From Planctomycetota bacterium (GTDB lineage Bacteria > Planctomycetota > Brocadiia > Brocadiales > Brocadiaceae): DNA of 64,000 bases. The notes under the pieces are model-generated. The model saw only the letters and a list, made by a program, of their open reading frames with translations, searched no databases and was not told the origin of the DNA. Shown one piece after another: positions 1 to 64,000 of this stretch (position 1 is its first letter; every line of letters begins with the position of its first letter). The translations under genes were made by a program, and so were the position numbers. The DNA lies in contig VGXV01000007.1 of the NCBI GenBank assembly GCA_016873165.1, forward strand, positions 31,245-95,244, read 5' to 3'.

Positions 1-227
1 GCGATAAATTCCAGAAACGGGTCCGCACCAAGAAGTGAATATCGTGAAATTTTTTCACCCCCCGCAGCGCTTTCAAGTAAAAAGGAGTACTTCATATCAG
101 ATAATTTTTGAAACGCAGAAACAGGAGTAAGAGCATCTGCAAATAATTGCCTGTATACCGGAACAATATTGTTATTGCCGGAGGCAAGCTGCTTAAATGT
201 TTCCATGGAAGGAGAGTAATTATTCAT
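1..227 (-). CDS. trpE: Anthranilate synthase component I, N-terminal part (runs off the window)
   Basis: The first 75 codons are visible, read from an ATG at 227 to the window edge. Anthranilate synthase component I converts chorismate to anthranilate, the first step of tryptophan synthesis. The visible residues contain the family's N-terminal pattern: a VPVYRQLFAD-like stretch, then SFLLESA, then GEKISRYSLLGADP, which is the tryptophan-binding regulatory region of TrpE (LLES). A second Met at codon 8 is a possible start; no strong ribosome binding site precedes either. The gene starts 15 nt after the stop of the nuclease-like gene at 243-1097 and may be cotranscribed with it. PabB or another chorismate-binding paralogue cannot be excluded, because the catalytic half is outside the window. 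Confidence 0.85.
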   Translation of the reverse strand, partial: MNNYSPSMETFKQLASGNNNIVPVYRQLFADALTPVSAFQKLSDMKYSFLLESAAGGEKISRYSLLGADPFLEFI

Positions 228-242
228 GCATTAAAATTTTCA

Positions 243-1097
243 TTAATCGGAAAAAATATTTGGTTCGATATCTTCAACATAACTATATACCAATATGCCG
301 GAGTCTTTTGCAAATTCCATCGCCTTTTTATCCACCATCGGTGATATCGCAATGAGCCTCTGTGCCTGTCTATTATGCCTTTTCTGATAAAAATCCGCTT
401 TTTTCCTGAATATATACATATCAGACTTGCTTATAGATGACTTTATTTCACATATCATAAAACACCCGTTTTTTACAACTAAATCTAACTCTATCTGTTC
501 TGGATGCCCAAAAATTGCCCCCTCTTCATCATACTCTATAACATTAATTACATCTAATCCCGATACCTCTCTCAAAATTCCTTTTAAAGCGTTTCGGAAC
601 GACTGTTCTGTCCTCAAACCCCATCGCGCACCCAATGCGCCAATACTGCTGTCATATTTTCTGTTCAATGTCTTAATTGATTCCTGTATCTCCCGGATAA
701 TTTTTTGATTTTCTTCCCATTTCCTTTCCTGCTCAACCCAACGCTTCTCATTTTCTTTCCAGTGTCTGTCGTTTGCCTGCCAGCGTTTCTCATTTTCTTT
801 CCAGTGTCTGTCATTTGCCTGCCAGCGTTTCTCATTTTCTTCCCATCGTCTGTCGTTTGCCTGCCAACGCTTCTCATTTTCTTCCCATCGTTTATTGCCC
901 TCTTCCCATTTCTTGCTCTGCGCCTCTCTGTCCGCTACCAACTCGTTCAGTATTCTGTCAAAGCGTTCCTCCGTTTTTTCCTTGTCTGCGTAACGATCCT
1001 TGAAGAGATTTATTATAAAATCCTTAACTTCTTTATCTTCTTCGATAATAGCCGGGAGTTCCTTAAGTATTATGTCTTTAATTTCCCTGGTTTTCAT
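243..1097 (-). CDS. Trp-heptad coiled-coil protein with C-terminal PD-(D/E)XK nuclease-like domain (DUF3782-like)
   Basis: 284 residues. The N-terminal 60 residues are charged and helical. Residues 64-127 carry a Trp every seventh residue (64, 71, 78, 85, 92, 99, 106, 113, 120, 127) within RWQAND/RWEENEK repeats, which predicts a long coiled coil. The C-terminal half (about 145-284) resembles the DUF3782 family: an ELD motif near 203-205 and CEIKSS at 216-221, with D205, E217 and K219 fitting a PD-(D/E)XK active site. Such proteins are common in cyanobacteria and multicellular or large-genome bacteria, and their function is unknown. The protein has no signal peptide. It sits just upstream of trpE on the same strand; a shared operon is possible but gives no functional hint. 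Confidence 0.75.
   Translation of the reverse strand: MKTREIKDIILKELPAIIEEDKEVKDFIINLFKDRYADKEKTEERFDRILNELVADREAQSKKWEEGNKRWEENEKRWQANDRRWEENEKRWQANDRHWKENEKRWQANDRHWKENEKRWVEQERKWEENQKIIREIQESIKTLNRKYDSSIGALGARWGLRTEQSFRNALKGILREVSGLDVINVIEYDEEGAIFGHPEQIELDLVVKNGCFMICEIKSSISKSDMYIFRKKADFYQKRHNRQAQRLIAISPMVDKKAMEFAKDSGILVYSYVEDIEPNIFSD
717..908 (-). repeat. In-frame 42-bp tandem repeat encoding the Trp-heptad coiled coil
   Basis: About four imperfect 42-bp units (each two heptads) are read inside the nuclease-like gene. The DNA copies are nearly identical over 735-860 and more diverged at both ends, as expected for growth by unequal recombination or slippage. Copy number is therefore likely to vary between strains. 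Confidence 0.8.
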
Positions 1098-1140
1098 GAA
1101 AATTTTAGTAATAAAAATTCATTGGTGTATATTACAAATT

Positions 1141-1178
1141 CCCCAAAAAAAATGGGTGTTGCTTTCGCAACACCCATT
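1141..1178 (-). terminator. Intrinsic terminator of the porin gene
   Basis: A perfect 12-bp stem (1151-1162 with 1167-1178, arms AATGGGTGTTGC and GCAACACCCATT) with a 4-nt loop. On the minus strand it is followed directly by a run of T. It lies 65 nt past the porin stop codon, with no gene between. Confidence 0.9.
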
Positions 1179-1242
1179 ATACAAGAAATTGCGGTTTGAT
1201 ACAATGCCATTGTCTCAAACCATAACTTTACACTGCAGTCAA

Positions 1243-2934
1243 CTAGAACGTAACAGTCGTCTGTATATACATCCAGTTGGATTCAATCTCATCACCGAAT
1301 ACGTCATCAATCCAATCTTCACCCTTGAAGAAGGAATAACCAGCAAGAATACCAACATTTTGATACAGACTATAACTTACCGTTAAATCAAACTCCCATG
1401 CAAGTTCATCATCGGTATTTGAAAATTCGGCTTCTGTAGCTGAACGTGCCGAAGCAAGGTTGCCAGATGCATAATACCATCCATCATCTTCTTCGTCCAG
1501 TTCAAAATAATGAACATCAGCCTGTATCATTAATTTCTTTGTTGGGTTAACCTTTACGTTCGCCCTGTAATCGTGAATATTTCTCCAACTCACGAGATCA
1601 ATGAAACCGTAGTTACCCTGCCAGTGGTTTGTAGGGTAAAGGTTATCAAATGTCTCATGCTGCCCATCGCTAACATCATCATCGCCGGATGCGAAATCAT
1701 ATTCAACTCCGATACGAGGGGTCCATGCCACGTTTTTGAATGTATACCCTGTCCTTGCGGCCAACGCCCACGCTTTATGGCTCTGATCGCCATAATCTCC
1801 GACCTGGAAGTGAGATTCCAAGGTGTAATCTATAGCGTCAAGATTTAGCGCTTTACCATCCAACCTGAATCCTAAATCATGCACAACTACATGGTCACTG
1901 TCACCTTCTCCGGCATCATAGCCATCAGTAACTGCGCTGTTAGAATCATCATCCTGATCATTCTTCTGGATATACATAAGCTCTAAGACTGCCCTGGGGA
2001 TAAGCTTTTTGAACGTAAACATGGAGGCATAGAGATTTTCGTCTTCATTATCATCATCAGTTGCACCATCCACATATCCGTTTTCATCGATCTTTGCGCC
2101 AAATGCTTCCCAGTAATAGGTGTCAGTATCGTACATAAAACGTGCGGCATCAAAGGTTCGACCGATATTTGACCATACAAAGTTACCGATAACCCTGTGA
2201 TCACCCCAGACAATCTCCTGGCGGCCAACTCTGACGGTCAACGGCAAATCGAACAAATTCCTGATGTCAAAATATCCCTGATGAAGATCAAGACGATTAT
2301 TTGCGCTATCAGCTATAGAGTTTTCACCGTCGTTTACAAAGCCAACCGTATCGCCTTCTGTACCCCATGAACGTGCATCCTGAATTTGAATAAAAATTCT
2401 AAGGTGTTCGTTTACGTCGCCATCTGCCCAAAGACGCGATTGATTTAAGACATAATCATCATCCGCTGAAGAACCTGATAACGCGCGTCTGGTACCAAAA
2501 GATTCAAACTGAGTGGTATGGTCTGGTGTATTATAAAAACCGTTGGTGTATTCATACCTTGTTCTTATCTGAGCGCCCAATTTTACCTTTTTTGCAAATT
2601 CAGAATAAACATTTCCCGTAATATCCTGAGCCTTCAATTGTTCTGCCTGGGCAGCAGTCTGAAACTCTTCCTTCAAAAAATTAACTTCATTTCTTAACGT
2701 TTCTAATTCTCCTTTTTCCCCTTCGCTTAAAGGAGCAGAAGATACAGTTTGAGACTGTTTAACAGTTTCTATCTGCTCAGTCAAGCTTGAAACAGAAGCC
2801 CTCAGTGCATTCAGCTCCTTTTCCATATCCTCTAACGATGTCGAGTCAGCCCCATGCACGAAGGGAGTAGCCGCAAAACAGAAGACAGCAGCAGCAACGC
2901 CGCCGAGGCACGTCTTCCAAAATTTATTTCCCAT
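1243..2934 (-). CDS. Outer-membrane porin-like beta-barrel protein with N-terminal coiled coil
   Basis: 563 residues from the ATG at 2934. That start is preferred over the in-frame GTG at 2940 because a strong GGGAGG site lies five bases upstream of it and overlaps the GTG. Residues 1-28 form a signal peptide ending VHG-AD. Residues about 30-95 are a short coiled coil like the trimerising stalk of S-layer-anchored porins. The remainder is rich in alternating aromatic/acidic strands, with segments resembling the alginate-export (AlgE-like) porin family, such as RLWADG, VGRQEIVWGDHR and IGVEYDFASGDDD. It ends in TVTF, the terminal Phe recognised by the Bam machinery. The role is presumably passive diffusion across the outer membrane; the substrate cannot be deduced. 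It has its own terminator. Confidence 0.85.
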   Translation of the reverse strand: MGNKFWKTCLGGVAAAVFCFAATPFVHGADSTSLEDMEKELNALRASVSSLTEQIETVKQSQTVSSAPLSEGEKGELETLRNEVNFLKEEFQTAAQAEQLKAQDITGNVYSEFAKKVKLGAQIRTRYEYTNGFYNTPDHTTQFESFGTRRALSGSSADDDYVLNQSRLWADGDVNEHLRIFIQIQDARSWGTEGDTVGFVNDGENSIADSANNRLDLHQGYFDIRNLFDLPLTVRVGRQEIVWGDHRVIGNFVWSNIGRTFDAARFMYDTDTYYWEAFGAKIDENGYVDGATDDDNEDENLYASMFTFKKLIPRAVLELMYIQKNDQDDDSNSAVTDGYDAGEGDSDHVVVHDLGFRLDGKALNLDAIDYTLESHFQVGDYGDQSHKAWALAARTGYTFKNVAWTPRIGVEYDFASGDDDVSDGQHETFDNLYPTNHWQGNYGFIDLVSWRNIHDYRANVKVNPTKKLMIQADVHYFELDEEDDGWYYASGNLASARSATEAEFSNTDDELAWEFDLTVSYSLYQNVGILAGYSFFKGEDWIDDVFGDEIESNWMYIQTTVTF

Positions 2935-3639
2935 ATTCACCTCCCAATAATGAAACAGCTTTTAAACAAATACAATAATATAAAATCACGAACGTAAGAA
3001 AAACCTTTTTGAAATTCAAGTGTAAAGCGTATAGCGCCTCCTTTCTCCTCCTCCTAGATTTACTATAAGATTCTCCAATAAATTTAGCTGATGACTGACC
3101 AACGCGGCCAATCAGTAAAGATAATTTTGGAATACACATTATATCTTTGAAAAACAAGGTGTCAAGCAATTTTTTGCGATTTCTCCCCCGTGTCCTGCTA
3201 ACGCTCGTTTATTGCAAAAAACGTGATAGTTAGATTGTAATAATGTAAATACTACCATTTTTACTTTAAAACTATTAAGAAAGACGCGCAAATTATAACC
3301 CAAACAAACAATTATGTGAAAATATATTTATAACCTATTGTAAATAATATTTTTATAATGTTTTTAATGCAGTAGTGTGTTATTTTCCTGACAATTACTA
3401 AAACACCACTATCTTTCAAGTTGAAATGAACGATTACAAATTGAAACACGCCTTTCTTGTTTTTGTTCTTAAACTTTTTTAAACAACAACTTAGCATTAA
3501 CTTAAAAAAAGCCTGTTTTTTAGTTTTTTGTTGACCTGCAATAGACATGACTTTATAATGTCAACCTTTGTTAGTATATGTGAAATGTACAAGTATAACT
3601 TAGCCAGGATAGCTTTTCGTTAAAAAGGTGCTCTTTATT
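2935..3639. other. Intergenic region of about 700 bp with no recognised gene
   Basis: This very AT-rich stretch lies between the divergent porin and SPFH genes, so it must hold both promoters. The only clear signal is the porin ribosome binding site at its left end. A 78-codon minus-strand frame at 3312-3548 has low-complexity Lys/Phe-rich content and no ribosome binding site; I do not accept it as a gene. An imperfect inverted repeat (AGTAGTGTGTT with AACACCACT, about 3370-3412) is visible. Confidence 0.6.
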
Positions 3640-4824
3640 ATGGACAAGAACTTCAAACCAAAATTTAAGAAATTCCACCTCTACAGAAAAATTTTTGTGT
3701 TGATAATTGCTTTAGCTTTAATCACAGGAGGTGTATATGGAGGCAGAGAGTTGAGCTGGAAAGAAATTGCTCCTGACGAAGTAGCTGTAATTGTAAACAA
3801 CCTGACTGGCAGCATAAAACAAATTAATCGTGCAGGTGCTGTTCTTTATTATCCGTTTATCCAGGATATTTATATTCTTGACAAACGTGAACAGATATTG
3901 AAAATGACTGCTGCCGAAATTACTGAAAAACAGCCACAGGGAAATCCCCTCGTTATAAAAACGATTGATGGCGGTGAAGTAGTATTGGATCTTCAGATAC
4001 AGTATATTTTAAGCCCTGAGTATGCCACACATATAATTCAGAATACGGGCGTGGGGGATGTATATAAACAGAAATGGGTGTATGATTATGCCCGCACTGT
4101 ATGTTATTACTGCTACGGCGAGCTTTATATTGATGAATTTCCAAGCGCTTCAAAACGTGATGCAAAGGCAGAGAAAGCACGGGAAGAAATTAATAAGTCA
4201 TTAGAGCCGCACGGGTTTTTTCTTACATCAATAAACCTTACCGACTATCGTTATTACAGGGAATACGCCGAAAAGATACAAGAACGAAGATTGGCGGATA
4301 AAGAGGTGGAAGAACAAAAAACCAGGGCAAAGGCCGCTATGGAAAATCAGCGTAAGGTAATTGTGGAAGAAACGAAAAAGAAGGAAGTAAAAGTCGCCAG
4401 GTTTCGTGGAGATTGCGACAAAAGAATCATGGATGCGCGAGGTACCGCAGAAGCGAAAAAGCAGGAGGCCGAAGCTTATTTAATAAAGGCAAAATATGAG
4501 GCTGATGCAGATTATGAACGCTTGGCACAAAAAGCAGAAGGAGTGCTTGCGACAGTTAAGGCAGAAGCAAAAGGTCTTGCAGCATTGCGTGATGCTTTTG
4601 AAGGAAATGGCAGCCGCAATCTTGTGAGACTCGAATATGCAAAACGTCTGAAAAACGCTATTATACGCGGGGTTCCGATTGTCAGAAGTGGTATAGAACA
4701 GCCGCAAAGTATACAGCGTTTCAAGTTTGTTGAAGATGCGCCGAAAATTGATTACTCACGGCCGGAACCTCCGGATGCAGCCCTTGACAGTATAATGCAG
4801 CCAGGTCCTCAAAAAACCGATTAA
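3640..4824 (+). CDS. SPFH/band 7 (prohibitin-like) membrane protein, first of a pair
   Basis: 394 residues from the ATG at 3640, chosen over the in-frame GTG at 3628 because AAGGTG at about 3625 is well spaced for the ATG. One N-terminal membrane segment (about residues 15-36) is followed by an SPFH domain (about 45-230) and a long charged helix rich in EAKKQEAEAY-type repeats (about 225-320), typical of prohibitin, flotillin and HflK/HflC proteins. These form ring-shaped membrane scaffolds and often modulate proteases such as FtsH. The second SPFH gene follows 93 nt later on the same strand, so the two probably form a hetero-oligomer as HflK and HflC do. No NfeD or protease gene is adjacent, and family assignment beyond SPFH is not secure. 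Confidence 0.85.
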   Translation: MDKNFKPKFKKFHLYRKIFVLIIALALITGGVYGGRELSWKEIAPDEVAVIVNNLTGSIKQINRAGAVLYYPFIQDIYILDKREQILKMTAAEITEKQPQGNPLVIKTIDGGEVVLDLQIQYILSPEYATHIIQNTGVGDVYKQKWVYDYARTVCYYCYGELYIDEFPSASKRDAKAEKAREEINKSLEPHGFFLTSINLTDYRYYREYAEKIQERRLADKEVEEQKTRAKAAMENQRKVIVEETKKKEVKVARFRGDCDKRIMDARGTAEAKKQEAEAYLIKAKYEADADYERLAQKAEGVLATVKAEAKGLAALRDAFEGNGSRNLVRLEYAKRLKNAIIRGVPIVRSGIEQPQSIQRFKFVEDAPKIDYSRPEPPDAALDSIMQPGPQKTD

Positions 4825-4917
4825 CCGTGTCGTGTATTTTAAATGAAAACGAAAATACTTTTAATGTATTCCGTTGAATTCATTAAATTTTAACTTTTAC
4901 ATAAAAAAGAGGGAAAA

Positions 4918-6084
4918 ATGCACATAGGAAAGTTAACGGCAAAATACATTGTTCCTATTGGAATTATAGTCGTTGTTGCGTTCTTTGTTGTCGGCATAAA
5001 ATTCTTTGTCATAAAAGTGGGCGCCGATCAGGTGGGAGCGAGAACTCGCGTATGGGGTGTCAGCAGAGGTATTGTACAAAAGGATTACGGGCCGGGTTGG
5101 CACAGGGCGATATCGGGAATTGACCAATGGGATCTCTATGATATAACCGTGCAAACATTGGAATTAGCAAAGGAACATTCTGGATTGGGACATGATGAGG
5201 TAAAACATTGTGCGGTAAGAACTGCCGATGACTATGATGTGGAAGTTGATTTAATCATTAAATATCAAATAAAAAGAGGTTCTGCCTGGAGGCTTCGACA
5301 GGAACTTGGTGTCGGAGAACGGTACAAAATAATAGTAGAAAACGAAACCCGTGACGTAGCGAGAAGTATTTTTGGTAAAATGGTGGAAAGGGATTTATAT
5401 AATCCTGACGAAAAGCGGAAAAGGGCGGAGGAATGCAAAATAAAAATCATGGAACGTTTGGAGTCTCGTCATATAGAAATTGTGGATGTTTTAATTTTGG
5501 AAATCAGGTTTGACCCACAGTTGGACCGTAAAATTAGAAATATTAAGGTTGCGGAATTAGACAATGTGCTGAACAAGTCAAAGGCTCTTGCCGCAGAACA
5601 AAGAGGTATTACCCAAACAATCGAAGCAGATACCGAAGCCATTGCACAGAAGATATCCGGTGACAGAGAGCGTGAAATTACCGTGTTAGATGCTGAGACG
5701 ACCAAGCAAGTAATTGAGCATCTTGCAGCGGCTGACAAATATCTGATTGAAAAGCAGGCAGAGGGAGACCGTTACAAACAGCAGCGAAAAGCAGAAGGGG
5801 AATTATTGATCAAGTTGGCAAATGCTGAGGGTGAAAGAATGAGGCGGGAGGCTCTTGCAGGATTTGGAGGAGATATTATTGTTGCAATGGAAGCGGCCAG
5901 AAATGTCAACCTTGCAGATATTAATATTTCTACGATTGATTTAAACTTGCTTGATGTCGATGATATGGCTACGAGGCTGGGTGTTTCAGACGAGAAGGGT
6001 AAAATTCGGGTCAATCCTCAGACATTTGAAGAAATCAAGCAAATGTTAGACAAAAAGGAAAAAGAAAAGGCTGGCGCTAAATAA
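4918..6084 (+). CDS. SPFH/band 7 (prohibitin-like) membrane protein, second of a pair
   Basis: 388 residues; the ATG follows a GAGGG site. It has an N-terminal membrane segment (about residues 10-33), an SPFH domain (about 35-215) and an Ala/Glu-rich helical region with AEGERMRREALAGFGGD near the C-terminal third, a feature shared with flotillin and erlin-like proteins. It is related in plan but not closely in sequence to the preceding SPFH protein, which supports a hetero-oligomeric pair anchored in the cytoplasmic (or, in anammox bacteria, an internal) membrane. It ends eight bases before the stop of the converging FGE-like gene, with no clear terminator between. Confidence 0.85.
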   Translation: MHIGKLTAKYIVPIGIIVVVAFFVVGIKFFVIKVGADQVGARTRVWGVSRGIVQKDYGPGWHRAISGIDQWDLYDITVQTLELAKEHSGLGHDEVKHCAVRTADDYDVEVDLIIKYQIKRGSAWRLRQELGVGERYKIIVENETRDVARSIFGKMVERDLYNPDEKRKRAEECKIKIMERLESRHIEIVDVLILEIRFDPQLDRKIRNIKVAELDNVLNKSKALAAEQRGITQTIEADTEAIAQKISGDREREITVLDAETTKQVIEHLAAADKYLIEKQAEGDRYKQQRKAEGELLIKLANAEGERMRREALAGFGGDIIVAMEAARNVNLADINISTIDLNLLDVDDMATRLGVSDEKGKIRVNPQTFEEIKQMLDKKEKEKAGAK

Positions 6085-6092
6085 CCCTGATA

Positions 6093-6893
6093 TTACTCGA
6101 CAGATTTTGCGCAACGAAATCCTATCTGTGTTAATTGTGCAAATGAAGGAACTCGATACCTTGCTGCGCACCGGGCAAAGTGTCCAAAATAATGCCAACT
6201 ACCGCCGCGGATGACCTTTTGCTGACCGTATTCCGGACCCTTTGGGTTGTTTTTGGGAGAATAATAATAATAATTCTGATCATACCAATCTGCGCACCAT
6301 TCCCAGGCATTTCCTGCCATATCATAGCAGCCATAAGGGCTTTTCCCCTTTTCATACGTTCCAACAGGAACGGTCTTTAATAATTTTATTTCCCAGACAT
6401 TGCATCGTTCCGCATCAAATATTTCGCTTCCCCATGGCCATAAACGTCTGTCAGTGCCGCGTGCCGCTTTTTCCCACTCAGCCTCTGTAGGCAGACGCTT
6501 ACCAACCCATTTTGCATAAGCAACCGCATCTTCCCACATAATGCCTACAACAGGTTGTTTTGGCTGATTAAACCTGCTGTCAAACCAACTAATCGGAATG
6601 CGGCGTCCTGTCTCTTTAATAAATTTTGCATACTGCTCGTTCGTTACTTCATATTTATCAATATAGTACTCATCTAAATATACAATATGTTCCGGTCCAT
6701 CATAAATATTATACGCCAGCATAAATACCCATTCATAATATTTATTTTCTCCCATATAAAACTCGCCTGCGGGAATACGAACCATGTCAGGATACTTTTC
6801 ATCTTCAGCAGCATATAACTCTTTTCCACAAAAAAAACCTGTAATACACATAAACAAAAGAAACAAAATATTTCTGCTTTTGGCAATTAACAT
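6093..6893 (-). CDS. Exported formylglycine-generating-enzyme (SUMF1) fold protein, probably non-FGE
   Basis: 266 residues with an N-terminal signal peptide (about 1-28, ending LYAAE). The rest is an FGE-sulfatase domain: MVRIPAGEFYMGE at the start, DEYYIDKYEVTNEQY, LPTEAEWEKAARG, DMAGNAWEWCADW, RGGSW and a terminal GFRCA. True formylglycine enzymes carry two Cys shortly after RGGS; here that stretch reads RGGSWHYFGHFARC, leaving only one, so sulfatase maturation is doubtful. Many such proteins are exported, have binding or structural roles, or act in other C-H oxidations. It starts one base after the stop of the coiled-coil gene 6895-7980, so the two form an operon. Confidence 0.82.
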   Translation of the reverse strand: MLIAKSRNILFLLFMCITGFFCGKELYAAEDEKYPDMVRIPAGEFYMGENKYYEWVFMLAYNIYDGPEHIVYLDEYYIDKYEVTNEQYAKFIKETGRRIPISWFDSRFNQPKQPVVGIMWEDAVAYAKWVGKRLPTEAEWEKAARGTDRRLWPWGSEIFDAERCNVWEIKLLKTVPVGTYEKGKSPYGCYDMAGNAWEWCADWYDQNYYYYSPKNNPKGPEYGQQKVIRGGSWHYFGHFARCAARYRVPSFAQLTQIGFRCAKSVE

Positions 6894-6894
6894 G

Positions 6895-7980
6895 TCAGTA
6901 TCTCCTCTTCGTCAACACCTCATATCTCGCAATGTCTGCTGGTGAATAGCCGGTAATAATTTCGTTAAATGTCCTTATATTTTCATTCTGAAAGGATTTT
7001 ATTGAAAAATCTTGTGAAAACAAAACCAAGTCTGCTTTATTATACACCTTTACTTCAAATGCAATGATGCTTTGATCTTTGCCGGATAAATTTTTTATTT
7101 CCCCCTCGATTTGAGAAGAAGACCCGAAGGGGAGCAAATTTACATTGCGCACATAAAAACCATCCCCTATCTCCTTAAAACCTTCATCTTCCGGGGTTGG
7201 GCCACGCACAACCGGTTCTTCTTTTACTACCACCGCTGTTTCTGTGCCTACCGTTTCGGAGACCGGCGATGCCTTGGGAGCAGGAACCGGAGGCGCCGCA
7301 GCGACCACTTCCGCCGTAACCGTGCCGGAAGGTGCAGCCCCCAATTTCTCCAAATTCTTCACTCTGATATCCAAATCCTCAAAAACTTTTATTTGTTGAT
7401 CCAATGTGGCAGCGCGCGTTTTGATATTTTCGTCCGCGGCTGCAAATATCTTCTCTTGTGCTGCAAATTTCTCAGTAACTAGTTTATTTATATCTTCAAG
7501 CGCTTTTTTGAATGGTTCTAACGGGGTTTCCGCTTCCTGATATTTTTTTTCAAGCACGGCGGTTTTTACCTCCTGATCTTCTACTCTTTTCTTTAAATCG
7601 GAAAACAATTTTTTAAAAACATCAAAAGTCTTTCCGAAAGAATCTATTGCATTTTTTACTTCTTCAACCGATTTGGCTTGTTCAACCTTTTCCAGTCGTG
7701 AAATAATAGTATTCACCTTTTGTTCAACATCTTTTATCGTCTGGCTGGATTCTTTCAGAGGAGTGATGGTTTCCTTAACATCTTTGTGAAGTTCAGAAAA
7801 TTGAGTGCCGATGTTATCGAAACTGCGCATCCAATTTTGCAGTGATTTTTGAAAATCTTCCAGTTTTTCATTCACTTCCTGCCCACTTGTTTGCCCCAGT
7901 GCAATTTTCTGCGATAAAAAACCAAATGGTAAAAACGTTGTGAAGAAAAGGAGAAAAATGATATACCCGTTGTGCCTCAT
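6895..7980 (-). CDS. Exported coiled-coil protein with C-terminal beta-sandwich-like domain
   Basis: 361 residues from the ATG at 7980; GGAG eight bases upstream favours it over the GTG at 7989. An N-terminal signal peptide or anchor (about residues 1-28) is followed by a long coiled coil (about 35-220), a Pro/Ala/Val linker (about 222-265) and a C-terminal domain (about 270-361). The last contains GEIKNLSGKDQSIIAFEVKVYN and resembles FxLYD-type beta-sandwich domains. I do not recognise a specific family. It is probably periplasmic and anchored, and it is in an operon with the FGE-like gene immediately downstream (one-base gap), which suggests a joint envelope function. Confidence 0.7.
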   Translation of the reverse strand: MRHNGYIIFLLFFTTFLPFGFLSQKIALGQTSGQEVNEKLEDFQKSLQNWMRSFDNIGTQFSELHKDVKETITPLKESSQTIKDVEQKVNTIISRLEKVEQAKSVEEVKNAIDSFGKTFDVFKKLFSDLKKRVEDQEVKTAVLEKKYQEAETPLEPFKKALEDINKLVTEKFAAQEKIFAAADENIKTRAATLDQQIKVFEDLDIRVKNLEKLGAAPSGTVTAEVVAAAPPVPAPKASPVSETVGTETAVVVKEEPVVRGPTPEDEGFKEIGDGFYVRNVNLLPFGSSSQIEGEIKNLSGKDQSIIAFEVKVYNKADLVLFSQDFSIKSFQNENIRTFNEIITGYSPADIARYEVLTKRRY

Positions 7981-8408
7981 GAATTGCACTCCAACTTGAT
8001 TAACCTTATAATTAAAAGAAGGTGTGATTCTAACAAAAAAAACATCCTACCGCAAACATTTATCTCCATTATATACACAGCGCAAATAATATTTGCATGT
8101 TAATTTTTGAATTGACTTTAGTCTTCATTCAGCCTAAATGGTTATTCGCAAAAATTTAATGCGCTATGTATAGTTTTCCTCTAAGCAGAAAGATCGTTCC
8201 TCCGGCAATACTATGCAGGTGCATTATTCTTTGATTTTTTCGGACAAAAGGTCTGTATATGGCTGAAAAGTTTCAGTTTGATTTACCCTGATTTAACAGG
8301 TAAAATATGTTTTTTATCATTTTAGTCGCATTGACAGAATGTAATCTACCAAACGAGTACGTGTATTTTTATCAGAATCTTGTTATTTATTTTTGAAAGG
8401 CAGCAAGC
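7981..8408. other. Intergenic region of about 430 bp, no recognised gene
   Basis: The region lies between divergent genes and must contain the serA promoter. A TTGACA at about 8331 has no convincing -10 at standard spacing. I see no riboswitch or leader peptide. Confidence 0.5.
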
Positions 8409-9989
8409 ATGTTAGTCTTAATTGCAGATGATCTTCCCGATGTATGTAATGAAATTCTACAAAATGCCGGGCTCGAAGTTTTAAAGAAAACGGGATTAAA
8501 GTCCCCGGAGTTGGAGGCTGTTATAAAAACGTGTGAAGGTGTTATTGTCAGGAGCAATACAAAACTTACTGCTTCCGTACTCGAAAAAAGCGAAAAGTTG
8601 CAGGCCGTTTGCCGTGCAGGCGTGGGTGTTGACAATATAGATGTCCCTGCGGCCACAAAAAAAGGTATTGTGGTCATGAATACTCCAGCAGGTAATATAG
8701 TCTCAACTGCCGAACATACCATCGCTATGCTTTGTTCGCTCTCTCGTTTCATTCCCCAGGCATGCGCTTCGGTAAAGGAAGGGAAATGGGAAAAAAAGAA
8801 ATTTACAGGGATGCAGCTTACAGGAAAAATTTTAGGAATTATCGGGCTGGGACGTGTAGGCAGACAAGTAGCGAAACGTGCCGCTGCTTTGGAAATGAAG
8901 GTTATCGGCTATGATCCTTTCATAACAGCAGAAATTTCATCGCAATATAATATAGCTATCGTTAAAAATCTTGATGACCTGCTGGCGCAGGCAGACTATA
9001 TCACACTTCATGTCACGCTGAACAAAGAAACCAAAAATCTTCTTGCCAGTAAAGAATTTTCCCTCATGAAAAAAGGCGTACAAATTATTAATTGCGCAAG
9101 GGGCGGTGTTATTTCGGAAAAGGATCTCTACGATGCCATTAAAAGCGGACACGTAGCTGGCGCGGCCCTTGATGTGTTTGAAGAAGAACCTCCAAAGGAC
9201 ACCAAGTTGGTGCAGTTGGAGCAGGTCATTGCCACTCCGCACCTGGGAGCTTCAACCGAAGAAGCTCAATTCGCCGTTGCAGTTGAGGCTGCGGAACAGA
9301 TGGCGGCGGCGCTTACCGGAAAAGGATACAAAAACGCTGTCAACCTTTCTCCGTATAGTCCGGAAGAATATACAAATTTAAAACCTTATCTCGTTCTTGC
9401 TGAAAAAATGGGATCCTTTTTAACGCAGCTTAACAGTGAAAGTATACAGACATTAGATATCGTATACACGGGAGAAATTTCCAATAAAAATATCCGGATC
9501 ATTACTGACAGTCTTATTGTCGGATTACTCAAACCAAGTCTGGAAGAAGGAGTAAATCTTGTTAGCGCGCCTACTTTGCTGACAGAACGAGGCATAAAGG
9601 TAAATGTCACTACGAGCAGCAGCTCTTGTGATTTCAGCAGCCTTGTTACCGCTAAAATTTCCACGGCTAACGGAGAAACCGTCATTTCAGGCGCGGTATT
9701 TGGCAAAAATGAGCCGAGGCTTGTAGATATAAATGGTTATGGCGTAGAGGCCATTCTCAACGAACATATACTTGTGCTTTTCGGCAAAGATAAACCTGGG
9801 TTCATTGGTCAAATAGGATCTCTTCTTGGCAGCAAAAACATAAATATTGCACATATGACCTTTGGCAGGAAAGAGATTGGTGGAAATACCATTAGTATTT
9901 TAAATGTTGATGCCGTGCCGCCGCAAGATTGCCTTAAAGAAATTAACCGGTTGAACCATATTGAAGGGGTATATTTAATACATCTCTAA
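8409..9989 (+). CDS. serA: D-3-phosphoglycerate dehydrogenase (long form)
   Basis: 526 residues, the usual size of the long (type I) enzyme. It oxidises 3-phosphoglycerate to 3-phosphohydroxypyruvate with NAD, the first step of serine synthesis. Visible motifs are NAD-binding GIIGLGRVGRQVA (about 144-156), INCARGGVI, the catalytic ALDVFEEEPP region and the HLGAST histidine. These are followed by the allosteric substrate-binding domain and a C-terminal ACT domain (about 450-526, starting HILVLFGKDKPGFIG) that usually binds serine. An AAAGG site precedes the ATG. It is monocistronic as far as seen, with a terminator hairpin at 10042-10082. Confidence 0.97.
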   Translation: MLVLIADDLPDVCNEILQNAGLEVLKKTGLKSPELEAVIKTCEGVIVRSNTKLTASVLEKSEKLQAVCRAGVGVDNIDVPAATKKGIVVMNTPAGNIVSTAEHTIAMLCSLSRFIPQACASVKEGKWEKKKFTGMQLTGKILGIIGLGRVGRQVAKRAAALEMKVIGYDPFITAEISSQYNIAIVKNLDDLLAQADYITLHVTLNKETKNLLASKEFSLMKKGVQIINCARGGVISEKDLYDAIKSGHVAGAALDVFEEEPPKDTKLVQLEQVIATPHLGASTEEAQFAVAVEAAEQMAAALTGKGYKNAVNLSPYSPEEYTNLKPYLVLAEKMGSFLTQLNSESIQTLDIVYTGEISNKNIRIITDSLIVGLLKPSLEEGVNLVSAPTLLTERGIKVNVTTSSSSCDFSSLVTAKISTANGETVISGAVFGKNEPRLVDINGYGVEAILNEHILVLFGKDKPGFIGQIGSLLGSKNINIAHMTFGRKEIGGNTISILNVDAVPPQDCLKEINRLNHIEGVYLIHL

Positions 9990-10041
9990 TGAAAGAGAGT
10001 AGTTATTGTCATTAGTTTTTTGTGTTTTTTGCCATTACATC

Positions 10042-10088
10042 AAAGGATGAGCCGTATCGCAAAAATATATGGTTCATCCTTTAGTCTT
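10042..10088. terminator. Hairpin between converging serA and permease genes
   Basis: AAAGGATGAGCC (10042-10053) pairs with GGTTCATCCTTT (10071-10082), with one G-T wobble and a 17-nt loop. A short T-rich stretch follows on the plus strand. It lies downstream of both serA and the minus-strand permease and may serve both; the T tract is only moderate. Confidence 0.65.
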
Positions 10089-10089
10089 T

Positions 10090-10893
10090 TTAGTCACATT
10101 CTCTTTTCTCAAACATTTCACATACCACGGTAATAATAAGAATCGAGTACAAAATAGTATATACCACCATAAACAAAACATACTTGAAGTTAAGCTCCTC
10201 CAAAGAATTCCCCATCCCGATGGCACACATCCCTTCCAGGTTGGGGAAAAATACATACAGAAAAGACAAAACCCAGGGAAAGCCTCCTTCGCTTGTATTG
10301 AAAAGTTTTTGAACCAGACTTAACATATTCCCAACAATATAGACAAACACACAACAACTCAAATTAGCCGCCATAGATAAATACATAGATCCTGCGATTG
10401 CAATTACGCACATTATTTCCACCTGCAGAAAGGAAAGGAAAAGTTGAAGAAAAGTAGCGCCTCCCAAGTGCATAATTGAGGAAAAGAACCCCTCATGAAA
10501 ATCCAACAGATTTTTTAAACATAAGGAAATGACTAAAAGAGACCCCAGGATTAAAAACTCAGAGACCACCACTATCAATATTCCAAAAAATTTTCCCAGA
10601 ATAACAGAACGCCTGCTCACTGGTTTTGCCAGTAGCGTCAAAATAGTGCCGCTTTCCATTTCTTTTGAGAGAGAATTCACGGCAGAGAGAGAAACCAACA
10701 CAAGGCAACAAATCGTAATAGTCGAAATGCCCATTTCCCTCATTAACCTGATCTCTTCGCCAAAAGCAAATAACGTGAAAAAAAGTGAACTAAGCGTAAA
10801 GCATGAACCGACTCCGGTAATTATATAAAATAACGGTTGACGAAAAATATCCCGTGAGGTATTAATAGCAAGGCTAACTATTGCATTATTCAT
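10090..10893 (-). CDS. ABC-2 type transporter permease subunit
   Basis: 267 residues with six predicted membrane segments: about 20-42, 55-75, 100-125, 140-165, 175-200 and 235-258. The stretch LSKEMESGTILTLLAKPVSRRSVILGKF is split over the second loop and is characteristic of ABC-2 permeases of the NosY/YhaP type (only the motif core is quoted here). These work with a separate ATPase to export drugs, polymers or lipids, or to assist metal-centre maturation. No ATPase gene is adjacent, so the partner lies elsewhere or the gene is an orphan. It diverges from parB, and an exact parS site sits in the shared promoter region. Confidence 0.85.
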   Translation of the reverse strand: MNNAIVSLAINTSRDIFRQPLFYIITGVGSCFTLSSLFFTLFAFGEEIRLMREMGISTITICCLVLVSLSAVNSLSKEMESGTILTLLAKPVSRRSVILGKFFGILIVVVSEFLILGSLLVISLCLKNLLDFHEGFFSSIMHLGGATFLQLFLSFLQVEIMCVIAIAGSMYLSMAANLSCCVFVYIVGNMLSLVQKLFNTSEGGFPWVLSFLYVFFPNLEGMCAIGMGNSLEELNFKYVLFMVVYTILYSILIITVVCEMFEKRECD

Positions 10894-10940
10894 AAAAAAC
10901 CCTTGAATTTCAGAAAAAAAGTCATAGACTCTATAAAAAA

Positions 10941-10956
10941 TGTTTCACGTGGAACA
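10941..10956. promoter_or_regulatory. parS: parS centromere-like site (exact consensus class)
   Basis: TGTTTCACGTGGAACA is the near-palindromic 16-bp parS sequence bound by chromosomal ParB/Spo0J proteins. It lies between the permease and parB starts, 83 bases before the parB ATG. Confidence 0.95.
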
Positions 10957-11038
10957 TTTCTGTCATTTACAGCCAGTTTGATCCTGGCATCTGCCAAACG
11001 GCGTTGCAATTGAAAATAAATCAAAAAAGGAATCTTCC

Positions 11039-11905
11039 ATGCCCAAAAATGAAAAACTGAGCAAAAGTCTGCAATCTCTCCTGGGTGGTGTTATTGGTAT
11101 TGAAGCAGAACGAGAGCAGGGGGTTATTATACAATTAAACCCCAACGATATAAAACCAAATACTATGCAGCCGCGCAATCTTTTTAAGGAAGCGGAGATG
11201 CACGACCTTATGGCATCGATAAAAAAACACGGTATTTTACAGCCTGTTATCGTGACGCCCCTTTCTCACGGATATATGCTTATTGCGGGAGAACGGCGAT
11301 GGCGAGCGGCAAAGGAGCTTGGACTGAAGAAAATCCCTGCGATAGTCCGCCAGGCAGACAATGCAGATGTTCTCGAATTAGCCTTAATAGAAAACATCCA
11401 GAGAGAAGACCTTAATCCGATGGAAAAAGCCCTGGGGTTTCAGGAATTGATAAAAAAATTCGAATTTACGCAAGAGCAAGTTGCCCAGGCAATGGGGAAA
11501 AACCGCAGTTCCATAACCAATTATCTCCGATTGCTGGAACTCCCCAAAGAAATCCAGGATCATGTTTCACGTGGAACAATCTCCATGGGACACGCCAGAG
11601 CGCTCCTTTCTCTCCAAGACAAAGAAGCACAGCTAAAATACTGCGACAGTATCATTAAAGAAGGGCTTTCCGTAAGGGATATCGAGGCAATAGCGGCGGG
11701 AACAAAGAATGCTTCCCAGCCGGCAAAACAACCCACAAAAAAAATGCCTACACCGCATATTGCAGACATTGAAGATCGTTTTCGAAAATATTTTGGAACA
11801 AAAGTACGAATAAGAGAACGCCGCGGGAGGGGGCAGATAGTTATTACATTTAACAGCAATGAAGAATTTGAGAGAATTGCCAATAAAAGCGGAATCGGCC
11901 TTTAG
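11039..11905 (+). CDS. parB: Chromosome partitioning protein ParB (Spo0J family)
   Basis: 288 residues; AAGGA precedes the ATG. ParB binds parS, loads as a CTP-dependent sliding clamp and recruits SMC and ParA for chromosome segregation. Visible features are the N-terminal ParB domain with the CTP-binding GERRWRAAKELG box (about residues 80-92), the ENIQREDLNP motif, and a helix-turn-helix (about 140-165, VAQAMGKNRSSITNYLRLLEL). A variable linker and a C-terminal dimerisation domain (about 235-288) follow. Two exact parS sites flank and lie inside the gene. No parA is next to it, unlike the usual parAB operon; parA and the gid genes must be elsewhere. smc is encoded 5 kb away and scpA 17 kb away. 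Confidence 0.97.
   Translation: MPKNEKLSKSLQSLLGGVIGIEAEREQGVIIQLNPNDIKPNTMQPRNLFKEAEMHDLMASIKKHGILQPVIVTPLSHGYMLIAGERRWRAAKELGLKKIPAIVRQADNADVLELALIENIQREDLNPMEKALGFQELIKKFEFTQEQVAQAMGKNRSSITNYLRLLELPKEIQDHVSRGTISMGHARALLSLQDKEAQLKYCDSIIKEGLSVRDIEAIAAGTKNASQPAKQPTKKMPTPHIADIEDRFRKYFGTKVRIRERRGRGQIVITFNSNEEFERIANKSGIGL
11563..11578. promoter_or_regulatory. parS: Second parS site, inside parB
   Basis: The same 16 bases as the site at 10941-10956 occur within the parB coding sequence, where they encode part of the HVSRGT segment. ParB genes carrying their own internal parS are known from other bacteria. Confidence 0.95.
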
Positions 11906-11925
11906 CCTATTTTGCGGAAATGCTC

Positions 11926-12633
11926 CTATCGCCACAAATACTTTGACCGTATAGCCTTATGTATCCTGTAGTCTAAATCAATGAGTTTTACATTGCAATT
12001 GTCATACGAATGATATTTTGTATCTTTTGCCATAAAACAGAGTTCTTTCACCATTTTGGGATTGCCTCCTGAAAATCTGTATATGTCTTTTTTGAAATCG
12101 TCCATACAATTGACGTTAATCTTAAATTCTTTGATAAAATGATCTGCCAGTTTATCAGTGGATGATTTATCAAGATTAGTCATTTCCACTTTTACAAAAT
12201 CAAACAAGACCATACGCAAATGATCGATATCTTTTTTCTTTATACCACGGCTTATTATTATCAGAGGAATTTTTTTGTCCATTAAATACAGATAGAAAGA
12301 ATAGTGTTTTGGTTTAACCAATTCTACATGATCAAAAATAACATATTCCGGCGCTATCTCATCAAGCATGGTAAAGAATGTTTTTCTCAGCATCGGAATG
12401 TTTTTGTTATTTATTTTTTTTGTATCTTTACGATAGAAAAGAATAGGGTTTATCAACGATTCCTTCAATGTTCTGCTGCTGTGAGAGTAAAGTAACTTTC
12501 CGGACTTCCTCCGGCTTACTAATTCGTGAATAACGGCGCTTTTACCCGTTCCTTCCTCTCCGTAGACAATGATATTTTTCCTACAGTCCATTGCGTTTTT
12601 TATTAACCGGAGTTCCTCTTCTCTGGTAAACAT
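11926..12633 (-). CDS. P-loop ATPase of the AAA/STAND (ORC/Cdc6-like) type, last gene of the fluoride-riboswitch operon
   Basis: 235 residues from the ATG at 12633, preceded by GGGGA at suitable spacing; an upstream GTG at 12657 overlaps the previous gene and is less likely. The Walker A motif is GEEGTGKS (25-32). The Walker B-like motif is YVIFDHV, where the usual acidic partner after Asp is His. The sensor-2-like SGGNPKMVKELC near the C-terminus resembles ORC1/Cdc6 and AAA_16 NTPases. No membrane segment or effector domain is seen. It begins 16 bases after the stop of the Cys-rich gene and is therefore probably the last cistron of the operon starting at the 16.1 kb promoter. The specific function is unknown; a switch-like ATPase acting with the dynamin-like GTPase is an inference. 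Confidence 0.8.
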   Translation of the reverse strand: MFTREEELRLIKNAMDCRKNIIVYGEEGTGKSAVIHELVSRRKSGKLLYSHSSRTLKESLINPILFYRKDTKKINNKNIPMLRKTFFTMLDEIAPEYVIFDHVELVKPKHYSFYLYLMDKKIPLIIISRGIKKKDIDHLRMVLFDFVKVEMTNLDKSSTDKLADHFIKEFKINVNCMDDFKKDIYRFSGGNPKMVKELCFMAKDTKYHSYDNCNVKLIDLDYRIHKAIRSKYLWR

Positions 12634-12649
12634 GTCATTTATTCCCCAT

Positions 12650-13312
12650 TTATACACCGTTTTTACCCGCTATTTTTTCGATTGCCAGCAACCACGATTT
12701 TTTCTCAGCCTTTGTCTGTTCCCACCGGGAAGACGGATTCATCTTGCGAATAAAGCCTTCGGCGTCTGATTTAATCCGTGCGATCTGAGTAATTTGTGTA
12801 TCAAATAAAAATTCCAGTAGCAATTCATCATCACTATAATCCATTAGTCTGATAAAGTGAGGCATGCAAGCGCCACAGCCGGATACATATTTTGGTTTAA
12901 TATCATCATCTTCCAAAATGTTCGTCAGTTCCTTAAGATAACCTGCTTCTTTTTGCTTTAGCTCGTAACACAAAGGACATTTCATGACATTCTCTGCAGA
13001 TAAAATATTTAAATTATGTTTGTGTTTGACGGAGTTTAACACTGCTATCAATTTTACCAGCAAAACAATGCATACATTTGCTGTGCCGTAATGAGAGCTA
13101 ATTCTTTGGAATTGCCAAAAATGGTAATTACAAAAACCTCCCGCGTTTACAAGGTGTATCCTTTGTTCCGAATCTCTATATGTCTCGCCGCTTTTCCCTG
13201 CCCATCGGCACAAACTGTCAAATTCATCCTGATATAACATTGCGCAGACAGGACATCTTTCCGAAGAAAGGGCGCTGATAATTCGCGAATATATTTTGTT
13301 TGCTCTATCCAT
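12650..13312 (-). CDS. Cys-rich protein with paired CPxC / CxxH modules (DUF6062-like)
   Basis: 220 residues. Metal-binding residues are arranged in two modules: C20 and C23 (CPVC) with C61 and H64 (FCNYH), and C112 and C115 (CPLC) with C146, C149 and H152 (CGACMPH). This pattern resembles DUF6062-type proteins, which are uncharacterised and found mostly in anaerobes; the assignment is from memory of the motif, not a search. It could bind zinc or an iron-sulfur cluster. The start overlaps the end of the frameshift-dependent HEAT gene by eight bases (ATGGATAG), a strong sign of translational coupling. It has no signal peptide or membrane segment, so it is probably cytoplasmic. Confidence 0.75.
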   Translation of the reverse strand: MDRANKIYSRIISALSSERCPVCAMLYQDEFDSLCRWAGKSGETYRDSEQRIHLVNAGGFCNYHFWQFQRISSHYGTANVCIVLLVKLIAVLNSVKHKHNLNILSAENVMKCPLCYELKQKEAGYLKELTNILEDDDIKPKYVSGCGACMPHFIRLMDYSDDELLLEFLFDTQITQIARIKSDAEGFIRKMNPSSRWEQTKAEKKSWLLAIEKIAGKNGV

Positions 13313-13690
13313 TTATTTTGATTCTTAATTCTATTAAGTCCTTCGCCCTTCTCTTAACAACGCCCATATCTGACTCCATACAACCCATAATAAACTCTTT
13401 TGCCTCGGAAACTCCGATTTCATTCAGAGTTTCGAGAATCGCAGTCTTAAGAAAGACACTGTCTTTTTTTTAAAGAGTGCAATAAGAGGTTCTACCGCTT
13501 TTTCACTTTTTAGCCTGCCGAGGATATTTATTGCCCGCAGAACCGTTTCCGGTTCCGTATGCCTTAGCGCATTGAGCAATTTTTCCTCGTAATCCATGTT
13601 TTCATATTTCACTATATCCGCATTACAGAAAGGGCATATTTTCTCAGCCTCATTTATTTCATTCCAGCATTTCGGGCAATAGAATGTCAT
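13305..13690 (-). CDS. Zinc-ribbon/HEAT-repeat protein that needs a -1 frameshift at 13463-13469
   Basis: The zero frame gives 88 residues: a zinc ribbon (C5, C8, C19, C22) and the start of a HEAT-like repeat (EKLLNALRHTEPETVLRAI, then RLKSEKAVEPLIALF). It then reads out through an unrelated tail and stops at 13424. A shift of -1 at the A8 run continues the HEAT repeat naturally (DSVFLKTAILETLNEIG, then EAKEFIMGCME) to a TAG at 13305-13307, for 128 residues. The restored end overlaps the next gene's start by eight bases, as expected in this tightly packed operon, so I regard the longer product as the functional one. The start ATG overlaps the stop of the preceding zinc-ribbon gene (ATGA). An indel or sequencing error in the homopolymer is the alternative. 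Confidence 0.75.
13463..13469 (-). promoter_or_regulatory. Candidate programmed -1 frameshift heptamer A_AAA_AAG
   Basis: In the zero frame the codons are AAA AAA AAG, so the heptamer A_AAA_AAG, the same as in Escherichia coli dnaX, is in the correct phase. A -1 slip continues with GAC and restores the HEAT frame. A 10-bp hairpin with one bulge (13427-13436 with 13404-13414) lies 26 bases downstream, further than the usual 5-9. RNA polymerase slippage on A8 would give the same product. Confidence 0.6.
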
Positions 13691-13950
13691 GTTGTTTTTC
13701 TTTGAAGCCTCTGTAATGCCTGGATATATCTTCGCCCAATAACTAAAGCAGCATCATGCTTATATCTCTTTGAACACCATGAACATTCAATATAATTATC
13801 CGCTGCCCTCAGATTTGGTAAAATGCCGCTTTCTTCTGTACGCATCCCGAGGAGCGGAGATTGTTTTATGCTTTTAAAACTACTAAAAAAAACCTTACAT
13901 TCTTTGTCATTGCCACATACCGGACAGATAAAAAAATTGTTTGCCTCCAT
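13687..13950 (-). CDS. Small zinc-ribbon protein downstream of the second fluoride riboswitch
   Basis: 87 residues with two CxxC knuckles (C9/C12 and C56/C59) separated by a 43-residue insert, and a basic C-terminus. No known family is recognised. An AGGAGG site (13958-13963) lies seven bases before the ATG, and upstream AACTCCT of the riboswitch can pair with it (see the element at 13958-14048). The stop overlaps the next start (ATGA), so this gene leads a translationally coupled series with the HEAT and Cys-rich genes. Confidence 0.75.
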   Translation of the reverse strand: MEANNFFICPVCGNDKECKVFFSSFKSIKQSPLLGMRTEESGILPNLRAADNYIECSWCSKRYKHDAALVIGRRYIQALQRLQRKTT

Positions 13951-13957
13951 ATTAAAA

Positions 13958-14048
13958 CCTCCTTCATTAAATACTATAACAAACTAAACCACTATATATC
14001 TAATAGGAGTTATCAGCTCACGATGGCAATAAGGCGAACTCCATCGCC
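13958..14048 (-). promoter_or_regulatory. Fluoride (crcB-motif) riboswitch A with Shine-Dalgarno-sequestering platform
   Basis: The aptamer is 14048 to 14004. Stem P1 is GGCG/CGCC around the loop AUGGAGUU. A second, bulged stem follows (GCCA-UCG-UGAGC), then GCUGAU and AACUCC. AACUCC pairs with the loop GGAGUU as the conserved pseudoknot and is followed by UA. This is the same architecture as known fluoride aptamers. AACUCCU can instead pair with the AGGAGGUU of the downstream ribosome binding site (13956-13963). Fluoride binding should therefore expose that site and switch translation on. The aptamer starts 26 nt after the dynamin-like stop codon with no convincing promoter between, so it is probably intercistronic. 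The gene controlled is not a known fluoride gene. Confidence 0.88.
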
Positions 14049-14074
14049 TCTTCCTTCAGAACCACAGCTTAATC

Positions 14075-15877
14075 CTACATCATTACCATATTTATTTGCT
14101 CCTGTTTTACGTCAATCAGATTAATGGCATTCCAAATATTTGTCAGTGTCTCTTTGTGATCTTCCAGTTTCTTAGTCTTGTCTGCCAATAACGCCAGCTC
14201 AATCCGTACAGACTCGTCTCCCGCCTTTCGTCTCTCCCTACCCTTTTGAATAGCCTGTTCTATTTGCTCTGTAAGATCGCTTCCAAGGTCTTTCAATTGT
14301 TTCGCATAGTGGTTAATGGTCTTGCAAATCCTTCCTGCAAGGTCTGAGCGTATTCTGCCGCAGTTTCGGCTTACATCAGAAGACACCCTTTCCATCATCT
14401 CGTGAAAAACCATCTTCCTGCTCAGGGATTTCGGCAGGAACGTACGCAGAATGGACTTCACTTCTTCTTCGGTAGGCGCCGTATACTCCTGCACCATATA
14501 ATAAAAACTATTGTCTTTCGTCAGCTCCACGGCAAATTCCGCCTGATCCATAGTTACCTCAAAGAGCACCTCAGCAGCCGCTTTAAACTCCTGTATGATA
14601 TCGTTGGAACGTTTTGTAAAACGGTTAAAAGCCTCCTGAATAGTATTTGAAATCGCCAGCTCGGAATCTTTTCTGAATACATCGAATCCCCTGACGATCT
14701 CCTCTTTGATAGCCTTTTGCATCTCATCCCGAAGAACTGTCGGGCTTAGCCCGAAATTTTTCTCATAGAAATCCGTAAGACATTGTTTTATTCTCGGGGT
14801 TTCTTTTTCTTCCAAAGCCTTCAGCATATTCTCCACTTTCAGACACAACTTGTCGGATTCTCCCTTGAGCAGATACGTAATATCATCTCTGTCCTGTTTC
14901 AGGTTTGCAACCAATTTATGAAAGGTGTTTAGTTTCTCCTCTAATTCTTCACTGGAAGCCTCCAGGGTTCGCTTCTCAATAGCTATCTGAGATAATTTCC
15001 GGGAGATAAACCGTTGTGTCCTGGATATTGCTGTATTCAGAACAACCTTCCCTTTTTCTGAAGAAAGAAAACTCTCCAGCTCATCTGCAAGTTCCAAAAG
15101 ACCGCTCTGTGAAAACTGAACATCGTTATTCATTATTTTTGCCTTCAGCGCTTCTCTTGCAGATATAGGCCAGATTTTATGCACGGTAAATCCCATCTCC
15201 TCCAATACCTGTTTATTAAACTGAGAAATTTCCTTAATCTCTTCTGCCGTCAGATTATCAATTTTATTCAGCACGAAGAATATCTTCTGGGTGGAATCTT
15301 TGATGGTATCAAGCAGTTCCTTTTCTGCCTGTGAAATAGGAACATCGGCGCTCATCAGAAATAATGCGGCATCGAGGTGGTCTAAAAATTCATACGTCGT
15401 TTCCGTATTATGCAGAAAGGTTGACCCTACACCCGGAGTATCGACCAGCAACATGCCCTTTTCAAGAGAAGGAGACGGATATTCAATGAACGCACATCGT
15501 ACCCCGCGAATATTCCGCGGATTCTCCTTCTCGGTAACATAGCAGGAAAGTTCTTCCACACTGATTTTCTTTTGACTGCCATCTTCCATAAAGATAGTGC
15601 ATCTGATTTCTTTGCCAAATTTCAGGATCGTCACGATAGAGGTGAGCGGCACTACCGATGACGGGAGTATCTCTTTGCCAATGAGGCTGTTGATAAGCGT
15701 CGTTTTCCCCCTTTTAAACTGACCCAAAATCACCAAATTGAAGCTGTTCGTTATCAATTGCTCTCTGACCATAGCAAGTTGGTTGTTTCCAGCCCCCGCA
15801 TCGTCTTTTGATAAGGTCTCTGTTTTTTCAATAACACTCAATATTTCTTTTTTATGTTCCACGAATTTTTCTAACAT
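14075..15877 (-). CDS. Dynamin-like GTPase, first gene of the fluoride-riboswitch operon
   Basis: 600 residues. The GTPase domain shows all G motifs: GQFKRGKT (52-59), the switch-I Thr in PLTS (about 77-80), DTPG (146-149) and NKID (204-207). The P-loop Phe/Lys pattern and the long helical C-terminal part (about 290-600, strongly charged and coiled-coil-like) are those of bacterial dynamin-like proteins. These bind and remodel membranes and are linked to membrane repair and stress tolerance. No transmembrane segment is obvious; a paddle-like hydrophobic patch may lie near 470-500. GGAGGA precedes the ATG. Transcription must pass a fluoride aptamer and two terminators. Most bacterial dynamin-like proteins occur as adjacent pairs; here there is only one. 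Confidence 0.92.
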   Translation of the reverse strand: MLEKFVEHKKEILSVIEKTETLSKDDAGAGNNQLAMVREQLITNSFNLVILGQFKRGKTTLINSLIGKEILPSSVVPLTSIVTILKFGKEIRCTIFMEDGSQKKISVEELSCYVTEKENPRNIRGVRCAFIEYPSPSLEKGMLLVDTPGVGSTFLHNTETTYEFLDHLDAALFLMSADVPISQAEKELLDTIKDSTQKIFFVLNKIDNLTAEEIKEISQFNKQVLEEMGFTVHKIWPISAREALKAKIMNNDVQFSQSGLLELADELESFLSSEKGKVVLNTAISRTQRFISRKLSQIAIEKRTLEASSEELEEKLNTFHKLVANLKQDRDDITYLLKGESDKLCLKVENMLKALEEKETPRIKQCLTDFYEKNFGLSPTVLRDEMQKAIKEEIVRGFDVFRKDSELAISNTIQEAFNRFTKRSNDIIQEFKAAAEVLFEVTMDQAEFAVELTKDNSFYYMVQEYTAPTEEEVKSILRTFLPKSLSRKMVFHEMMERVSSDVSRNCGRIRSDLAGRICKTINHYAKQLKDLGSDLTEQIEQAIQKGRERRKAGDESVRIELALLADKTKKLEDHKETLTNIWNAINLIDVKQEQINMVMM

Positions 15878-15940
15878 GAAACTTCAAATCCTCCATAAAA
15901 TAAATGGATATGCTCATCTCCCTGATGGAAAAACATAACA

Positions 15941-15982
15941 GAAAAACCCCTGCCAACACTATTTGTTTGACAGGGGTTTTTC
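15941..15982 (-). terminator. Second intrinsic terminator (T2) in the riboswitch B leader
   Basis: The arms 15982-15967 and 15956-15941 (GAAAAACCCCTGTCAA with TTGGCAGGGGTTTTTC) form a 16-bp stem with one G-U, ending in five T on the minus strand. Its upstream arm can instead pair with the downstream arm of terminator T1, which would destroy T2. Confidence 0.85.
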
Positions 15983-15984
15983 AA

Positions 15985-16025
15985 AATAAAAAAACTCCTG
16001 CCAAACGAAATCTTTGACAGGAGTT
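15985..16025 (-). terminator. First intrinsic terminator (T1), expression platform of riboswitch B
   Basis: AACTCCTGTCAAA (16025-16013) pairs with TTTGGCAGGAGTT (16005-15993), followed by a run of seven T. The AACTCC at its 5' end is the same segment that forms the aptamer pseudoknot. Aptamer and terminator are therefore mutually exclusive, the standard fluoride-ON arrangement. Confidence 0.93.
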
Positions 16026-16063
16026 ATTAGCCACAATAGCAGCGATTAAGCGAACTCCATCGC
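16018..16063 (-). promoter_or_regulatory. Fluoride (crcB-motif) riboswitch B aptamer
   Basis: Reading the minus strand from 16063: P1 GCG/CGC closes the loop AUGGAGUU. The linker UUAAUC is followed by a fully paired second stem GCUGC-UAUU-GUGGC (two wobbles), then UAAU and AACUCC. AACUCC pairs with the loop GGAGUU, and the next base is U. This matches known aptamers element by element (for example the loop AUGGAGUU and GCUAAUGACUCC of a Bacillus crcB RNA, recalled from the literature). It overlaps terminator T1 and sits 37 nt downstream of a consensus-like promoter. The gene controlled is a dynamin-like GTPase, not a fluoride exporter. Confidence 0.93.
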
Positions 16064-16099
16064 ATACACTTTTATTTCAGCAATCGAGAATCGAGGGTA

Positions 16100-16128
16100 A
16101 TGATACTCACTCTTTCATCTGTTGTCAA
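16100..16128 (-). promoter_or_regulatory. Sigma-70-type promoter of the fluoride-riboswitch operon
   Basis: On the minus strand TTGACA (16128-16123), 17 bases, then TATCAT (16105-16100). The predicted start near 16092 leaves about 30 nt before the aptamer. Confidence 0.8.
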
Positions 16129-16289
16129 ACACATTTTTTTCCCTTTTTCATACCGAGTTGCCTTTTACCCCATTATTATAAGTTTCCCTGAATCACGTAT
16201 CTATTTTTTATCAGAATACAACCTCTGACACTCAAAAAAGTAGGAATTGTGTATGCTATTTAATCCGTAAAATATAATCCATTACTTCT

Positions 16290-16646
16290 TCAAGTAATAT
16301 TGCCTAATTCTGGTATTACAGATTGAACTATTTCGCCCGATGAGACGTGCTTATGAGAATTGAAGTTTAACCGTGGTGTATGGTCAGCATTGTCGTATCT
16401 GAATATTAGCTTTCCATCTATTTGTTGAAAATGAAAAGAATAAGTAAGTTTTTCGATCTTATATCTGACGTCGAGATATTCTGTAAAAAATAATTTTGAA
16501 TCGTCAATAAATGTTATGACACCTTTTGTTACCCCAATTTTTTCAGTCCTGCTGTCAATGTGTAAATCTGTATCAATTATTAAATTGGTTTTGGAATATT
16601 CCTCTATACCCTTTACAAGGTTGGCGAAATATTCAGTGAGCAACAT
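16290..16646 (-). CDS. TumE-family (DUF6516) putative toxin
   Basis: 118 residues. The pattern LFFTEYLDVRYKIEKLTYSFH, then LIFRYDNADHTPRLNF, HKHV and a C-terminal PEL is that of the DUF6516/TumE family (motif cores quoted). Members are predicted or shown to be toxins of type II toxin-antitoxin modules. The reading frame overlaps the end of the upstream small helical gene by 14 bases, the usual tight coupling of such pairs. The molecular activity is not known to me. It stands between smc and the fluoride-riboswitch operon on the same strand, with separate promoters likely. Confidence 0.75.
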   Translation of the reverse strand: MLLTEYFANLVKGIEEYSKTNLIIDTDLHIDSRTEKIGVTKGVITFIDDSKLFFTEYLDVRYKIEKLTYSFHFQQIDGKLIFRYDNADHTPRLNFNSHKHVSSGEIVQSVIPELGNIT

Positions 16647-16929
16647 ACTCTATTTCTTTGAGTTTTCTCAGGTCTTCCATTACCTTTTCCCTTATCTTTA
16701 ATTCGCCTGCCCATTCTATATATTCCCGGTCGCCTTTTTTCAGGTCTTCGGCGGAAAATTCCTTCTGAAATACTTCTGATGATACATCATACTCAGTTTC
16801 AAATTTTTCAATTTGCATGTTTGTTTTACTCAAGCCGATCTCGAGTCTTTTGATTTCAGCAGAAATTGCCGCCCGAATAATGTCAACAACTCCATCCTCT
16901 TTGTCAGATTGAATTTGTAATTTTATCAT
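16633..16929 (-). CDS. Small helical protein, putative antitoxin (TumA-like) partner of TumE
   Basis: 98 residues, almost entirely charged helix (RAAISAEIKRLEIGLSKTN, then FETEYDVSS and EYIEWAGELKIREKVMED). Small proteins of this kind regularly precede TumE/DUF6516 genes. An AGGAGG-like site (AAGGAGGTTTTTGC) lies upstream of the ATG. The gene overlaps the toxin start by 14 bases. It has no DNA-binding motif that I can see, so autoregulation is uncertain. Confidence 0.65.
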   Translation of the reverse strand: MIKLQIQSDKEDGVVDIIRAAISAEIKRLEIGLSKTNMQIEKFETEYDVSSEVFQKEFSAEDLKKGDREYIEWAGELKIREKVMEDLRKLKEIEYVAH

Positions 16930-16976
16930 GCAAAAACCTCCTTATCATGCAAATCATATACTACCTACATTGCGTA

Positions 16977-19900
16977 TTACGCAACCTTTTTCTCAATCTC
17001 CTCAAATTTCACCGCAATCTTTTTTGATACCCCTGGTTCCTGCATGGTAATGCCATACAGCACGTCTGCAATGCTCATAGTAACTTTATTGTGTGTAATC
17101 ATGAGAAACTGTGTTTCTTTGGTAAATTCCTTTACGATAAGATTGAATCTATTAATATTATTTTCGTCAAGAGCGGCATCTACCTCATCAAGAATGCAAA
17201 AGGGGCTTGGTTTTGTCTGAAATACAGAAAACAGCAAGGCCACAGTGATCATCACCTTTTCTCCCCCGGAAAGGAGGGTAATAGACCGAAGCTCTTTGTT
17301 CGGCGGCTGAGCCACTATTTCAATTCCCGCTTCCAGTATATCAACATTTTCTTCCAGAAGTATATCTGCCTTTCCTCCGCCAAACAACTTCCTGAACATC
17401 ATTTGGAAATTTTCCCGAACTTCATGGAAGGTTTTTTCAAAGGCTTCGCGGCTTGTATGATTAATTTTTTTTATCAGATTCTGCAAACTCTCATGCGATT
17501 TTTCGAGGTCTTCTTTCTGATTGAGAAGAAAGCTTTCCCTGTTTTCAAGATCTTCCTGCTCAGCAATGGCTTCCAGATTCACATTGCCCAGACGCTCAAC
17601 TTTTTCCTGCAAGTCTTCAATTTCAGCGGAAATCGCATTCCAAAACTCCTCCGGAGAGACAGCAGACTGTTCCTGCTTTTCCTTCAAATTGCCGAGTTCC
17701 TTCTCAATTTCTTCCCGGTTATTATACAATTCGGAAATCTCGATTTTGTATTCTTCCCTTATTCGTTCTTCAAGATTAGATATGCGAATCTGATATTCAT
17801 TTTCTTTAAATCTTAATTCCTGCAGATTTTGTTCTATAGTGCCGTATTCTGTCTGATTTCCTTCCAGGGAAGTCCTTAATTCAGCAGCATGGCAATCATT
17901 TCTTTCTATTTCTGCTTCCAGATTTTCTGCTCTTTCGTCCAGAACTATTTTTTCCGATTGTAGTTCCTCGATATGCTGTCCCAGGTTGTTAATCTCTATT
18001 TTCGCGTCAGATATTTTTTGCTGGCAACTTTTATATTCATCCGCAATGTCCTGAACCTGTGCTTCCATTTCGCGCTGGTCTGATTGAAGTTTATTCAATG
18101 CCGCTGTTATGCTGTCTTTTTTCTCTTCTTTCTGAGCAAGTATCACTTTTAAAGACATGATCTCTTCCTGTATTTCTTTCTTTATCACTTCTTTTTCTTT
18201 AACAAGCATCGAGGTCTCTTCGATTTGTTGCTCTAGTGCTTCATGATGCTGGCTAAGGGCGTCCAATCTCTCCCGCAATGATACTTCACGCCCATGCGCG
18301 CTTTCTATTTCACCGTTTATTTCTTCCAGTTCATCTTCGTTTATCTTTACCTCTGCCAGAAGTTCTTCCTGTTTCTGTTTATTTTGCGAAAGTTCATTAT
18401 CCTTTGAAATTTTCAATAAGTTCAACTGCTCTATTTTTACTGCCAGTCGGGCAGTTTCTTCCTCAAGACCGCTAAGCTCGCTTACGTAATTATGTTTTTC
18501 CTTTTCCAATCTGCCGGATTCTTCCTGTATCCGGAGCAAATCGTTCTCAATTTGGTTCAGTTCACTTCTGCGGGAAATAATGCCCACCTGCCCCTGTTTT
18601 CTGCCACCGCTGATTGTTCCATCCGATCCGAATAACTCTCCGTTAAGAGTTACACAACAGACACAATGCCCCTGATTATTCAAACCCATCGCGGCATCAA
18701 GGTTTTCGACAACAACGATATTGCCTAAAAAACCATCTATTACACTGCGAATATCTTCTCTGCTCGTAACAAGACGGCTTGCGACTCCGATGGTATTTGG
18801 GTTTTGTAGAATTTCCTCATTGAGTGAAGGTTGTCCATGCATGCGGTCCAGTGGGAAAAAAATGGCATTTCCTTTTTGATGTTCTTGCAAATAAGCAAGC
18901 GCTTTTACGGCATTTTGTGTGGTATCAACGACGATACCCTGAACTTTATCCCCCAATGCGGCTTCTATCGCACGAGCGTACGGCAAATCAACTTTCAGCA
19001 TATCAACGATCATACCTTGCATACCTTTCAGGATAGAATCTGTTTTCCGCGATTCCTCAATAATAAACTTTGCCCCGGATTCTATTCCCTCTGCACGCGT
19101 TTCATAATCCATCAATACTTCATAACGTGATTTTTTACTGCTTTGCAATTGCTTCTTCAGGTTAATTTGTTCTTCTAAGGTACGAATTATAGTGACAATT
19201 TCCTGTATGCGGCCTTTTGAGGTGGATAAATTTTTTTCTAAATTATCATATTCTGCCACAAGCGAATTTTTTTCATTTACGGTAGTCTCGTATTTCGATT
19301 TCAATATATTCACAGAAGAATTAATTTCATCCTGCCTCTTTTGAAGCCGTATTCCTCTGTTTTTTAATGCCTCTTTTTCCATTGTTAAACTGCCGATTTC
19401 GTTTTGCACTCCGGACTCTTTCTGGAGAATCGCAATAACCTCTGATTTTTTTTCTTCCATACCCTGATACAACATATCGCATTCGAGATTTATTTGTTTG
19501 CCGGAAATCTCTTTTTTCTGATAATCGTTTTGTATTGTTATGATATCCTGTTCTAATATATCCAGCATTTCTTTCGATTTTACAACGTTATTTTTTGTTT
19601 CAAATATCTTATTTTCCAGTGTCTTTTGTTGATCTACAAGTTTTTCAAGCCGGGATTCCAGTTCTTTAATGCGTTCGGTATCATATTGTATCCTGTCACG
19701 GTCTTTTGATATTTGCGCTTCAAGATTAATTTTTTCCGCCCTCAATTCTGTTGATTGCAATTCCAATTGTTCTAATATATCTTCGACTTCATGTATCTGT
19801 ATTTTAAGATTGTCTATAATCGCGGTTAGCTTTTGTTTTTGTTCTTCTCTCTGGTGTATCTGTTCAGAAATAGATATCTTTTTATCATTAAGTTCACCAT

Positions 19901-20600
19901 AATTTTTGAGAGAAAGCCCTACTTTCAGCTTTTTCAATTGTTCTCTGTATTCCTGATATTTCCTTGCCTTTGATGCCTGGAGTTTTATGGAACGAAGCTG
20001 TTTTTGCAGTTCCTCAATAATATCGCCTACCCGCAATAAATTTTGCTCCACATGTTCCAGTTTGGATAAGGTCGCTTTTTTCTGTAATTTAAATCTGCTG
20101 ATTCCAGCGGCCTCCTCAAACAAAACTCTCCTTTCATTGGCATTTGCTCTGAGCAAAGCATCCACATTTCCCTGTTCAATCACCGAATAGGCATTCGAAC
20201 CAAAACCCGTATCCACAAAAAGTTCCCGGATATCTTTTAGCCTGCTGTTTTGTTTGTTAATGAGATATTCTGATTCCCCGGAAGCATATAGCCGCCGCGT
20301 GATACATACTTCAGAATATTCGAGGGGCAACATTCCCTTATTGTTCAAAATAGTCAACGACACTTCCGCATAGCCAAGAGAGGGTCTTTTTTCTGTGCCG
20401 TTAAATATAACATCCGACATTTCATTGCCCCGCAGAGACTTTACGCTTTGTTCGCCCAATACCCATTTAACCGCATCTACAATGTTGCTCTTACCGCATC
20501 CATTGGGTCCGACAATAACATTTATCCCATCCTCAAAAACAACTTCTGTTTTTTCAGCAAATGATTTAAACCCAAATAATTCCAACTTCTTTAATTTCAT
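16977..20600 (-). CDS. smc: Chromosome segregation protein SMC (condensin ATPase)
   Basis: 1207 residues, usual length for bacterial SMC. The N-terminal head has Walker A GPNGCGKSNIVDAV (about 32-45) and the Q-loop region with the FGSNAYSVIEQGNVD segment. Two long coiled coils (about 170-500 and 680-1030) flank a hinge (about 515-670, with AIEAALGDKVQGIVV and GLNNQGHCVCCVTLNG). The C-terminal head carries the signature LLSGGEKVMITVALLF and Walker B FCILDEVDAALDE. The protein works with ScpA (encoded at 28889-29629) and is loaded by ParB at parS. The start has no strong Shine-Dalgarno. A perfect 13-bp hairpin lies 36 bases upstream. Confidence 0.98.
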   Translation of the reverse strand: MKLKKLELFGFKSFAEKTEVVFEDGINVIVGPNGCGKSNIVDAVKWVLGEQSVKSLRGNEMSDVIFNGTEKRPSLGYAEVSLTILNNKGMLPLEYSEVCITRRLYASGESEYLINKQNSRLKDIRELFVDTGFGSNAYSVIEQGNVDALLRANANERRVLFEEAAGISRFKLQKKATLSKLEHVEQNLLRVGDIIEELQKQLRSIKLQASKARKYQEYREQLKKLKVGLSLKNYGELNDKKISISEQIHQREEQKQKLTAIIDNLKIQIHEVEDILEQLELQSTELRAEKINLEAQISKDRDRIQYDTERIKELESRLEKLVDQQKTLENKIFETKNNVVKSKEMLDILEQDIITIQNDYQKKEISGKQINLECDMLYQGMEEKKSEVIAILQKESGVQNEIGSLTMEKEALKNRGIRLQKRQDEINSSVNILKSKYETTVNEKNSLVAEYDNLEKNLSTSKGRIQEIVTIIRTLEEQINLKKQLQSSKKSRYEVLMDYETRAEGIESGAKFIIEESRKTDSILKGMQGMIVDMLKVDLPYARAIEAALGDKVQGIVVDTTQNAVKALAYLQEHQKGNAIFFPLDRMHGQPSLNEEILQNPNTIGVASRLVTSREDIRSVIDGFLGNIVVVENLDAAMGLNNQGHCVCCVTLNGELFGSDGTISGGRKQGQVGIISRRSELNQIENDLLRIQEESGRLEKEKHNYVSELSGLEEETARLAVKIEQLNLLKISKDNELSQNKQKQEELLAEVKINEDELEEINGEIESAHGREVSLRERLDALSQHHEALEQQIEETSMLVKEKEVIKKEIQEEIMSLKVILAQKEEKKDSITAALNKLQSDQREMEAQVQDIADEYKSCQQKISDAKIEINNLGQHIEELQSEKIVLDERAENLEAEIERNDCHAAELRTSLEGNQTEYGTIEQNLQELRFKENEYQIRISNLEERIREEYKIEISELYNNREEIEKELGNLKEKQEQSAVSPEEFWNAISAEIEDLQEKVERLGNVNLEAIAEQEDLENRESFLLNQKEDLEKSHESLQNLIKKINHTSREAFEKTFHEVRENFQMMFRKLFGGGKADILLEENVDILEAGIEIVAQPPNKELRSITLLSGGEKVMITVALLFSVFQTKPSPFCILDEVDAALDENNINRFNLIVKEFTKETQFLMITHNKVTMSIADVLYGITMQEPGVSKKIAVKFEEIEKKVA

Positions 20601-20636
20601 AACAGTGTGCTATAATTTTAAAAATACAGACAAAGA

Positions 20637-20665
20637 AGGGCGTTTCGATCGAATCGAAACGCCCT
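20637..20665. other. Perfect 13-bp inverted repeat upstream of smc
   Basis: AGGGCGTTTCGAT (20637-20649) and ATCGAAACGCCCT (20653-20665) with a 3-bp centre. No T run follows on the minus strand, so a simple terminator for the histone-like gene is not supported. It could be an operator, an mRNA-stability element or a repeat. Confidence 0.6.
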
Positions 20666-20801
20666 CTCCCCATTACACATTTATTGGTCCCACACCAATA
20701 AAAATACAAATGCAAAACTGTTTTGTCTCTAATAACATGTATGCATAAATACTTTAAAATGCATGTATTAACTAAGATATAATTATTGATAAAACACACT
20801 A

Positions 20802-20939
20802 TTACTTTTTCGCCTTCTTTGCAGCAGGCTTTGCTTTTGTCGTTGCCTTTGCTTTTGTTGTTGTTTTTGCTTTTGCCTTTGTTGTCGTTGTTTTCTTTGC
20901 TCCTGTTTTTGCAGAGGTACCACACTTCTTTACCGCCAT
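20802..20939 (-). CDS. Histone H1-like Lys/Ala/Thr-rich small protein
   Basis: 45 residues, starting MAVKKCGTSAKTGAKK, continuing as KAKAKTTT-type repeats and ending PAAKKAKK. The ATG is preceded by GGGGGTG at good spacing. About one third of the residues are Lys, with almost all the rest Ala or Thr, as in the basic tails of bacterial histone H1-like (Hc1/BpH1) proteins. It probably binds nucleic acid in the cytoplasm and may compact DNA. It lies between nrdG and smc on the same strand; location next to smc fits a chromosome-structure role, but that is inference. The single Cys near the N-terminus is unusual for such a protein. Overlapping longer frames here are shadows. Confidence 0.75.
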   Translation of the reverse strand: MAVKKCGTSAKTGAKKTTTTKAKAKTTTKAKATTKAKPAAKKAKK

Positions 20940-20987
20940 TAAATATCACCCCCTCTCATAATTATTGGGACCAATGGTATAATGAAT

Positions 20988-21800
20988 TTACCAATTTCTC
21001 GATAACACTTTGCCTTCCTCTCCCCGTACACAGCAATAAGTGACATACTTGCCTGCCATTATCGCAAATTCTCTGAGGACTTCAGGAGGATAAGGATTTT
21101 CTTTTAACATATCCGTATTTAAGCAATGATTCGGTCTGAAAGACTGTAATATATATCGTTCCGCGCCCCTTATGGATATTGCAATATCTTCAATGTCATA
21201 TTGATCCAGTTGCGAAGGACAAACGGTGGTACGGAATTCATACTCAATATTACTCTCCATGATGATATGTATACTCTTTACAATATCCTCCATATTACAT
21301 GGAACCCCTGCGATTTCTTCATACTTTTTTTTATGGAGCGGCGCCTTAATATCCATCGCAATGCAATCTAAAAGACCTTTTTCGATCAGATCTTTCAGTA
21401 CATAAGGTTTCGTTCCGTTTGTATCCACACGCACTAAAACACCGATATCCTTAAATATCTTCAACAACTCACCTAATTCCTTATATACGGTGGGCTCTCC
21501 GCCTGAAACAACAACTCCGTCTATCCATCCAAAACTTTGCTGAAGTTTTTTCGTTACAGATTCAAGAGGTATTGATTCCAGATCATTTGGGGATTGTACT
21601 AAATGAGGGGCATGACAGTAGTGGCAGAGGAAATTGCACGTTGGCAAAAAGATGATGGAAACGATCTTTCCTTCCCATTCTACGAGACTGTTTTCAATAA
21701 AGCCTTTTATCGGTATGTTCATGTAAAAGTCCGCATAAAAATTTTGAAAACTTGCCAATACATCTGCCCGATGTATTAAAGCGGGCGTATATCTTAACAT
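20988..21800 (-). CDS. nrdG: Anaerobic ribonucleotide reductase activating protein (radical SAM)
   Basis: 270 residues. The radical-SAM cluster motif is CNFLCHYC (C55, C59, C62), followed by the SAM-binding VVSGGEP motif and VRVDTNGT. The fold around GFIENSLVEWEGKIVSIIF is typical of the NrdG/PflA activase group. The enzyme installs the glycyl radical on NrdD under anaerobic conditions. The ATG at 21800 overlaps the nrdD stop (ATGTTAA), indicating coupling. A later Met (codon 27, 21722) aligns better with typical NrdG N-termini, so the start is uncertain. The gene is third in nrdR-nrdD-nrdG. Confidence 0.93.
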   Translation of the reverse strand: MLRYTPALIHRADVLASFQNFYADFYMNIPIKGFIENSLVEWEGKIVSIIFLPTCNFLCHYCHAPHLVQSPNDLESIPLESVTKKLQQSFGWIDGVVVSGGEPTVYKELGELLKIFKDIGVLVRVDTNGTKPYVLKDLIEKGLLDCIAMDIKAPLHKKKYEEIAGVPCNMEDIVKSIHIIMESNIEYEFRTTVCPSQLDQYDIEDIAISIRGAERYILQSFRPNHCLNTDMLKENPYPPEVLREFAIMAGKYVTYCCVRGEEGKVLSRNW

Positions 21801-24232
21801 TTTGCTGCACAGGACTCTGCGGACGCACTCTTAGCCGGAAAGATATCCTCTACACGATAATTCCCCTTATGCCTGTCCGCCAGTTCACTGATTTTCGATT
21901 TGTTCCAATTATTTATGCGACTGAAATAACCCACGATTCTTGTTATGCCATAAACGTTTCTTGATCCGCAAAAGCCACAAATATCTGTAAGTTTCTTTGT
22001 GACTTTCTTACAATCGTTGCAAACGGTAAATTCAGGTGATATCGTAACCTGAGCAGCCTGAGTATTTCTGAAGGTTTTTGTCACGAGATTCATAATGCTG
22101 GATGCAGGAGGTCTTTCTTCTCCTACAAATGCATGTATTATTGCCCCCGATTCAATCATCGTATGAAATTTGCTCTGGAGGTATATTCTGGTAATCATGT
22201 CTACCGGAGCATCCGGGCGAAGATGTATGCTGTTGGTATAATACAGACCGTCTTTTTCTTCGCTTCCCTTCACCACGTCTGCCGCTTCGGGGAAATTCCG
22301 CGCATCCACCTTTGCCAACCTTCTGCTTGCGCTCTCGGCGGGAGATTCTTCCAGAGAAAACTTTAACTTATGCTTTTTCCCTGCTTCTTTCACACGCGTA
22401 TACATGTGGGAAACGACCCTCAGTCCCTGACGGATCATGTCATCGCCTTCATGCAATTCTTTCCCCGTCATAAACTGCAAACATTCATTTAATCCTATAA
22501 TGCCGACAATATACGTCGACGCTTCCAGATCGACGTATGGACGGCCGTCTCTCGCCTTCTTTCCTATTTCCCAAAGAGGCATTTCCGGACTCGACATTAG
22601 TTTGCTGATAAATTTCTTTTTCTGAAGATGTGCTTTTACCGCAATCTCAATTGCTTTATCGATCTCTTTGTACAACGCATCCCAATTCCCTTTCCCTGCT
22701 TTGTAGGAAGCCTGAGGAAGATTGATTGTTATATTCTGAAAGCCGCAAAAACGCATGCTTTCCGGGTGTTTGATCATATAATTATCATCTATTGTTGTGC
22801 GCAAACGGCAACATGCGGAGAGAGTGATCTCATCCCTGTCAAATACAAAGTACGGGACGCCGTTCTCGCTGGCAATCTGACAAGCATATTCCAGCAGTTC
22901 GTATTGCTTCGGATCTTTAAACGATTCTTCATTTATATGAAAATCACATTTGGGAAACGCAAAAACATGGCCATAGCAATCACCTTCTCTCCATACATCC
23001 AGCATTGCAAGCGTAAATCTTCTTGCAGTTTCCGCATATTCTCCGTATGTTTTTCCTGTCGGTTTTCCACCCGGGCCTATGGCAGGGATATTCCTTAAAT
23101 ACCCGGGAATGCCTGTGTGTATATTAAAATCAAGAAATAACGTCTGGCCCCCACGGGAAAAGGCGCTCTGCGAACAGCTAAAAATAAGATGCTGCGCTTC
23201 CTGCTTCATCTCCTGATGGCTCATCCCTTCAAGGTAAGGGGCATACATAATATTGATATACCCGACCCCTAATGCTCCGGCATAATACGCCTGCATGGAA
23301 GCAAGGAATGTATTTAAATGGCCCGTTAACGTACGCGCATGTTTTGCCGGCGCGGAATCGGTATCTAAATTTTCAAGAGACAGTCCGTATTTTTTCAAAT
23401 ACTCTAACGAATGAGAAGAACAATACACCCGTGTGGGGTACCCAAGATCATGGAGATGCACCATCCCGTTGAGATGGGCTTCCGCAACATCCTTAGAGAA
23501 CACTTCCTGAAGCGCGTATTGCTTTAACGTATTTTCCGCGATTGCAAGATTTATTGCTTCCGGATTATTTGTGGCAATATTACTGTTTTCTTTATTCTTT
23601 GACATTATCAATTCATCAAGGTCATATTTGGGCATGCCTAACACAGTCTGCTTCCCTAGTTTCTTGCCATATCCCCGTTCAAACAACTCATTATCCACCA
23701 GCTCCCGAATCAAAGAAGTTGAAATACGGTTCAGTCCGGAGGAAAAAACCCTTTGTTCCACTACGCTGGCAATTTCGTCAGCGACATCTCCTGCCAGGTC
23801 CGCTTCTTTTTCTAATGCAACGGCAACCTTCCGTTTATCCCATGGAAAAGTTTCGTCTTTTGTTTCCGTATCTACCATGAGGGAAACATCCGTTGTGTCT
23901 GCTCTTTTCTGGGTTTGTTTTCTTACCCGCAGGGAATCGCGAATTCTTGCCCTTTTATCTCTATATATGATGTATGCCTTTGCTGTTTTTGCGTGGCCCG
24001 TTTCGATAAGCACCTTTTCCACCACATCCTGAATATCTTCTATCCCGGGAGGATTTCCATTATATTTTTTTGCCAGGAACATGGAAACCACGATTGCCAG
24101 TTCTTCTGCTAAAGGACGATCTGTGCCTCCTACGGCCTGTGCCGCTTTGAAAATAGCATCTGCTATCTTCTTTTCATTAAAAGGAACTATTCTTCCATCT
24201 CGTTTTACGACATACTCTATTGCATTACCCAT
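21794..24232 (-). CDS. nrdD: Anaerobic (class III) ribonucleoside-triphosphate reductase
   Basis: 812 residues. An N-terminal ATP-cone (about 5-95) and a second cone-like segment (about 120-200, KRKVAVALEKEADL) precede the catalytic ten-stranded barrel. Near the C-terminus are a zinc site with two CxxC knuckles (CNDC and CGFC) and the glycyl-radical motif RIVGYFSRINNWN (radical Gly about 768). It reduces NTPs to dNTPs without oxygen, using formate or thioredoxin-type reductants. The C-terminal extension after the radical loop (about 40 residues, ending CAAKC) is longer than in the Escherichia coli enzyme and holds two Cys that could act in re-reduction. It sits between nrdR and nrdG. Confidence 0.97.
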   Translation of the reverse strand: MGNAIEYVVKRDGRIVPFNEKKIADAIFKAAQAVGGTDRPLAEELAIVVSMFLAKKYNGNPPGIEDIQDVVEKVLIETGHAKTAKAYIIYRDKRARIRDSLRVRKQTQKRADTTDVSLMVDTETKDETFPWDKRKVAVALEKEADLAGDVADEIASVVEQRVFSSGLNRISTSLIRELVDNELFERGYGKKLGKQTVLGMPKYDLDELIMSKNKENSNIATNNPEAINLAIAENTLKQYALQEVFSKDVAEAHLNGMVHLHDLGYPTRVYCSSHSLEYLKKYGLSLENLDTDSAPAKHARTLTGHLNTFLASMQAYYAGALGVGYINIMYAPYLEGMSHQEMKQEAQHLIFSCSQSAFSRGGQTLFLDFNIHTGIPGYLRNIPAIGPGGKPTGKTYGEYAETARRFTLAMLDVWREGDCYGHVFAFPKCDFHINEESFKDPKQYELLEYACQIASENGVPYFVFDRDEITLSACCRLRTTIDDNYMIKHPESMRFCGFQNITINLPQASYKAGKGNWDALYKEIDKAIEIAVKAHLQKKKFISKLMSSPEMPLWEIGKKARDGRPYVDLEASTYIVGIIGLNECLQFMTGKELHEGDDMIRQGLRVVSHMYTRVKEAGKKHKLKFSLEESPAESASRRLAKVDARNFPEAADVVKGSEEKDGLYYTNSIHLRPDAPVDMITRIYLQSKFHTMIESGAIIHAFVGEERPPASSIMNLVTKTFRNTQAAQVTISPEFTVCNDCKKVTKKLTDICGFCGSRNVYGITRIVGYFSRINNWNKSKISELADRHKGNYRVEDIFPAKSASAESCAAKC

Positions 24233-24291
24233 ATATTCCCGTACCTCCTGCCTTGGTTATTAGGAAATTCTCACGAACTGATAGCTGTTTC

Positions 24292-24765
24292 TCAGCTCTC
24301 TGTCTTTTTTTTAGCCCCCTTCATGAGCGGTTTTAGTTCATCAATAAATTCTGAAATATCTTTGAACTCTCTGTATACGGAAGCAAAACGAACATATGCG
24401 ACCATATCGAGAATTCTTAATTTTTGCATTACCAAAGTGCCAATAAAATTTGAATTTACTTCCCGATCAAATTTGCTGTATACTTCACGCTCAATTTCAT
24501 CAACTATATTTTCCAGTGTATCCGTAGAAACAGGTCTTTTCTCGCACGCTTTCAACAAACCGTTAAACACCTTCTTCCGGTCATACATCTCGCGCCTTCC
24601 GTCTTTTTTGACAACACGCAACGGATTTTCTTCAACACGTTCATACGTCGTATACCGACGGCCGCAATCCAAACATTCCCGCCGGCGCTTTATGCTCAAC
24701 CCGTCCGCGGTCGTGCGGGAATTAATCACTTTGTCGTTGTCTGCTTTACAAAACAAGCATTGCAT
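24292..24765 (-). CDS. nrdR: Transcriptional repressor NrdR
   Basis: 157 residues, usual size. An N-terminal zinc ribbon (MQCLFC, then CLDCGRRYTTYERVE) is followed by an ATP-cone (about 49-140) that senses dATP/ATP. NrdR represses ribonucleotide reductase operons when dATP is high. It is first in the nrdR-nrdD-nrdG operon (59-base gap to nrdD), so it probably regulates itself and its target together. A consensus-like promoter with possible NrdR boxes lies upstream. Confidence 0.97.
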   Translation of the reverse strand: MQCLFCKADNDKVINSRTTADGLSIKRRRECLDCGRRYTTYERVEENPLRVVKKDGRREMYDRKKVFNGLLKACEKRPVSTDTLENIVDEIEREVYSKFDREVNSNFIGTLVMQKLRILDMVAYVRFASVYREFKDISEFIDELKPLMKGAKKKTES

Positions 24766-24790
24766 GTGTCTTTATCCTGAAACCACCACA

Positions 24791-24842
24791 CGTCTATATA
24801 TGTTAGTTTGAAGTATATAACATACAAGATATATGATGTCAA
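24791..24842 (-). promoter_or_regulatory. nrdR promoter with two candidate NrdR boxes
   Basis: On the minus strand TTGACA (24842-24837), 17 bases, TATATA (24819-24814). Two 16-mers centred on ATATAT, ACATCATATATCTTGT (24839-24824) and CTAACATATATAGACG (24806-24791), are 33 bp apart centre to centre, close to the three-helical-turn spacing of NrdR box pairs. The first overlaps the -35. The promoter is well supported; the boxes are imperfect. Confidence 0.6.
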
Positions 24843-24931
24843 GGAGATTTATCGAAAACCATGACTTGTTGATTTCCGAATAAAAATAATCTCACATTAT
24901 TATAGTAAACAGCCCGATATTATTCCGCTTT

Positions 24932-25408
24932 TCATTGCTCTCCGCCGGTAACAGATTCTTCAATCACCACAAACTCAACGTGAATATTTGCCATACGAAG
25001 GATTTCTTTTGCAAGGGCATCGGGGTAATCGGAAATGGTAACGATGCGTTTTATTCCTGCATTCACCAGCATTTTTGCACACAGAGAACATGGATAGGTG
25101 GTGCTGTACAAGGTGGCCCCTGATATTTTTATTCCGTAATGAGCGGCTTGTATAAGCGCGTTCATTTCCGCATGAAGGCCACGGCATAATTCGTGTCTTT
25201 CTCCGGGAGGAACCCTTAATTGCTCACGTAAGCATCCAATTTCCAGACAATGCTGAAGTCCGCTTGGCGCCCCATTATATCCGGTAGCAAGAATATGTTT
25301 CTCCAGCACCAGAACCGCGCCCACCTGCCGGCGCAGGCACGTTGACCGCCGTGCGACTTCTTTTGTAATCCTCAAAAAATATTCGTCCCAGGAAGGTCTT
25401 TCCGGCAT
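24932..25408 (-). CDS. dCMP deaminase (ComEB-type cytidine/deoxycytidylate deaminase)
   Basis: 158 residues from the ATG at 25408, one base past the mnmE stop; GGGAAG lies upstream. An in-frame GTG inside mnmE (25432) is less likely. Zinc-site motifs are HAEMNAL and PCSLC, with GYNGAPSG and an extra Cys cluster [10 protein letters not shown] typical of the dCMP deaminase group. It converts dCMP to dUMP for dTTP synthesis. Its place near the nrd genes fits deoxynucleotide supply, though it seems cotranscribed with mnmE. Confidence 0.93.
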
Positions 25409-25409
25409 A

Positions 25410-26813
25410 TTACTTCCCGATGCAAAACTCACAAAATATTTTATCCAAAATATCTTCTGTCGTTATTTCACCTGCTATTTCACCGAGAATGTCCACTGCC
25501 ATTCTCATATCCAACACAACAAATTCATCGCTCATATTCTCCCTGAAAGACGTTGCCGCCTGTTCCATTCGTTCATACGAACGCCGCAATGCATCTTTTT
25601 GATGCACATTGAAAAAAGGACGTGTGTTCGATTGATATACCTGCCCTGACAAAACCTTATCAAGCAGCATTGTTTTTAGTCTATCCAAACCCTTGCCTGT
25701 TAACGTAGAAGTAAGAACACAAGGATATTTTTTAAACTTATCCGGTAAATCAAAAAAAGAATGATCCGGCATTAAATCACATTTATTGATTACAATGATA
25801 ATATTATCGGAAACTTCGTTCGCAGGTATTTCCATTGACCGGGGATGTATCTTCTCGCTGCCATCAAGAACGAGCACTATCACGTGTGCGTTTTTTAAGG
25901 CATGCTGGGTTTTTTCTCTTGCCTGCAATAAAACGGGTTCTTTTGTGTCATCGATGCCGGCGACATCTGTTACTTTAAAACACACATTTCCCATTTCTAA
26001 AACCCCGGTAACAACGTCACGCGTAGTCCCCGGCCTATCACTGACAATGGATCTTCTCTTCCCCAGCAGCGCATTAATCAAGCTTGATTTTCCCACATTC
26101 GGTTTGCCATACAGTACCACGTTAACTTCTCCGGATACTATTTTATCCGTCAGTGTTTTATCGATAAGACATCCGATATCTTCTTTGATACATTCCATTT
26201 TATTTATAATTTCCCGCCGGGGCATTAATTCAATATCCTGGTCGGAAAAATCAATAGATGTTTCAACATACGCGCAAAGGGAGGTTATTTCATTTTGAAT
26301 GTATTTAATCTGTTTCGAGGTATTTCCTGACAGTTGTAAAATAGCCGAATCAAGTTCGGAATCAGATTGTGAGCGAATGATGTTTTTTATCGCTTCCGCC
26401 TGTGCAAGATCTATCCTTCCATGCAAAAAAGCCCGTTTCGTAAACTCCCCCGGAAGAGACAGCCGGATTCCTCCCTCCCCTGTATTCCTTTTTAAAATAG
26501 ATTGTAAAAGTATCTCTATAATTGGTTTGGAACCGAGAGTATGTATTTCCACAATATCTTCTTTTGTATAGGAATGAGGTTGTTTCATAAGGTATACAGT
26601 CGCAGGGATTTTTACTGATTCCTCCGGTAAAACAATACATCCTTTGATAGAGGTAAAAGTTTGCATAGGTTCCGGAGGTATGTTTGCGGAAGGAATAAAT
26701 ATTTCTTTTATTGATGGAACTACTTTATCCCCGCTCATCCTGATTACTGCATGAAGGGCTCTGCCAGCCGGCGTTGATACGGCAAGAATTGTATCCTGCA
26801 TTTCAGGAAACAT
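25410..26813 (-). CDS. mnmE: tRNA modification GTPase MnmE (TrmE)
   Basis: 467 residues. The N-terminal tetrahydrofolate-binding domain starts [19 protein letters not shown]. The inserted G domain (about 225-385) has [13 protein letters not shown] and NKCD. The C-terminus ends CIGK, matching the conserved C-x-G-K of MnmE. Together with MnmG it builds the 5-aminomethyl or carboxymethylaminomethyl group on wobble uridine 34. Downstream of yidC, as in many bacteria. Confidence 0.97.
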
Positions 26814-26887
26814 ATAAGGCCATGATATTTCAGATATATTTTACCGGTTAAATATTTATTATTTGTGTAAGCGTGAAGAGAGGAACT

Positions 26888-28564
26888 CTACACTATTTTT
26901 ATCTTTTTAATAGATTTTCTGATAAAGACGCTTTCAACAATACTGAACAGGGTGCTTGTTGTCCAGTAGAGGGTAAGCCCGGAAGGCATTTTATATAAAA
27001 TAAATGCAAACATTATTGGCATAAGGGACATCATTTTTTGCTGTGCTTGTGCCTGTGGATCGGTAGCAGGAGATTTCGGTGTCAATTTCATCTGGGCGAA
27101 AGAAGCACCCGTCATTATTATCGGCAGGATATTCAGGGTGTTTCCAAGAAAGGGAATGGTAAACGGCAAATACATAAATGTGTCAGGCATGGAAAGATCA
27201 TTTATCCAAAAGAGAAAAGGCGCCTGCCGCATTTCAAAAGAAAGTTGCAACGTCCTGAAAAGGGCAAAAAAGACAGGTATCTGCAATAACATTGGCAAGC
27301 AACCGCTCATTGGGTTTACGCCATATTTTTTAAACAACAATACCTGTTCCTGTCCTATTTTTTGTTTATTGTTTTTATATTTTTCCTTGAGTTGGTTAAT
27401 CAGCGGTTGTAATTGCTGCATCCGAAACATGGATACCTGGCTTTTTCTTGTTAAGGGAAACAGAAGCGCCTTGATAATTATCGTTAATACGATAATTGAA
27501 ATTCCATAATTAGGAATTGCGTGATGAACCGCGTTTAAAAAACCGAGAAGCAATTTGCTTATAGCATTTAACCATCCGTAACTTATAATTGCATCCATGG
27601 TATTATATTGCCTTAAAACCTCTTCTCTTTTCGGTCCGGCAAAATAGAGATATCCATGCCTGACGGACGTATGCGGCGCTATATGTATTCTGCCTGTCTG
27701 TAACCCTACCATAAAATCTCCGTGCTCTGCTTTTCCCTCTGCCGGCAGCCCCTGCATATCAAATGCCTGAGAATTAACAGACGCTATCCATTCACTGGAA
27801 GCGGGTTTCAATATGACGGCAAAATACTTGTTCGTTGACCCCATCCAAACAATACCCCGGGATTCATTTTTGGCAGGAAACCCTTTCGGCGCAGTGCGCA
27901 CCAGCTTAATCCTGTCATTCTCCATATCCACCCCGACAAGCCCTGCAATATCGGTTGAAATTTCGCCTTCATGCATGATCATGGAAGAAGCAATGATGTC
28001 ATATGATAAAGAAATTTCCGTATCCGTATTATTTTCCAGGACAATTTCCATATCCACATGATATTTCCCTTCAGGGAGGGAAACGGTCTTGATAAGATTC
28101 ACTCCGTTTTCAAGGCTTGTGCTAAACGAAATTCTTCCCTTGCTTCTATCAATAACCCTGTATCTCTGTTTTTGGAAATTTGCCTTCTCGTGTATATAAC
28201 TTATGGCAAGGGGACGATATTCAGTATCAACATCCTTTATTAATTCTAAAGTATCTTTTGCATCCTGCTTTTTAAAGGTTTTCAGTTTAATCGATTTGAG
28301 CGCCGCCCCGTTATTCGACCATATTGTCCTAATATATTCATTTTCAATCATAACTTCTTCTTCAGGTATTTCTAATTCAGGCAGGGCATCCCGAGAAGTC
28401 AGTAATGCAGGGGTTTCTGTTTTTATTTCGACACGCTCTTCAGCCGCTGCTTTTTCATGTTTTAACTCTTTTGTTTTTGGCGACATCAAAGGCAGTATTA
28501 CAGGGTAGTACAATAACATGATTACCCCACAGATAATTAATGCAATCAGCGCTCTTCTATCCAT
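26888..28564 (-). CDS. yidC: Membrane protein insertase YidC
   Basis: 558 residues, the Gram-negative long form. An N-terminal membrane anchor (about 5-25) and a large periplasmic beta domain (about 75-330) precede the conserved insertase core (about 345-555) with five membrane segments, including NYGISIIVLTIIIKALLFPL and the GCLPMLLQIPVFFALF motif (cores quoted). It inserts and folds inner-membrane proteins with or without Sec. The start overlaps the stop of the Trm112-like gene by one base (TAATG). It lies in the common yidC-mnmE neighbourhood. Confidence 0.97.
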   Translation of the reverse strand: MDRRALIALIICGVIMLLYYPVILPLMSPKTKELKHEKAAAEERVEIKTETPALLTSRDALPELEIPEEEVMIENEYIRTIWSNNGAALKSIKLKTFKKQDAKDTLELIKDVDTEYRPLAISYIHEKANFQKQRYRVIDRSKGRISFSTSLENGVNLIKTVSLPEGKYHVDMEIVLENNTDTEISLSYDIIASSMIMHEGEISTDIAGLVGVDMENDRIKLVRTAPKGFPAKNESRGIVWMGSTNKYFAVILKPASSEWIASVNSQAFDMQGLPAEGKAEHGDFMVGLQTGRIHIAPHTSVRHGYLYFAGPKREEVLRQYNTMDAIISYGWLNAISKLLLGFLNAVHHAIPNYGISIIVLTIIIKALLFPLTRKSQVSMFRMQQLQPLINQLKEKYKNNKQKIGQEQVLLFKKYGVNPMSGCLPMLLQIPVFFALFRTLQLSFEMRQAPFLFWINDLSMPDTFMYLPFTIPFLGNTLNILPIIMTGASFAQMKLTPKSPATDPQAQAQQKMMSLMPIMFAFILYKMPSGLTLYWTTSTLFSIVESVFIRKSIKKIKIV

Positions 28565-28743
28565 TAAACTTCCTTCTCTTTCTTTTCAGGCAATTCCGCT
28601 TCGTCTATAAGCATAACCGGTATATCATCTTTTACAGGATATCTTCGTCCACACTGAGTGCATATAATCCTGTCTCCCTCTAATCTCACATCCGTTTTGC
28701 ACAGAGGACATGCAAGTATTTCCAATAATTCCCTAGAAATCAT
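28564..28743 (-). CDS. Trm112-like (UPF0434/YcaR) small zinc-ribbon protein
   Basis: 59 residues: MISRELLEILACPLC at the start, then IICTQCGRRYPVKDDIPVML. The Cys pairs and the RYPV...IPVML pattern are those of the Trm112/YcaR family, small proteins that in eukaryotes activate methyltransferases and in bacteria have ill-defined roles. The stop overlaps the yidC start (TAATG), so the two are translationally coupled. Confidence 0.9.
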   Translation of the reverse strand: MISRELLEILACPLCKTDVRLEGDRIICTQCGRRYPVKDDIPVMLIDEAELPEKKEKEV

Positions 28744-28888
28744 ACCTACCTATCTCCTAACAAACAATAAAGCAAAGATACTAACAAACTAACTAATTAA
28801 ATTCAAATTAAAACTCTATATGCCAATATTAATGGCATACGATTGCGCAAAAAAGACGTGAAATGTGGCGAGTTAAAGATTCGTGTAA

Positions 28889-29629
28889 CTAATTAAATAA
28901 CGATATCTGTATCTCTGAATAATTTATTGGCTGCTCGATTCTTACCTTATGCAGCCTTACCAATTCTAACAGAGCCAGAAAAAACCCAATAATACGGTGT
29001 CTTTCTCTTATTCCTTCAAAAAGAGATGTAAAAGAAACAGAGGTTCTTTGTTGGACACGCATCAAAACATCTTCCATATAGTCTTTCACCGGGATATCAT
29101 CATAAACAATTGTTTTATCCTGAATATCAAACAATGTCTGACTCATCAGATCAGAGAATCTTTGCAACAAATCCCAAAGGCTCACCCCATCAAGGGGAAT
29201 TTTTTCTTCATTATCCGCATCCGCATTTTCTAAAGGGATTTCATAGTGCAAACGTTTCCATTTTCTGCTCCAATGATCGGCCTTCAAGGACAAGGAGATA
29301 GAAGTTTCCTTATATTTTTTATATTCCAACAACTGTTTTACCAAAGAAGTTCGTGGATCTTCAATTTCCTCTTCATCATTCATTTCTGCCTTTGGAAGAA
29401 GCATATACGACTTTATATACATCAATGTTGCCGCCATTATTAAGAAATCACCGATATTATTCATATCAAGTTTCTGCAATGCATCCACATATTGCAAATA
29501 TTGTTCTGTAATCCGGGAAATGGGAATATCATAGATATTTACTTCTTCTTTTTTAATCAAATAAAGGAGCAGGTCGACAGGGCCGTTGTAAATATCCAAA
29601 TCTACTTTATAGTTATTACCCGTTTCCAT
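28889..29629 (-). CDS. scpA: Segregation and condensation protein A
   Basis: 246 residues. The N-terminal SMC-binding segment reads YKVDLDIYNGPVDLLLYLIK, followed by NIYDIPISRITEQYLQYV; the C-terminal winged-helix part has FLALLELVRLHKVRIEQ. ScpA is the kleisin that closes the SMC ring. scpB is not present in the window and smc is 8 kb away, so the complex is encoded at separate places. The gene follows the M50 protease gene, a common neighbour of scpA in many bacteria. Confidence 0.95.
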   Translation of the reverse strand: METGNNYKVDLDIYNGPVDLLLYLIKKEEVNIYDIPISRITEQYLQYVDALQKLDMNNIGDFLIMAATLMYIKSYMLLPKAEMNDEEEIEDPRTSLVKQLLEYKKYKETSISLSLKADHWSRKWKRLHYEIPLENADADNEEKIPLDGVSLWDLLQRFSDLMSQTLFDIQDKTIVYDDIPVKDYMEDVLMRVQQRTSVSFTSLFEGIRERHRIIGFFLALLELVRLHKVRIEQPINYSEIQISLFN

Positions 29630-29671
29630 AATCAGTATAAACTCTGTCGAAGCATTGAAATCCCTAAAACG

Positions 29672-30352
29672 TCAGGATAATCCGGAAAAAAGCTTCAGGA
29701 AATACTTTATCGGCGGACTAAGCACCGCGCTAAGAATGGACACGCCGGAAAAATTCCCCATAACAATCAGCCCTAATAAAATAAAGGGGCCGTAACGTTC
29801 TAGTTCTTTATATCGCACGGCAAGGTGGTACGGCAGCAAACCTTCCAGGATATGTGACCCGTCCAGCGGAAAAATAGGAATCATATTAAACAATGCTAAG
29901 GACAAGTTTACGACAATTCCTGTAATCAGTAAATTAAACAACACCATGGAAATACTCGGAGGCAGGGGAATGGTACGCAACAGTTGAAATACTACTCCAA
30001 ATAAAAATGCCGAAACAAAATTTGAGGCGGGCCCGGCAAATGAAACCATTATGTTATCCCTGCGCGGATTTCGAAAATTATTGGGATTTATAGGTACGGG
30101 TTTGCCCCAGCCGAAATGGGCAAAAACAAAACATAATGCACCCATAATATCAATATGGGCAAGCGGGTTTAATGTTAATCTGCCCTGAAGTCTTGCAGTT
30201 GGGTCGCCACACTTGTTTGCCATCCAACCATGAAAAAATTCATGTATTGTTAACGCATAAAGTATTGTGGGGATTGATATGAGTAGGTTATTTATATTTA
30301 AAATCTGTCCGTTCCTACAATTAAAAATTTGAAATTTTAAAAATACTAACAC
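29672..30352 (-). CDS. Site-2 protease family (M50) membrane metalloprotease
   Basis: Up to 226 residues. Zinc-binding motifs are HEFFHG (HExxH) and NMIPIFPLDGSHIL (the N-x-x-P-x-x-P-L-D-G motif); FAGPASNFV and the RLTLNPLAHIDIMG segment match the rhomboid-neighbour S2P (M50B, YwhC-like) group. The GTG at 30352 is only one of several possible starts; no ATG begins the conserved region, and AGGA at about 30312 could serve a non-ATG start nearer NINNLL. The protein probably cleaves membrane substrates. It is upstream of scpA with a 42-base gap. Confidence 0.9.
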   Translation of the reverse strand: MLVFLKFQIFNCRNGQILNINNLLISIPTILYALTIHEFFHGWMANKCGDPTARLQGRLTLNPLAHIDIMGALCFVFAHFGWGKPVPINPNNFRNPRRDNIMVSFAGPASNFVSAFLFGVVFQLLRTIPLPPSISMVLFNLLITGIVVNLSLALFNMIPIFPLDGSHILEGLLPYHLAVRYKELERYGPFILLGLIVMGNFSGVSILSAVLSPPIKYFLKLFSGLS

Positions 30353-30604
30353 AATAAAAATATGTTGTCAAGCGAACAGAACAATTTGATTTATGTAAAC
30401 AGGGAAATCTTGTTTTACCATAAAAAATGCCTGTATATAATTTTATGAATAATACCCTTGAAAATATACCAGTTTAAAATAAACTAGAGACCATACTCAA
30501 AATTCTTTGCTGATGCATTGAAATGACAACCTGCACAGAAGAAAATGTATTTATTGTCTTTGTAAAACCTGTTTTTTATACGTGATTATACGACTGGAAA
30601 TGAC

Positions 30605-30961
30605 GTGTCAATTTGGTTGTTGTTAACTATAGCATTTTTTTTATTAATCATAGCTGCAATAAGCTATTATTTTGCAAAGACCAAGGTGTTTTCTTTTGCG
30701 TTAATTCTGTTTTACACGTGCAATACTTATCTTTCCCTCTTATTGCTTTATTATTCCCTCCCTATTCTCTTTTATATCCTGATAACAATTTTTCTTTTAT
30801 TCCCCCTTGTATGCCTTATACTTTTTGCTTTAGATGTACACTATGGTTTATTTTGTACGGACACTTCCTTTATTATGGTGTTTGTATGGTTACTCCTGCC
30901 TGTATTTCTCATTACAAACGCCGTTATACACATCAGTAAAGTAATTGCCAATTACATTTAA
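30605..30961 (+). CDS. Small hydrophobic membrane protein of unknown function
   Basis: 118 residues from a GTG with GGAAA upstream. There are four probable membrane segments (about 3-24, 29-50, 53-78 and 88-112). I recognise no family. It ends 19 bases before lpxB on the same strand, so cotranscription is likely and an envelope role would fit. The gene content is strongly biased to Leu/Ile/Phe; a shadow or non-coding frame is not excluded. Confidence 0.55.
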   Translation: MSIWLLLTIAFFLLIIAAISYYFAKTKVFSFALILFYTCNTYLSLLLLYYSLPILFYILITIFLLFPLVCLILFALDVHYGLFCTDTSFIMVFVWLLLPVFLITNAVIHISKVIANYI

Positions 30962-30980
30962 AATATTTCTTTTTGCTAAT

Positions 30981-32141
30981 ATGAACAATTACAAACTATT
31001 TATCAGTGCAGGAGATTCTTCGGGAGACATCCACGGCGCAAACCTGATGCGTTGCCTGCACGCAAAAAATCCCGCCATCACATTTTATGGTTTGGGAAAA
31101 GAACGAATGATTGACGCTGGTTTACACTGCCTTTATGACATGTCAACAAAGTCGCTCATGTGGCTTCATGTCTTAACGGAGTTATCAACCTTTTTGCACA
31201 TGAAAAAGAACTGTGTTCGTTTTTTTCAACAGGAAACGCCTTGTGCCGTTATTTTAATCGATTACTGCGGTTTCAATTTTCAGCTTGCCAAAGCGGCAAA
31301 AAAACTGAAAATACCGGTAATTTATTACATCTGTCCGCAATTATGGGCTCACGGACCATGGCGAATAAAAAAACTAAAGAAACTTGTCGATGCATTAATC
31401 GTCATTTATCCATTTGAAAAATCTTTCTATGAAAAATCCGGCTTGCCCGTCACGTACGTGGGACATCCCTTATTTGACGAAATAAACAAGGATCATCGCA
31501 CAAATAATCACCCTTCGAATGAGAAAAAACAAGAGGAAGGATATACCGTTTCCCTGCTTCCGGGAAGCAGAAAACAGGAAATTACCCGATTGCTGCCGAT
31601 ATTGCTTCAGGCTGCACATCACATAAAACAGACAATTCCTTCTACAAAAATTATCGTTTCCTGTACAAGTAAACAGTATTTTCCCCTCATTAGTTCAATG
31701 GTGGAAGAATCTCATGTATCTTGCGAAATCATCGTCGGCAATATCCATACAATAATACAATCTTCCGATATCTGCCTTGCCGGCGCAGGTACCGTCACTC
31801 TGCAAATAGCCTATTACCATAAACCAATGGTAATCATGTATAAAATTTCTCCTTTTTCCTATTTTATCGCGAAACCGTTCCTTACGACCCCTTATATTGG
31901 ATTGGTAAACAGACTGGCAAACAAGATGATTGTTCCGGAAACGCTTATGTGCGGAAGAAATTATACTGAGTTGGCAAATCAGGCAATATCCTTGATTGTA
32001 AACAGTCAAAAAAGGGAAATGTGTATTGAAGACTTACGTTCTCTCATGAAGGAAATCGGAAAACCGGGGGCATCTGAACATGCTGCAGAAGAAATAGTAC
32101 GTTTTATTAACCAAAAATCTCATGAAATTGCTGAAAAATAA
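30981..32141 (+). CDS. lpxB: Lipid-A-disaccharide synthase
   Basis: 386 residues from the ATG at 30981; the longer frame from a TTG at 30945 is unlikely. Family motifs are FISAGDSSGDIHGANL at the N-terminus, ICPQLWAHGPWRIKKL, VGHPLFDE, LLPGSRKQEI and AGAGTVTLQIAYYHKPMV. The enzyme (GT19) condenses UDP-2,3-diacylglucosamine with lipid X to form the lipid A disaccharide at the cytoplasmic face of the inner membrane. It indicates an LPS-bearing outer membrane. Other lpx genes are not in the window. Confidence 0.96.
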   Translation: MNNYKLFISAGDSSGDIHGANLMRCLHAKNPAITFYGLGKERMIDAGLHCLYDMSTKSLMWLHVLTELSTFLHMKKNCVRFFQQETPCAVILIDYCGFNFQLAKAAKKLKIPVIYYICPQLWAHGPWRIKKLKKLVDALIVIYPFEKSFYEKSGLPVTYVGHPLFDEINKDHRTNNHPSNEKKQEEGYTVSLLPGSRKQEITRLLPILLQAAHHIKQTIPSTKIIVSCTSKQYFPLISSMVEESHVSCEIIVGNIHTIIQSSDICLAGAGTVTLQIAYYHKPMVIMYKISPFSYFIAKPFLTTPYIGLVNRLANKMIVPETLMCGRNYTELANQAISLIVNSQKREMCIEDLRSLMKEIGKPGASEHAAEEIVRFINQKSHEIAEK

Positions 32142-32148
32142 TGCAAAT

Positions 32149-33144
32149 TCAACATGCAACAGAAGATATCGTATAAAGATATTTGTGGATTTGATCGGGG
32201 TGGAATATCATAGTTTCCGGGCGTTCATAATGCCAGTTATGTTTGTCCGGAACATGATCCTCGTGATAAGGCCATTTACGAAATGGGTCAAATCCTAACG
32301 CCGTAATGAGTTTTTCATTGCTCATCGTAACATTTCCTGCGCGGGGAGGTATGGGGCCTGCTTCTATTCGCATACATCCTTTAAGCAGTTGAGGAGAATA
32401 GCCGCCTACTTTATTTACTATCTGACCTATCTGGTAGAGACTAAGATAACGATGCGAACCAAGATGATAGATTCCGCACATTTTATTTCCCAAAGTAATT
32501 TCTACTATTCTATTAAAATCTTCACAATAAAACGGAGATCTGACTTCATCGTAATATAACGTGGCGGGATTATTTTTTTTAAACCGTGACAATATCCAAT
32601 CTATCGCCCCTGCATGCCCGTTAACACTAATCCCCATAGGAAGCGAGATACGGAATACCGCCGCAGATGGATACTTGCGCTCTATAATCTCTTCTGCCAT
32701 AACCATGGTTTTCCCGTACATTGTAACGGGAGAAACAGCCTCATCTTCTCTGTAACAACCCGAAAATTTTCCCGGAAATACCAAATCAGTGGAAAGAACT
32801 ATAAGACGAATATTGCGGTCCCCCATCATTTTCAGTATATTTTCTACTGATTGAACATTCACCCGGTATGCCATTTCCGGATTTAACTCGCAGGATTTCA
32901 AGGCACAGGAGCCTGCCGCATGCAATATGGCATTGAATTTCCTGGTTTTCATTAATGTTGCAAGCCCTTGTTCATCCTCTATATCAAGGGGAATAATTCC
33001 TTCTCCGCGCAATGGCCAATACCGGGTAGGGCGAATCGAAACCACATGATCGGGATACTTTGAGTGAAAATACCGAAATGCGTTGTACCCCGGCACTCCG
33101 TTAACTCCGGTAATCAAAAGGGGAAGGTACGATGGTAAAGTCAT
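32149..33144 (-). CDS. SDR-type sugar reductase/epimerase (RmlD-like)
   Basis: 331 residues. The nucleotide-binding motif is ITGVNGVPGYNAF (about 12-24), with LHAAG, a VLSTDLVFPGKFSGCYREDE stretch and the catalytic-type Y-x3-K (YGKTM). The pattern is closest to dTDP-4-dehydrorhamnose reductase-like proteins (STDYVFDG...Y.E.D in RmlD). The likely role is making a nucleotide sugar for surface polysaccharide; rhamnose specificity is not proven and no other rml genes are adjacent. It converges on lpxB, seven bases apart. Confidence 0.85.
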   Translation of the reverse strand: MTLPSYLPLLITGVNGVPGYNAFRYFHSKYPDHVVSIRPTRYWPLRGEGIIPLDIEDEQGLATLMKTRKFNAILHAAGSCALKSCELNPEMAYRVNVQSVENILKMMGDRNIRLIVLSTDLVFPGKFSGCYREDEAVSPVTMYGKTMVMAEEIIERKYPSAAVFRISLPMGISVNGHAGAIDWILSRFKKNNPATLYYDEVRSPFYCEDFNRIVEITLGNKMCGIYHLGSHRYLSLYQIGQIVNKVGGYSPQLLKGCMRIEAGPIPPRAGNVTMSNEKLITALGFDPFRKWPYHEDHVPDKHNWHYERPETMIFHPDQIHKYLYTISSVAC

Positions 33145-33193
33145 AACCTGCTTTCCCTTAAAAGCAATAGTATTTTTTAATTCAACAAAAGAA

Positions 33194-33230
33194 AAAAGGG
33201 AAGCAGTCGGCCTGCTTCCCTTTTAATTTT
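33194..33230. terminator. Bidirectional intrinsic terminator
   Basis: AAAAGGGAAGCAG (33194-33206) pairs perfectly with CTGCTTCCCTTTT (33212-33224), with a 5-nt loop. T-rich tracts follow on both strands. It ends the coiled-coil gene 33260-34072 on the minus strand and insulates the upstream region of the reductase gene. Confidence 0.88.
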
Positions 33231-33259
33231 ACTATTTTACCTCTTGCTGCAATGAACTT

Positions 33260-34072
33260 TTACTTCAACCTTTTTAAGGCATGCTCCGCTCTGGAAAGTA
33301 ATATGCTTACCTCAGAAAGAGACATAGTAGGAGAAGAAATTCTTTCACGTAATAACGTGAAAGTTTTATTAAGCTCTTCTGTTAAGTTCAAATCCCATTG
33401 TGCAGCGCTTACCGCACTGGTTGTAGAAGGCGCAGAAGAAGTTTCCGCTCCACTCTTTAATCTTGTTAACTCCGCTTCCAATTCATGGATAAGCTTCTTT
33501 TTCTCTTCGATTTCTTTATCTGAAATCTTCTTTGCTTCAGTGAAGTAAATAAGCTGGTTCTTCGTATCTTCTTGTCCGCGCTTAATGTCTTCTATCTGCA
33601 TCTTAAATTTTTCTTCATTAGAGCCACGTTCTTCCTCAAGGGCCGCAATCTGTCCTGAAAGGGTTGTGCTATTTTCTTCTGCCTCTGAAATCTTCTGTTG
33701 CTGCTCTTTTATAATACCTTCCAATTCTGCAATTTGAAGCCCAACCGCAGCCTTCACGACGCCGAAAGAATCAACCTCAACCTGCAATTCTCCAACTTTT
33801 TCGGTCAATTCGTCCTTTGCCGCTGAACATTCCGCAAAAGTGTTCTCAAGTTCTTTCTTAGAAGATTCAACATTGTCCAATTTCTGCATCAAATCAGGAA
33901 CTTTTAAGACTTCTGAACGTCCGGCCTTAAGTTGTCTTTCAAGACCGTGAACACGCTCCTTTTGTAATCTGTACTTCTCGGTAACTGACACTGCAAAACC
34001 AACACACAACAAACCGAAAAGTCCTACCAGAACAACCATAATTGCCTTAGCCTTCGTATTACAACTAGCCAT
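33260..34072 (-). CDS. Membrane-anchored coiled-coil protein, unknown function
   Basis: 270 residues; GGGGG precedes the ATG. One N-terminal membrane segment (about 10-31) is followed by an almost continuous coiled coil (about 32-205) with Glu/Lys/Leu heptads, a Ser/Ala/Thr linker (about 205-225) and a short helical C-terminus. The bulk is predicted to lie outside the cytoplasm. No family is recognised. It is monocistronic with its own terminator. Confidence 0.75.
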   Translation of the reverse strand: MASCNTKAKAIMVVLVGLFGLLCVGFAVSVTEKYRLQKERVHGLERQLKAGRSEVLKVPDLMQKLDNVESSKKELENTFAECSAAKDELTEKVGELQVEVDSFGVVKAAVGLQIAELEGIIKEQQQKISEAEENSTTLSGQIAALEEERGSNEEKFKMQIEDIKRGQEDTKNQLIYFTEAKKISDKEIEEKKKLIHELEAELTRLKSGAETSSAPSTTSAVSAAQWDLNLTEELNKTFTLLRERISSPTMSLSEVSILLSRAEHALKRLK

Positions 34073-34291
34073 TGAAAACCCCCTTATTCTGCATTTATGC
34101 TAAACCCGTTCTAATATATGTTATGTAAGTGAATGATAAGCTTATTACGATGAGACACCCCGATTACATTACGAACCGAAAATTGAGGCGAGGATGATGT
34201 TAGCAAAATATAAAATAAGTTTCAAGTAAATTTGTCATTAGAACCGGATATCTTTGCCCAAACGTTTTCCAGAAATAATCCAAATTTCATA

Positions 34292-34320
34292 TTGACTTTT
34301 CCCCTTAAGGGCTATATATT
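34292..34320 (+). promoter_or_regulatory. Sigma-70-type promoter of dnaE
   Basis: TTGACT (34292-34297), 17 bases, TATATT (34315-34320), about 100 bases before the dnaE ATG. The rest of the gap between the divergent genes (34073-34427) shows only a weak parS-like site at 34392-34407. Confidence 0.75.
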
Positions 34321-34427
34321 GTCGTAAAATTGTCTTCCCACTACAATATCTTGGATTTGTAAAAACGTACTTCTTCCTGAAAAATACACTTTTCCTCACG
34401 TGAAACAAATTCAATCTGACGTAATTT

Positions 34428-37400
34428 ATGAGCACAAACAACTTTGTCCATCTCCATGTCCATAGCGAATACAGCCTTCTTGATGGAGCCTGCAAGATAA
34501 AAGACCTTGTTAACAAGGCATTACATTTTAAAATGACGGCGCTTGCCCTTACGGACCACGGAAACATGTACGGCGCAATTGAATTTTATGAAGCCGCAAA
34601 GTCCGCAGGAATAAAACCCATTTTAGGATACGAAGCATACGTAGCGCAAGGCAGCCGCCTTGACAAGGAATCAAAAAACGGAAAAGAAGCCCTCGGCCAC
34701 ATAACCCTCCTTGCGGAAAGTTATGAAGGATATCGAAATTTGCTGAAACTTTCCACTTCTGCATACCTGGAAGGGTTTTATTACAAACCGAGAATCGATA
34801 AAGAGCTGCTGAAATCCCATTCGAAGGGGATTATTTGTCTCAGCGGTTGTATGACTTCTGAAATAAATCGCAACTTATCCAACGACCGCTATGACGATGC
34901 CATGCATATCGCCAAAGAATACAGAGAGCTTTTTGGAGAGGACAATTTTTACCTTGAAATACAGAATAACAAAATCTCCCTGCAGGAAAAACTGGTTTCC
35001 GAAGCATGCAAAATAGCAAAAAAATTAAACATCCCCCTTGTTGCAACCAATGACGTACATTATATGAACGTTGATGATGCCGCAGCTCACGACGCGCTAT
35101 TGTGTATAAATACCGGAAAACGCATATCTGATGCCCACAGGCTTCGTTTTGATACAAACGAATTCTACTTTAAAAATTACGAGGAAATGCATGCATTGTT
35201 TAAAGAAATACCTGTCTCTCTTGAAAATACCCTGAAAATTGCAGAACGATGCAATGTAAAAATGGATTTCGGCAAATTACATCTTCCCAAGTTTACTCCT
35301 CCCGAAGGCATGAACAACAGCGCATACCTGAGAAAACTTTGTATCGAAGGAGCAATAAGGAAATACGGCTCAATTCAACCGCATATTAGTGAACGATTGG
35401 ATCACGAACTCAAAGTTATCGAAAGCACAGGCTTTGTTGAATATTTTTTAATTGTGTGGGATTTCATTAACTACGCCAACAAGCTCAACATCCCTGCCAC
35501 AGGAAGAGGATCGGGGGCCGGCAGCATCGTGGCCTATGTGCTGAATATTACCAATATAGATCCCATCGAAAACGATTTATTATTTGAACGATTTTTGAAT
35601 GCCGAAAGAATATCGATGCCTGATTTGGATATCGATTTCTGCGCTGAAGGTCGGGAAGAAATTATTCAGTACGTAAGAAAAAAATATGGCGGCGACAGCA
35701 ACGTTGCTCAAATTATTACGTTCGGTACGATGAAGGCAAAGGCCGTCATCCGGGATGTCGGGCGGGTGCTTGACATACCCCTTTCCGAAGTCGATAAAAT
35801 AGCAAAACTTATCCCCAACACCCTCAACATCACTTTAGAAGAGGCGATGGAACAGGAACCGGCCTTAAAAGACCTCTATAAAACCGATAAACAATGTAAG
35901 GACTTGTTCGATATTTCAAAAAAACTGGAAGGGTTGTGCCGTCACGCCTCAGTACATGCGGCGGGCATTGTTATTTCCGACGAACCGCTGACCGAATATG
36001 TCCCGCTTGCAAAAAAAGGCGATGCCGTCACCACGCAATTTTATGATGAAATATTGGTAGATAAAATTGGATTGTTAAAGGCCGACTTTTTGGGTGTCCG
36101 GAAACTAACCGTTATAAAAAGGGCCCTTCAGTTGATTCATGAAACAACCGGAGAAAATATCGACCTCTTCAAAATACCCATGGACAATAAGGCGACATAT
36201 CAGCTACTTTCCAGCGGCAATGTGAAAGGGGTCTTTCAGGTAGAAACCAGCAAAGGGTTTAAGGAATTACTGAAAAAACTAAAACCGGATAAATTTGCGG
36301 ATATTTTGCCATTAGTAGCCCTCTATCGACCAGGACCATTACAAAGCGGCATGGTCGATTCGTTCATCAACAGAAAACACGGAAAAGAGGAAGTTGAATA
36401 TATACACCCCTCCCTTGAACCGCTCCTGAAAGAAACATACGGTGTTATTCTATACCAGGAACAGGTAATGAGGATTGCCAATCGTCTGGCAGGTTTCACC
36501 CTGAATCAGGCCGATAACCTGCGCAAGGCAATGGGAAAAAAGAAACCGGAGATTATGGCGAAATTCAAAGACCAGTTTGTAAACGGCGCCGTTTCAAACG
36601 GCATTCCGCAAAAAAACGCAACGAAAATATTTGAACTTATGGAATTTTTTGCGGGATACGGATTTAACAAATCCCATTCGGCTGCGTATGCGGTAATTAC
36701 TTACCAGACCGCTTATTTAAAAGCAAACTATCCTCTTCAGTATATGGTCTCCCAATTGAGCTGTGAAAAACAAAATACCGATAAAATTATCGATTATATA
36801 GAAGACTGCCGCAGAATGAATATCGAAATACTGAAGCCGGATATCAATGAAAGCCATAGCGATTTTACTATTTCAGAAGGAAACAAAATACGTTTTGGAC
36901 TTGGTTCCATTAAAAATGTCGGTGAAAAAGCGATTGAATCCATTATTTCCGCACGAGAAAAAGGCGGAAAATTCTCTTCAATACTCGATTTCTGTAAACG
37001 AGTAGACTTGCGAACTGCAAACAAACAAGTAATTGAATTCCTTGTCAAATCAGGAAGTTTTGATTCTCTTTATGATGACAGGGCAAAACTTTTCGCTTAT
37101 ATCGATTCCGCAATGGAACTGGGAAGCGCCATGAACAAGGGAAAACGTATGGGACAACGGACATTATTCGATATCGGAAATACCATGGACGTATTTGCAA
37201 CGACCAATCTCACAATAAATACCAGCATAGCGCCATGGACTGAAAATGAATTGCGCCAGGCGGAAAAGGAAAGCATGGGATTTTACTTCGGTTCAAATCC
37301 CCTGAGCACGTATGCTGAAAAATTAAAACTGTTGACGACAATTTCTTCAGCAGAATTATCCGAACTGCCCGATGGGGCCAATGTTATTGTAGGCGGCATT

Positions 37401-37898
37401 ATCACCGAAACCAAAAAAAGCACTACGAAAAAAGGCTCCCCCATGATGTACATAACCCTTGAAGATATGGAGGGCACAATTAAGTGCATCGCGTTCGATA
37501 AAGAACTAAGGGAATATGAATCTTTAGCGAAAACAGATGCCGTTGTTTTCATATGTGGAAACATAGGCAATAAAGGTTCAGCGCCAAGCGTAAAGATAAA
37601 CGAAATAATCTCGGAAAAAAATGCCTTCTCGCGCCTGGTAAAATCTTTCGGATTGCGCCTCGACGCTACTCATTTTGATGAAACCAAACTTATACAACTA
37701 AAAGAAATTATTAAAAATAACAGCGGCACGTGTCCGTTTTTTATTGAAATATCCATTCCGAATAACGCACATGTTCAAATCCAGACTTCCAGCAAATATT
37801 TCACCTCAGTCACAGAGGACTTTCTTTCCCGCACGCAGGAACTTTTTGACCCGCAAAACCTGCTGATTAATCAAACGGAAATGTCCTGCCTTAATTGA
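34428..37898 (+). CDS. dnaE: DNA polymerase III subunit alpha
   Basis: 1156 residues, the DnaE1 type. An N-terminal PHP domain (HLHVHSEYSLLDG and ALTDHGNMYG) is followed by the polymerase core with GRGSGAGS and the catalytic-Asp motif MPDLDIDFC. Also visible are RHASVHAAGIVI, LYRPGPLQSGM, the GYGFNKSHSAAYA motif, helix-hairpin-helix and an OB fold (about 990-1070, VIVGGIITETKKSTTKKGSPM). It is the replicative polymerase. The PHP metal residues appear intact, so proofreading by PHP is possible. No PolC or epsilon subunit lies nearby. Confidence 0.98.
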   Translation: MSTNNFVHLHVHSEYSLLDGACKIKDLVNKALHFKMTALALTDHGNMYGAIEFYEAAKSAGIKPILGYEAYVAQGSRLDKESKNGKEALGHITLLAESYEGYRNLLKLSTSAYLEGFYYKPRIDKELLKSHSKGIICLSGCMTSEINRNLSNDRYDDAMHIAKEYRELFGEDNFYLEIQNNKISLQEKLVSEACKIAKKLNIPLVATNDVHYMNVDDAAAHDALLCINTGKRISDAHRLRFDTNEFYFKNYEEMHALFKEIPVSLENTLKIAERCNVKMDFGKLHLPKFTPPEGMNNSAYLRKLCIEGAIRKYGSIQPHISERLDHELKVIESTGFVEYFLIVWDFINYANKLNIPATGRGSGAGSIVAYVLNITNIDPIENDLLFERFLNAERISMPDLDIDFCAEGREEIIQYVRKKYGGDSNVAQIITFGTMKAKAVIRDVGRVLDIPLSEVDKIAKLIPNTLNITLEEAMEQEPALKDLYKTDKQCKDLFDISKKLEGLCRHASVHAAGIVISDEPLTEYVPLAKKGDAVTTQFYDEILVDKIGLLKADFLGVRKLTVIKRALQLIHETTGENIDLFKIPMDNKATYQLLSSGNVKGVFQVETSKGFKELLKKLKPDKFADILPLVALYRPGPLQSGMVDSFINRKHGKEEVEYIHPSLEPLLKETYGVILYQEQVMRIANRLAGFTLNQADNLRKAMGKKKPEIMAKFKDQFVNGAVSNGIPQKNATKIFELMEFFAGYGFNKSHSAAYAVITYQTAYLKANYPLQYMVSQLSCEKQNTDKIIDYIEDCRRMNIEILKPDINESHSDFTISEGNKIRFGLGSIKNVGEKAIESIISAREKGGKFSSILDFCKRVDLRTANKQVIEFLVKSGSFDSLYDDRAKLFAYIDSAMELGSAMNKGKRMGQRTLFDIGNTMDVFATTNLTINTSIAPWTENELRQAEKESMGFYFGSNPLSTYAEKLKLLTTISSAELSELPDGANVIVGGIITETKKSTTKKGSPMMYITLEDMEGTIKCIAFDKELREYESLAKTDAVVFICGNIGNKGSAPSVKINEIISEKNAFSRLVKSFGLRLDATHFDETKLIQLKEIIKNNSGTCPFFIEISIPNNAHVQIQTSSKYFTSVTEDFLSRTQELFDPQNLLINQTEMSCLN

Positions 37899-37931
37899 GA
37901 TATTTATAACAGGAAAACCAGAAGGTATAAT

Positions 37932-38093
37932 ATGTCCATGATCAGGGGCAAGGACACAAAACCGGAAATCATCGTCAGAAAATTCCTGTTGGGGAATGGC
38001 TTTCGGTATAAACTTCATGGTAAAATGTTGCCTGGCAAGCCAGACCTTGTTTTTCCAAAATATAAAACAGTTATATCATACACGGCTGTTTGA
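37932..38093 (+). pseudogene. vsr: Truncated vsr copy
   Basis: The 53 codons MSMIRGKDTKPE... to KYKTVIS align with residues 14-63 of the intact Vsr at 38555-38971, with many silent changes. Similarity ends shortly after GTTATAT, and the frame stops before the catalytic HGCFWHGH motif. The first 13 codons are also missing. It marks an older recombination or duplication at the left edge of the defence island. Confidence 0.88.
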
Positions 38094-38314
38094 TATATTG
38101 AAGATGTATCACATAAAAAAGCGAGACGAAATAAGCGCCTTAGATGCTTATCATAAGGCAAAAGAGGAGGTGAATAAATGTCAATAGTGTTAAACTGATC
38201 TTTGGCAGTTAAAAAAGTTAAATATTTGCTAAATAAATACATAGGACTTGCCGAAAAGTTCTTGGCACTACCCTTTCTTGTTTGCATCTTATCCGTTCAG
38301 TTCCCGAATAGTAG

Positions 38315-38425
38315 GGTGGATTAAGGCGTTGTATTTTACGCCAAATCCACCAATAATATGCACAGGAAAGGTGGGGTAAACAGGGACAGCGACTATTTAT
38401 TTTCATAAAAATGGTAGCTGTCCCT
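38315..38425. repeat. Two REP-like hairpins left of the defence island
   Basis: GGTGGATTAAGGCG (38315-38328) with CGCCAAATCCACC (38339-38351), and AGGGACAGCGACTATTT (38382-38398) with AAAAATGGTAGCTGTCCCT (38407-38425). Both resemble repeats mobilised by REP-associated (IS200-like) transposases. No transposase is nearby. The remainder of 38094-38554 has no gene I can support. Confidence 0.65.
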
Positions 38426-38554
38426 ATTATCGAAACTGTTAAACGTATAATCTTTTTAAAGGGAAAAACTCTTTATTGTCGATAGATTAGGTTTGACCCC
38501 ATGTTTTTTCGGACCAAAACCAGAAGAAAAGCATCTAAGGGAAAGTAAAAATTC

Positions 38555-38971
38555 ATGGCAGACGTGCACGACAGGAATACTCGAAGCTATAATATGTCCA
38601 TGATCAGGAGCAGGGACACAAGACCGGAGATCATTGTCAGAAAATTCCTGTTTGGCAATGGATTCAGATATAAACTTCATGATAAAATGTTACCTGGGAA
38701 ACCAGACCTTGTTTTCCCAAAATATAAAACAGTTATATTTGTTCACGGTTGTTTCTGGCATGGCCATGAGGGCTGTAAATATTTCGTAGTCCCCAAAACA
38801 CGGACAAAATGGTGGCTTGAGAAAATTAACCGGAATAAACAGCTTGATAATGAAAACTCCGGGAAATTAAAAAAACTTGGTTGGAAAGTCTTGACTGTGT
38901 TTGAGTGCAGATTAATGCCAAAGAAAACTGAAAAAACCCTGAATCAGTTAGCAACGAGATTAACAAAATGA
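38555..38971 (+). CDS. vsr: Very short patch repair (Vsr) endonuclease
   Basis: 138 residues. Family motifs are NMSMIRSRDTRPEI, KPDLVFPKYKTVIFVHGCFWHGH and the C-terminal GWKVLTVFECR. Vsr nicks T:G mismatches produced by deamination of 5-methylcytosine and so accompanies cytosine methyltransferases. The stop overlaps the dcm start (ATGA). A broken paralogue lies 500 bp upstream. First gene of a six-gene plus-strand operon. Confidence 0.97.
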   Translation: MADVHDRNTRSYNMSMIRSRDTRPEIIVRKFLFGNGFRYKLHDKMLPGKPDLVFPKYKTVIFVHGCFWHGHEGCKYFVVPKTRTKWWLEKINRNKQLDNENSGKLKKLGWKVLTVFECRLMPKKTEKTLNQLATRLTK

Positions 38972-40227
38972 GATTTAGATTTATTGACCTATTTGCAGGC
39001 GCGGGTGGTTTTGCGGAAGGATTTAAAAGGGCAGGCTTTGAACCTGTGGCATTTATTGAAGTAGATACCGCCGCGTGTTTCACTTTAAAGACAAGACTTG
39101 CCTATCATCATCTCAAAGAGGATAATAAGCTGGATTTTTATATCAAATACCTTAAAGGTGAAATAAGCAGAACTCAACTTTATTCGATTATTCCTTCCCA
39201 TATTCTGGAATCTGTAATTAATCTGCCTATCGGTGATGAAAATAACTCTGTAATTTTTCAGATAATAGAAAAACTGAACGGTAAAAAAGATATTGATATT
39301 ATAGTGGGCGGTCCACCATGTCAGGCATATTCTTTAGTAGGGCGGGCAAGAGATATAAACGGAATGCGGGATGATCCAAGGAATCACCTGTACGTCCATT
39401 ATGTAAGATTTCTTAAGAAATACAGGCCAAAGATTTTTATTTTTGAGAATGTGACCGGATTGCTTTCGGCAGAAAAAGGAAGATATTTTGAAAATATTAA
39501 GTCAGATTTCAGGCATTTAGGATATATAGTTGAACCAGTTATTTTAAATGCGAATGAATTTGGCGTACTTCAAAACAGAAAAAGGGTAATTATTATCGGA
39601 TGGAAAAAAGATTTAAATCTTTCGACTGACAAGCTTAAAGATCAGCAGGTGAGAGAATATGAAGTCGGGAAAATTTTTAACGACTTACCGAAGTTAAGTG
39701 CCGGGAAAGGCAAAGATAAATATTATGAATATGCTGAAGGAATCAATGATTATCTAAGCTTTTCAAGAATAAGAAATGGTCTTGACGTCCTGACGCAACA
39801 CATTACAAGGCCGCATACAGAGCAGGATAAAGAAATTTACAGAATTGCAGTTGAAAAATGGAAAAGAAGCAAGGAAAGACTTGATTATAATGACCTTCCG
39901 GAAAGGCTTAAAACCCATAATAACAGGAATGCTTTCCTTGACAGATTCAAGGTTGTGGCTGATAACATGCCGTATTCACAAACAGTTGTAGCACATATTG
40001 CCAAAGACGGACACTATTATATTCATCCCGACATTGAGCAGAATCGTTCAATCTCAGTTCGAGAAGCTGCCAGGCTACAGTCATTTCCTGATGATTATTA
40101 TTTTGAGGGAGTAAAAGAGGGAAAAAACAGAACGGCTGCTTTTAAACAAATTGGGAATGCCGTGCCGCCTCTTATGATAGAGAAAATTGCAAAACTACTG
40201 ATAGAATATCTGAAATGCAGAAGATAG
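38968..40227 (+). CDS. dcm: DNA (cytosine-5-)-methyltransferase
   Basis: 419 residues. Motif I is FIDLFAGAGGFAEGF (5-19), the catalytic motif IV GGPPCQAYS (114-122; Cys118) and motif VI ENV (160-162). Motif VIII includes QNRKRVIIIGW, and the C-terminus has QIGNAVPP (motif X). It methylates cytosine in an unknown sequence; the target-recognition domain lies about 230-360. It overlaps vsr by four bases and is the modification component of the island. Confidence 0.97.
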   Translation: MRFRFIDLFAGAGGFAEGFKRAGFEPVAFIEVDTAACFTLKTRLAYHHLKEDNKLDFYIKYLKGEISRTQLYSIIPSHILESVINLPIGDENNSVIFQIIEKLNGKKDIDIIVGGPPCQAYSLVGRARDINGMRDDPRNHLYVHYVRFLKKYRPKIFIFENVTGLLSAEKGRYFENIKSDFRHLGYIVEPVILNANEFGVLQNRKRVIIIGWKKDLNLSTDKLKDQQVREYEVGKIFNDLPKLSAGKGKDKYYEYAEGINDYLSFSRIRNGLDVLTQHITRPHTEQDKEIYRIAVEKWKRSKERLDYNDLPERLKTHNNRNAFLDRFKVVADNMPYSQTVVAHIAKDGHYYIHPDIEQNRSISVREAARLQSFPDDYYFEGVKEGKNRTAAFKQIGNAVPPLMIEKIAKLLIEYLKCRR

Positions 40228-40262
40228 CGAGTATTCCCAATGATAAAAGAACTTTTGTAAAT

Positions 40263-41744
40263 ATGACATCGTCTATCGATTACACACAGTACCAAACAGT
40301 AGAAGCGATTCCAAAGGCATCTTCGATGATTGAAACCTTTCGGGCTGTCGGATACAGCATTGAAGCTGCAATAGCTGATATTATTGATAATTCAATATCA
40401 GCCGGAGCAAAAAACATCCTGGTAAATTTCGAATGGAAAGGTTCTCGTACATGGCTTTCAGTTAAAGATGACGGACATGGAATGGACAACGAAGAACTGA
40501 TTCAGGCAATGCGACCTGGAAGTAAAAATCCACTAGACGACAGAAGTCGTAAAGATTTAGGAAGATTCGGTTTAGGATTAAAGACGGCTTCGTTTTCTCA
40601 GTGCAGAAAACTTTCTGTAATAAGCAAGAAAGAAAATTACAAACCTGTTTTCTGGACTTGGGATTTAGATTTTGTAAAACAGACATGCAATTGGGAATTA
40701 ATAAAATATCTGCCACAGGGAAATTTTGAAAATGAAATCAACTCAGTTAAGTCCGGAACAATTGTAATCTGGAATGACATTGACCGGCTTGTAAAAGATT
40801 TTCAAAAGGATGATGAGAATGCTTTGGACAAGTTTCTTGAAATAATGAAACATGTAAAGAAACATCTTGCAATGGTGTTTCACCGTTTCATTGAAAATGG
40901 CAGAATAAAAATTTTCTTTCAGGACAGACCAGTTGAAGCATGGAATCCATTCCTGCCAAACGAACCGGCAACACAAGGATTTCCAGAAGAACCTTTCTAC
41001 AATGGAAAAGTGATTGTGAAAGGTTATGTGCTGCCGCACAAATCAAAAATTAGTGAAGAAATATTCAAAGAAGCAGAAGGTCCGAAGGGTTGGAATGAAC
41101 AGCAAGGTTTTTACATCTACCGAAACGAAAGATTGTTGCTTGCAGGTGATTGGCTGGGAATGTTCCGAAAAGAAGAACACTACAAACTTGCACGGATAGA
41201 AATAAATCTTCCGAACAATCTTGATTCAGAGTGGCAGATTGACATCAAGAAATCTATTGCACGACCACCGCTTGCATTGCGTAACCAGTTGAAAGCATAC
41301 GCAGGTAAGGTGAGATCGCAGGCAGTTGAAGTTTACAGACACAAGGGAAAAAATGTAAAGCCATGTCCTGGACAAAAGTTCGTTCCGCTTTGGATTGACC
41401 ACAAGCGAGGCGACAAATGGTTTTACAAAATCAATCGTGAACATCCATTGATTGAGAAAATCAGAAAACAAGCGGAAGAAAAACCGGACAAAGCAATTGA
41501 TACGTTGTTGAAGTTTATTGAAGAAACAATTCCGGTAAAATCAATTTACATCAGAGAAGCAGAAGAACCGGAAGCACAGGGAAAACCATTTGAAGGAATA
41601 AAGCATGATGACATCTGGACACTGATGAAAAACATTTTTGACTCACTTACAAAACAGGGAAAGACGAAAGAAGAAGCGAAAGCAGTTATCATCAACCTTG
41701 AACCTTTCAATCATTACCCTGAATACAGCGCAAATCTTGACTGA
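40263..41744 (+). CDS. GHKL-type ATPase of the MORC/MutL-like restriction class
   Basis: 493 residues from the ATG at 40263; an alternative ATG at 40215 overlaps dcm. The Bergerat ATP fold is clear: DIIDNSISAGAK (N box), DDGHGMDNEEL (G1) and GRFGLGLKTAS (G2). The C-terminal half is basic and likely binds DNA. GHKL proteins next to Dcm, Vsr and Z1 genes were described computationally as MORC/MutL-like components of restriction systems (Iyer, Abhiman and Aravind 2008, recalled). The ATPase is thought to drive DNA loop capture or translocation. The next gene begins two bases after its stop. Confidence 0.88.
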   Translation: MTSSIDYTQYQTVEAIPKASSMIETFRAVGYSIEAAIADIIDNSISAGAKNILVNFEWKGSRTWLSVKDDGHGMDNEELIQAMRPGSKNPLDDRSRKDLGRFGLGLKTASFSQCRKLSVISKKENYKPVFWTWDLDFVKQTCNWELIKYLPQGNFENEINSVKSGTIVIWNDIDRLVKDFQKDDENALDKFLEIMKHVKKHLAMVFHRFIENGRIKIFFQDRPVEAWNPFLPNEPATQGFPEEPFYNGKVIVKGYVLPHKSKISEEIFKEAEGPKGWNEQQGFYIYRNERLLLAGDWLGMFRKEEHYKLARIEINLPNNLDSEWQIDIKKSIARPPLALRNQLKAYAGKVRSQAVEVYRHKGKNVKPCPGQKFVPLWIDHKRGDKWFYKINREHPLIEKIRKQAEEKPDKAIDTLLKFIEETIPVKSIYIREAEEPEAQGKPFEGIKHDDIWTLMKNIFDSLTKQGKTKEEAKAVIINLEPFNHYPEYSANLD

Positions 41745-41746
41745 AT

Positions 41747-44704
41747 ATGATTGAACAAGCAAAAAATATCTGCATTATCCGGCTGAGTGGAATAAAAAAT
41801 CCATCAATAAGCGACATCAACAATTCTATTGATGATGCATTAAAAATATTTCCTGACTTAGCCAATCAGCGGGAAGTATTATTCAATTTCCTGACAGCAA
41901 CATTTTCAGTTTTTTCTGAGGACTACAAAATCCTTGATACAGATGAAGGATATGTTCCCTGGGTAAAAGACAGTAAAGCAAGTATCAAATGGAATTACTG
42001 GAATCGTTACACAAGTTTTCTTCAAAAGAAAATTGCACCGGACACCATCAACAAACTTGACAATCTCACTGACGATATTTTAGATCGCATTTCAAACCCT
42101 TCAAGTCTTGGAGCATGGGACAAAAGAGGAATGGTTGTAGGTCAGGTTCAATCAGGAAAAACTTCCAACTACACCGGACTGATAAACAAAGCGGCTGATG
42201 CAGGCTACAAACTGATAATTGTTCTGGCAGGTATGCACGACTTACTTAGAAGCCAAACACAAATCAGAATTGATGAAGGGTTTATCGGGAGAACGACAAA
42301 AGGAGGATTGAGAAATTTCCGAAACAATGACCTTGTAGGTGTAGGACTTTACAAGAAGGATTTAATTGCACATTCTCTGACTTCATGTGAAATTGAAGAA
42401 GTGAATGGAGATTTTAATCGGAATGTAGCAGATTCAATTCGTGTCAGTATCAAAGGTTCAGACCCTGTTGTAGCAGTTGTAAAGAAAAATGGTTCAATTC
42501 TAAAGAACCTTATTACATGGTTATCTCTATCAGGTGATAAAATGCCAGATGGAAAAGTTGTAATTCGTAACACACCCATTTTGGTAATTGATGATGAGGC
42601 AGACAACGCTTCTATCAATGTGAGCAAGAAAAATGTTTCCACAATTAATGGATGCATCAGAGCATTGCTTTCGCTGTTTGAGCAAAGTGCTTATGTTGGC
42701 TACACTGCAACACCCTTTGCAAATATTTTCATTCCCATTCTTGAAGAAAAATCTTTTAAAGGATTAGACCTGACAATAAAAGAGTTTGAATTTTCAGTCG
42801 GGCAGGATTTATTTCCGAAAGATTTTATTATCAACCTTCCTGCACCATCCAATTATATTGGTCCGGCAAAAGTTTTTGGATTGCCGCCTTTCAATTCTTC
42901 AGAGAAGGCAGAAGAACCATTGCCATTAATCCGACTTGCAAAAGATTATCAGGTATTCAGTGCTTCAAATGCACAAGAGCAATTACAAAATCTTATTGCT
43001 GGAGTTGAAAAGGAATTCGTTGCAACAAAATCTTTTGTTCCTGACAAACACAAAAAAGGAGATTCTCTTCCTGATGAAATACCAGTAAGTTTGAGATATG
43101 CTTTGATGTGCTTTGTTCTCTCAACCGCTGCAAGGAGAGTGAGAGGTCAAATCAATTCTCACAATTCAATGCTTATACATGTATCAAGATATATTTTATG
43201 GCAAGATAAAATCGCATCGCTTGTAGATGCAGAATTGAAATCTTTCCAGAATCAGATTGAATTGCAATCCGGAAATGTTATGAAAAATCTGGAGGCAATC
43301 TGGAATAAGGAGTTTGTTTCAACAACTCAGAAGGTGATTGACAATTCGCATATCTATAAAGACCCTGATATTATTCCAATCTTATGGAAAGATGTTGAGA
43401 AGGAAATATTTCCTGCAATTGCAAAAATGGAAGTGAGAGCCGTTCACGGAGATAAGAATATTGAGCAACTGAATCACAAGAATATTTCTCCTCTGGATTA
43501 TTTCTATTCTGAACAACAAGGAAAATTTCTTTCTGTAATTGCAGTTGGCGGAAATAAGCTTTCAAGAGGTTTGACTTTAGAAGGACTGACAGTAAGTTAT
43601 TACTTGCGTGCTTCCAAGATGTATGACACCCTCATGCAAATGGGAAGATGGTTTGGCTACAGACCAGGATATGCTGACCTATGCAGAATTTTTACAAGCA
43701 AGGAATTGAACAATTGGTATAAGCACATTACGATTGCATCAGAAGAAATGAGAAGAGATTTTGATTATATGTTCCTCTTAAACAAAACTCCGAGAGAGTT
43801 TGGGTTGAAAGTGAGAACACATCCTGGTGTTTTGAAAATTACCTCACCGCTTAAATTCAAGTATCATCATTTGATGCAGCTGAGTTACTCAGGTGAACTT
43901 GAACAAACCTATCAGTTTAAGATTGATGAAAATTCTTTCGGAAAGAACTTTGATGCTGTCAATGAATTAATTCTGGCGTTGAGAAATCCTGTATCTACTT
44001 TACCAAATTCAGAAAACAATTTGCAGAAATATGTTTGGCAGGGTGAAAACAATCATAACCTGGTAACTTCATTTTTACAGAAATATAAAATCAATGAAGC
44101 TGTAATTGACACAAACAAAATCGTTGATTACATCAATGCTCAGGTGAAGAATCACAATCTTACAAACTGGACTGTAGCATTGATAAATAATTCTACTCCA
44201 AAGAATAAGTTTCGCTTCGAAGGAATTTCAGAAGAAGTTGGCTTAACAAACAGAACAAATATTAGCAATGATGATTCAACCTATGAAGTTGCCAAGTATA
44301 ACATAACTGACCACAAACATGAATTGATTGACCTTTCAAAAACAGAGATTGAAAATGCTTTAACTGCAACCAAAACAGATTATGATTTAGAGGACAAAGA
44401 CAAATCTGAAAAGAGGGCTTATCCTGATATTCCAAGCCGCAAAAGAATTAAGTGGATACGAAACGACAAGAATGGTTTTCTTTTCATCTACCCGATGAAT
44501 CATAATGTTGAGAGGAAAGACCCAGTAACAGGAGATATTGTTTCAAGGAAAATTTCTGAGAAACCAATCATTGGTATTGCCATAAGTTTTCCTGAGATTG
44601 AAAACGATGAGAAAATTGAATATGCAGTGAACGAACAGTTCAGGAAAGAATATGAATATCCTGATAAACTTGACCAACAAGACGAAAATGAAGGAACGGA
44701 TTAA
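41747..44704 (+). CDS. Z1-domain NTPase/endonuclease-associated protein
   Basis: 985 residues. Walker A GQVQSGKTS (132-140), Walker B-like LVIDDEADNASIN (about 281) and the SF2-type segments VAVGGNKLSRGLTLEG and QMGRWFGYRPGY identify the Z1 domain (cores quoted). Z1 proteins accompany Dcm and GHKL ATPases in defence islands. The role is probably a DNA motor. It overlaps the next gene by 17 bases. Confidence 0.9.
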   Translation: MIEQAKNICIIRLSGIKNPSISDINNSIDDALKIFPDLANQREVLFNFLTATFSVFSEDYKILDTDEGYVPWVKDSKASIKWNYWNRYTSFLQKKIAPDTINKLDNLTDDILDRISNPSSLGAWDKRGMVVGQVQSGKTSNYTGLINKAADAGYKLIIVLAGMHDLLRSQTQIRIDEGFIGRTTKGGLRNFRNNDLVGVGLYKKDLIAHSLTSCEIEEVNGDFNRNVADSIRVSIKGSDPVVAVVKKNGSILKNLITWLSLSGDKMPDGKVVIRNTPILVIDDEADNASINVSKKNVSTINGCIRALLSLFEQSAYVGYTATPFANIFIPILEEKSFKGLDLTIKEFEFSVGQDLFPKDFIINLPAPSNYIGPAKVFGLPPFNSSEKAEEPLPLIRLAKDYQVFSASNAQEQLQNLIAGVEKEFVATKSFVPDKHKKGDSLPDEIPVSLRYALMCFVLSTAARRVRGQINSHNSMLIHVSRYILWQDKIASLVDAELKSFQNQIELQSGNVMKNLEAIWNKEFVSTTQKVIDNSHIYKDPDIIPILWKDVEKEIFPAIAKMEVRAVHGDKNIEQLNHKNISPLDYFYSEQQGKFLSVIAVGGNKLSRGLTLEGLTVSYYLRASKMYDTLMQMGRWFGYRPGYADLCRIFTSKELNNWYKHITIASEEMRRDFDYMFLLNKTPREFGLKVRTHPGVLKITSPLKFKYHHLMQLSYSGELEQTYQFKIDENSFGKNFDAVNELILALRNPVSTLPNSENNLQKYVWQGENNHNLVTSFLQKYKINEAVIDTNKIVDYINAQVKNHNLTNWTVALINNSTPKNKFRFEGISEEVGLTNRTNISNDDSTYEVAKYNITDHKHELIDLSKTEIENALTATKTDYDLEDKDKSEKRAYPDIPSRKRIKWIRNDKNGFLFIYPMNHNVERKDPVTGDIVSRKISEKPIIGIAISFPEIENDEKIEYAVNEQFRKEYEYPDKLDQQDENEGTD

Positions 44705-45692
44705 ACAAATATGGAAACAACTTGAAGCCAACAGTGCAGCAGTGCCTGGACTATTTAAGTTGCGTTATTCAGACACAAGTAAGTGTGATGTTTTTCTGGG
44801 AGTGAAATTTCCTGAAACACACCGGATGCTTATTCTCAAAGCACCGTTTACAATCGGTAAGGAATTTAATTTCCGCTATGAGTTCAGAGGGTTGAAGTTT
44901 GATAAAATTTACGATCCTGATGATTCAAAATATTTATTGCTGAATCTTGTTCTGGTTGACAAGCAATTCAAAGATGTGTTTGACACCTTGGTTGCTGATG
45001 TTCTTGCAGCAGTCATAAATGAATCTGACATAAAAGCAATTTTAAAAAATTACTCCAATCGTTTAATCAAGTGGCAAAGCTTATTTGAGCGTTTCAAACA
45101 ACAAGGACTAACACCTGAAGAACAAAGGGGATTTTACGGTGAAATATATTTTCTGAGGAAGTTTCTTCAATCTAATTCTGATTATCTAAACGTTATTAAT
45201 TCTTGGGTTGGCTCAGAAAAACAAATCAGGGATTTTCAGTCAGGAACATGGAGCGTTGAGATAAAAACAACTCACCAAAACAATCATCAGAAAGTGCACA
45301 TAAGCAGCGAAAGACAACTTGACACAAGCAATCTGGTAAATCTTTTTCTCTATCATCTTTCATTGGAAGCAAGACAACAATCGGGCGAAACATTAAATCA
45401 AATTGTTGATTCTGTTTCAGAATATTTAAGTACTGATTTCAATTCCCTAAATCGTTTCAAAAACAAATTACTTGAAGCAGGATATTTTGACCAGCACCGG
45501 CATCTTTACGAACACACCGGATATTTCATTAGGCAGGATATATTCTACAAAGTAGAAAATGACTTCCCGAGGATTGAGGAGAGGGATATTCGCAACGGCG
45601 TTGGCGATGTAAATTATTCTATTGTTATTTCGCAATGTTCTGATTTCATCAGAACGGAACAGCAAGTATTTCAGACTTTAATGTTCTCATGA
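44688..45692 (+). CDS. PD-(D/E)XK motif protein (DUF4420 family)
   Basis: 334 residues from the ATG at 44688; the longer frame from 44652 lies inside the previous gene. The likely nuclease core is E in GFYGEIYFL, then D and ExK in the segment ending SVEIKTT. The DUF4420 family regularly follows Z1 genes and is the likely DNA-cutting subunit. It overlaps AIPR by four bases (ATGA). Confidence 0.85.
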   Translation: MKERIKQIWKQLEANSAAVPGLFKLRYSDTSKCDVFLGVKFPETHRMLILKAPFTIGKEFNFRYEFRGLKFDKIYDPDDSKYLLLNLVLVDKQFKDVFDTLVADVLAAVINESDIKAILKNYSNRLIKWQSLFERFKQQGLTPEEQRGFYGEIYFLRKFLQSNSDYLNVINSWVGSEKQIRDFQSGTWSVEIKTTHQNNHQKVHISSERQLDTSNLVNLFLYHLSLEARQQSGETLNQIVDSVSEYLSTDFNSLNRFKNKLLEAGYFDQHRHLYEHTGYFIRQDIFYKVENDFPRIEERDIRNGVGDVNYSIVISQCSDFIRTEQQVFQTLMFS

Positions 45693-47797
45693 GTGATTCA
45701 ATAGAAGATACCGAACTGAAAAGATTTTATCAATCGCTGATTCAAGATTTAAAATCAACACAGGTCTCCGAGGAAGAAGGCGGAATACTTGAACAGATTT
45801 TTACACAGACGGCAGTTGACTTACTTGCTGATGCAGGTGAAACTGAAAATGCACGAGTGGCACATGACGAAGGACATCTGGGAACAAAAAACCAGCATAA
45901 GATAAATGCTTACGCAGAGCCAGACAACTATGAAACTATTGATTTATTCATAACCATTTACAAAGGAAAAGATGAGCCAACGAGACTTGCAAAAGAGGAG
46001 ATAGATACAGCAGCAAAAAGAATTACAAACTTTTTCCGTAAAGCAAAGTGCAAAGATTATGTAAATGAAATTGAGGAGTCTTCGCAGATATTTGATTTCG
46101 CCCACATGTTAAGCACATCCGAGGATTTAACGGAAAATCTGGTGAGAGTAAATGCCATCATCCTTACAGATGCCTTATATCCGGGTGAAATTCCTGAAAA
46201 TCAAAATATTGCCGGTTATCCGATTTTCTTTCGTGTCATTGACCTGTCGTATCTTTACAATATTACAGAAAAATCTCATATTCCGATTGAAATTGATTTT
46301 AAAAAAGATGGCTTTGATATCCCCTGTATTATTTCACCATCAGAAAACGACCAGTATCAATCTTATCTTGCTATCATTTCAGGGGCAGCACTAACAACAA
46401 TTTATGAAAGATATGGTTCACGTTTGCTAGAACAAAATGTTCGTTCGTTTCTGCAATTTACTGGCAAGATTAATAAGGGAATGCGAAAAACCATAAATGA
46501 AGAACCACACATGTTTCTTGCTTTCAACAATGGAATTGCTGTAACTGCTGAAGAGATTGAAATTGCAAAATCAGAAGATGGAAAAGGATATCTTATTTCA
46601 AAAGTTAAGGACTTTCAGATTGTGAACGGAGGACAGACAACAGCATCAATTTATCATACATTTAAAAAAGACAAGGCGGATATTTCAGGAGTATTTGTGC
46701 AGGTGAAACTGACCGTAGTTAAAAACAGAAACGATTTTAGCAAAATTGTTTCAAGAATATCAGAATATGCAAACACACAAAACAAGGTGTCTGTTTCTGA
46801 TCTGAGTTCAAACATACCGTATCACATTGAACTGGAAAAATTATCACGCACCATTTTTACACCACATGTAACAGGGCAGATTAATCAAACAAGATGGTTC
46901 TATGAAAGAGCAAGAGGTCAGTATAAGAATGCTAGAATTAAAGAGGGTTTTACTAAGGCGAAACAAAAAGCCTTTGACTTGAAGAATCCAAAAAAGCAAA
47001 TGTTTAACAAGGAAGATTTGGCGAAGTATGTAAATGCATACCGGGAGATTTACGATGGAAATAAATTAAGAATCGGTCCTCATCTTGTAGTTCAGGGCAA
47101 TCAGAAGAACTATGCGCAATTCCTTAATAACAATCTTATTGATAAGCCTGACAATATATATTTTGAGGATATTGTTTCAAAAGCAATCCTGTTCAGGACA
47201 GCAGAAAAGTTATATGGTGTGAAACCTAATGCTATAGGCGACCTTCGGTACATAACGGTTCCTTATGCAATTTCTTTGTTAGGTTATTTAACTGAATATA
47301 AATTAGATCTTTATAAAATATGGATAAACCAATCCATATCAGAGGGACTTCAAAGTACTTTAAGAGATTTAATGCGTTTAGTTGAAAATTTCATTAAGAA
47401 CTCTGCTCCGGGCGCTTTGTTCGGAGAGTGGGGAAAAAAGCAGGATTGTTGGTTTACAATGAAAGAGGAATTTAAGAATACCCCAATTCCGATACCACCG
47501 GAGGATTTAGTTAGTCCGGAAACAAGACCTCGGCGCAGGATAAGTGATGCAGAAGTTGAAAATTCAAATTTTAAGGAAATAGCGGCGACAATTAAAAATA
47601 TAAGCACACAAAAATGGAAAGTAATTTACCAATATTGCAAGGAGAACGACGAGATTCCTGATTATTTCACCAATGCTGTTCACAATCTCGGAAGAAAATT
47701 AAAGGAAGGTATCAGACCTACTTCTAAGGAAATACTTTTGGTAAATGAACTTTTGAATAAAATAATTTACAAAACTTCAATTTTTGATGAAGAGTAA
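45689..47797 (+). CDS. AIPR (abortive infection phage resistance) family protein
   Basis: 702 residues. The family core is visible: FLAFNNGIAVTAEEI, FQIVNGGQTTASIYHTF and ISEYANTQNKVSVSDL (cores quoted). AIPR was named after plasmid-borne phage-abortive proteins and commonly ends Dcm/Z1/DUF4420 operons. The activity is unproven. A following terminator was not found. Confidence 0.9.
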   Translation: MSDSIEDTELKRFYQSLIQDLKSTQVSEEEGGILEQIFTQTAVDLLADAGETENARVAHDEGHLGTKNQHKINAYAEPDNYETIDLFITIYKGKDEPTRLAKEEIDTAAKRITNFFRKAKCKDYVNEIEESSQIFDFAHMLSTSEDLTENLVRVNAIILTDALYPGEIPENQNIAGYPIFFRVIDLSYLYNITEKSHIPIEIDFKKDGFDIPCIISPSENDQYQSYLAIISGAALTTIYERYGSRLLEQNVRSFLQFTGKINKGMRKTINEEPHMFLAFNNGIAVTAEEIEIAKSEDGKGYLISKVKDFQIVNGGQTTASIYHTFKKDKADISGVFVQVKLTVVKNRNDFSKIVSRISEYANTQNKVSVSDLSSNIPYHIELEKLSRTIFTPHVTGQINQTRWFYERARGQYKNARIKEGFTKAKQKAFDLKNPKKQMFNKEDLAKYVNAYREIYDGNKLRIGPHLVVQGNQKNYAQFLNNNLIDKPDNIYFEDIVSKAILFRTAEKLYGVKPNAIGDLRYITVPYAISLLGYLTEYKLDLYKIWINQSISEGLQSTLRDLMRLVENFIKNSAPGALFGEWGKKQDCWFTMKEEFKNTPIPIPPEDLVSPETRPRRRISDAEVENSNFKEIAATIKNISTQKWKVIYQYCKENDEIPDYFTNAVHNLGRKLKEGIRPTSKEILLVNELLNKIIYKTSIFDEE

Positions 47798-47839
47798 ACA
47801 GCACACGGAAAATTGGAAAAGCTTTTATTAGCGCCGGGT

Positions 47840-48092
47840 ATGGGAAAAAATTTTCCAAAACTGACGTCAGATCGCCTTAAACTACCATTAGACAGCATGA
47901 TTTCTGAAATCCGGCATACAAATGATCCTGAAGGATTACACGGAGAAGTTTTTGAAAGTATTTCGTTTGGAAAATAGTTCTATTGAATATTGCCTGTATC
48001 CTGCTAAACAGCTAATGCCGATTATCCGGCAGCAATTGTCCATCAGGGATTTTGAGTATAAAAGCAGTTTAGCAAAAATTGAAATAAAATAA
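47840..48092 (+). pseudogene. Possible gene remnant at the right edge of the defence island
   Basis: A 45-codon frame from an ATG (MGKNFPKLTSDRLKLP, ending FESISFGK) stops at 47975-47977. A second frame (ending DFEYKSSLAKIEIK) covers the next 110 bases and stops at 48090-48092. Both look coding-like, as if one gene were broken by a frameshift. I recognise no family. The rest of 47798-48412 (AT-rich) shows no gene. Confidence 0.35.
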
Positions 48093-48412
48093 TCATCTCA
48101 AGGTATCACACAACAATTCTTAAAAATAAATTTTTCCTTCTTGTAAAAAACGCACTTAATAATCAAAGAATAAATTTTTTTATACACTCTATTCAATTGT
48201 TTGAGACTGCATTATTCCACACGTGTGTTCTTTGGCTGGGGCAAACATCTTTTTAAAATGGAAAACACTTCCTCTGTACGCCGCATACAAAAAAAATTGG
48301 AAAAACATTATATAAGAATCTACAATAATAACATTTGATTACCCGTGCTCGACGGTTAAACTATTTTTGCAATTTACCCAAAAATGCCTCTTCCAGAAGA
48401 AGTGGTGAAACC

Positions 48413-49198
48413 ATGAAAAAAATAATTAAAATTCCACTCATCGCTATTCCGTCAACAATCCTTGCAGTTTTGATATTTTTCTCTCTTTTCATCAATACCA
48501 TCATTCAAAAAAGCGTTGAAACATTCGGACCGAAAATGACCAAAACACCGATTACTCTGGAAAAAGCAAAGGTATCCTTTTTTTCAGGACGCGGAGAACT
48601 GCACGGCCTTATGGTGGGCAACCCTGAAGGTTTTAATACCCCTTCTGCTTTTTTTATGGGAAAAATCAAAATTTCTATCCGGCCCATGTCGGTTTTTTCC
48701 GGCAATATCATTATTCGGGAAATCCTTATTGATAATCCTGAAATCACCTACGAGACATCTCTTGCAGGAAGCAATATCGGCATAATAAAAAAGAACGTGA
48801 TGGCTTTTTCCTCACCATCGCAAACAGGAAGAGAAGCGCCTTCTCCTGCCGGATCCAAACCGGCAAAGACGGTGCAGATTGATACCCTTCAGTTGATGAA
48901 CGGAAAAATCCGGTTAAGCGCTACATTATTGCAGGGAAAAACACTGGATATCCCGCTGAAATCCCTTCAGTTTGACAATATCGGAAAAGATTCCGGCGGG
49001 ACGGATTTTGCCAAAGTTATTCAGGAAGTGTTCGTCGCGCTCTCAGACGCTGTAATTGAAGCGGTTACCGGTTCAGGCAAATTGCTGGAAAGCGGCGCCG
49101 GTTCGATAGGCGGCAAAGTAAAAGAGGTTGAAGAAACGGCAAAGGAAGGAGTCTCAAAAGCCCTTTCTGAAATGAAAAAAATATTTGAGAAAAAATAG
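48413..49198 (+). CDS. AsmA-like exported protein
   Basis: 261 residues from the ATG at 48413 (GGTGAAACC upstream). An N-terminal membrane segment (about 7-28) precedes an AsmA-like region: KTPITLEKAKVSFFSGRGEL, then LHGLMVGNPEGF and SVFSGNIIIREILIDNPEI (cores quoted). A Pro/Ser-rich linker (about 140-155) and a second short beta region follow; the C-terminus is an amphipathic helix. AsmA-type proteins bridge inner and outer membranes in lipid transport. This one is short and only partial in fold. It ends 28 bases before aroB. Confidence 0.78.
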   Translation: MKKIIKIPLIAIPSTILAVLIFFSLFINTIIQKSVETFGPKMTKTPITLEKAKVSFFSGRGELHGLMVGNPEGFNTPSAFFMGKIKISIRPMSVFSGNIIIREILIDNPEITYETSLAGSNIGIIKKNVMAFSSPSQTGREAPSPAGSKPAKTVQIDTLQLMNGKIRLSATLLQGKTLDIPLKSLQFDNIGKDSGGTDFAKVIQEVFVALSDAVIEAVTGSGKLLESGAGSIGGKVKEVEETAKEGVSKALSEMKKIFEKK

Positions 49199-49226
49199 CA
49201 CCTTACATCTTTATGGACAAAAATAT

Positions 49227-50306
49227 ATGAAAACAATCCACGTACATCTTCCCGCGAATAGCTACAATATCCATATAGGCAAAGATCTCATTGCAAAAGC
49301 AGGAGAAATGATCGCAGAAGACAAAGCGCCTTGCAAAACACTCCTGATAACAGATACAAACATTGAAAAAATCTATGGAGAAATAGTCGCTGAAAGCTTA
49401 CGGCAAAACGATTTTGATGTAAAACTGCTTTCCCTGCCGCCAGGCGAGGATCAAAAAAATATAGAAAACGCCTGGCTGCTGTATGATCACTGCTTTGACC
49501 ATAAACTCGACAGAAAATCACTGATCGTTGCCCTGGGAGGCGGTGTTGTGGGAGATTTAAGCGGCTTTATCGCAGCGACGTTTATGCGCGGCATTCCTTA
49601 TATACAGATTCCGACCTCCCTCCTCGCACAGGTAGACAGCAGCATTGGCGGAAAAGTAGCCGTCAATCACCCGAAAGGGAAAAACATGATCGGGTGCTTT
49701 TACCAGCCAAAAGCGGTATTCATCGACACAAACACCCTTTCCTCTCTTCCGTCGAAAGAAATGGTTGCCGGACTTGCTGAAGTAGTCAAATACGGGGTTA
49801 TTAAGGATGCGGAATTATTCGCATTCCTGGAAAAATCAATTTTTGATATTCTCCAGTTAAAGGATGAAGCATTGCTTAAAATCATTGCCGCATCATGTCA
49901 GATAAAGGCCAGCGTGGTCGAACAGGACGAAAAAGAAAATGACCTTCGCGCCATATTAAATTACGGACATACCATAGGCCATGCCATAGAAACCGTTACC
50001 CATTACAAACGATACCGACACGGAGAGGCTGTTGCTGTAGGAATGCTTTATGCCACAAAAATAGCAATGGAACTTGGCCTTGCGGATAGATCTGTTTTCG
50101 ACCGGCAGCTATCGTTAATCAAAAACCTCGGCGTGTCCATTCAAACCGGTTTGAAATCAGAGGCGCTTATAAAAGCGCTGTATACCGACAAGAAAACGAT
50201 TTCCGGGAAGCTCCGTTTTGTTCTCCCGATAAAAATTGGCGAGGTTATAATCTCTGACAAGGTAAATGAAGAAATTCTCTACCGCGTATTGGATAAACCG
50301 CTTTAA
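49227..50306 (+). CDS. aroB: 3-dehydroquinate synthase
   Basis: 359 residues from the ATG at 49227. NAD and substrate motifs include LPPGEDQKN, GGGVVGDLSGFIAATFMRG, PTSLLAQVDSSIGGK and the zinc His in NYGHTIGHAIE and HGEAV. It converts DAHP to 3-dehydroquinate in the shikimate route. It lies between the AsmA-like gene and dprA; trpE of the same pathway's tryptophan branch is at the other end of the window. Confidence 0.97.
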   Translation: MKTIHVHLPANSYNIHIGKDLIAKAGEMIAEDKAPCKTLLITDTNIEKIYGEIVAESLRQNDFDVKLLSLPPGEDQKNIENAWLLYDHCFDHKLDRKSLIVALGGGVVGDLSGFIAATFMRGIPYIQIPTSLLAQVDSSIGGKVAVNHPKGKNMIGCFYQPKAVFIDTNTLSSLPSKEMVAGLAEVVKYGVIKDAELFAFLEKSIFDILQLKDEALLKIIAASCQIKASVVEQDEKENDLRAILNYGHTIGHAIETVTHYKRYRHGEAVAVGMLYATKIAMELGLADRSVFDRQLSLIKNLGVSIQTGLKSEALIKALYTDKKTISGKLRFVLPIKIGEVIISDKVNEEILYRVLDKPL

Positions 50307-50408
50307 ATTGTTTCCTGTAAATTCAGAAATGCATTTATTGCAGTGAGTCTCCGGTTTTATATGGAGAAATCTTTAAAACCCTTTTCCCTTTAATTAAAGG
50401 AAAGAACT

Positions 50409-51512
50409 TTGACTGAATTTGAAGCCATTTTGCGCCTTCATATGACAAAGGGCATCGGGGTAAAAACATACCAAACCCTTGTCGAAAGATTTGGCGCTGT
50501 AACCGAAGCATTTCAAACGTCCAAAACCGAATTGGAAAAACTGCCCGGCATAGGGGAGAAAACAGCAATCTCTATACTGGAAGAATCTCAGCACGCCGAT
50601 ATATACCGTGAAATGGAGTTGGCGGAAAAAAGCAACATACGGATCGTACCCTATACAAGCGCAGAATATCCGCAGCATCTGAAAAATATCTACGATCCCC
50701 CTCTCGTCCTTTACATAAAGGGCACGTTGGCGGAAACCGATGTTATTGCCCTTGCGATTGTGGGAGCAAGGCGATGCACATATTACGGACTTTCACAGGC
50801 AGAGCGTTTTGCCCGCCAGTTGGCGCAAAAAGGATTCTGCATCATAAGCGGCATGGCAAGGGGAATTGATACTGCGGCACACCGGGGAGCAATAAGCTCA
50901 AATGGCAGGACTATTGCAGTTCTTGGCTGCGGATTAGGCTCTATGTATCCGAAAGAAAATGCCGCGTTAGCGGAGGAGATCATCCAACACGGGGCGCTCA
51001 TATCGGAATTCCCGATCAACACCCCTCCGGACTACCGCAATTTCCCGCCACGCAACAGGCTTATCAGCGGTTTGTCATTAGGCGTGGTGGTGATAGAGTC
51101 AACACTGAAAAGCGGCTCTCTTATCACCGCCCAATGGGCGTTGGAACAAGGAAAAGAAGTATTTGCCTTGCCGGGAAACATTGACAGCGTATATAGCCGC
51201 GGCACAAACAAACTGATTAAAGAAGGCGCAAAACTAACGGAAGACGTTACCGATATCATTCAGGAACTTGGGCCAATCGCAGATACCTTATGCCCTGCCG
51301 ACAATGAATCCCCCACAAATGATCCAAGGGATCTCTTGCTCAATTCACATGAAAAAAAGGTTTTTTCCCTCTTATCCAGCGCCCCGTTATATATTGATGA
51401 AATTATTCAATCCACCAATCTCCCCTCATCCATCGTTTCAAGCACCTTAATGATCCTGGAAATCAAAAAATTGGTAAAACAGCTTTCCGGTAAACGGTTT
51501 GTTAAAGCCTGA
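50409..51512 (+). CDS. dprA: DNA processing protein DprA (Smf)
   Basis: 367 residues from a TTG start with AAGGA upstream. A helix-hairpin-helix/SAM-like N-terminus (LHMTKGIGVKTY, then LPGIGEKTA) precedes the Rossmann core with VGARRCTYYGLSQAER, SGMARGIDTAAHRGA, LGCGLGSMYPKEN and FPPRNRLISGLS. A winged-helix C-terminus (about 305-367) follows. DprA loads RecA on incoming single-stranded DNA. Confidence 0.96.
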   Translation: MTEFEAILRLHMTKGIGVKTYQTLVERFGAVTEAFQTSKTELEKLPGIGEKTAISILEESQHADIYREMELAEKSNIRIVPYTSAEYPQHLKNIYDPPLVLYIKGTLAETDVIALAIVGARRCTYYGLSQAERFARQLAQKGFCIISGMARGIDTAAHRGAISSNGRTIAVLGCGLGSMYPKENAALAEEIIQHGALISEFPINTPPDYRNFPPRNRLISGLSLGVVVIESTLKSGSLITAQWALEQGKEVFALPGNIDSVYSRGTNKLIKEGAKLTEDVTDIIQELGPIADTLCPADNESPTNDPRDLLLNSHEKKVFSLLSSAPLYIDEIIQSTNLPSSIVSSTLMILEIKKLVKQLSGKRFVKA

Positions 51513-51991
51513 CGTTTGCCGAAATTACCATAGGAAATAAAAACCTTCAGAGAAGACAAAAACGGCATGGTGCTGATAGAATTGGATTACTACCCAAAAG
51601 AGGGCATTGATTCCCTTTCAAAGGTAAGGATAAAATACTCTCAGGCAAAAGTATATCGCAGATGTCTTTTGCCGGCATTCTTATTGCATACTATGTATTA
51701 CTAAGGAAACGATTGCTCCGTTCTTGCGTATCATGTTTTCCTGAATGTGTTATTCTGATTTGTTGTAATCGTATGCCACTTTTGAGTTAACAATGATAAA
51801 CGCATTCATTTTTAATAAGGAGAATGCGCCGGAAAGTATAATAGGGTATCTAAAAAAATAGATTGCGTAATCCATTATTTTAGAAAACCTTTTTGTATTC
51901 TCTTTTAAAAACCGGGGAAAATTAAAGTCAAAGAAGCTTAACACGCATCACCGATTTACGTAAAAGTATATTCATAAAAGACCGGAAAAAT
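51513..51991. other. Intergenic region of about 480 bp, no recognised gene
   Basis: Short coding-like pieces at 51560-51690 (for example GMVLIELDYYPKEGID) have no start context and no family. The last 100 bases must hold the promoter of the ferredoxin-superoxide reductase operon. Confidence 0.5.
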
Positions 51992-52174
51992 ATGATTATT
52001 GTGGAGAAAGCTGCATGTGTCGGATGTGAAGAGTGTTTATATGCATGCCCCACAAAGGCAATTATCATGAAGAGGGACAAGGCAGAAATAATTCAGCACA
52101 AATGTGATCACTGCGAACTGTGCATCATTGCGTGTCCTGTAAAAGCAATAAAAATTGTGCAGGATAATAAATAA
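51992..52174 (+). CDS. 2[4Fe-4S] ferredoxin
   Basis: 60 residues. Two CxxCxxCxxxCP motifs (C-VGC-EEC-LYACP and C-DHC-ELC-IIACP) bind two [4Fe-4S] clusters; the size is that of clostridial-type ferredoxins. It is a small cytoplasmic electron carrier, 63 bases upstream of the superoxide reductase gene and possibly its electron donor. Confidence 0.95.
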   Translation: MIIVEKAACVGCEECLYACPTKAIIMKRDKAEIIQHKCDHCELCIIACPVKAIKIVQDNK

Positions 52175-52237
52175 TTATCCTTTTTATTTATTGTGGTTAG
52201 TATCTCTTAATACCTTAATGTACGGAGGAAAAAAGTT

Positions 52238-52603
52238 ATGTCTGAACCAGGATTATTTTGTCAAATAAACACCTCAAAAACAGGGCCGGCGGAAACGGCC
52301 AAAAAACATGTGCCCGTAATTACTGTGCCCGCAAAGATAAAAGCCGGGGAACCCTTCACGGTAACTATAAAAGTAGGCGAAGCGCCGCATGTAATGGAAA
52401 ATGGACATTTCATACAATTTATCGATGTATACTGCGGGCATATCTATCTTTCACGAGTGGATTTTACCGCAGAAATGACAAAGCCGGAAATCTCTCTTTC
52501 CGTAGTCTTGCATCATGAAGGAGCCAGAACACTCAGGGCATTCAGCCGGTGCAATCTCCATGGCATATGGGAAGGCACAAAAGAAGTAACTGTCACTAAA
52601 TAA
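52238..52603 (+). CDS. Superoxide reductase (neelaredoxin-type)
   Basis: 121 residues with no N-terminal desulforedoxin domain, so a 1Fe (class II) enzyme. The catalytic iron ligands are seen as KHVPVI (His), GHFIQFI (His), and CNLHGIW (Cys and His). It reduces superoxide to peroxide without releasing oxygen, which suits an anaerobe. The N-terminal Lys next to His is kept. AGGAGG-like AAGTT is weak; GGAGGAAAA lies upstream. Confidence 0.93.
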   Translation: MSEPGLFCQINTSKTGPAETAKKHVPVITVPAKIKAGEPFTVTIKVGEAPHVMENGHFIQFIDVYCGHIYLSRVDFTAEMTKPEISLSVVLHHEGARTLRAFSRCNLHGIWEGTKEVTVTK

Positions 52604-52625
52604 TTTTTTTACAAGGAGCGCTAGT

Positions 52626-52820
52626 ATGACAAAAGTGAAAACATTTACTTCTCCTCTGAAAATATTTCATGTCCACAATGAACTTGTGGAATTGGATAAA
52701 GAGGTTAATAATTTTTTGCAGCAAAACAATATTACAAAAGTAGTTTCAGTTTCTGATAGCATAACCAATACCAGTGGTGATACGATGGGAATAATACGTG
52801 TTCTTGCATATGAAGATTAA
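52626..52820 (+). CDS. Small conserved protein of the superoxide reductase locus
   Basis: 64 residues. I recall similar short proteins near redox genes of anaerobes (pattern LKIFHVHNELVELDKEVNNF, then VSVSDS and GIIRVLAYE; cores quoted), but know no function. AAGGAGCGCT precedes the ATG. It lies 23 bases after the superoxide reductase gene and is probably cotranscribed. The sequence predicts a compact alpha/beta fold. Confidence 0.75.
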   Translation: MTKVKTFTSPLKIFHVHNELVELDKEVNNFLQQNNITKVVSVSDSITNTSGDTMGIIRVLAYED

Positions 52821-52882
52821 GTCCCGCGAAGTAATATATTCGTAAAGTAAATTCTCATGGTTATTTTTATGGAGGAAGAAAA

Positions 52883-53230
52883 ATGAGAAATACACGTCTT
52901 TTGAGCATTGGTTTATTTTCCGTTGCTTTTGGCACAGGCGCATTTTTTTCCGGCACAGCCGTTTCAAAAGCCTCGAATGTTGATGGCATGAAAATATATT
53001 TACAACACTGCAAAACCTGTCACGGTGTGGATGGAAATCCGACAGATCTCGGCACAGGTCTTGGCGCACGCAAATTTGCCGACCCTGAATGGCAGGCAAA
53101 AACGACTGATGAACGAATAATCGAACAGATAAATGAAGGCACGCCGGAAATGATGATGCCTTTCAAGGAGAAACTGACTCCTGATGAAATCAAGGCGTTG
53201 GTTCCTGTTATCAGAAGTTTTAAAGAGTAA
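52883..53230 (+). CDS. Small c-type cytochrome (monoheme)
   Basis: 115 residues. A signal peptide (about 1-30) precedes the heme motif CKTCH (about 47-51). The distal Met is likely in EMMMPF. The fold pattern ends DEIKALVPVIRSF, as in cytochrome c class I/cbb3-type (CccA). It acts outside the cytoplasm (in anammox bacteria possibly the anammoxosome). It has GGAGGAAG before the ATG. Confidence 0.92.
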   Translation: MRNTRLLSIGLFSVAFGTGAFFSGTAVSKASNVDGMKIYLQHCKTCHGVDGNPTDLGTGLGARKFADPEWQAKTTDERIIEQINEGTPEMMMPFKEKLTPDEIKALVPVIRSFKE

Positions 53231-53273
53231 ATTGTACTGAAAAATTTTGCACCAGGAGGAGGATGTAGTCATT

Positions 53274-53639
53274 ATGGCATATAAGAAAAAAAATGGATTA
53301 AGAATTGTTTTCATTTTTTCCGCCTTATTTCTGCTTGCAGGTTTCTTCATTATTTCTCCTTCTCATGGAGAAGAAAAGACCATAAACGCACGAAAACTGT
53401 TTGAATATCATTGTGCAAAGTGCCACGGACTGACTGGTGAAGCAAACAAAAGAGGAAAAGCATTAAAAGCGCCCGACTTCCGCGATCCAAACTGGCAAAA
53501 TTCCAGAACAGATGAAGAAATTCTTCATACTATCACGCATGGAAAGAATAAAATGCCAAAATGGAATGAAAAATTAACTCCTGAAGAAATAGAGGCGCTT
53601 GCTAAGTATGTAAGGAAATTAACAAAAAAACAACGGTAA
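53274..53639 (+). CDS. Small c-type cytochrome (monoheme)
   Basis: 121 residues from the ATG at 53274. A signal peptide (about 1-33, ending SHG) precedes CAKCHG (heme) and a Met ligand in KMPKW; the C-terminus EEIEALAKYVRKL is class I-like. It is 43 bases after the preceding cytochrome and similar to it in plan (EEILHTITHGKNKMP), so probably an old duplicate. AGGAGGAGGA lies upstream. A strong terminator follows. Confidence 0.92.
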   Translation: MAYKKKNGLRIVFIFSALFLLAGFFIISPSHGEEKTINARKLFEYHCAKCHGLTGEANKRGKALKAPDFRDPNWQNSRTDEEILHTITHGKNKMPKWNEKLTPEEIEALAKYVRKLTKKQR

Positions 53640-53671
53640 CGGACGCGATTATACATTGATACCATGTTTAT

Positions 53672-53727
53672 CACTTCTTCATTCTCTTTCATTTTGAACA
53701 GAGAATGAAGAGGTGTTCTTTTTTTTT
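53672..53727 (+). terminator. Intrinsic terminator after the cytochrome operon
   Basis: CACTTCTTCATTCTCT (53672-53687) pairs with AGAGAATGAAGAGGTG (53700-53715) over 16 bp with one wobble, followed by a T run (53716-53727). Confidence 0.95.
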
Positions 53728-53748
53728 CATCTGATTACGATAGTTTTT

Positions 53749-54846
53749 ATGCCGCACAACATTAAAAAAATTGGTGTGTTAACCGGAGGGGGTGATTGTC
53801 CCGGCCTGAATGCCGTTATCCGGGCAATAGTTAAATCTGCCGTCCAAAAACATAATATTGCCGTTATAGGAATAGAAGACGGTTACGATGGCCTGGTGTT
53901 GCCTGACAAAACAAGAGAATTGACTCCCTGGAACAGCAGAGGCATTCTTCATGTCGGAGGAACCATACTTGGCACGTCTAACCGGGCGAATCCCTTTAAA
54001 TATCGAATAACAATAAACGAAAAAACAGAAATAAAAGACGTCTCTGCCGACGTCATAGAAAGAATAAGATTGCTGGAATTGGATGCCCTGATAGTCATTG
54101 GCGGCGATGGAACCTTGCACATTGCGTCTCATTTCTATAATTTGGGCTGTCCGATTATAGGCGTGCCAAAAACAATAGACAACGATATTCTTGCCACAGA
54201 CGTTACTTTCGGGTTTAGCACCGCAGTTGAAATTGCAACTGAAATGTTAGACCGGCTGCATTCCACCGCGGAAAGCCACCATCGGGTTATGGTCATGGAA
54301 GTTATGGGAAGATATGTGGGATGGATTGCCCTTGCATCGGGAATCGCGGGAGGAGCTGATGTCATACTTATCCCGGAAATTCCTTATAATATCGAGCAGG
54401 TATGCCAGAAAATTCTCCGCAGGAATAATACAGGCTGCCGGTCGAGCATTGTTGTTGTAGCAGAAGGAGCAAAGGAAATAGACGGCACATTGATGATTTT
54501 GCAACCTGCGGAGGAAGGCGGGAGCGCTGAACGCCTTGGAGGTGCAGGAAACAAGGTTGGAATGCAAATCAAAAAAAATACCGGAATAGATGTGCGGGTT
54601 ACCACCCTTGGCCACCTGCAAAGGGGAGGATCGCCGAATGCATTTGACCGGATACTCTCCACCAGATTTGGTGTTGCAGCAGTCGAGTTGGCGGTCAATC
54701 ATCAGTTCGGAAAAATGGTGTGCTTAAAAGGACAAAACATTGACTCCGTTTCGCTGATTAATGTTGTCGGCGGGCAAAAAAAAGTGCCTACGGAAACAGG
54801 GCTGGTAAAAACGGCAGAGGAGATTGGCATTAATTTCGGCAGATAA
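53749..54846 (+). CDS. pfkA: 6-phosphofructokinase
   Basis: 365 residues from the ATG at 53749; an earlier GTG lies within the terminator and is discounted. No Shine-Dalgarno is visible, and the gene begins only 21 bases after the T run, so the start is odd. Motifs are LTGGGDCPGLNAVIR, VIGGDGTLHIA, PKTIDNDI, MEVMGRYVGWIAL and LGHLQRGGSPNAFD. Gly in GGDGT suggests ATP as donor, while Lys in PKTIDND is the residue of PPi enzymes; this mixed pair is found in ATP-dependent group III enzymes. It phosphorylates fructose 6-phosphate. Confidence 0.95.
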   Translation: MPHNIKKIGVLTGGGDCPGLNAVIRAIVKSAVQKHNIAVIGIEDGYDGLVLPDKTRELTPWNSRGILHVGGTILGTSNRANPFKYRITINEKTEIKDVSADVIERIRLLELDALIVIGGDGTLHIASHFYNLGCPIIGVPKTIDNDILATDVTFGFSTAVEIATEMLDRLHSTAESHHRVMVMEVMGRYVGWIALASGIAGGADVILIPEIPYNIEQVCQKILRRNNTGCRSSIVVVAEGAKEIDGTLMILQPAEEGGSAERLGGAGNKVGMQIKKNTGIDVRVTTLGHLQRGGSPNAFDRILSTRFGVAAVELAVNHQFGKMVCLKGQNIDSVSLINVVGGQKKVPTETGLVKTAEEIGINFGR

Positions 54847-54867
54847 ACGTAATAATTGCATAATTTC

Positions 54868-55020
54868 TTTATCTCATAAATTGTTTCCTTTAATTCGACA
54901 TTCGGCAATTTTTAACAGAGTAGGGTGGGCATTGCCCACCAAACATAGAGGCGCCTGCCTGCCGGTAGGCATTGCTATGTGTTTCTGCAAGCAACGTGAG
55001 ACGGTGGGCAATGCCCATCC
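54868..55020. repeat. Repeat unit 1 with palindromic GGTGGGCA ends
   Basis: A 56-bp sequence (54868-54923, TTTATCTCATAAAT..., ending AGAGTAG) recurs at 55706-55761 in direct orientation. Here it is followed by a palindrome (GGTGGGCATTGCCCACC, 54924-54940) that recurs inverted with one mismatch at 55003-55019. The resemblance is to a MITE-like element. Confidence 0.75.
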
Positions 55021-55112
55021 TTAACTACAACTAACGGGGCTACACGGTATTTTTCTATCCCGTGAATTTTTCAGAAAGCTAAAATATTACATAATTTCTA
55101 GTCAAATAAATC

Positions 55113-55253
55113 GTATCACTTTAGCTTTTTGAAAAACTGTGACAACATAAGGTAAATCTTGCTTACGGGTTTAACCCTGACAGGGTTTCAGAACCCTGTC
55201 AGGGTTGCAGAATAGCTGAGAAATCATGTTTTTTCAAAAAGCTAAAGTGATAC
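55113..55253. repeat. 24-bp inverted repeat enclosing tandem palindromes
   Basis: The arms 55113-55136 and 55230-55253 are perfect inverse copies (GTATCACTTTAGC at one end). Between them lie two adjacent palindromes, AACCCTGACAGGGTT and AACCCTGTCAGGGTT (about 55171-55206). Confidence 0.8.
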
Positions 55254-55314
55254 AATAAATCTGGTTTTCGAAATATCGGAACACTTTAATTTTTTGAAAA
55301 ATTGCCCATGTCTT

Positions 55315-55463
55315 AACCCCATGCTTCAGCATGGGGTTATGGGGGGAAATAATCATGGGCTTCAGCCCTGAGGTAAAGTTAGTCCAATATCTTTCGCTGT
55401 ACCAGAAGGTCATGGCTAAAGCCGGCGTATTTATTGTGGATATCTCCGCACTAAAGTGCGGAG
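55315..55463. repeat. REP-like hairpin cluster
   Basis: Four short hairpins: AACCCCATG-CTTCAG-CATGGGGTT (arms at 55315-55338), GGGCTTCAGCCC (55357-55368), GGCTAAAGCC (55414-55423) and CTCCGCA-CTAAAG-TGCGGAG (55444-55463). They have the form of REP elements linked to IS200-like transposases. No transposase is present here. Confidence 0.75.
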
Positions 55464-55590
55464 TTAATGGAGGTGAAATTTGCTCCAAGCTTCAATATTA
55501 GAGGTACATTATAAAATAAGGGAAATCGAAGTCTTTTTTAAAATGCGAAAGTGTTTCGAAATATCAAATAAGTTTTTAGTCAGAAACACA

Positions 55591-55695
55591 ACCCTTCGAC
55601 GGGGTTTACACTAAGTGTGCGAATGTGCTCAGATGACAGCGGAGTCATGCTGAGCGGAGTCGAAGCATTAAAAGGCTAATCGAAAACCAGCTTTG
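55591..55695 (+). repeat. Dispersed repeat, copy 1 (inverted copy at 63747-63871)
   Basis: The 105 bases from ACCCTTCGACGGGGTTTAC to ACCAGCTTTG reappear in inverted orientation 8 kb away at 63747-63871, with about 80% identity by eye. The second copy carries an extra 20-nt palindrome. Confidence 0.8.
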
Positions 55696-55705
55696 TTTAA
55701 CTATA

Positions 55706-55791
55706 TTTATCTCATAAATGGTTTCCTTTAATCGGGCCTTTGGCAACTTTTACCAACGTAGCGGCAAGGCGCGCCTTGCCTGCTACATGAA
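55706..55791 (+). repeat. Repeat unit 2 with GGCAAGGC palindrome
   Basis: Bases 55706-55761 repeat 54868-54923. Here a different palindrome follows (GTAG-CGGCAAGG-CGCG-CCTTGCC-TGCTAC, about 55758-55786). Unit 1 and unit 2 bracket the whole repeat cluster. No gene lies between 54847 and 55820. Confidence 0.75.
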
Positions 55792-55820
55792 CAGTTTGAA
55801 ATTCCTAAACGTTAAAATAT

Positions 55821-57041
55821 TTGAATACAAAACATGTTATTATTGGCAATGGAGTTGCCGGAGTTCAGGCAGCAAAAACTATCCGGAGGTTTGACTCTTC
55901 CCCGGAGATAAAAATTTTTACCAATGAAGGGTATCTTTTCTATTCTAAGCCAAGACTTCCTGAATTACTGGCAAAGGAAATAGACATCGGGGAAACTTTT
56001 GTTTTCGATCAGGCATGGTATCAAAAAAACAACATACAAACATATCTCAACCACACGGTTAATTATATAGACCCAAAAAAACAAATCATCACCCTTACAA
56101 ACAAATCCTGTTTTCCGTATGATACATTGCTTCTTGCCACCGGCAGCAAAGGCGCATTGCCTCCCGTTCCGGGAATCGACAAGGGTAGGGGAATTTTTAC
56201 CTTACGGACAATTGAAGATGTTAACCTCATCGCCAGACAGGCGGAATATTCAAAGTCCGCTATCGTTATCGGAGGGGGTCTATTAGGCCTCGAAGCGGGA
56301 AACGGACTCAGAAAATTAGGTCTCTCCGTTACCATAGTTGAATACTTTGACCGATTGCTGCCAAAACAACTGGACAGCGAAGGTTCCGGAATTTTACAAG
56401 GACAAATGGAAGCTCTTGGCCTGTCATTCATCCTTGGAGCAAGATTAAGCGAAGTAAAAGGAAAAGAAAATAAAAAAGTTTTGGAATTAAAGAACAAAGC
56501 CGCCTTGGAAGGCGATTTCATATTAGTTTCCGCGGGCATTGTGCCTTCCTGCGCACTGGCACAGGATGCCGGGATATCAATCAATAAAGGCATCCTCGTA
56601 AATGATTATATGGAAACAAATATGAAGAATATCTACGCTGCTGGTGATGTTGCTGAACACAGGAATATAACATACGGCATTTGGCCTGCCGCTCATACAC
56701 AAGGGGTAATTGCGGGCACAAATATGGCAGGAGGCCATATCCCCTACAAAGGCACCATACCTTCAACCAGATTAAAAGTGGCAGGCATTCATCTGATCTC
56801 CATCGGCAATATTTCAACGGAAGACCATACTGTTGAGCACCTCAAGGTTGAAAATTCTGCTAATAAAGTATATAAAAAACTTTTTATCAGGGAAGGAATC
56901 CTCATTGGCGCTATTTTTCTCGGGGAAACAAAAAACGCATACGAACTGGGACATTTCATTGAAAACAAAACTGATATTACTCAATTTAAGGAAAAAATCT
57001 TAGATAGCGATTTTAATATCGAAGAAATAAAAATAAATTAA
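55821..57041 (+). CDS. FAD/NAD(P)-dependent oxidoreductase (NADH:rubredoxin/nitrite-reductase-N type)
   Basis: 406 residues, from a TTG as there is no upstream ATG. It has an FAD motif (VIIGNGVAGVQAAKTI), an NAD motif (AIVIGGGLLGLEAGNGL), the ATG dinucleotide-fold segment LLATGSKG, and IYAAGDVAEH near the C-terminus. This is the Pyr_redox_2 group with NADH-rubredoxin reductases and the NirB N-terminal domain. Absence of extra cofactor motifs suggests a reductase for a small acceptor such as rubredoxin or the ferredoxin at 51992. It lies 23 bases before the membrane cytochrome gene, so it is probably cotranscribed. Confidence 0.88.
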   Translation: MNTKHVIIGNGVAGVQAAKTIRRFDSSPEIKIFTNEGYLFYSKPRLPELLAKEIDIGETFVFDQAWYQKNNIQTYLNHTVNYIDPKKQIITLTNKSCFPYDTLLLATGSKGALPPVPGIDKGRGIFTLRTIEDVNLIARQAEYSKSAIVIGGGLLGLEAGNGLRKLGLSVTIVEYFDRLLPKQLDSEGSGILQGQMEALGLSFILGARLSEVKGKENKKVLELKNKAALEGDFILVSAGIVPSCALAQDAGISINKGILVNDYMETNMKNIYAAGDVAEHRNITYGIWPAAHTQGVIAGTNMAGGHIPYKGTIPSTRLKVAGIHLISIGNISTEDHTVEHLKVENSANKVYKKLFIREGILIGAIFLGETKNAYELGHFIENKTDITQFKEKILDSDFNIEEIKIN

Positions 57042-57063
57042 CCTTTTGGAGCAAGCAGTCTCT

Positions 57064-57945
57064 ATGAAACCCACGATAACTTCCTTACTTGCCTTTGGCC
57101 TTCTTTTCATCGGTATTATTGCGGTTACATTTATTATTATTTTATCCGGCAGAAACAAAAAAACATCGTATCCGGATTTTTTCCGATGGGCACATCGCAT
57201 TGCAGGCTATGCCTTCTTTGCGCTGTATCTTTTCATATGTTATGTAATGTCGTTGAAAATCACAAGCGATCCCGTTACCTGGTCGGCAAAAGACGTTGTC
57301 CATGCGTATCTTGGCCTCGCGATCTTCCCGCTGCTCGTTGCAAAGGTTTGTGTTGTCCGCGGTTTTAAAAAATATTATCAGCGCCTGCCAATATACGGAA
57401 TGATTGTAATGATCGCCGTTTATTTAACGGTTATAATGAGCGGCGGGTATTTTTTCCTTACGCTGGCACGCAGCCACTACATAGTGCTTTTACAACAAGG
57501 CCGCCAGGTAAAGGTAAACATCAGCGAAGGAAGAAAAGTGGTACAGACGAAATGCATCAGTTGCCATTCACTGGAAAGAGTATATTCACATCTAAAAACA
57601 GAATCCGAATGGAGGGAGTATGTTGCACGCATGAGGGCAAAGGATCCGTCTCGTTTGAGCGATTTGGAAGAATTGCAGGCGCTGGGTTTTTTAGTAAAAA
57701 ATCTTGGCATTAATGAGGCAGAAATGAATATTCAGACAGGCATGAAAATAATCCTGAACAAGTGCCATTTGTGCCACACGCTTGAACGCGTATTTCAGCA
57801 GAAACGAACAAAATCAGAATGGATAAAGGTGATCGAAATGATGAGGACATTTGACCCTCAGTTATTAAGCGATTCCGAGACCCGTCAGGTTAATTATTAT
57901 TTAGGCAGCGTGCTTCTTAAACAGGAAAAGGACTCTGATTCTTAG
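57064..57945 (+). CDS. Membrane cytochrome with b-type-like four-helix domain and two c-type hemes
   Basis: 293 residues from the ATG at 57064 (TTGGAG upstream). About four membrane segments lie in residues 5-27, 43-60, 78-98 and 111-135. His in WAHRIAGYA and VHAYLGLA are candidate heme b ligands. The soluble C-terminal half repeats a unit of about 85 residues: CISCHSLERV with a following EWREYVARMR, and CHLCHTLERV with EWIKVIEMMR. Each binds a c-type heme. The protein is likely to pass electrons between the membrane quinone pool and soluble carriers. I know of no exact family. Confidence 0.82.
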   Translation: MKPTITSLLAFGLLFIGIIAVTFIIILSGRNKKTSYPDFFRWAHRIAGYAFFALYLFICYVMSLKITSDPVTWSAKDVVHAYLGLAIFPLLVAKVCVVRGFKKYYQRLPIYGMIVMIAVYLTVIMSGGYFFLTLARSHYIVLLQQGRQVKVNISEGRKVVQTKCISCHSLERVYSHLKTESEWREYVARMRAKDPSRLSDLEELQALGFLVKNLGINEAEMNIQTGMKIILNKCHLCHTLERVFQQKRTKSEWIKVIEMMRTFDPQLLSDSETRQVNYYLGSVLLKQEKDSDS

Positions 57946-57982
57946 CAAAAACTGATCAATTTTTTGCATATAGGCGGTGTAT

Positions 57983-58747
57983 ATGTGTGTGGAACTATTT
58001 AATTTACACGATAAAGTTGCCCTTGTAACCGGCGCCGGGAAAGGGCTTGGAAAATCAATGGCATTGGCCCTGTCTGAATCCGGCGCACACGTGGCGGTTG
58101 CAAGCCGTACGTTTTCCGATGTGGAAGAAACTGCGCAAGAAATAGAAGCTTGCGGCGTAAAATCCGTTCCGATTGCCGCTGATGTGACAAAACCCGAAGA
58201 TGTGGCAAAAATGGTTGAAATGGTTTTAACTGAATTTAAGACTATAGATATCCTGGTAAATAATGTTGGCGCCTTCATTGGCGGCGCAATGCAGGATTTT
58301 TCATTAACCGACTGGAATAAAATGATGGAAATAAATCTCACCAGCACGTATCTCTGCACGAAAACTGCGGGAAAACATATGATAGAAAGGAAGCGCGGGA
58401 AAATAATCACCGTCAGCTCTGCCCTGGGGGTATTGGGCGCAGGCCGGTCTTCGGCATACTGCGCCAGCAAAGGAGGGGTAATACAATTAACAAAAGCCCT
58501 GGCAGTTGAATGGGCAAAATACAACATACATGTCAATTCAATCGCTCCCTATTCCCTGGAAACTGAAACTACGAGGGAAATGCTAAAAGACGAAAAGATA
58601 AAACAGTCCATTATTTCGAAAATCCCTTTGCAGCGAATAGGTCAGCCTTCGGATCTCTCCGGAACGGTCGTCTTCCTTGCTTCAAAAGCATCTGACTATA
58701 TCACCGGACAAGTCATATTTGTCGACGGAGGGTTTTCGGCACAATAG
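57983..58747 (+). CDS. SDR-family oxidoreductase (FabG-like)
   Basis: 254 residues from the ATG at 57983. Classical SDR motifs are TGAGKGLGKS, NNVG, the catalytic Ser in VSSALG and YCASK. The C-terminus ends ITGQVIFVDGGFSAQ. The substrate is unknown. It starts 37 bases after the cytochrome gene, AGGCGG upstream, and is 11 bases from the cysteine dioxygenase gene. Confidence 0.92.
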   Translation: MCVELFNLHDKVALVTGAGKGLGKSMALALSESGAHVAVASRTFSDVEETAQEIEACGVKSVPIAADVTKPEDVAKMVEMVLTEFKTIDILVNNVGAFIGGAMQDFSLTDWNKMMEINLTSTYLCTKTAGKHMIERKRGKIITVSSALGVLGAGRSSAYCASKGGVIQLTKALAVEWAKYNIHVNSIAPYSLETETTREMLKDEKIKQSIISKIPLQRIGQPSDLSGTVVFLASKASDYITGQVIFVDGGFSAQ

Positions 58748-58758
58748 CATACTACACT

Positions 58759-59283
58759 ATGAATCCTTCTCTAAACAAATTCATTGCACAGTGTGAATCA
58801 CTTCCGGAGATTCCTTCTGAAAAGGAATTAAGGAACATCATTGCAGAATTTTCCCGTAAACGGCTGTCTGTGGATGAATACATATTATTTTCCGATTATG
58901 AATATAAGAGAAATGTTCTTCATGTTAGCGCCAAATGTGAAATAGTCGTGTTGTGTTTTAAATCCGGGCAATACACCCCTATCCATGACCACGGAGGTTC
59001 TGCCGGCATTGCCTTTATTTATAAAGGCATTATGACGGAAGAATTATTTGACAAACATTTATCATCAGGTATGATTGTACATTCCGCAAAGAACTCGTTT
59101 TTAATACATGAGGTATCCTACATTGATATTTCGACCATTCATCGCGTCTCAAATGCGCATAATGATGAATTAGTGGCAATTAATATTTACTTTCCGCCTC
59201 TGACTGCAATGAATATTTATAACACGGAAAATGCCCTTGTTAAAAAATGGACCGCGGAATCATACGGTAAACGGCCTTTTTAA
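58759..59283 (+). CDS. Cysteine dioxygenase-family cupin protein
   Basis: 174 residues. The iron site is seen as PIHDHGGSAG (two His) and a third His in STIHRVSN. The fold matches type I cysteine dioxygenases; the E. coli-type crosslink Cys is not seen, usual in bacteria. It oxidises thiols such as cysteine or 3-mercaptopropionate with O2; the occurrence in an anaerobe suggests a role under microoxic conditions. Confidence 0.85.
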   Translation: MNPSLNKFIAQCESLPEIPSEKELRNIIAEFSRKRLSVDEYILFSDYEYKRNVLHVSAKCEIVVLCFKSGQYTPIHDHGGSAGIAFIYKGIMTEELFDKHLSSGMIVHSAKNSFLIHEVSYIDISTIHRVSNAHNDELVAINIYFPPLTAMNIYNTENALVKKWTAESYGKRPF

Positions 59284-59305
59284 GAAATAACGGATATCGT
59301 GTAAA

Positions 59306-60565
59306 ATGCCAAAAAAGCCAAAAATAAATAACCCGTGGCAAACGGCGCTGACACAATTCAATAATGTCTCGAAACTGATGAACCTTCCGGAAGATATTCA
59401 TCAGATGCTGAAAAATTTTTCCCGGATTCTTACCGTTTCTGTTCCTGTGCGAATGGATAACGGAACAATAGCTTCATTTGAGGGTTTTCGCGTTCAACAC
59501 TGTTCTGCCAGGGGACCTTATAAGGGAGGAATCCGGTATCATCCTGAACTTACCTTAGAAGATTTAAAGGCGCTGGCAATGGAGATGACATGGAAATGTT
59601 CCCTGACCGATGTTCCTTTTGGCGGAGCAAAAGGGGGCGTTGTTTGCGATCCTAAAAAACTTTCCCCCGGCGAACTGGAAAGAATCACCCGCCGCTATAC
59701 CTACGCTATCCAGCCGATTATAGGCACAGACATGGACATCCCCGCGCCGGATGTCAACACAAACGAACAAACCATGGCATGGATGATGGATACCTACAGC
59801 ATGAATAAAGGATTTTGTTCTCCGGGAATTGTCACCGGAAAACCTTTGAATATCGGCGGTTCTTTGGGCAGGGCAGATGCAACCGGACTTGGCATAGCTT
59901 ATACCACTGCAAGCGCAATACGACAAAACAAAAAACCATTAAAGAACCAGAAAGTAGTCATCCAGGGATATGGCAATGTCGGATCTGCCGCCGGAAAATT
60001 TCTTGAAGAAATGGGGTGCAGGATAGTTGCCGTTAGCAATTCAACCGGAGGAATATACAATCCCGGGGGATTGTCACACAACACCGTCATGGCATACTAC
60101 AGGGAAAACGGTTCTTTTAAACATTTTCCCCGCGCTGAAAATATCACCAACGCTGAACTGCTGGAATTGCCATGTGATATCCTGATTCCTGCGGCAATGG
60201 GAAGCCAGATCACAAAAGAAAATGCCGGCAGAATAAGGGCGAAACTGATTGTCGAGGGGGCAAATGGCCCGACAACCCCGGAAGCAGATGAGATATTATC
60301 CCTCAAAAAAATAACTATTGTTCCCGATATCCTTGCAAACGCAGGGGGAGTCATTGTTTCCTATTTCGAATGGGTGCAGGACGCACAAAGTTATTTCTGG
60401 TGCAAAAACGAAGTAAATGTTAAACTCAGGATGCTCCTTGAGAGATCATTTAATGACGTTTATTTATTCGCACAAAAAAATAAATGCTCCTTACGCACTT
60501 CTGCCATGATGCTGGCCATTAAAAAAGTAGCAGATGCTATTGCCGTAAGGGGATTGTATCCTTAA
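59306..60565 (+). CDS. gdhA: Glutamate dehydrogenase (Glu/Leu/Phe/Val family)
   Basis: 419 residues. Substrate motif GPYKGGIRYHPE, catalytic KCSLTDVPFGGAKGG, and a nucleotide fold QGYGNVGSAAG. It interconverts glutamate with 2-oxoglutarate and ammonium, the latter the main anammox substrate. It follows the dioxygenase gene by 22 bases. Cofactor specificity is not determined. Confidence 0.96.
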   Translation: MPKKPKINNPWQTALTQFNNVSKLMNLPEDIHQMLKNFSRILTVSVPVRMDNGTIASFEGFRVQHCSARGPYKGGIRYHPELTLEDLKALAMEMTWKCSLTDVPFGGAKGGVVCDPKKLSPGELERITRRYTYAIQPIIGTDMDIPAPDVNTNEQTMAWMMDTYSMNKGFCSPGIVTGKPLNIGGSLGRADATGLGIAYTTASAIRQNKKPLKNQKVVIQGYGNVGSAAGKFLEEMGCRIVAVSNSTGGIYNPGGLSHNTVMAYYRENGSFKHFPRAENITNAELLELPCDILIPAAMGSQITKENAGRIRAKLIVEGANGPTTPEADEILSLKKITIVPDILANAGGVIVSYFEWVQDAQSYFWCKNEVNVKLRMLLERSFNDVYLFAQKNKCSLRTSAMMLAIKKVADAIAVRGLYP

Positions 60566-60601
60566 CATTTTAAACTACAGGGAGAAAGGTATCATTTTAC
60601 T

Positions 60602-61105
60602 ATGAATTTCGAAAACTTTAATGATCAGGAAGCCCTTAAAATCGCAATCAACATGGAGAAGGAAGGATTGGCGTTCTATTCCACTATGAGAGATAATACG
60701 AAAGACGCAAAGGCAAAAGAAATTTTCGCAAAACTCGCGGAAGAGGAACAGGAACATATGGATACCTTCCGGAGGATTTATGATTCTTTGTCCTCATCTC
60801 AGGAACAAACTTCGGGGTGTGAAGATTACACGGCAGAGGAATATTTGAAACACCTCATAGATACCGGTGTATTCACCCGGAAAGACAAGGCAAAAAAACT
60901 TGCTTTACAGACAAAAAGCGATATAGATGCTTTAAAAATTGGCATACAGGCGGAAAAAGAGGCAATCCTCTATTACCAGGAAGCTCTGCTGCATACGAAA
61001 AACAAAGAAGGGAAAAAAGCCTTCAAACAATTAATACACGAAGAAAAACAACACCTTGGCATACTTGCAAAACAAATAACTCTTTTGAAAGGAAGCACAT
61101 CATAG
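60602..61105 (+). CDS. Ferritin-like (rubrerythrin-type) diiron protein
   Basis: 167 residues. Two halves each carry an E-x6-Y and an ExxH: NMEKEGLAFYSTM and EEEQEHMD in the first, AEKEAILYYQEA and HEEKQHLG in the second. This is the four-helix diiron site of rubrerythrins. There is no rubredoxin-type domain at the C-terminus. It probably detoxifies peroxide or handles iron. It follows gdhA by 36 bases. Confidence 0.9.
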   Translation: MNFENFNDQEALKIAINMEKEGLAFYSTMRDNTKDAKAKEIFAKLAEEEQEHMDTFRRIYDSLSSSQEQTSGCEDYTAEEYLKHLIDTGVFTRKDKAKKLALQTKSDIDALKIGIQAEKEAILYYQEALLHTKNKEGKKAFKQLIHEEKQHLGILAKQITLLKGSTS

Positions 61106-61183
61106 ACAAGTTCAACGAACCGTATTCTCTTTCTTAATTATCCACTGAAACCATTGTCTGATTTTTTACAGCGATAGAAAAGT

Positions 61184-62605
61184 ATGCAAAAATCATGGAA
61201 AGAAATGCTTTTGGAATTATCTCAGGAAGAACTTGAAGAAGCAAAAAACTTAATTAACGAGTTAATTCAAAAAGAAAAAGGGAATAAAAAAGGGGAACCT
61301 GAGGCAAAACAAGCGCCCTCAGAAATTAAAGAAGACTCTGTGGTTTTCTTCCACCCCGAAGAGGGAACAAACGCCCGCCTAAAGCGCACAGAAGAAAGAT
61401 TTGTTTTGGATACGGAAGGAATTTGTTCGGCGGTAAGGAGGGATCAAATCGATTTTATGCATGAAGAGATCCCGATTCTCATAAAAGACATTTCGAAACA
61501 TGGCATACGTTTTACCACCAAAAAACCCATTATGCCCTCCACGATACTGATAATCACCTTCTATTTGTCCTCTAAGATACAACAAAAAAACGGGATACAA
61601 AAGAAGGTATATTATATATCGAAAAAAACAGAAAACGGAAATGACTCCCTTTTGTACAAAAGAACTCAAAAACAAATTTACGCGGAAGTAAGAAGGGTTG
61701 TCGAGTGCTCCGATATTACAGGGGTTATGTACGATGTCGGCGCCCTGGCTATAGATCATAATAAAGTGGAAGAATTACGGCGGGAGTGGGAAGATTGTTA
61801 TTTGATAAAAAAACGCATTTCCGTGAAAACCGGCTTGAATATATTGATCGTTTCAACGTTTGAAAAGCTTATTAAGCAAATGAAAGATATCCTCACAAAA
61901 GAAGGTTACAATATATTTGAGGCAAGACACGCCGGACAGGCATCTATGCTGTTGCGGAGAACAAGATGTGATATTGTGATTTCCGATTTTAGCACTGCTA
62001 AGGTGGAAAATTTTGAATTAATAAAAAATATTAAGGCCGAATTTTCAAACATAGGATTTCTGCTTGAGGTAAACAATGTCGATGATCTGACGGAAGCCAT
62101 TCCCTACGAGATAGATAACTATTTTAACCAGGAATGCAGTGAAAAAGAAATAAGCCTGTTGGTAGAGTCGCTGTACAAAAAAATATTTTATCGGAAAAAT
62201 TTTGAAGATTTCACGAGGCTGACGAAAAAAACCATTCAGGTGATACTCGTGGTAAGCAGCAATACAACGCTAAAGCAACACTTTTGTGATTTATCAAAGA
62301 AAGAGGGATTCAAAATATATTTTGTGAAAGACACCGAACATGCCACGAGCGTTCTGGAAGGTTACAAAATTGATAACATACTTATCGACGCTGATTCAAT
62401 TGATTCAGAAGTAGAAGAGTTTCTTGCAAAAATAAAAAAATCCCTCCCCTTTGTATTTATTACCGTATTGTCGGGCAATATCCGCAACCGGTACGATTAT
62501 TTATCACGCGGAGCAAACACCTTCCTTGCAGCGACAAATGACATACAAAAAAACCTCAAATACTGGTCAGAGGTATTATTGCTCGACAGCGTCTGTTTAT
62601 ATTGA
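61184..62605 (+). CDS. PilZ-like and double receiver-like signalling protein
   Basis: 473 residues. The N-terminal helix is followed by a PilZ-like segment (about 85-205, IPILIKDISKHGIRF with a missing RxxxR at the usual place) and two receiver-like domains (about 225-335 and 350-465). The first has ILIVSTF at strand 1 and ISDFS with a possible phosphoacceptor Asp; the second ILVVSSN and LIDADS. Both lack the acidic pair after strand 1, so phosphorylation is doubtful. It may be a c-di-GMP-linked scaffold. Assignments are from motif only. Confidence 0.65.
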   Translation: MQKSWKEMLLELSQEELEEAKNLINELIQKEKGNKKGEPEAKQAPSEIKEDSVVFFHPEEGTNARLKRTEERFVLDTEGICSAVRRDQIDFMHEEIPILIKDISKHGIRFTTKKPIMPSTILIITFYLSSKIQQKNGIQKKVYYISKKTENGNDSLLYKRTQKQIYAEVRRVVECSDITGVMYDVGALAIDHNKVEELRREWEDCYLIKKRISVKTGLNILIVSTFEKLIKQMKDILTKEGYNIFEARHAGQASMLLRRTRCDIVISDFSTAKVENFELIKNIKAEFSNIGFLLEVNNVDDLTEAIPYEIDNYFNQECSEKEISLLVESLYKKIFYRKNFEDFTRLTKKTIQVILVVSSNTTLKQHFCDLSKKEGFKIYFVKDTEHATSVLEGYKIDNILIDADSIDSEVEEFLAKIKKSLPFVFITVLSGNIRNRYDYLSRGANTFLAATNDIQKNLKYWSEVLLLDSVCLY

Positions 62606-62645
62606 TACGTTTGCAGGCTTACTTCCGTTTCTTTGCGTCTTGCTG

Positions 62646-63587
62646 CTACACGGAAGGCCGCGGATGCAATCCGGCCTGTTTCACTATTTCAGGAACCGCC
62701 TCTTCCCATTCAACTGCCATAATATGCACCCCCGCAACTCCTTTTAATTCTCTCACCTGTTCAATCACTTCCAGGCAAATCTTTATCCCTTCTTCCTTTC
62801 CTTTTTTCAGTTCAGCGGCGGCAGTCATACGATCCATAACAACATCAGGCACATCCATCCCCGGCACATTATGTTTCATATGTTTTGCCATGCCCTTTGA
62901 TTTAAGCGGCGCAACGCCGGCAAGGATATACGTTTTTTCGTGAAGTCCCATATCGGTAACCATCTTCATCCATTCTTCAAACTTTTTTACGTTGTAAATA
63001 ATTTGCGTCTGAATGAAATCTGCTCCTGCCTTAATTTTTTTTGCAAGCCTTGCCGCGCGGTATTTAAAAGGGTCTGCAAAGGGATTTTCCGCAGCGCCGA
63101 TAAAAAACCTTGGTTCCTCCGCCTTCAATTCCTGTCCGCACTGGAATAATTTCTCGTCTCTGAGTGTTTTCGCAATTTGAATAAGCTGAATCGAATCAAT
63201 GTCAAACACTCCTTTCGCCATCGGATGATCGCCAAACTTCTGGTGATCCCCCGTCAAACACAACAGATTTTTTGCCCCCAAAGCCGCTGCGCCTAAAAGA
63301 TCGCTCTGAATGGCAATACGGTTTCTATCACGGCAGGTCATTTGAATGATAGGCTCCACACCCGAATCAAGCACAATCCTGCCGGCGGCAATACTTGACA
63401 TTCTTACTACGGCTGTTTGACAATCAGTAATATTAAAGGCATCGCCATACCCTTTCAGCATCTCTGCCTTTTTTTCAATTATCGTTCTGTCTGCGCCCCG
63501 GGGAGGGCCAAGTTCCGCTGTTACCGCAAATTTTCCGTTACGAAGTATTTTCTCCAGATTGCTGCCAGATTTCATGATCTCACTCAT
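62646..63587 (-). CDS. metF: Methylenetetrahydrofolate reductase family protein
   Basis: 313 residues from the ATG at 63587; another ATG at 63575 is possible. FAVTAELGPPRGAD, FNITDCQTAVVRMSS, QMTCRDRNRIAIQSDL and LCLTGDH identify the family. QTQIIYNV (substrate loop) and ILAGVAPLKSKGMAKHM follow. It reduces 5,10-methylene- to 5-methyl-tetrahydrofolate and works in methionine synthesis or the Wood-Ljungdahl route, which anammox bacteria use. No corrinoid or acs genes are seen. Confidence 0.93.
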   Translation of the reverse strand: MSEIMKSGSNLEKILRNGKFAVTAELGPPRGADRTIIEKKAEMLKGYGDAFNITDCQTAVVRMSSIAAGRIVLDSGVEPIIQMTCRDRNRIAIQSDLLGAAALGAKNLLCLTGDHQKFGDHPMAKGVFDIDSIQLIQIAKTLRDEKLFQCGQELKAEEPRFFIGAAENPFADPFKYRAARLAKKIKAGADFIQTQIIYNVKKFEEWMKMVTDMGLHEKTYILAGVAPLKSKGMAKHMKHNVPGMDVPDVVMDRMTAAAELKKGKEEGIKICLEVIEQVRELKGVAGVHIMAVEWEEAVPEIVKQAGLHPRPSV

Positions 63588-63746
63588 TTCCAAACATGGT
63601 TAACGATACGTTTACATAAAAACCTACTCAGGAAACAATTACTTTCATTTGTTAAGCCTCGAAATTATACCAACTCGCAATTATTTTATACAAGCATCTT
63701 TTCCTTATGATTCAAAATTCAATAAATAGTTACCTGTTTTTAGTAA

Positions 63747-63871
63747 ACAAATCTGGTGTTCGATTCGCCTTTTAATGCTTTCCTGCCTGTCGGCAGACAG
63801 GTACTACGCTCAGATGACGAAGCTGTCGTCTGATCACATTTGCACACTCGGTGTAAACTCCGTCAAAGGGT
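63747..63871 (-). repeat. Dispersed repeat, copy 2 (inverted copy of 55591-55695)
   Basis: On the minus strand the sequence runs ACCCTTTGACGGAGTTTAC to AACACCAGATTTG, matching copy 1 apart from about 20% changes and an extra palindrome CCTGTCTGCCGACAGGCAGG. It ends ten bases from the stop of the IS630-like frame. Confidence 0.8.
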
Positions 63872-63880
63872 AGTGTCTCG

Positions 63881-64000
63881 TCAACTTTCAAGTGTCGGAT
63901 AAAGACGAGATAGTTTTATCCTGGCCTTTTCGGCAGTGAATTGCCAATTGACCTTAGCATTTTTGTTGTTTCTGGATTTCTGCCATGCTGCCACCTCTTT
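63881..64000 (-). CDS. IS630-type transposase, C-terminal end (runs off the window)
   Basis: 39 codons ending at a TGA. The stretch AKVNWQFTAEKARIKL and SRLYPTL at the end are the classical C-terminus of IS630-family DDE transposases (VDW-FTT-DARIKLKRLYP). The remainder lies beyond the window. Confidence 0.8.
   Translation of the reverse strand, partial: KEVAAWQKSRNNKNAKVNWQFTAEKARIKLSRLYPTLES

Follow-up and report, generated by a model that had tools for sequence, protein, structure and literature searches.

Why would an operon that appears to answer to fluoride carry no known fluoride exporter? The question is raised by a minus-strand unit in a window of 64,000 nucleotides (the whole stretch of DNA analysed; contig VGXV01000007.1) from the genome of an anammox bacterium, a Candidatus Kuenenia of the family Brocadiaceae. 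An earlier note had claimed that two aptamers of the fluoride class stand in this single unit, that it holds no known fluoride exporter, and that the whole operon is a fluoride response. Passages of two papers (PMC11139923, PMC7266159) tie fluoride riboswitches chiefly to exporters, to antiporters and to fluoride-sensitive enzymes. The answer that we consider probable is that, on fluoride entry, the first of the two fluoride-family aptamers lets RNA polymerase pass and the second opens translation, the outcome being a membrane-protecting response made up of a mitofusin-like dynamin and a small zinc-protein/ATPase module.

A covariance-model search with RF01734, the analysis that the note had proposed for both aptamer sites, gave a match at each. 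Aptamer A (13997-14057, minus strand), the second gate, scored 38.0 bits, above the gathering cut-off of 34. Aptamer B (16011-16073, minus strand), the first gate, scored 30.0 bits, below the cut-off, with an E-value of 2.3e-5 in a 6-kb search against all 4227 Rfam families, and of 3.7e-6 when RF01734 was searched in the whole genome. The next-best match in the latter search had an E-value of 0.72, and the two aptamers are the sole credible RF01734 matches in this genome. Scores of 34.2, 32.9 and 29.7 bits were found at the orthologous position of aptamer B in three relatives (G001, G002 and G010, respectively), meaning that its low score is a lineage trait, not noise. The CUAAU core is not itself the cause, since two aptamers with the same core, L046:2721 and L140, score 53.2 and 56.6 bits. 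The pseudoknot strands GGAGUU and AACUCC, which the Rfam structure line does not score as pairs, were read directly in both aptamers and are complementary. A chance origin was ruled out by the RF01734 scores, the genome-wide E-values and the orthologous positions. We conclude from sequence comparison that both are real members of the fluoride-riboswitch family, aptamer B standing under the curated cut-off. Its score would also suit an aptamer that has drifted and lost fluoride binding, the level of the operon being set by leakage through the two terminators T1 and T2 described below. We hold this to be improbable, as the divergent form is kept at the orthologous place in four genomes (the window's and the same three relatives), with the T1 overlap intact.

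How would aptamer B act on the operon? A sigma-70-like promoter, TTGACA-17-TATCAT, is predicted at 16100-16128 (minus strand), where the note had placed it; it agrees with the consensus at 11 of 12 positions, promoter-like sites as a class not being enriched over shuffled sequences (17 versus 14.7). Two terminators follow 3′ of the aptamer, again as claimed. T1 (15988-16025, minus strand), listed by a simple terminator scan, consists of 13 pairs and a T run, with the pseudoknot strand AACUCC of aptamer B as its 5′ arm. T2 (15942-15981, minus strand) is absent from that list and is clear in the fold and in a pattern search; its 5′ arm has a second possible partner, the 3′ arm of T1. Leader B folds with a z of -6.6, and the tandem design, a terminator sharing the pseudoknot strand plus a second one, was found for 31 of 41 Brocadiaceae aptamers. 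The aptamer match and the pseudoknot strand common to a terminator arm are shared with RF01734 riboswitches that use a transcription-terminator platform. What sets the window apart is that its terminators come as a tandem pair, that a further aptamer, for which a translational platform is predicted, lies within the operon, and that the first gene is a dynamin.

In the scheme that we propose, without fluoride the AACUCC strand of aptamer B would join T1 and transcription would halt, T2 serving as a back-up. Fluoride would hold AACUCC in the pseudoknot and prevent the full T1; the released 3′ arm of T1 may then take the 5′ arm of T2 as its partner and so weaken T2, in an attenuator-like relay. 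In trp-type attenuators, three alternative pairings are formed, 1:2, 2:3 and 3:4. Leader B has the same four-arm topology, but its 1:2 and 3:4 hairpins both carry U-tracts, the switch is a riboswitch, and the relay is a prediction, judged on the alignment columns of the T1-3′:T2-5′ pairing and on duplex energies. Arms from the same leader form this duplex more strongly than arms from different leaders, to a degree that 0 of 10000 permutations reach (the permutations ignore relatedness), and the duplex exceeds the mirror pairing T1-5′:T2-3′ in 23 of 31 leaders. Both results speak against T2 being a mere fail-safe terminator without relay, whose leak limits induction, and so does the fact that a strong terminator insensitive to fluoride would block the operon. 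Yet stability favours T2 over the 2:3 hairpin in 30 of 31 leaders, and when 9 of the 31 were folded in the bound state, the 2:3 helix was kept in the window alone, T2 winning in the other 8. The idea of T2 as a proven relay was dropped for this last reason, and we give the fail-safe explanation an even chance. By the scheme proposed here, read-through past leader B would lead to production of the dynamin.

This first gene (14075-15877, minus strand) encodes a GTPase of 600 aa with a Dynamin_N domain (PF00350, 6.6e-27). Its closest solved sequence is BDLP (2j68, 4.3e-26), and BDLP (2j69) is also the fold match of a structure model, which is of moderate quality (pLDDT 68.6, falling under 50 in parts of the GTPase core) and from which the overall class alone was drawn. 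The protein is full length, 85-87% identical to those of genus mates, and has a long helical stalk as in BDLP; the GQFKRGKTT, DTPG and NKxD columns are invariant in 41 sequences, so the P-loop and GTPase motifs are intact. It is a BDLP/mitofusin-like dynamin, for which membrane remodelling is predicted. Compared to its known relatives (BDLP, the C. jejuni DLP pair, IniA, LeoA and mitofusins), it stands apart by its place under fluoride riboswitches, and in sister species by a stalk-only neighbour, a paralogue without GTPase domain. The PADLOC models for LeoA (3.3e-14) and LeoBC (1.1e-8) match as well, as they would if the dynamin were a LeoA-like GTPase of phage defence or general envelope stress, with fluoride merely the cue. 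However, BDLP is the better match in both sequence and fold, PADLOC matches none of the four further proteins of the window's operon, the neighbours found in the operon encode zinc-ribbon proteins, formate/nitrite transporters, P-II and antiporters, and control at the RNA level belongs to the fluoride class. We regard a defence role of this kind as very unlikely.

Is the link between aptamer and dynamin peculiar to the window? An RF01734 aptamer is present in 23 of the 33 Brocadiaceae genomes, the window's included. The search for the dynamin orthologue was positive for all 23 of these (at least 72% identity in the main matched piece) and negative for the 10 others; the counts come from related genomes and hence are not independent. 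Both states (aptamer and dynamin, or neither) occur inside three genera, g6, g10 and g11. The note had suggested a survey of dynamin genes in relatives for upstream RF01734 matches. In 22 of the 22 genomes where this can be judged, an aptamer indeed precedes the dynamin, either immediately or separated from it by one small gene; the remaining genome (G006) is cut by a contig end. In G024 the dynamin is split into two pieces that lie in different frames, and contig ends cut the gene in several genomes. In another family, f4, three genomes (G038, G041 and G058) have dynamin orthologues of ∼62% identity with no aptamer in the flanking sequence covered, which means that the tie between dynamin and fluoride is not universal. 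For the operon itself, the joint presence and absence across the family supports a fluoride response. Sequence speaks strongly for the link to fluoride; the part that the dynamin would play is inferred.

No exporter of the known kinds was found to share this task. There is no crcB or CLC-F gene in the operon under the window's switches, as the note had said, and the same was found more widely: CLC had no match in the window's genome, and CrcB had none in any of the 33 Brocadiaceae genomes. Three sampled Brocadiaceae CLCs are devoid of the GNNLI and GREGT motifs, both of which are found in the aptamer-linked CLCs L150 and L156. An exporter elsewhere in the window's genome was considered and rejected: besides the missing CrcB and CLC, the single match to formate/nitrite transporters (FNTs) falls in the ordinary FNT clade, and the Na+/H+ exchanger match is in pieces, with no aptamer match on its contig. 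Other planctomycete aptamers stand ahead of canonical fluoride genes: the 20 next ORFs tested comprised 10 Na+/H+ exchangers, 7 CrcB, 2 CLC and 1 without match; two further loci had no next ORF. Those operons share the riboswitch class with the window, whereas here a dynamin heads the operon, in a family without CrcB and a genome without CLC matches. One distant planctomycete (G261) joins on one strand an aptamer (52.5 bits), a Na+/H+ exchanger, a UspA-like protein and a dynamin-like GTPase. Outside Brocadiales, a dynamin stands downstream of the aptamer in 1 of 31 loci examined (34 were found). Three aptamer-bearing genomes there have a dynamin match at 1e-30, G261, G108 (no aptamer near the dynamin) and G191 (cut by the contig start).

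The second gate is predicted to act at another level. Aptamer A has no terminator, and a translational platform is predicted at 13958-14011 (minus strand), in which the pseudoknot strand AACUCCU pairs with the Shine-Dalgarno sequence AGGAGG (13963-13958) of the zinc-ribbon gene and would hide it. The mean P(unpaired) of this sequence goes from 0.21 in the free leader to 0.86 when the pseudoknot strand is occupied; corresponding shifts are 0.23 to 0.82 in G012 and 0.27 to 0.46 in G002. Out of six leaders checked, the Shine-Dalgarno sequence was hidden in 3, had no match in 2 (L065:6725 and L060:10360), and in L063:9682 its match lies inside T1 (0.01 to 0.24). The whole of leader A folds hardly better than shuffled sequences (z -1.33; 19 of 200 as good). 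Aptamer B is predicted to work via transcription termination and aptamer A via translation. Aptamer A would in turn need fluoride to expose the Shine-Dalgarno sequence, which would make the second module doubly dependent on fluoride unless it is also read from an internal promoter, a possible case. By its sequence, aptamer A appears to be a chimera that joins parts of aptamers 2 and 3 of G002, as a deletion spanning two copies would leave it.

Behind aptamer A, the first gene (13687-13950, minus strand) encodes a zinc-ribbon protein of 87 aa with Cys pairs, without Pfam match over the cut-off, whose homologues stand behind fluoride aptamers in sister genomes. It is followed on the same strand by a zinc-ribbon/HEAT ORF (13424-13690, 88 aa; HEAT_2, 2.5e-6), a DUF6062 Cys-rich protein (12650-13312, 220 aa; PF19538, 1.4e-14), for which comparison with solved structures gave nothing useful, and a P-loop ATPase of the ATPase_2 kind (11926-12633, 235 aa; PF01637, 1.7e-10; start ATG 12633, GTG 12657 also possible). 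The gene set named in the note was recovered for the dynamin, the zinc ribbon, the Cys-rich protein and the ATPase. For the HEAT protein the domain was confirmed, but the ORF is shortened by a frame change at an A-run: relatives have at least 126 aa, and similarity continues in another frame to about 13306.

In sister species the operon is larger, with FNTs, a P-II protein, a Na+/H+ exchanger and the stalk-only dynamin (G002) added; the window has a trimmed version of it. FNTs are part of the operon in 8 of the 23 aptamer-bearing Brocadiaceae (the leader of G021 being lost to a contig end) and form two clades of their own (support 100/99 and 100/100). The operon of G012 has a PepSY-fused Na+/H+ exchanger, with homologues behind aptamers in G033 and G057. 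All this would fit a family that in reality defends itself through FNTs and Na+/H+ exchangers, by fluoride/HF export or pH control, the window's operon being a degenerate leftover in which the dynamin is merely retained; the chimeric look of aptamer A and the frame change in the HEAT gene go the same way. Against it, the dynamin is found in 23 of 23 genomes and operon FNTs in 8, and the window's dynamin has kept its length, its GTPase motifs and its identity to genus mates. We judge such a leftover unlikely. A wider proposal, on which we remain doubtful, is that the CrcB-less Brocadiaceae built their own defence: the operon FNT pair would export fluoride/HF as a third class of bacterial exporter, the Na+/H+ exchanger and P-II would tune it, and the dynamin with its GTPase-less partner would seal inner membranes, some lineages such as the window's relying on the dynamin module alone.

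What the dynamin would do is the weakest step of the membrane-protection reading that we favour: where HF entry and acidification strain the membranes, it would assemble on them for tethering, resealing or remodelling. Judging from the genes, membrane remodelling is likely part of this bacterium's fluoride defence. In the open library of papers searched (mentions elsewhere are possible), nothing was found that joins a fluoride riboswitch with dynamin or with anammox, or a formate nitrite transporter with fluoride, and, by title, there was no riboswitch tandem-terminator paper on such a design. Two aptamers stacked in one operon, one predicted to control transcription and the other translation, would form a naturally occurring double gate. 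If true, bacterial dynamins gain a concrete inducer, the operon FNTs become a new exporter candidate, and the finding may be relevant to anammox reactors fed with fluoride-rich wastewater. For the family, a membrane-remodelling GTPase would be the core target of fluoride control in bacteria without detected CrcB, adding a membrane arm to fluoride biology.

The two fluoride aptamers that the earlier note had claimed fared differently against RF01734. Aptamer A, the second gate (13997-14057, minus strand), was recovered at 38.0 bits, above the cut-off, and is the sole above-cut-off Rfam match in the whole window. Aptamer B, the gate before the dynamin gene (16011-16073, minus strand), was matched under relaxed thresholds at E 2.3e-5, but its 30.0 bits fall under the curated cut-off of 34. 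Searched against the whole genome, which spans 4.05 Mb in 191 contigs at completeness 100, RF01734 gave a third-best match with an E value of 0.72. The promoter proposed at 16100-16128 is there, as TTGACA-17-TATCAT (16128-16100, minus strand). Gene content agrees with the set put forward: a dynamin-like GTPase of 600 aa is followed by a zinc ribbon of 87 aa, then by a zinc-ribbon/HEAT ORF, DUF6062 and a P-loop protein of the ATPase_2 kind. The reading frame of the HEAT gene shifts at an A-run, a change that could be genuine or due to misassembly. Directly upstream of the promoter, at 16290-16929 on the same minus strand, lies a TumE toxin-like gene (PF20126, 1.2e-15) with a weakly matched TumA-like partner (0.0019).

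The survey of relatives that the note had called for was performed on 59 genomes, own included. RF01734 was matched at E 0.01 or better in 27 of them, and in 23 of the 33 genomes of family f1 (Brocadiaceae); 13 of these 23 hold two or three aptamers, spread over two contigs in G019 and G021. Dynamin orthologues with at least 72% identity in the main matched piece, searched in the same 59 genomes, were found in exactly the 23 aptamer-bearing f1 genomes, and were absent from the 10 aptamer-less ones (G014, G016, G018, G025 and G027-G032). Nine of these 10 gave only a weak dynamin match (E 2e-16 to 3e-22), taken for other GTPases, and G027 gave none. Presence and absence of the aptamer and dynamin both occur within three genera (g6, g10 and g11). 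If genomes were independent, the chance of such a coincidence would be 1 in 92,561,040 (33 choose 10), a figure to be used as a guide only, as they are related. In gene maps, the aptamer lies upstream of the dynamin in 22/22 assessable f1 genomes, directly or with one small gene between, often the conserved 66-aa c3; the genome left aside is G006, where the contig start cuts the dynamin, and the G024 dynamin is split over two pieces that differ in frame. c3 follows the first aptamer in nine loci (L046, L049, L050, L051, L058, L060, L063, L065 and L066; 62-111 aa as called), and the one copy tested had no Pfam match. In G006, locus L048 has a fluoride aptamer (1327-1388, plus strand) with tandem terminators before a homologue of window gene 8409-9989, which, read from its sequence, looks like a phosphoglycerate dehydrogenase. 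Dynamin orthologues of family f4 (~62% identity; L126 in G058, L127 in G041, L129 in G038) had no fluoride aptamer in the flanks examined.

Outside Brocadiales, a control search of 294 planctomycete genomes gave 34 RF01734 matches. The next gene was read at the 22 with loci; 2 had no ORF, and the 20 tested comprised 10 Na+/H+ exchangers, 7 CrcB, 2 CLC and 1 without Pfam match. Published accounts link fluoride riboswitches chiefly to exporters, antiporters and fluoride-sensitive enzymes (PMC11139923, PMC7266159), and PMC11139923 ranks exporters first and Na+/H+ antiporters second among riboswitch-associated genes. Downstream sequence was read for as much as 6 kb at 31 of these 34, with contig ends shortening several of the stretches, and a dynamin was found at one, L161 (G261 contig 63, 598-3217, plus strand). 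There an aptamer (52.5 bits), a Na+/H+ exchanger, a protein labelled UspA-like by inspection and a dynamin-like GTPase come one after another on one strand; the GTPase has 38% identity and is truncated where the contig ends. A dynamin search of the same 294 genomes yielded three matches at 1e-30 outside Brocadiales; the one in G108 had no aptamer nearby, and that in G191 was cut by the contig start.

We predict that the operon is doubly gated. Leader B folds with a z of -6.6; T1 starts with the pseudoknot strand AACUCC of aptamer B and T2 comes next, so that both terminators announced for this leader are present. A terminator beginning with the pseudoknot strand is the classical on-switch layout. 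By pattern, T1 was found in 37/41 f1 aptamers, and T1 with T2 in 29/41 (strict) or 31/41 (relaxed), two further leaders looking tandem by eye (L058:2305 and L043:7261). Leader A has no terminator; in its minimum-energy fold the Shine-Dalgarno is paired with the pseudoknot strand, though taken as a whole the leader is barely more stable than its shuffles (z -1.33). The predicted mean unpaired probability of this Shine-Dalgarno rises from 0.21 to 0.86 once the pseudoknot strand is occupied, and among the six leaders examined two other aptamers of different sequence went in the same direction (G012, 0.23 to 0.82; G002, 0.27 to 0.46).

The T1 3′ arm can also pair with the T2 5′ arm (2:3), a candidate relay. 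Over 31 leaders, 386/434 pairs in the 2:3 columns are standard, one column being an A-C mismatch in 31/31. Mean duplex energies are -19.3 for T1, -16.0 for 2:3, -23.8 for T2 and -11.8 for the mirror T1-5′:T2-3′, 2:3 being stronger than the mirror in 23/31 leaders. Own-leader 2:3 duplexes exceed shuffled ones in strength (0/10000), relatedness not being controlled. Against a relay, T2 is more stable in 30/31 leaders, and wins in 8 of the 9 leaders folded with the pseudoknot strand blocked; the window leader, so blocked, retains the 2:3 helix in its fold.

Behind their aptamers, sister operons also encode a zinc ribbon, a zinc-ribbon/HEAT protein, a P-II protein (6.6e-31) and tandem FNTs (formate/nitrite transporters); the G012 operon adds a Na+/H+ exchanger fused to PepSY. 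A further protein, of ~275 aa, matches only the dynamin stalk (residues ~300-580), and no GTPase domain was found in the one tested. This paralogue (L044:10031-10858, also in L043, L050, L054, L055 and L064; 206-315 aa as called) has its own fluoride aptamer ahead. In L067 (G033, family f2), a fluoride aptamer precedes a homologue of the G012 exchanger, then a zinc-ribbon/HEAT homologue (58.6% identity) and a protein that reads as transporter-like. Aptamer A occupies the place of G002 aptamer 2. Because its 5′ flank fits aptamer 2 (32/40 identical, against 20/40 for aptamer 3) and its 3′ side is closer to aptamer 3 (66/90 vs 57/90), it is probable that a deletion running from one aptamer copy to another took out the stalk-only dynamin together with c6, and fused the two aptamers into aptamer A.

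The absence of a known fluoride exporter, also claimed for the operon, held in the window's genome for both families searched: CrcB (PF02537) was matched in 0/33 f1 genomes, the same search being positive in 10/14 control genomes, and CLC (PF00654) had no match in the window's genome, with 32/59 genomes positive. The GNNLI and GREGT residues, which we take to be the mark of CLC-F, are missing from three sampled f1 CLCs and present in two aptamer-linked planctomycete CLCs.

PF01226 was matched in the two sister-operon FNTs tested (1.9e-70 and 4.5e-68). Operon FNTs occur in at least 8 of the 23 aptamer-bearing f1 genomes (G001, G007, G012, G013, G019, G020, G021, with its leader beyond the contig end, and G023), a lower bound as contigs end early. 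A sample of 43 of the FNT rows found went into a tree rooted at the midpoint, in which the operon FNTs form two clades of their own, of 4 rows (100/99) and 8 rows (100/100); both clades are nested with members of a different tandem FNT pair. The single FNT match of the window's genome falls in the ordinary clade. Residues E91, N104 and N186 are present in all eight rows of type FNT-b (L060:12461-13387, L054:2793-3686, L043:3441-4331, L055:12727-13650, L064:11042-11962, L058:576-1508, L061:2461-3387 and L049:4533-6290), whereas the remaining 35 rows have not one of the three at the columns each reaches; in the alignment, sister FNTs have there V, mostly I, and A, corresponding to FocA V83, I96 and A178. 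The conserved K164 and H217 are retained in FNT-b. Of the four type FNT-a rows, one keeps a threonine at the position of FocA T91 and three have M, N or A there. From these residues, a changed substrate of the operon FNTs is at most a fair guess.

As to the fluoride response claimed for the operon, its link to fluoride is strong by sequence. The membrane role of the dynamin is a proposal. We likewise propose that the operon FNTs may act as exporters.
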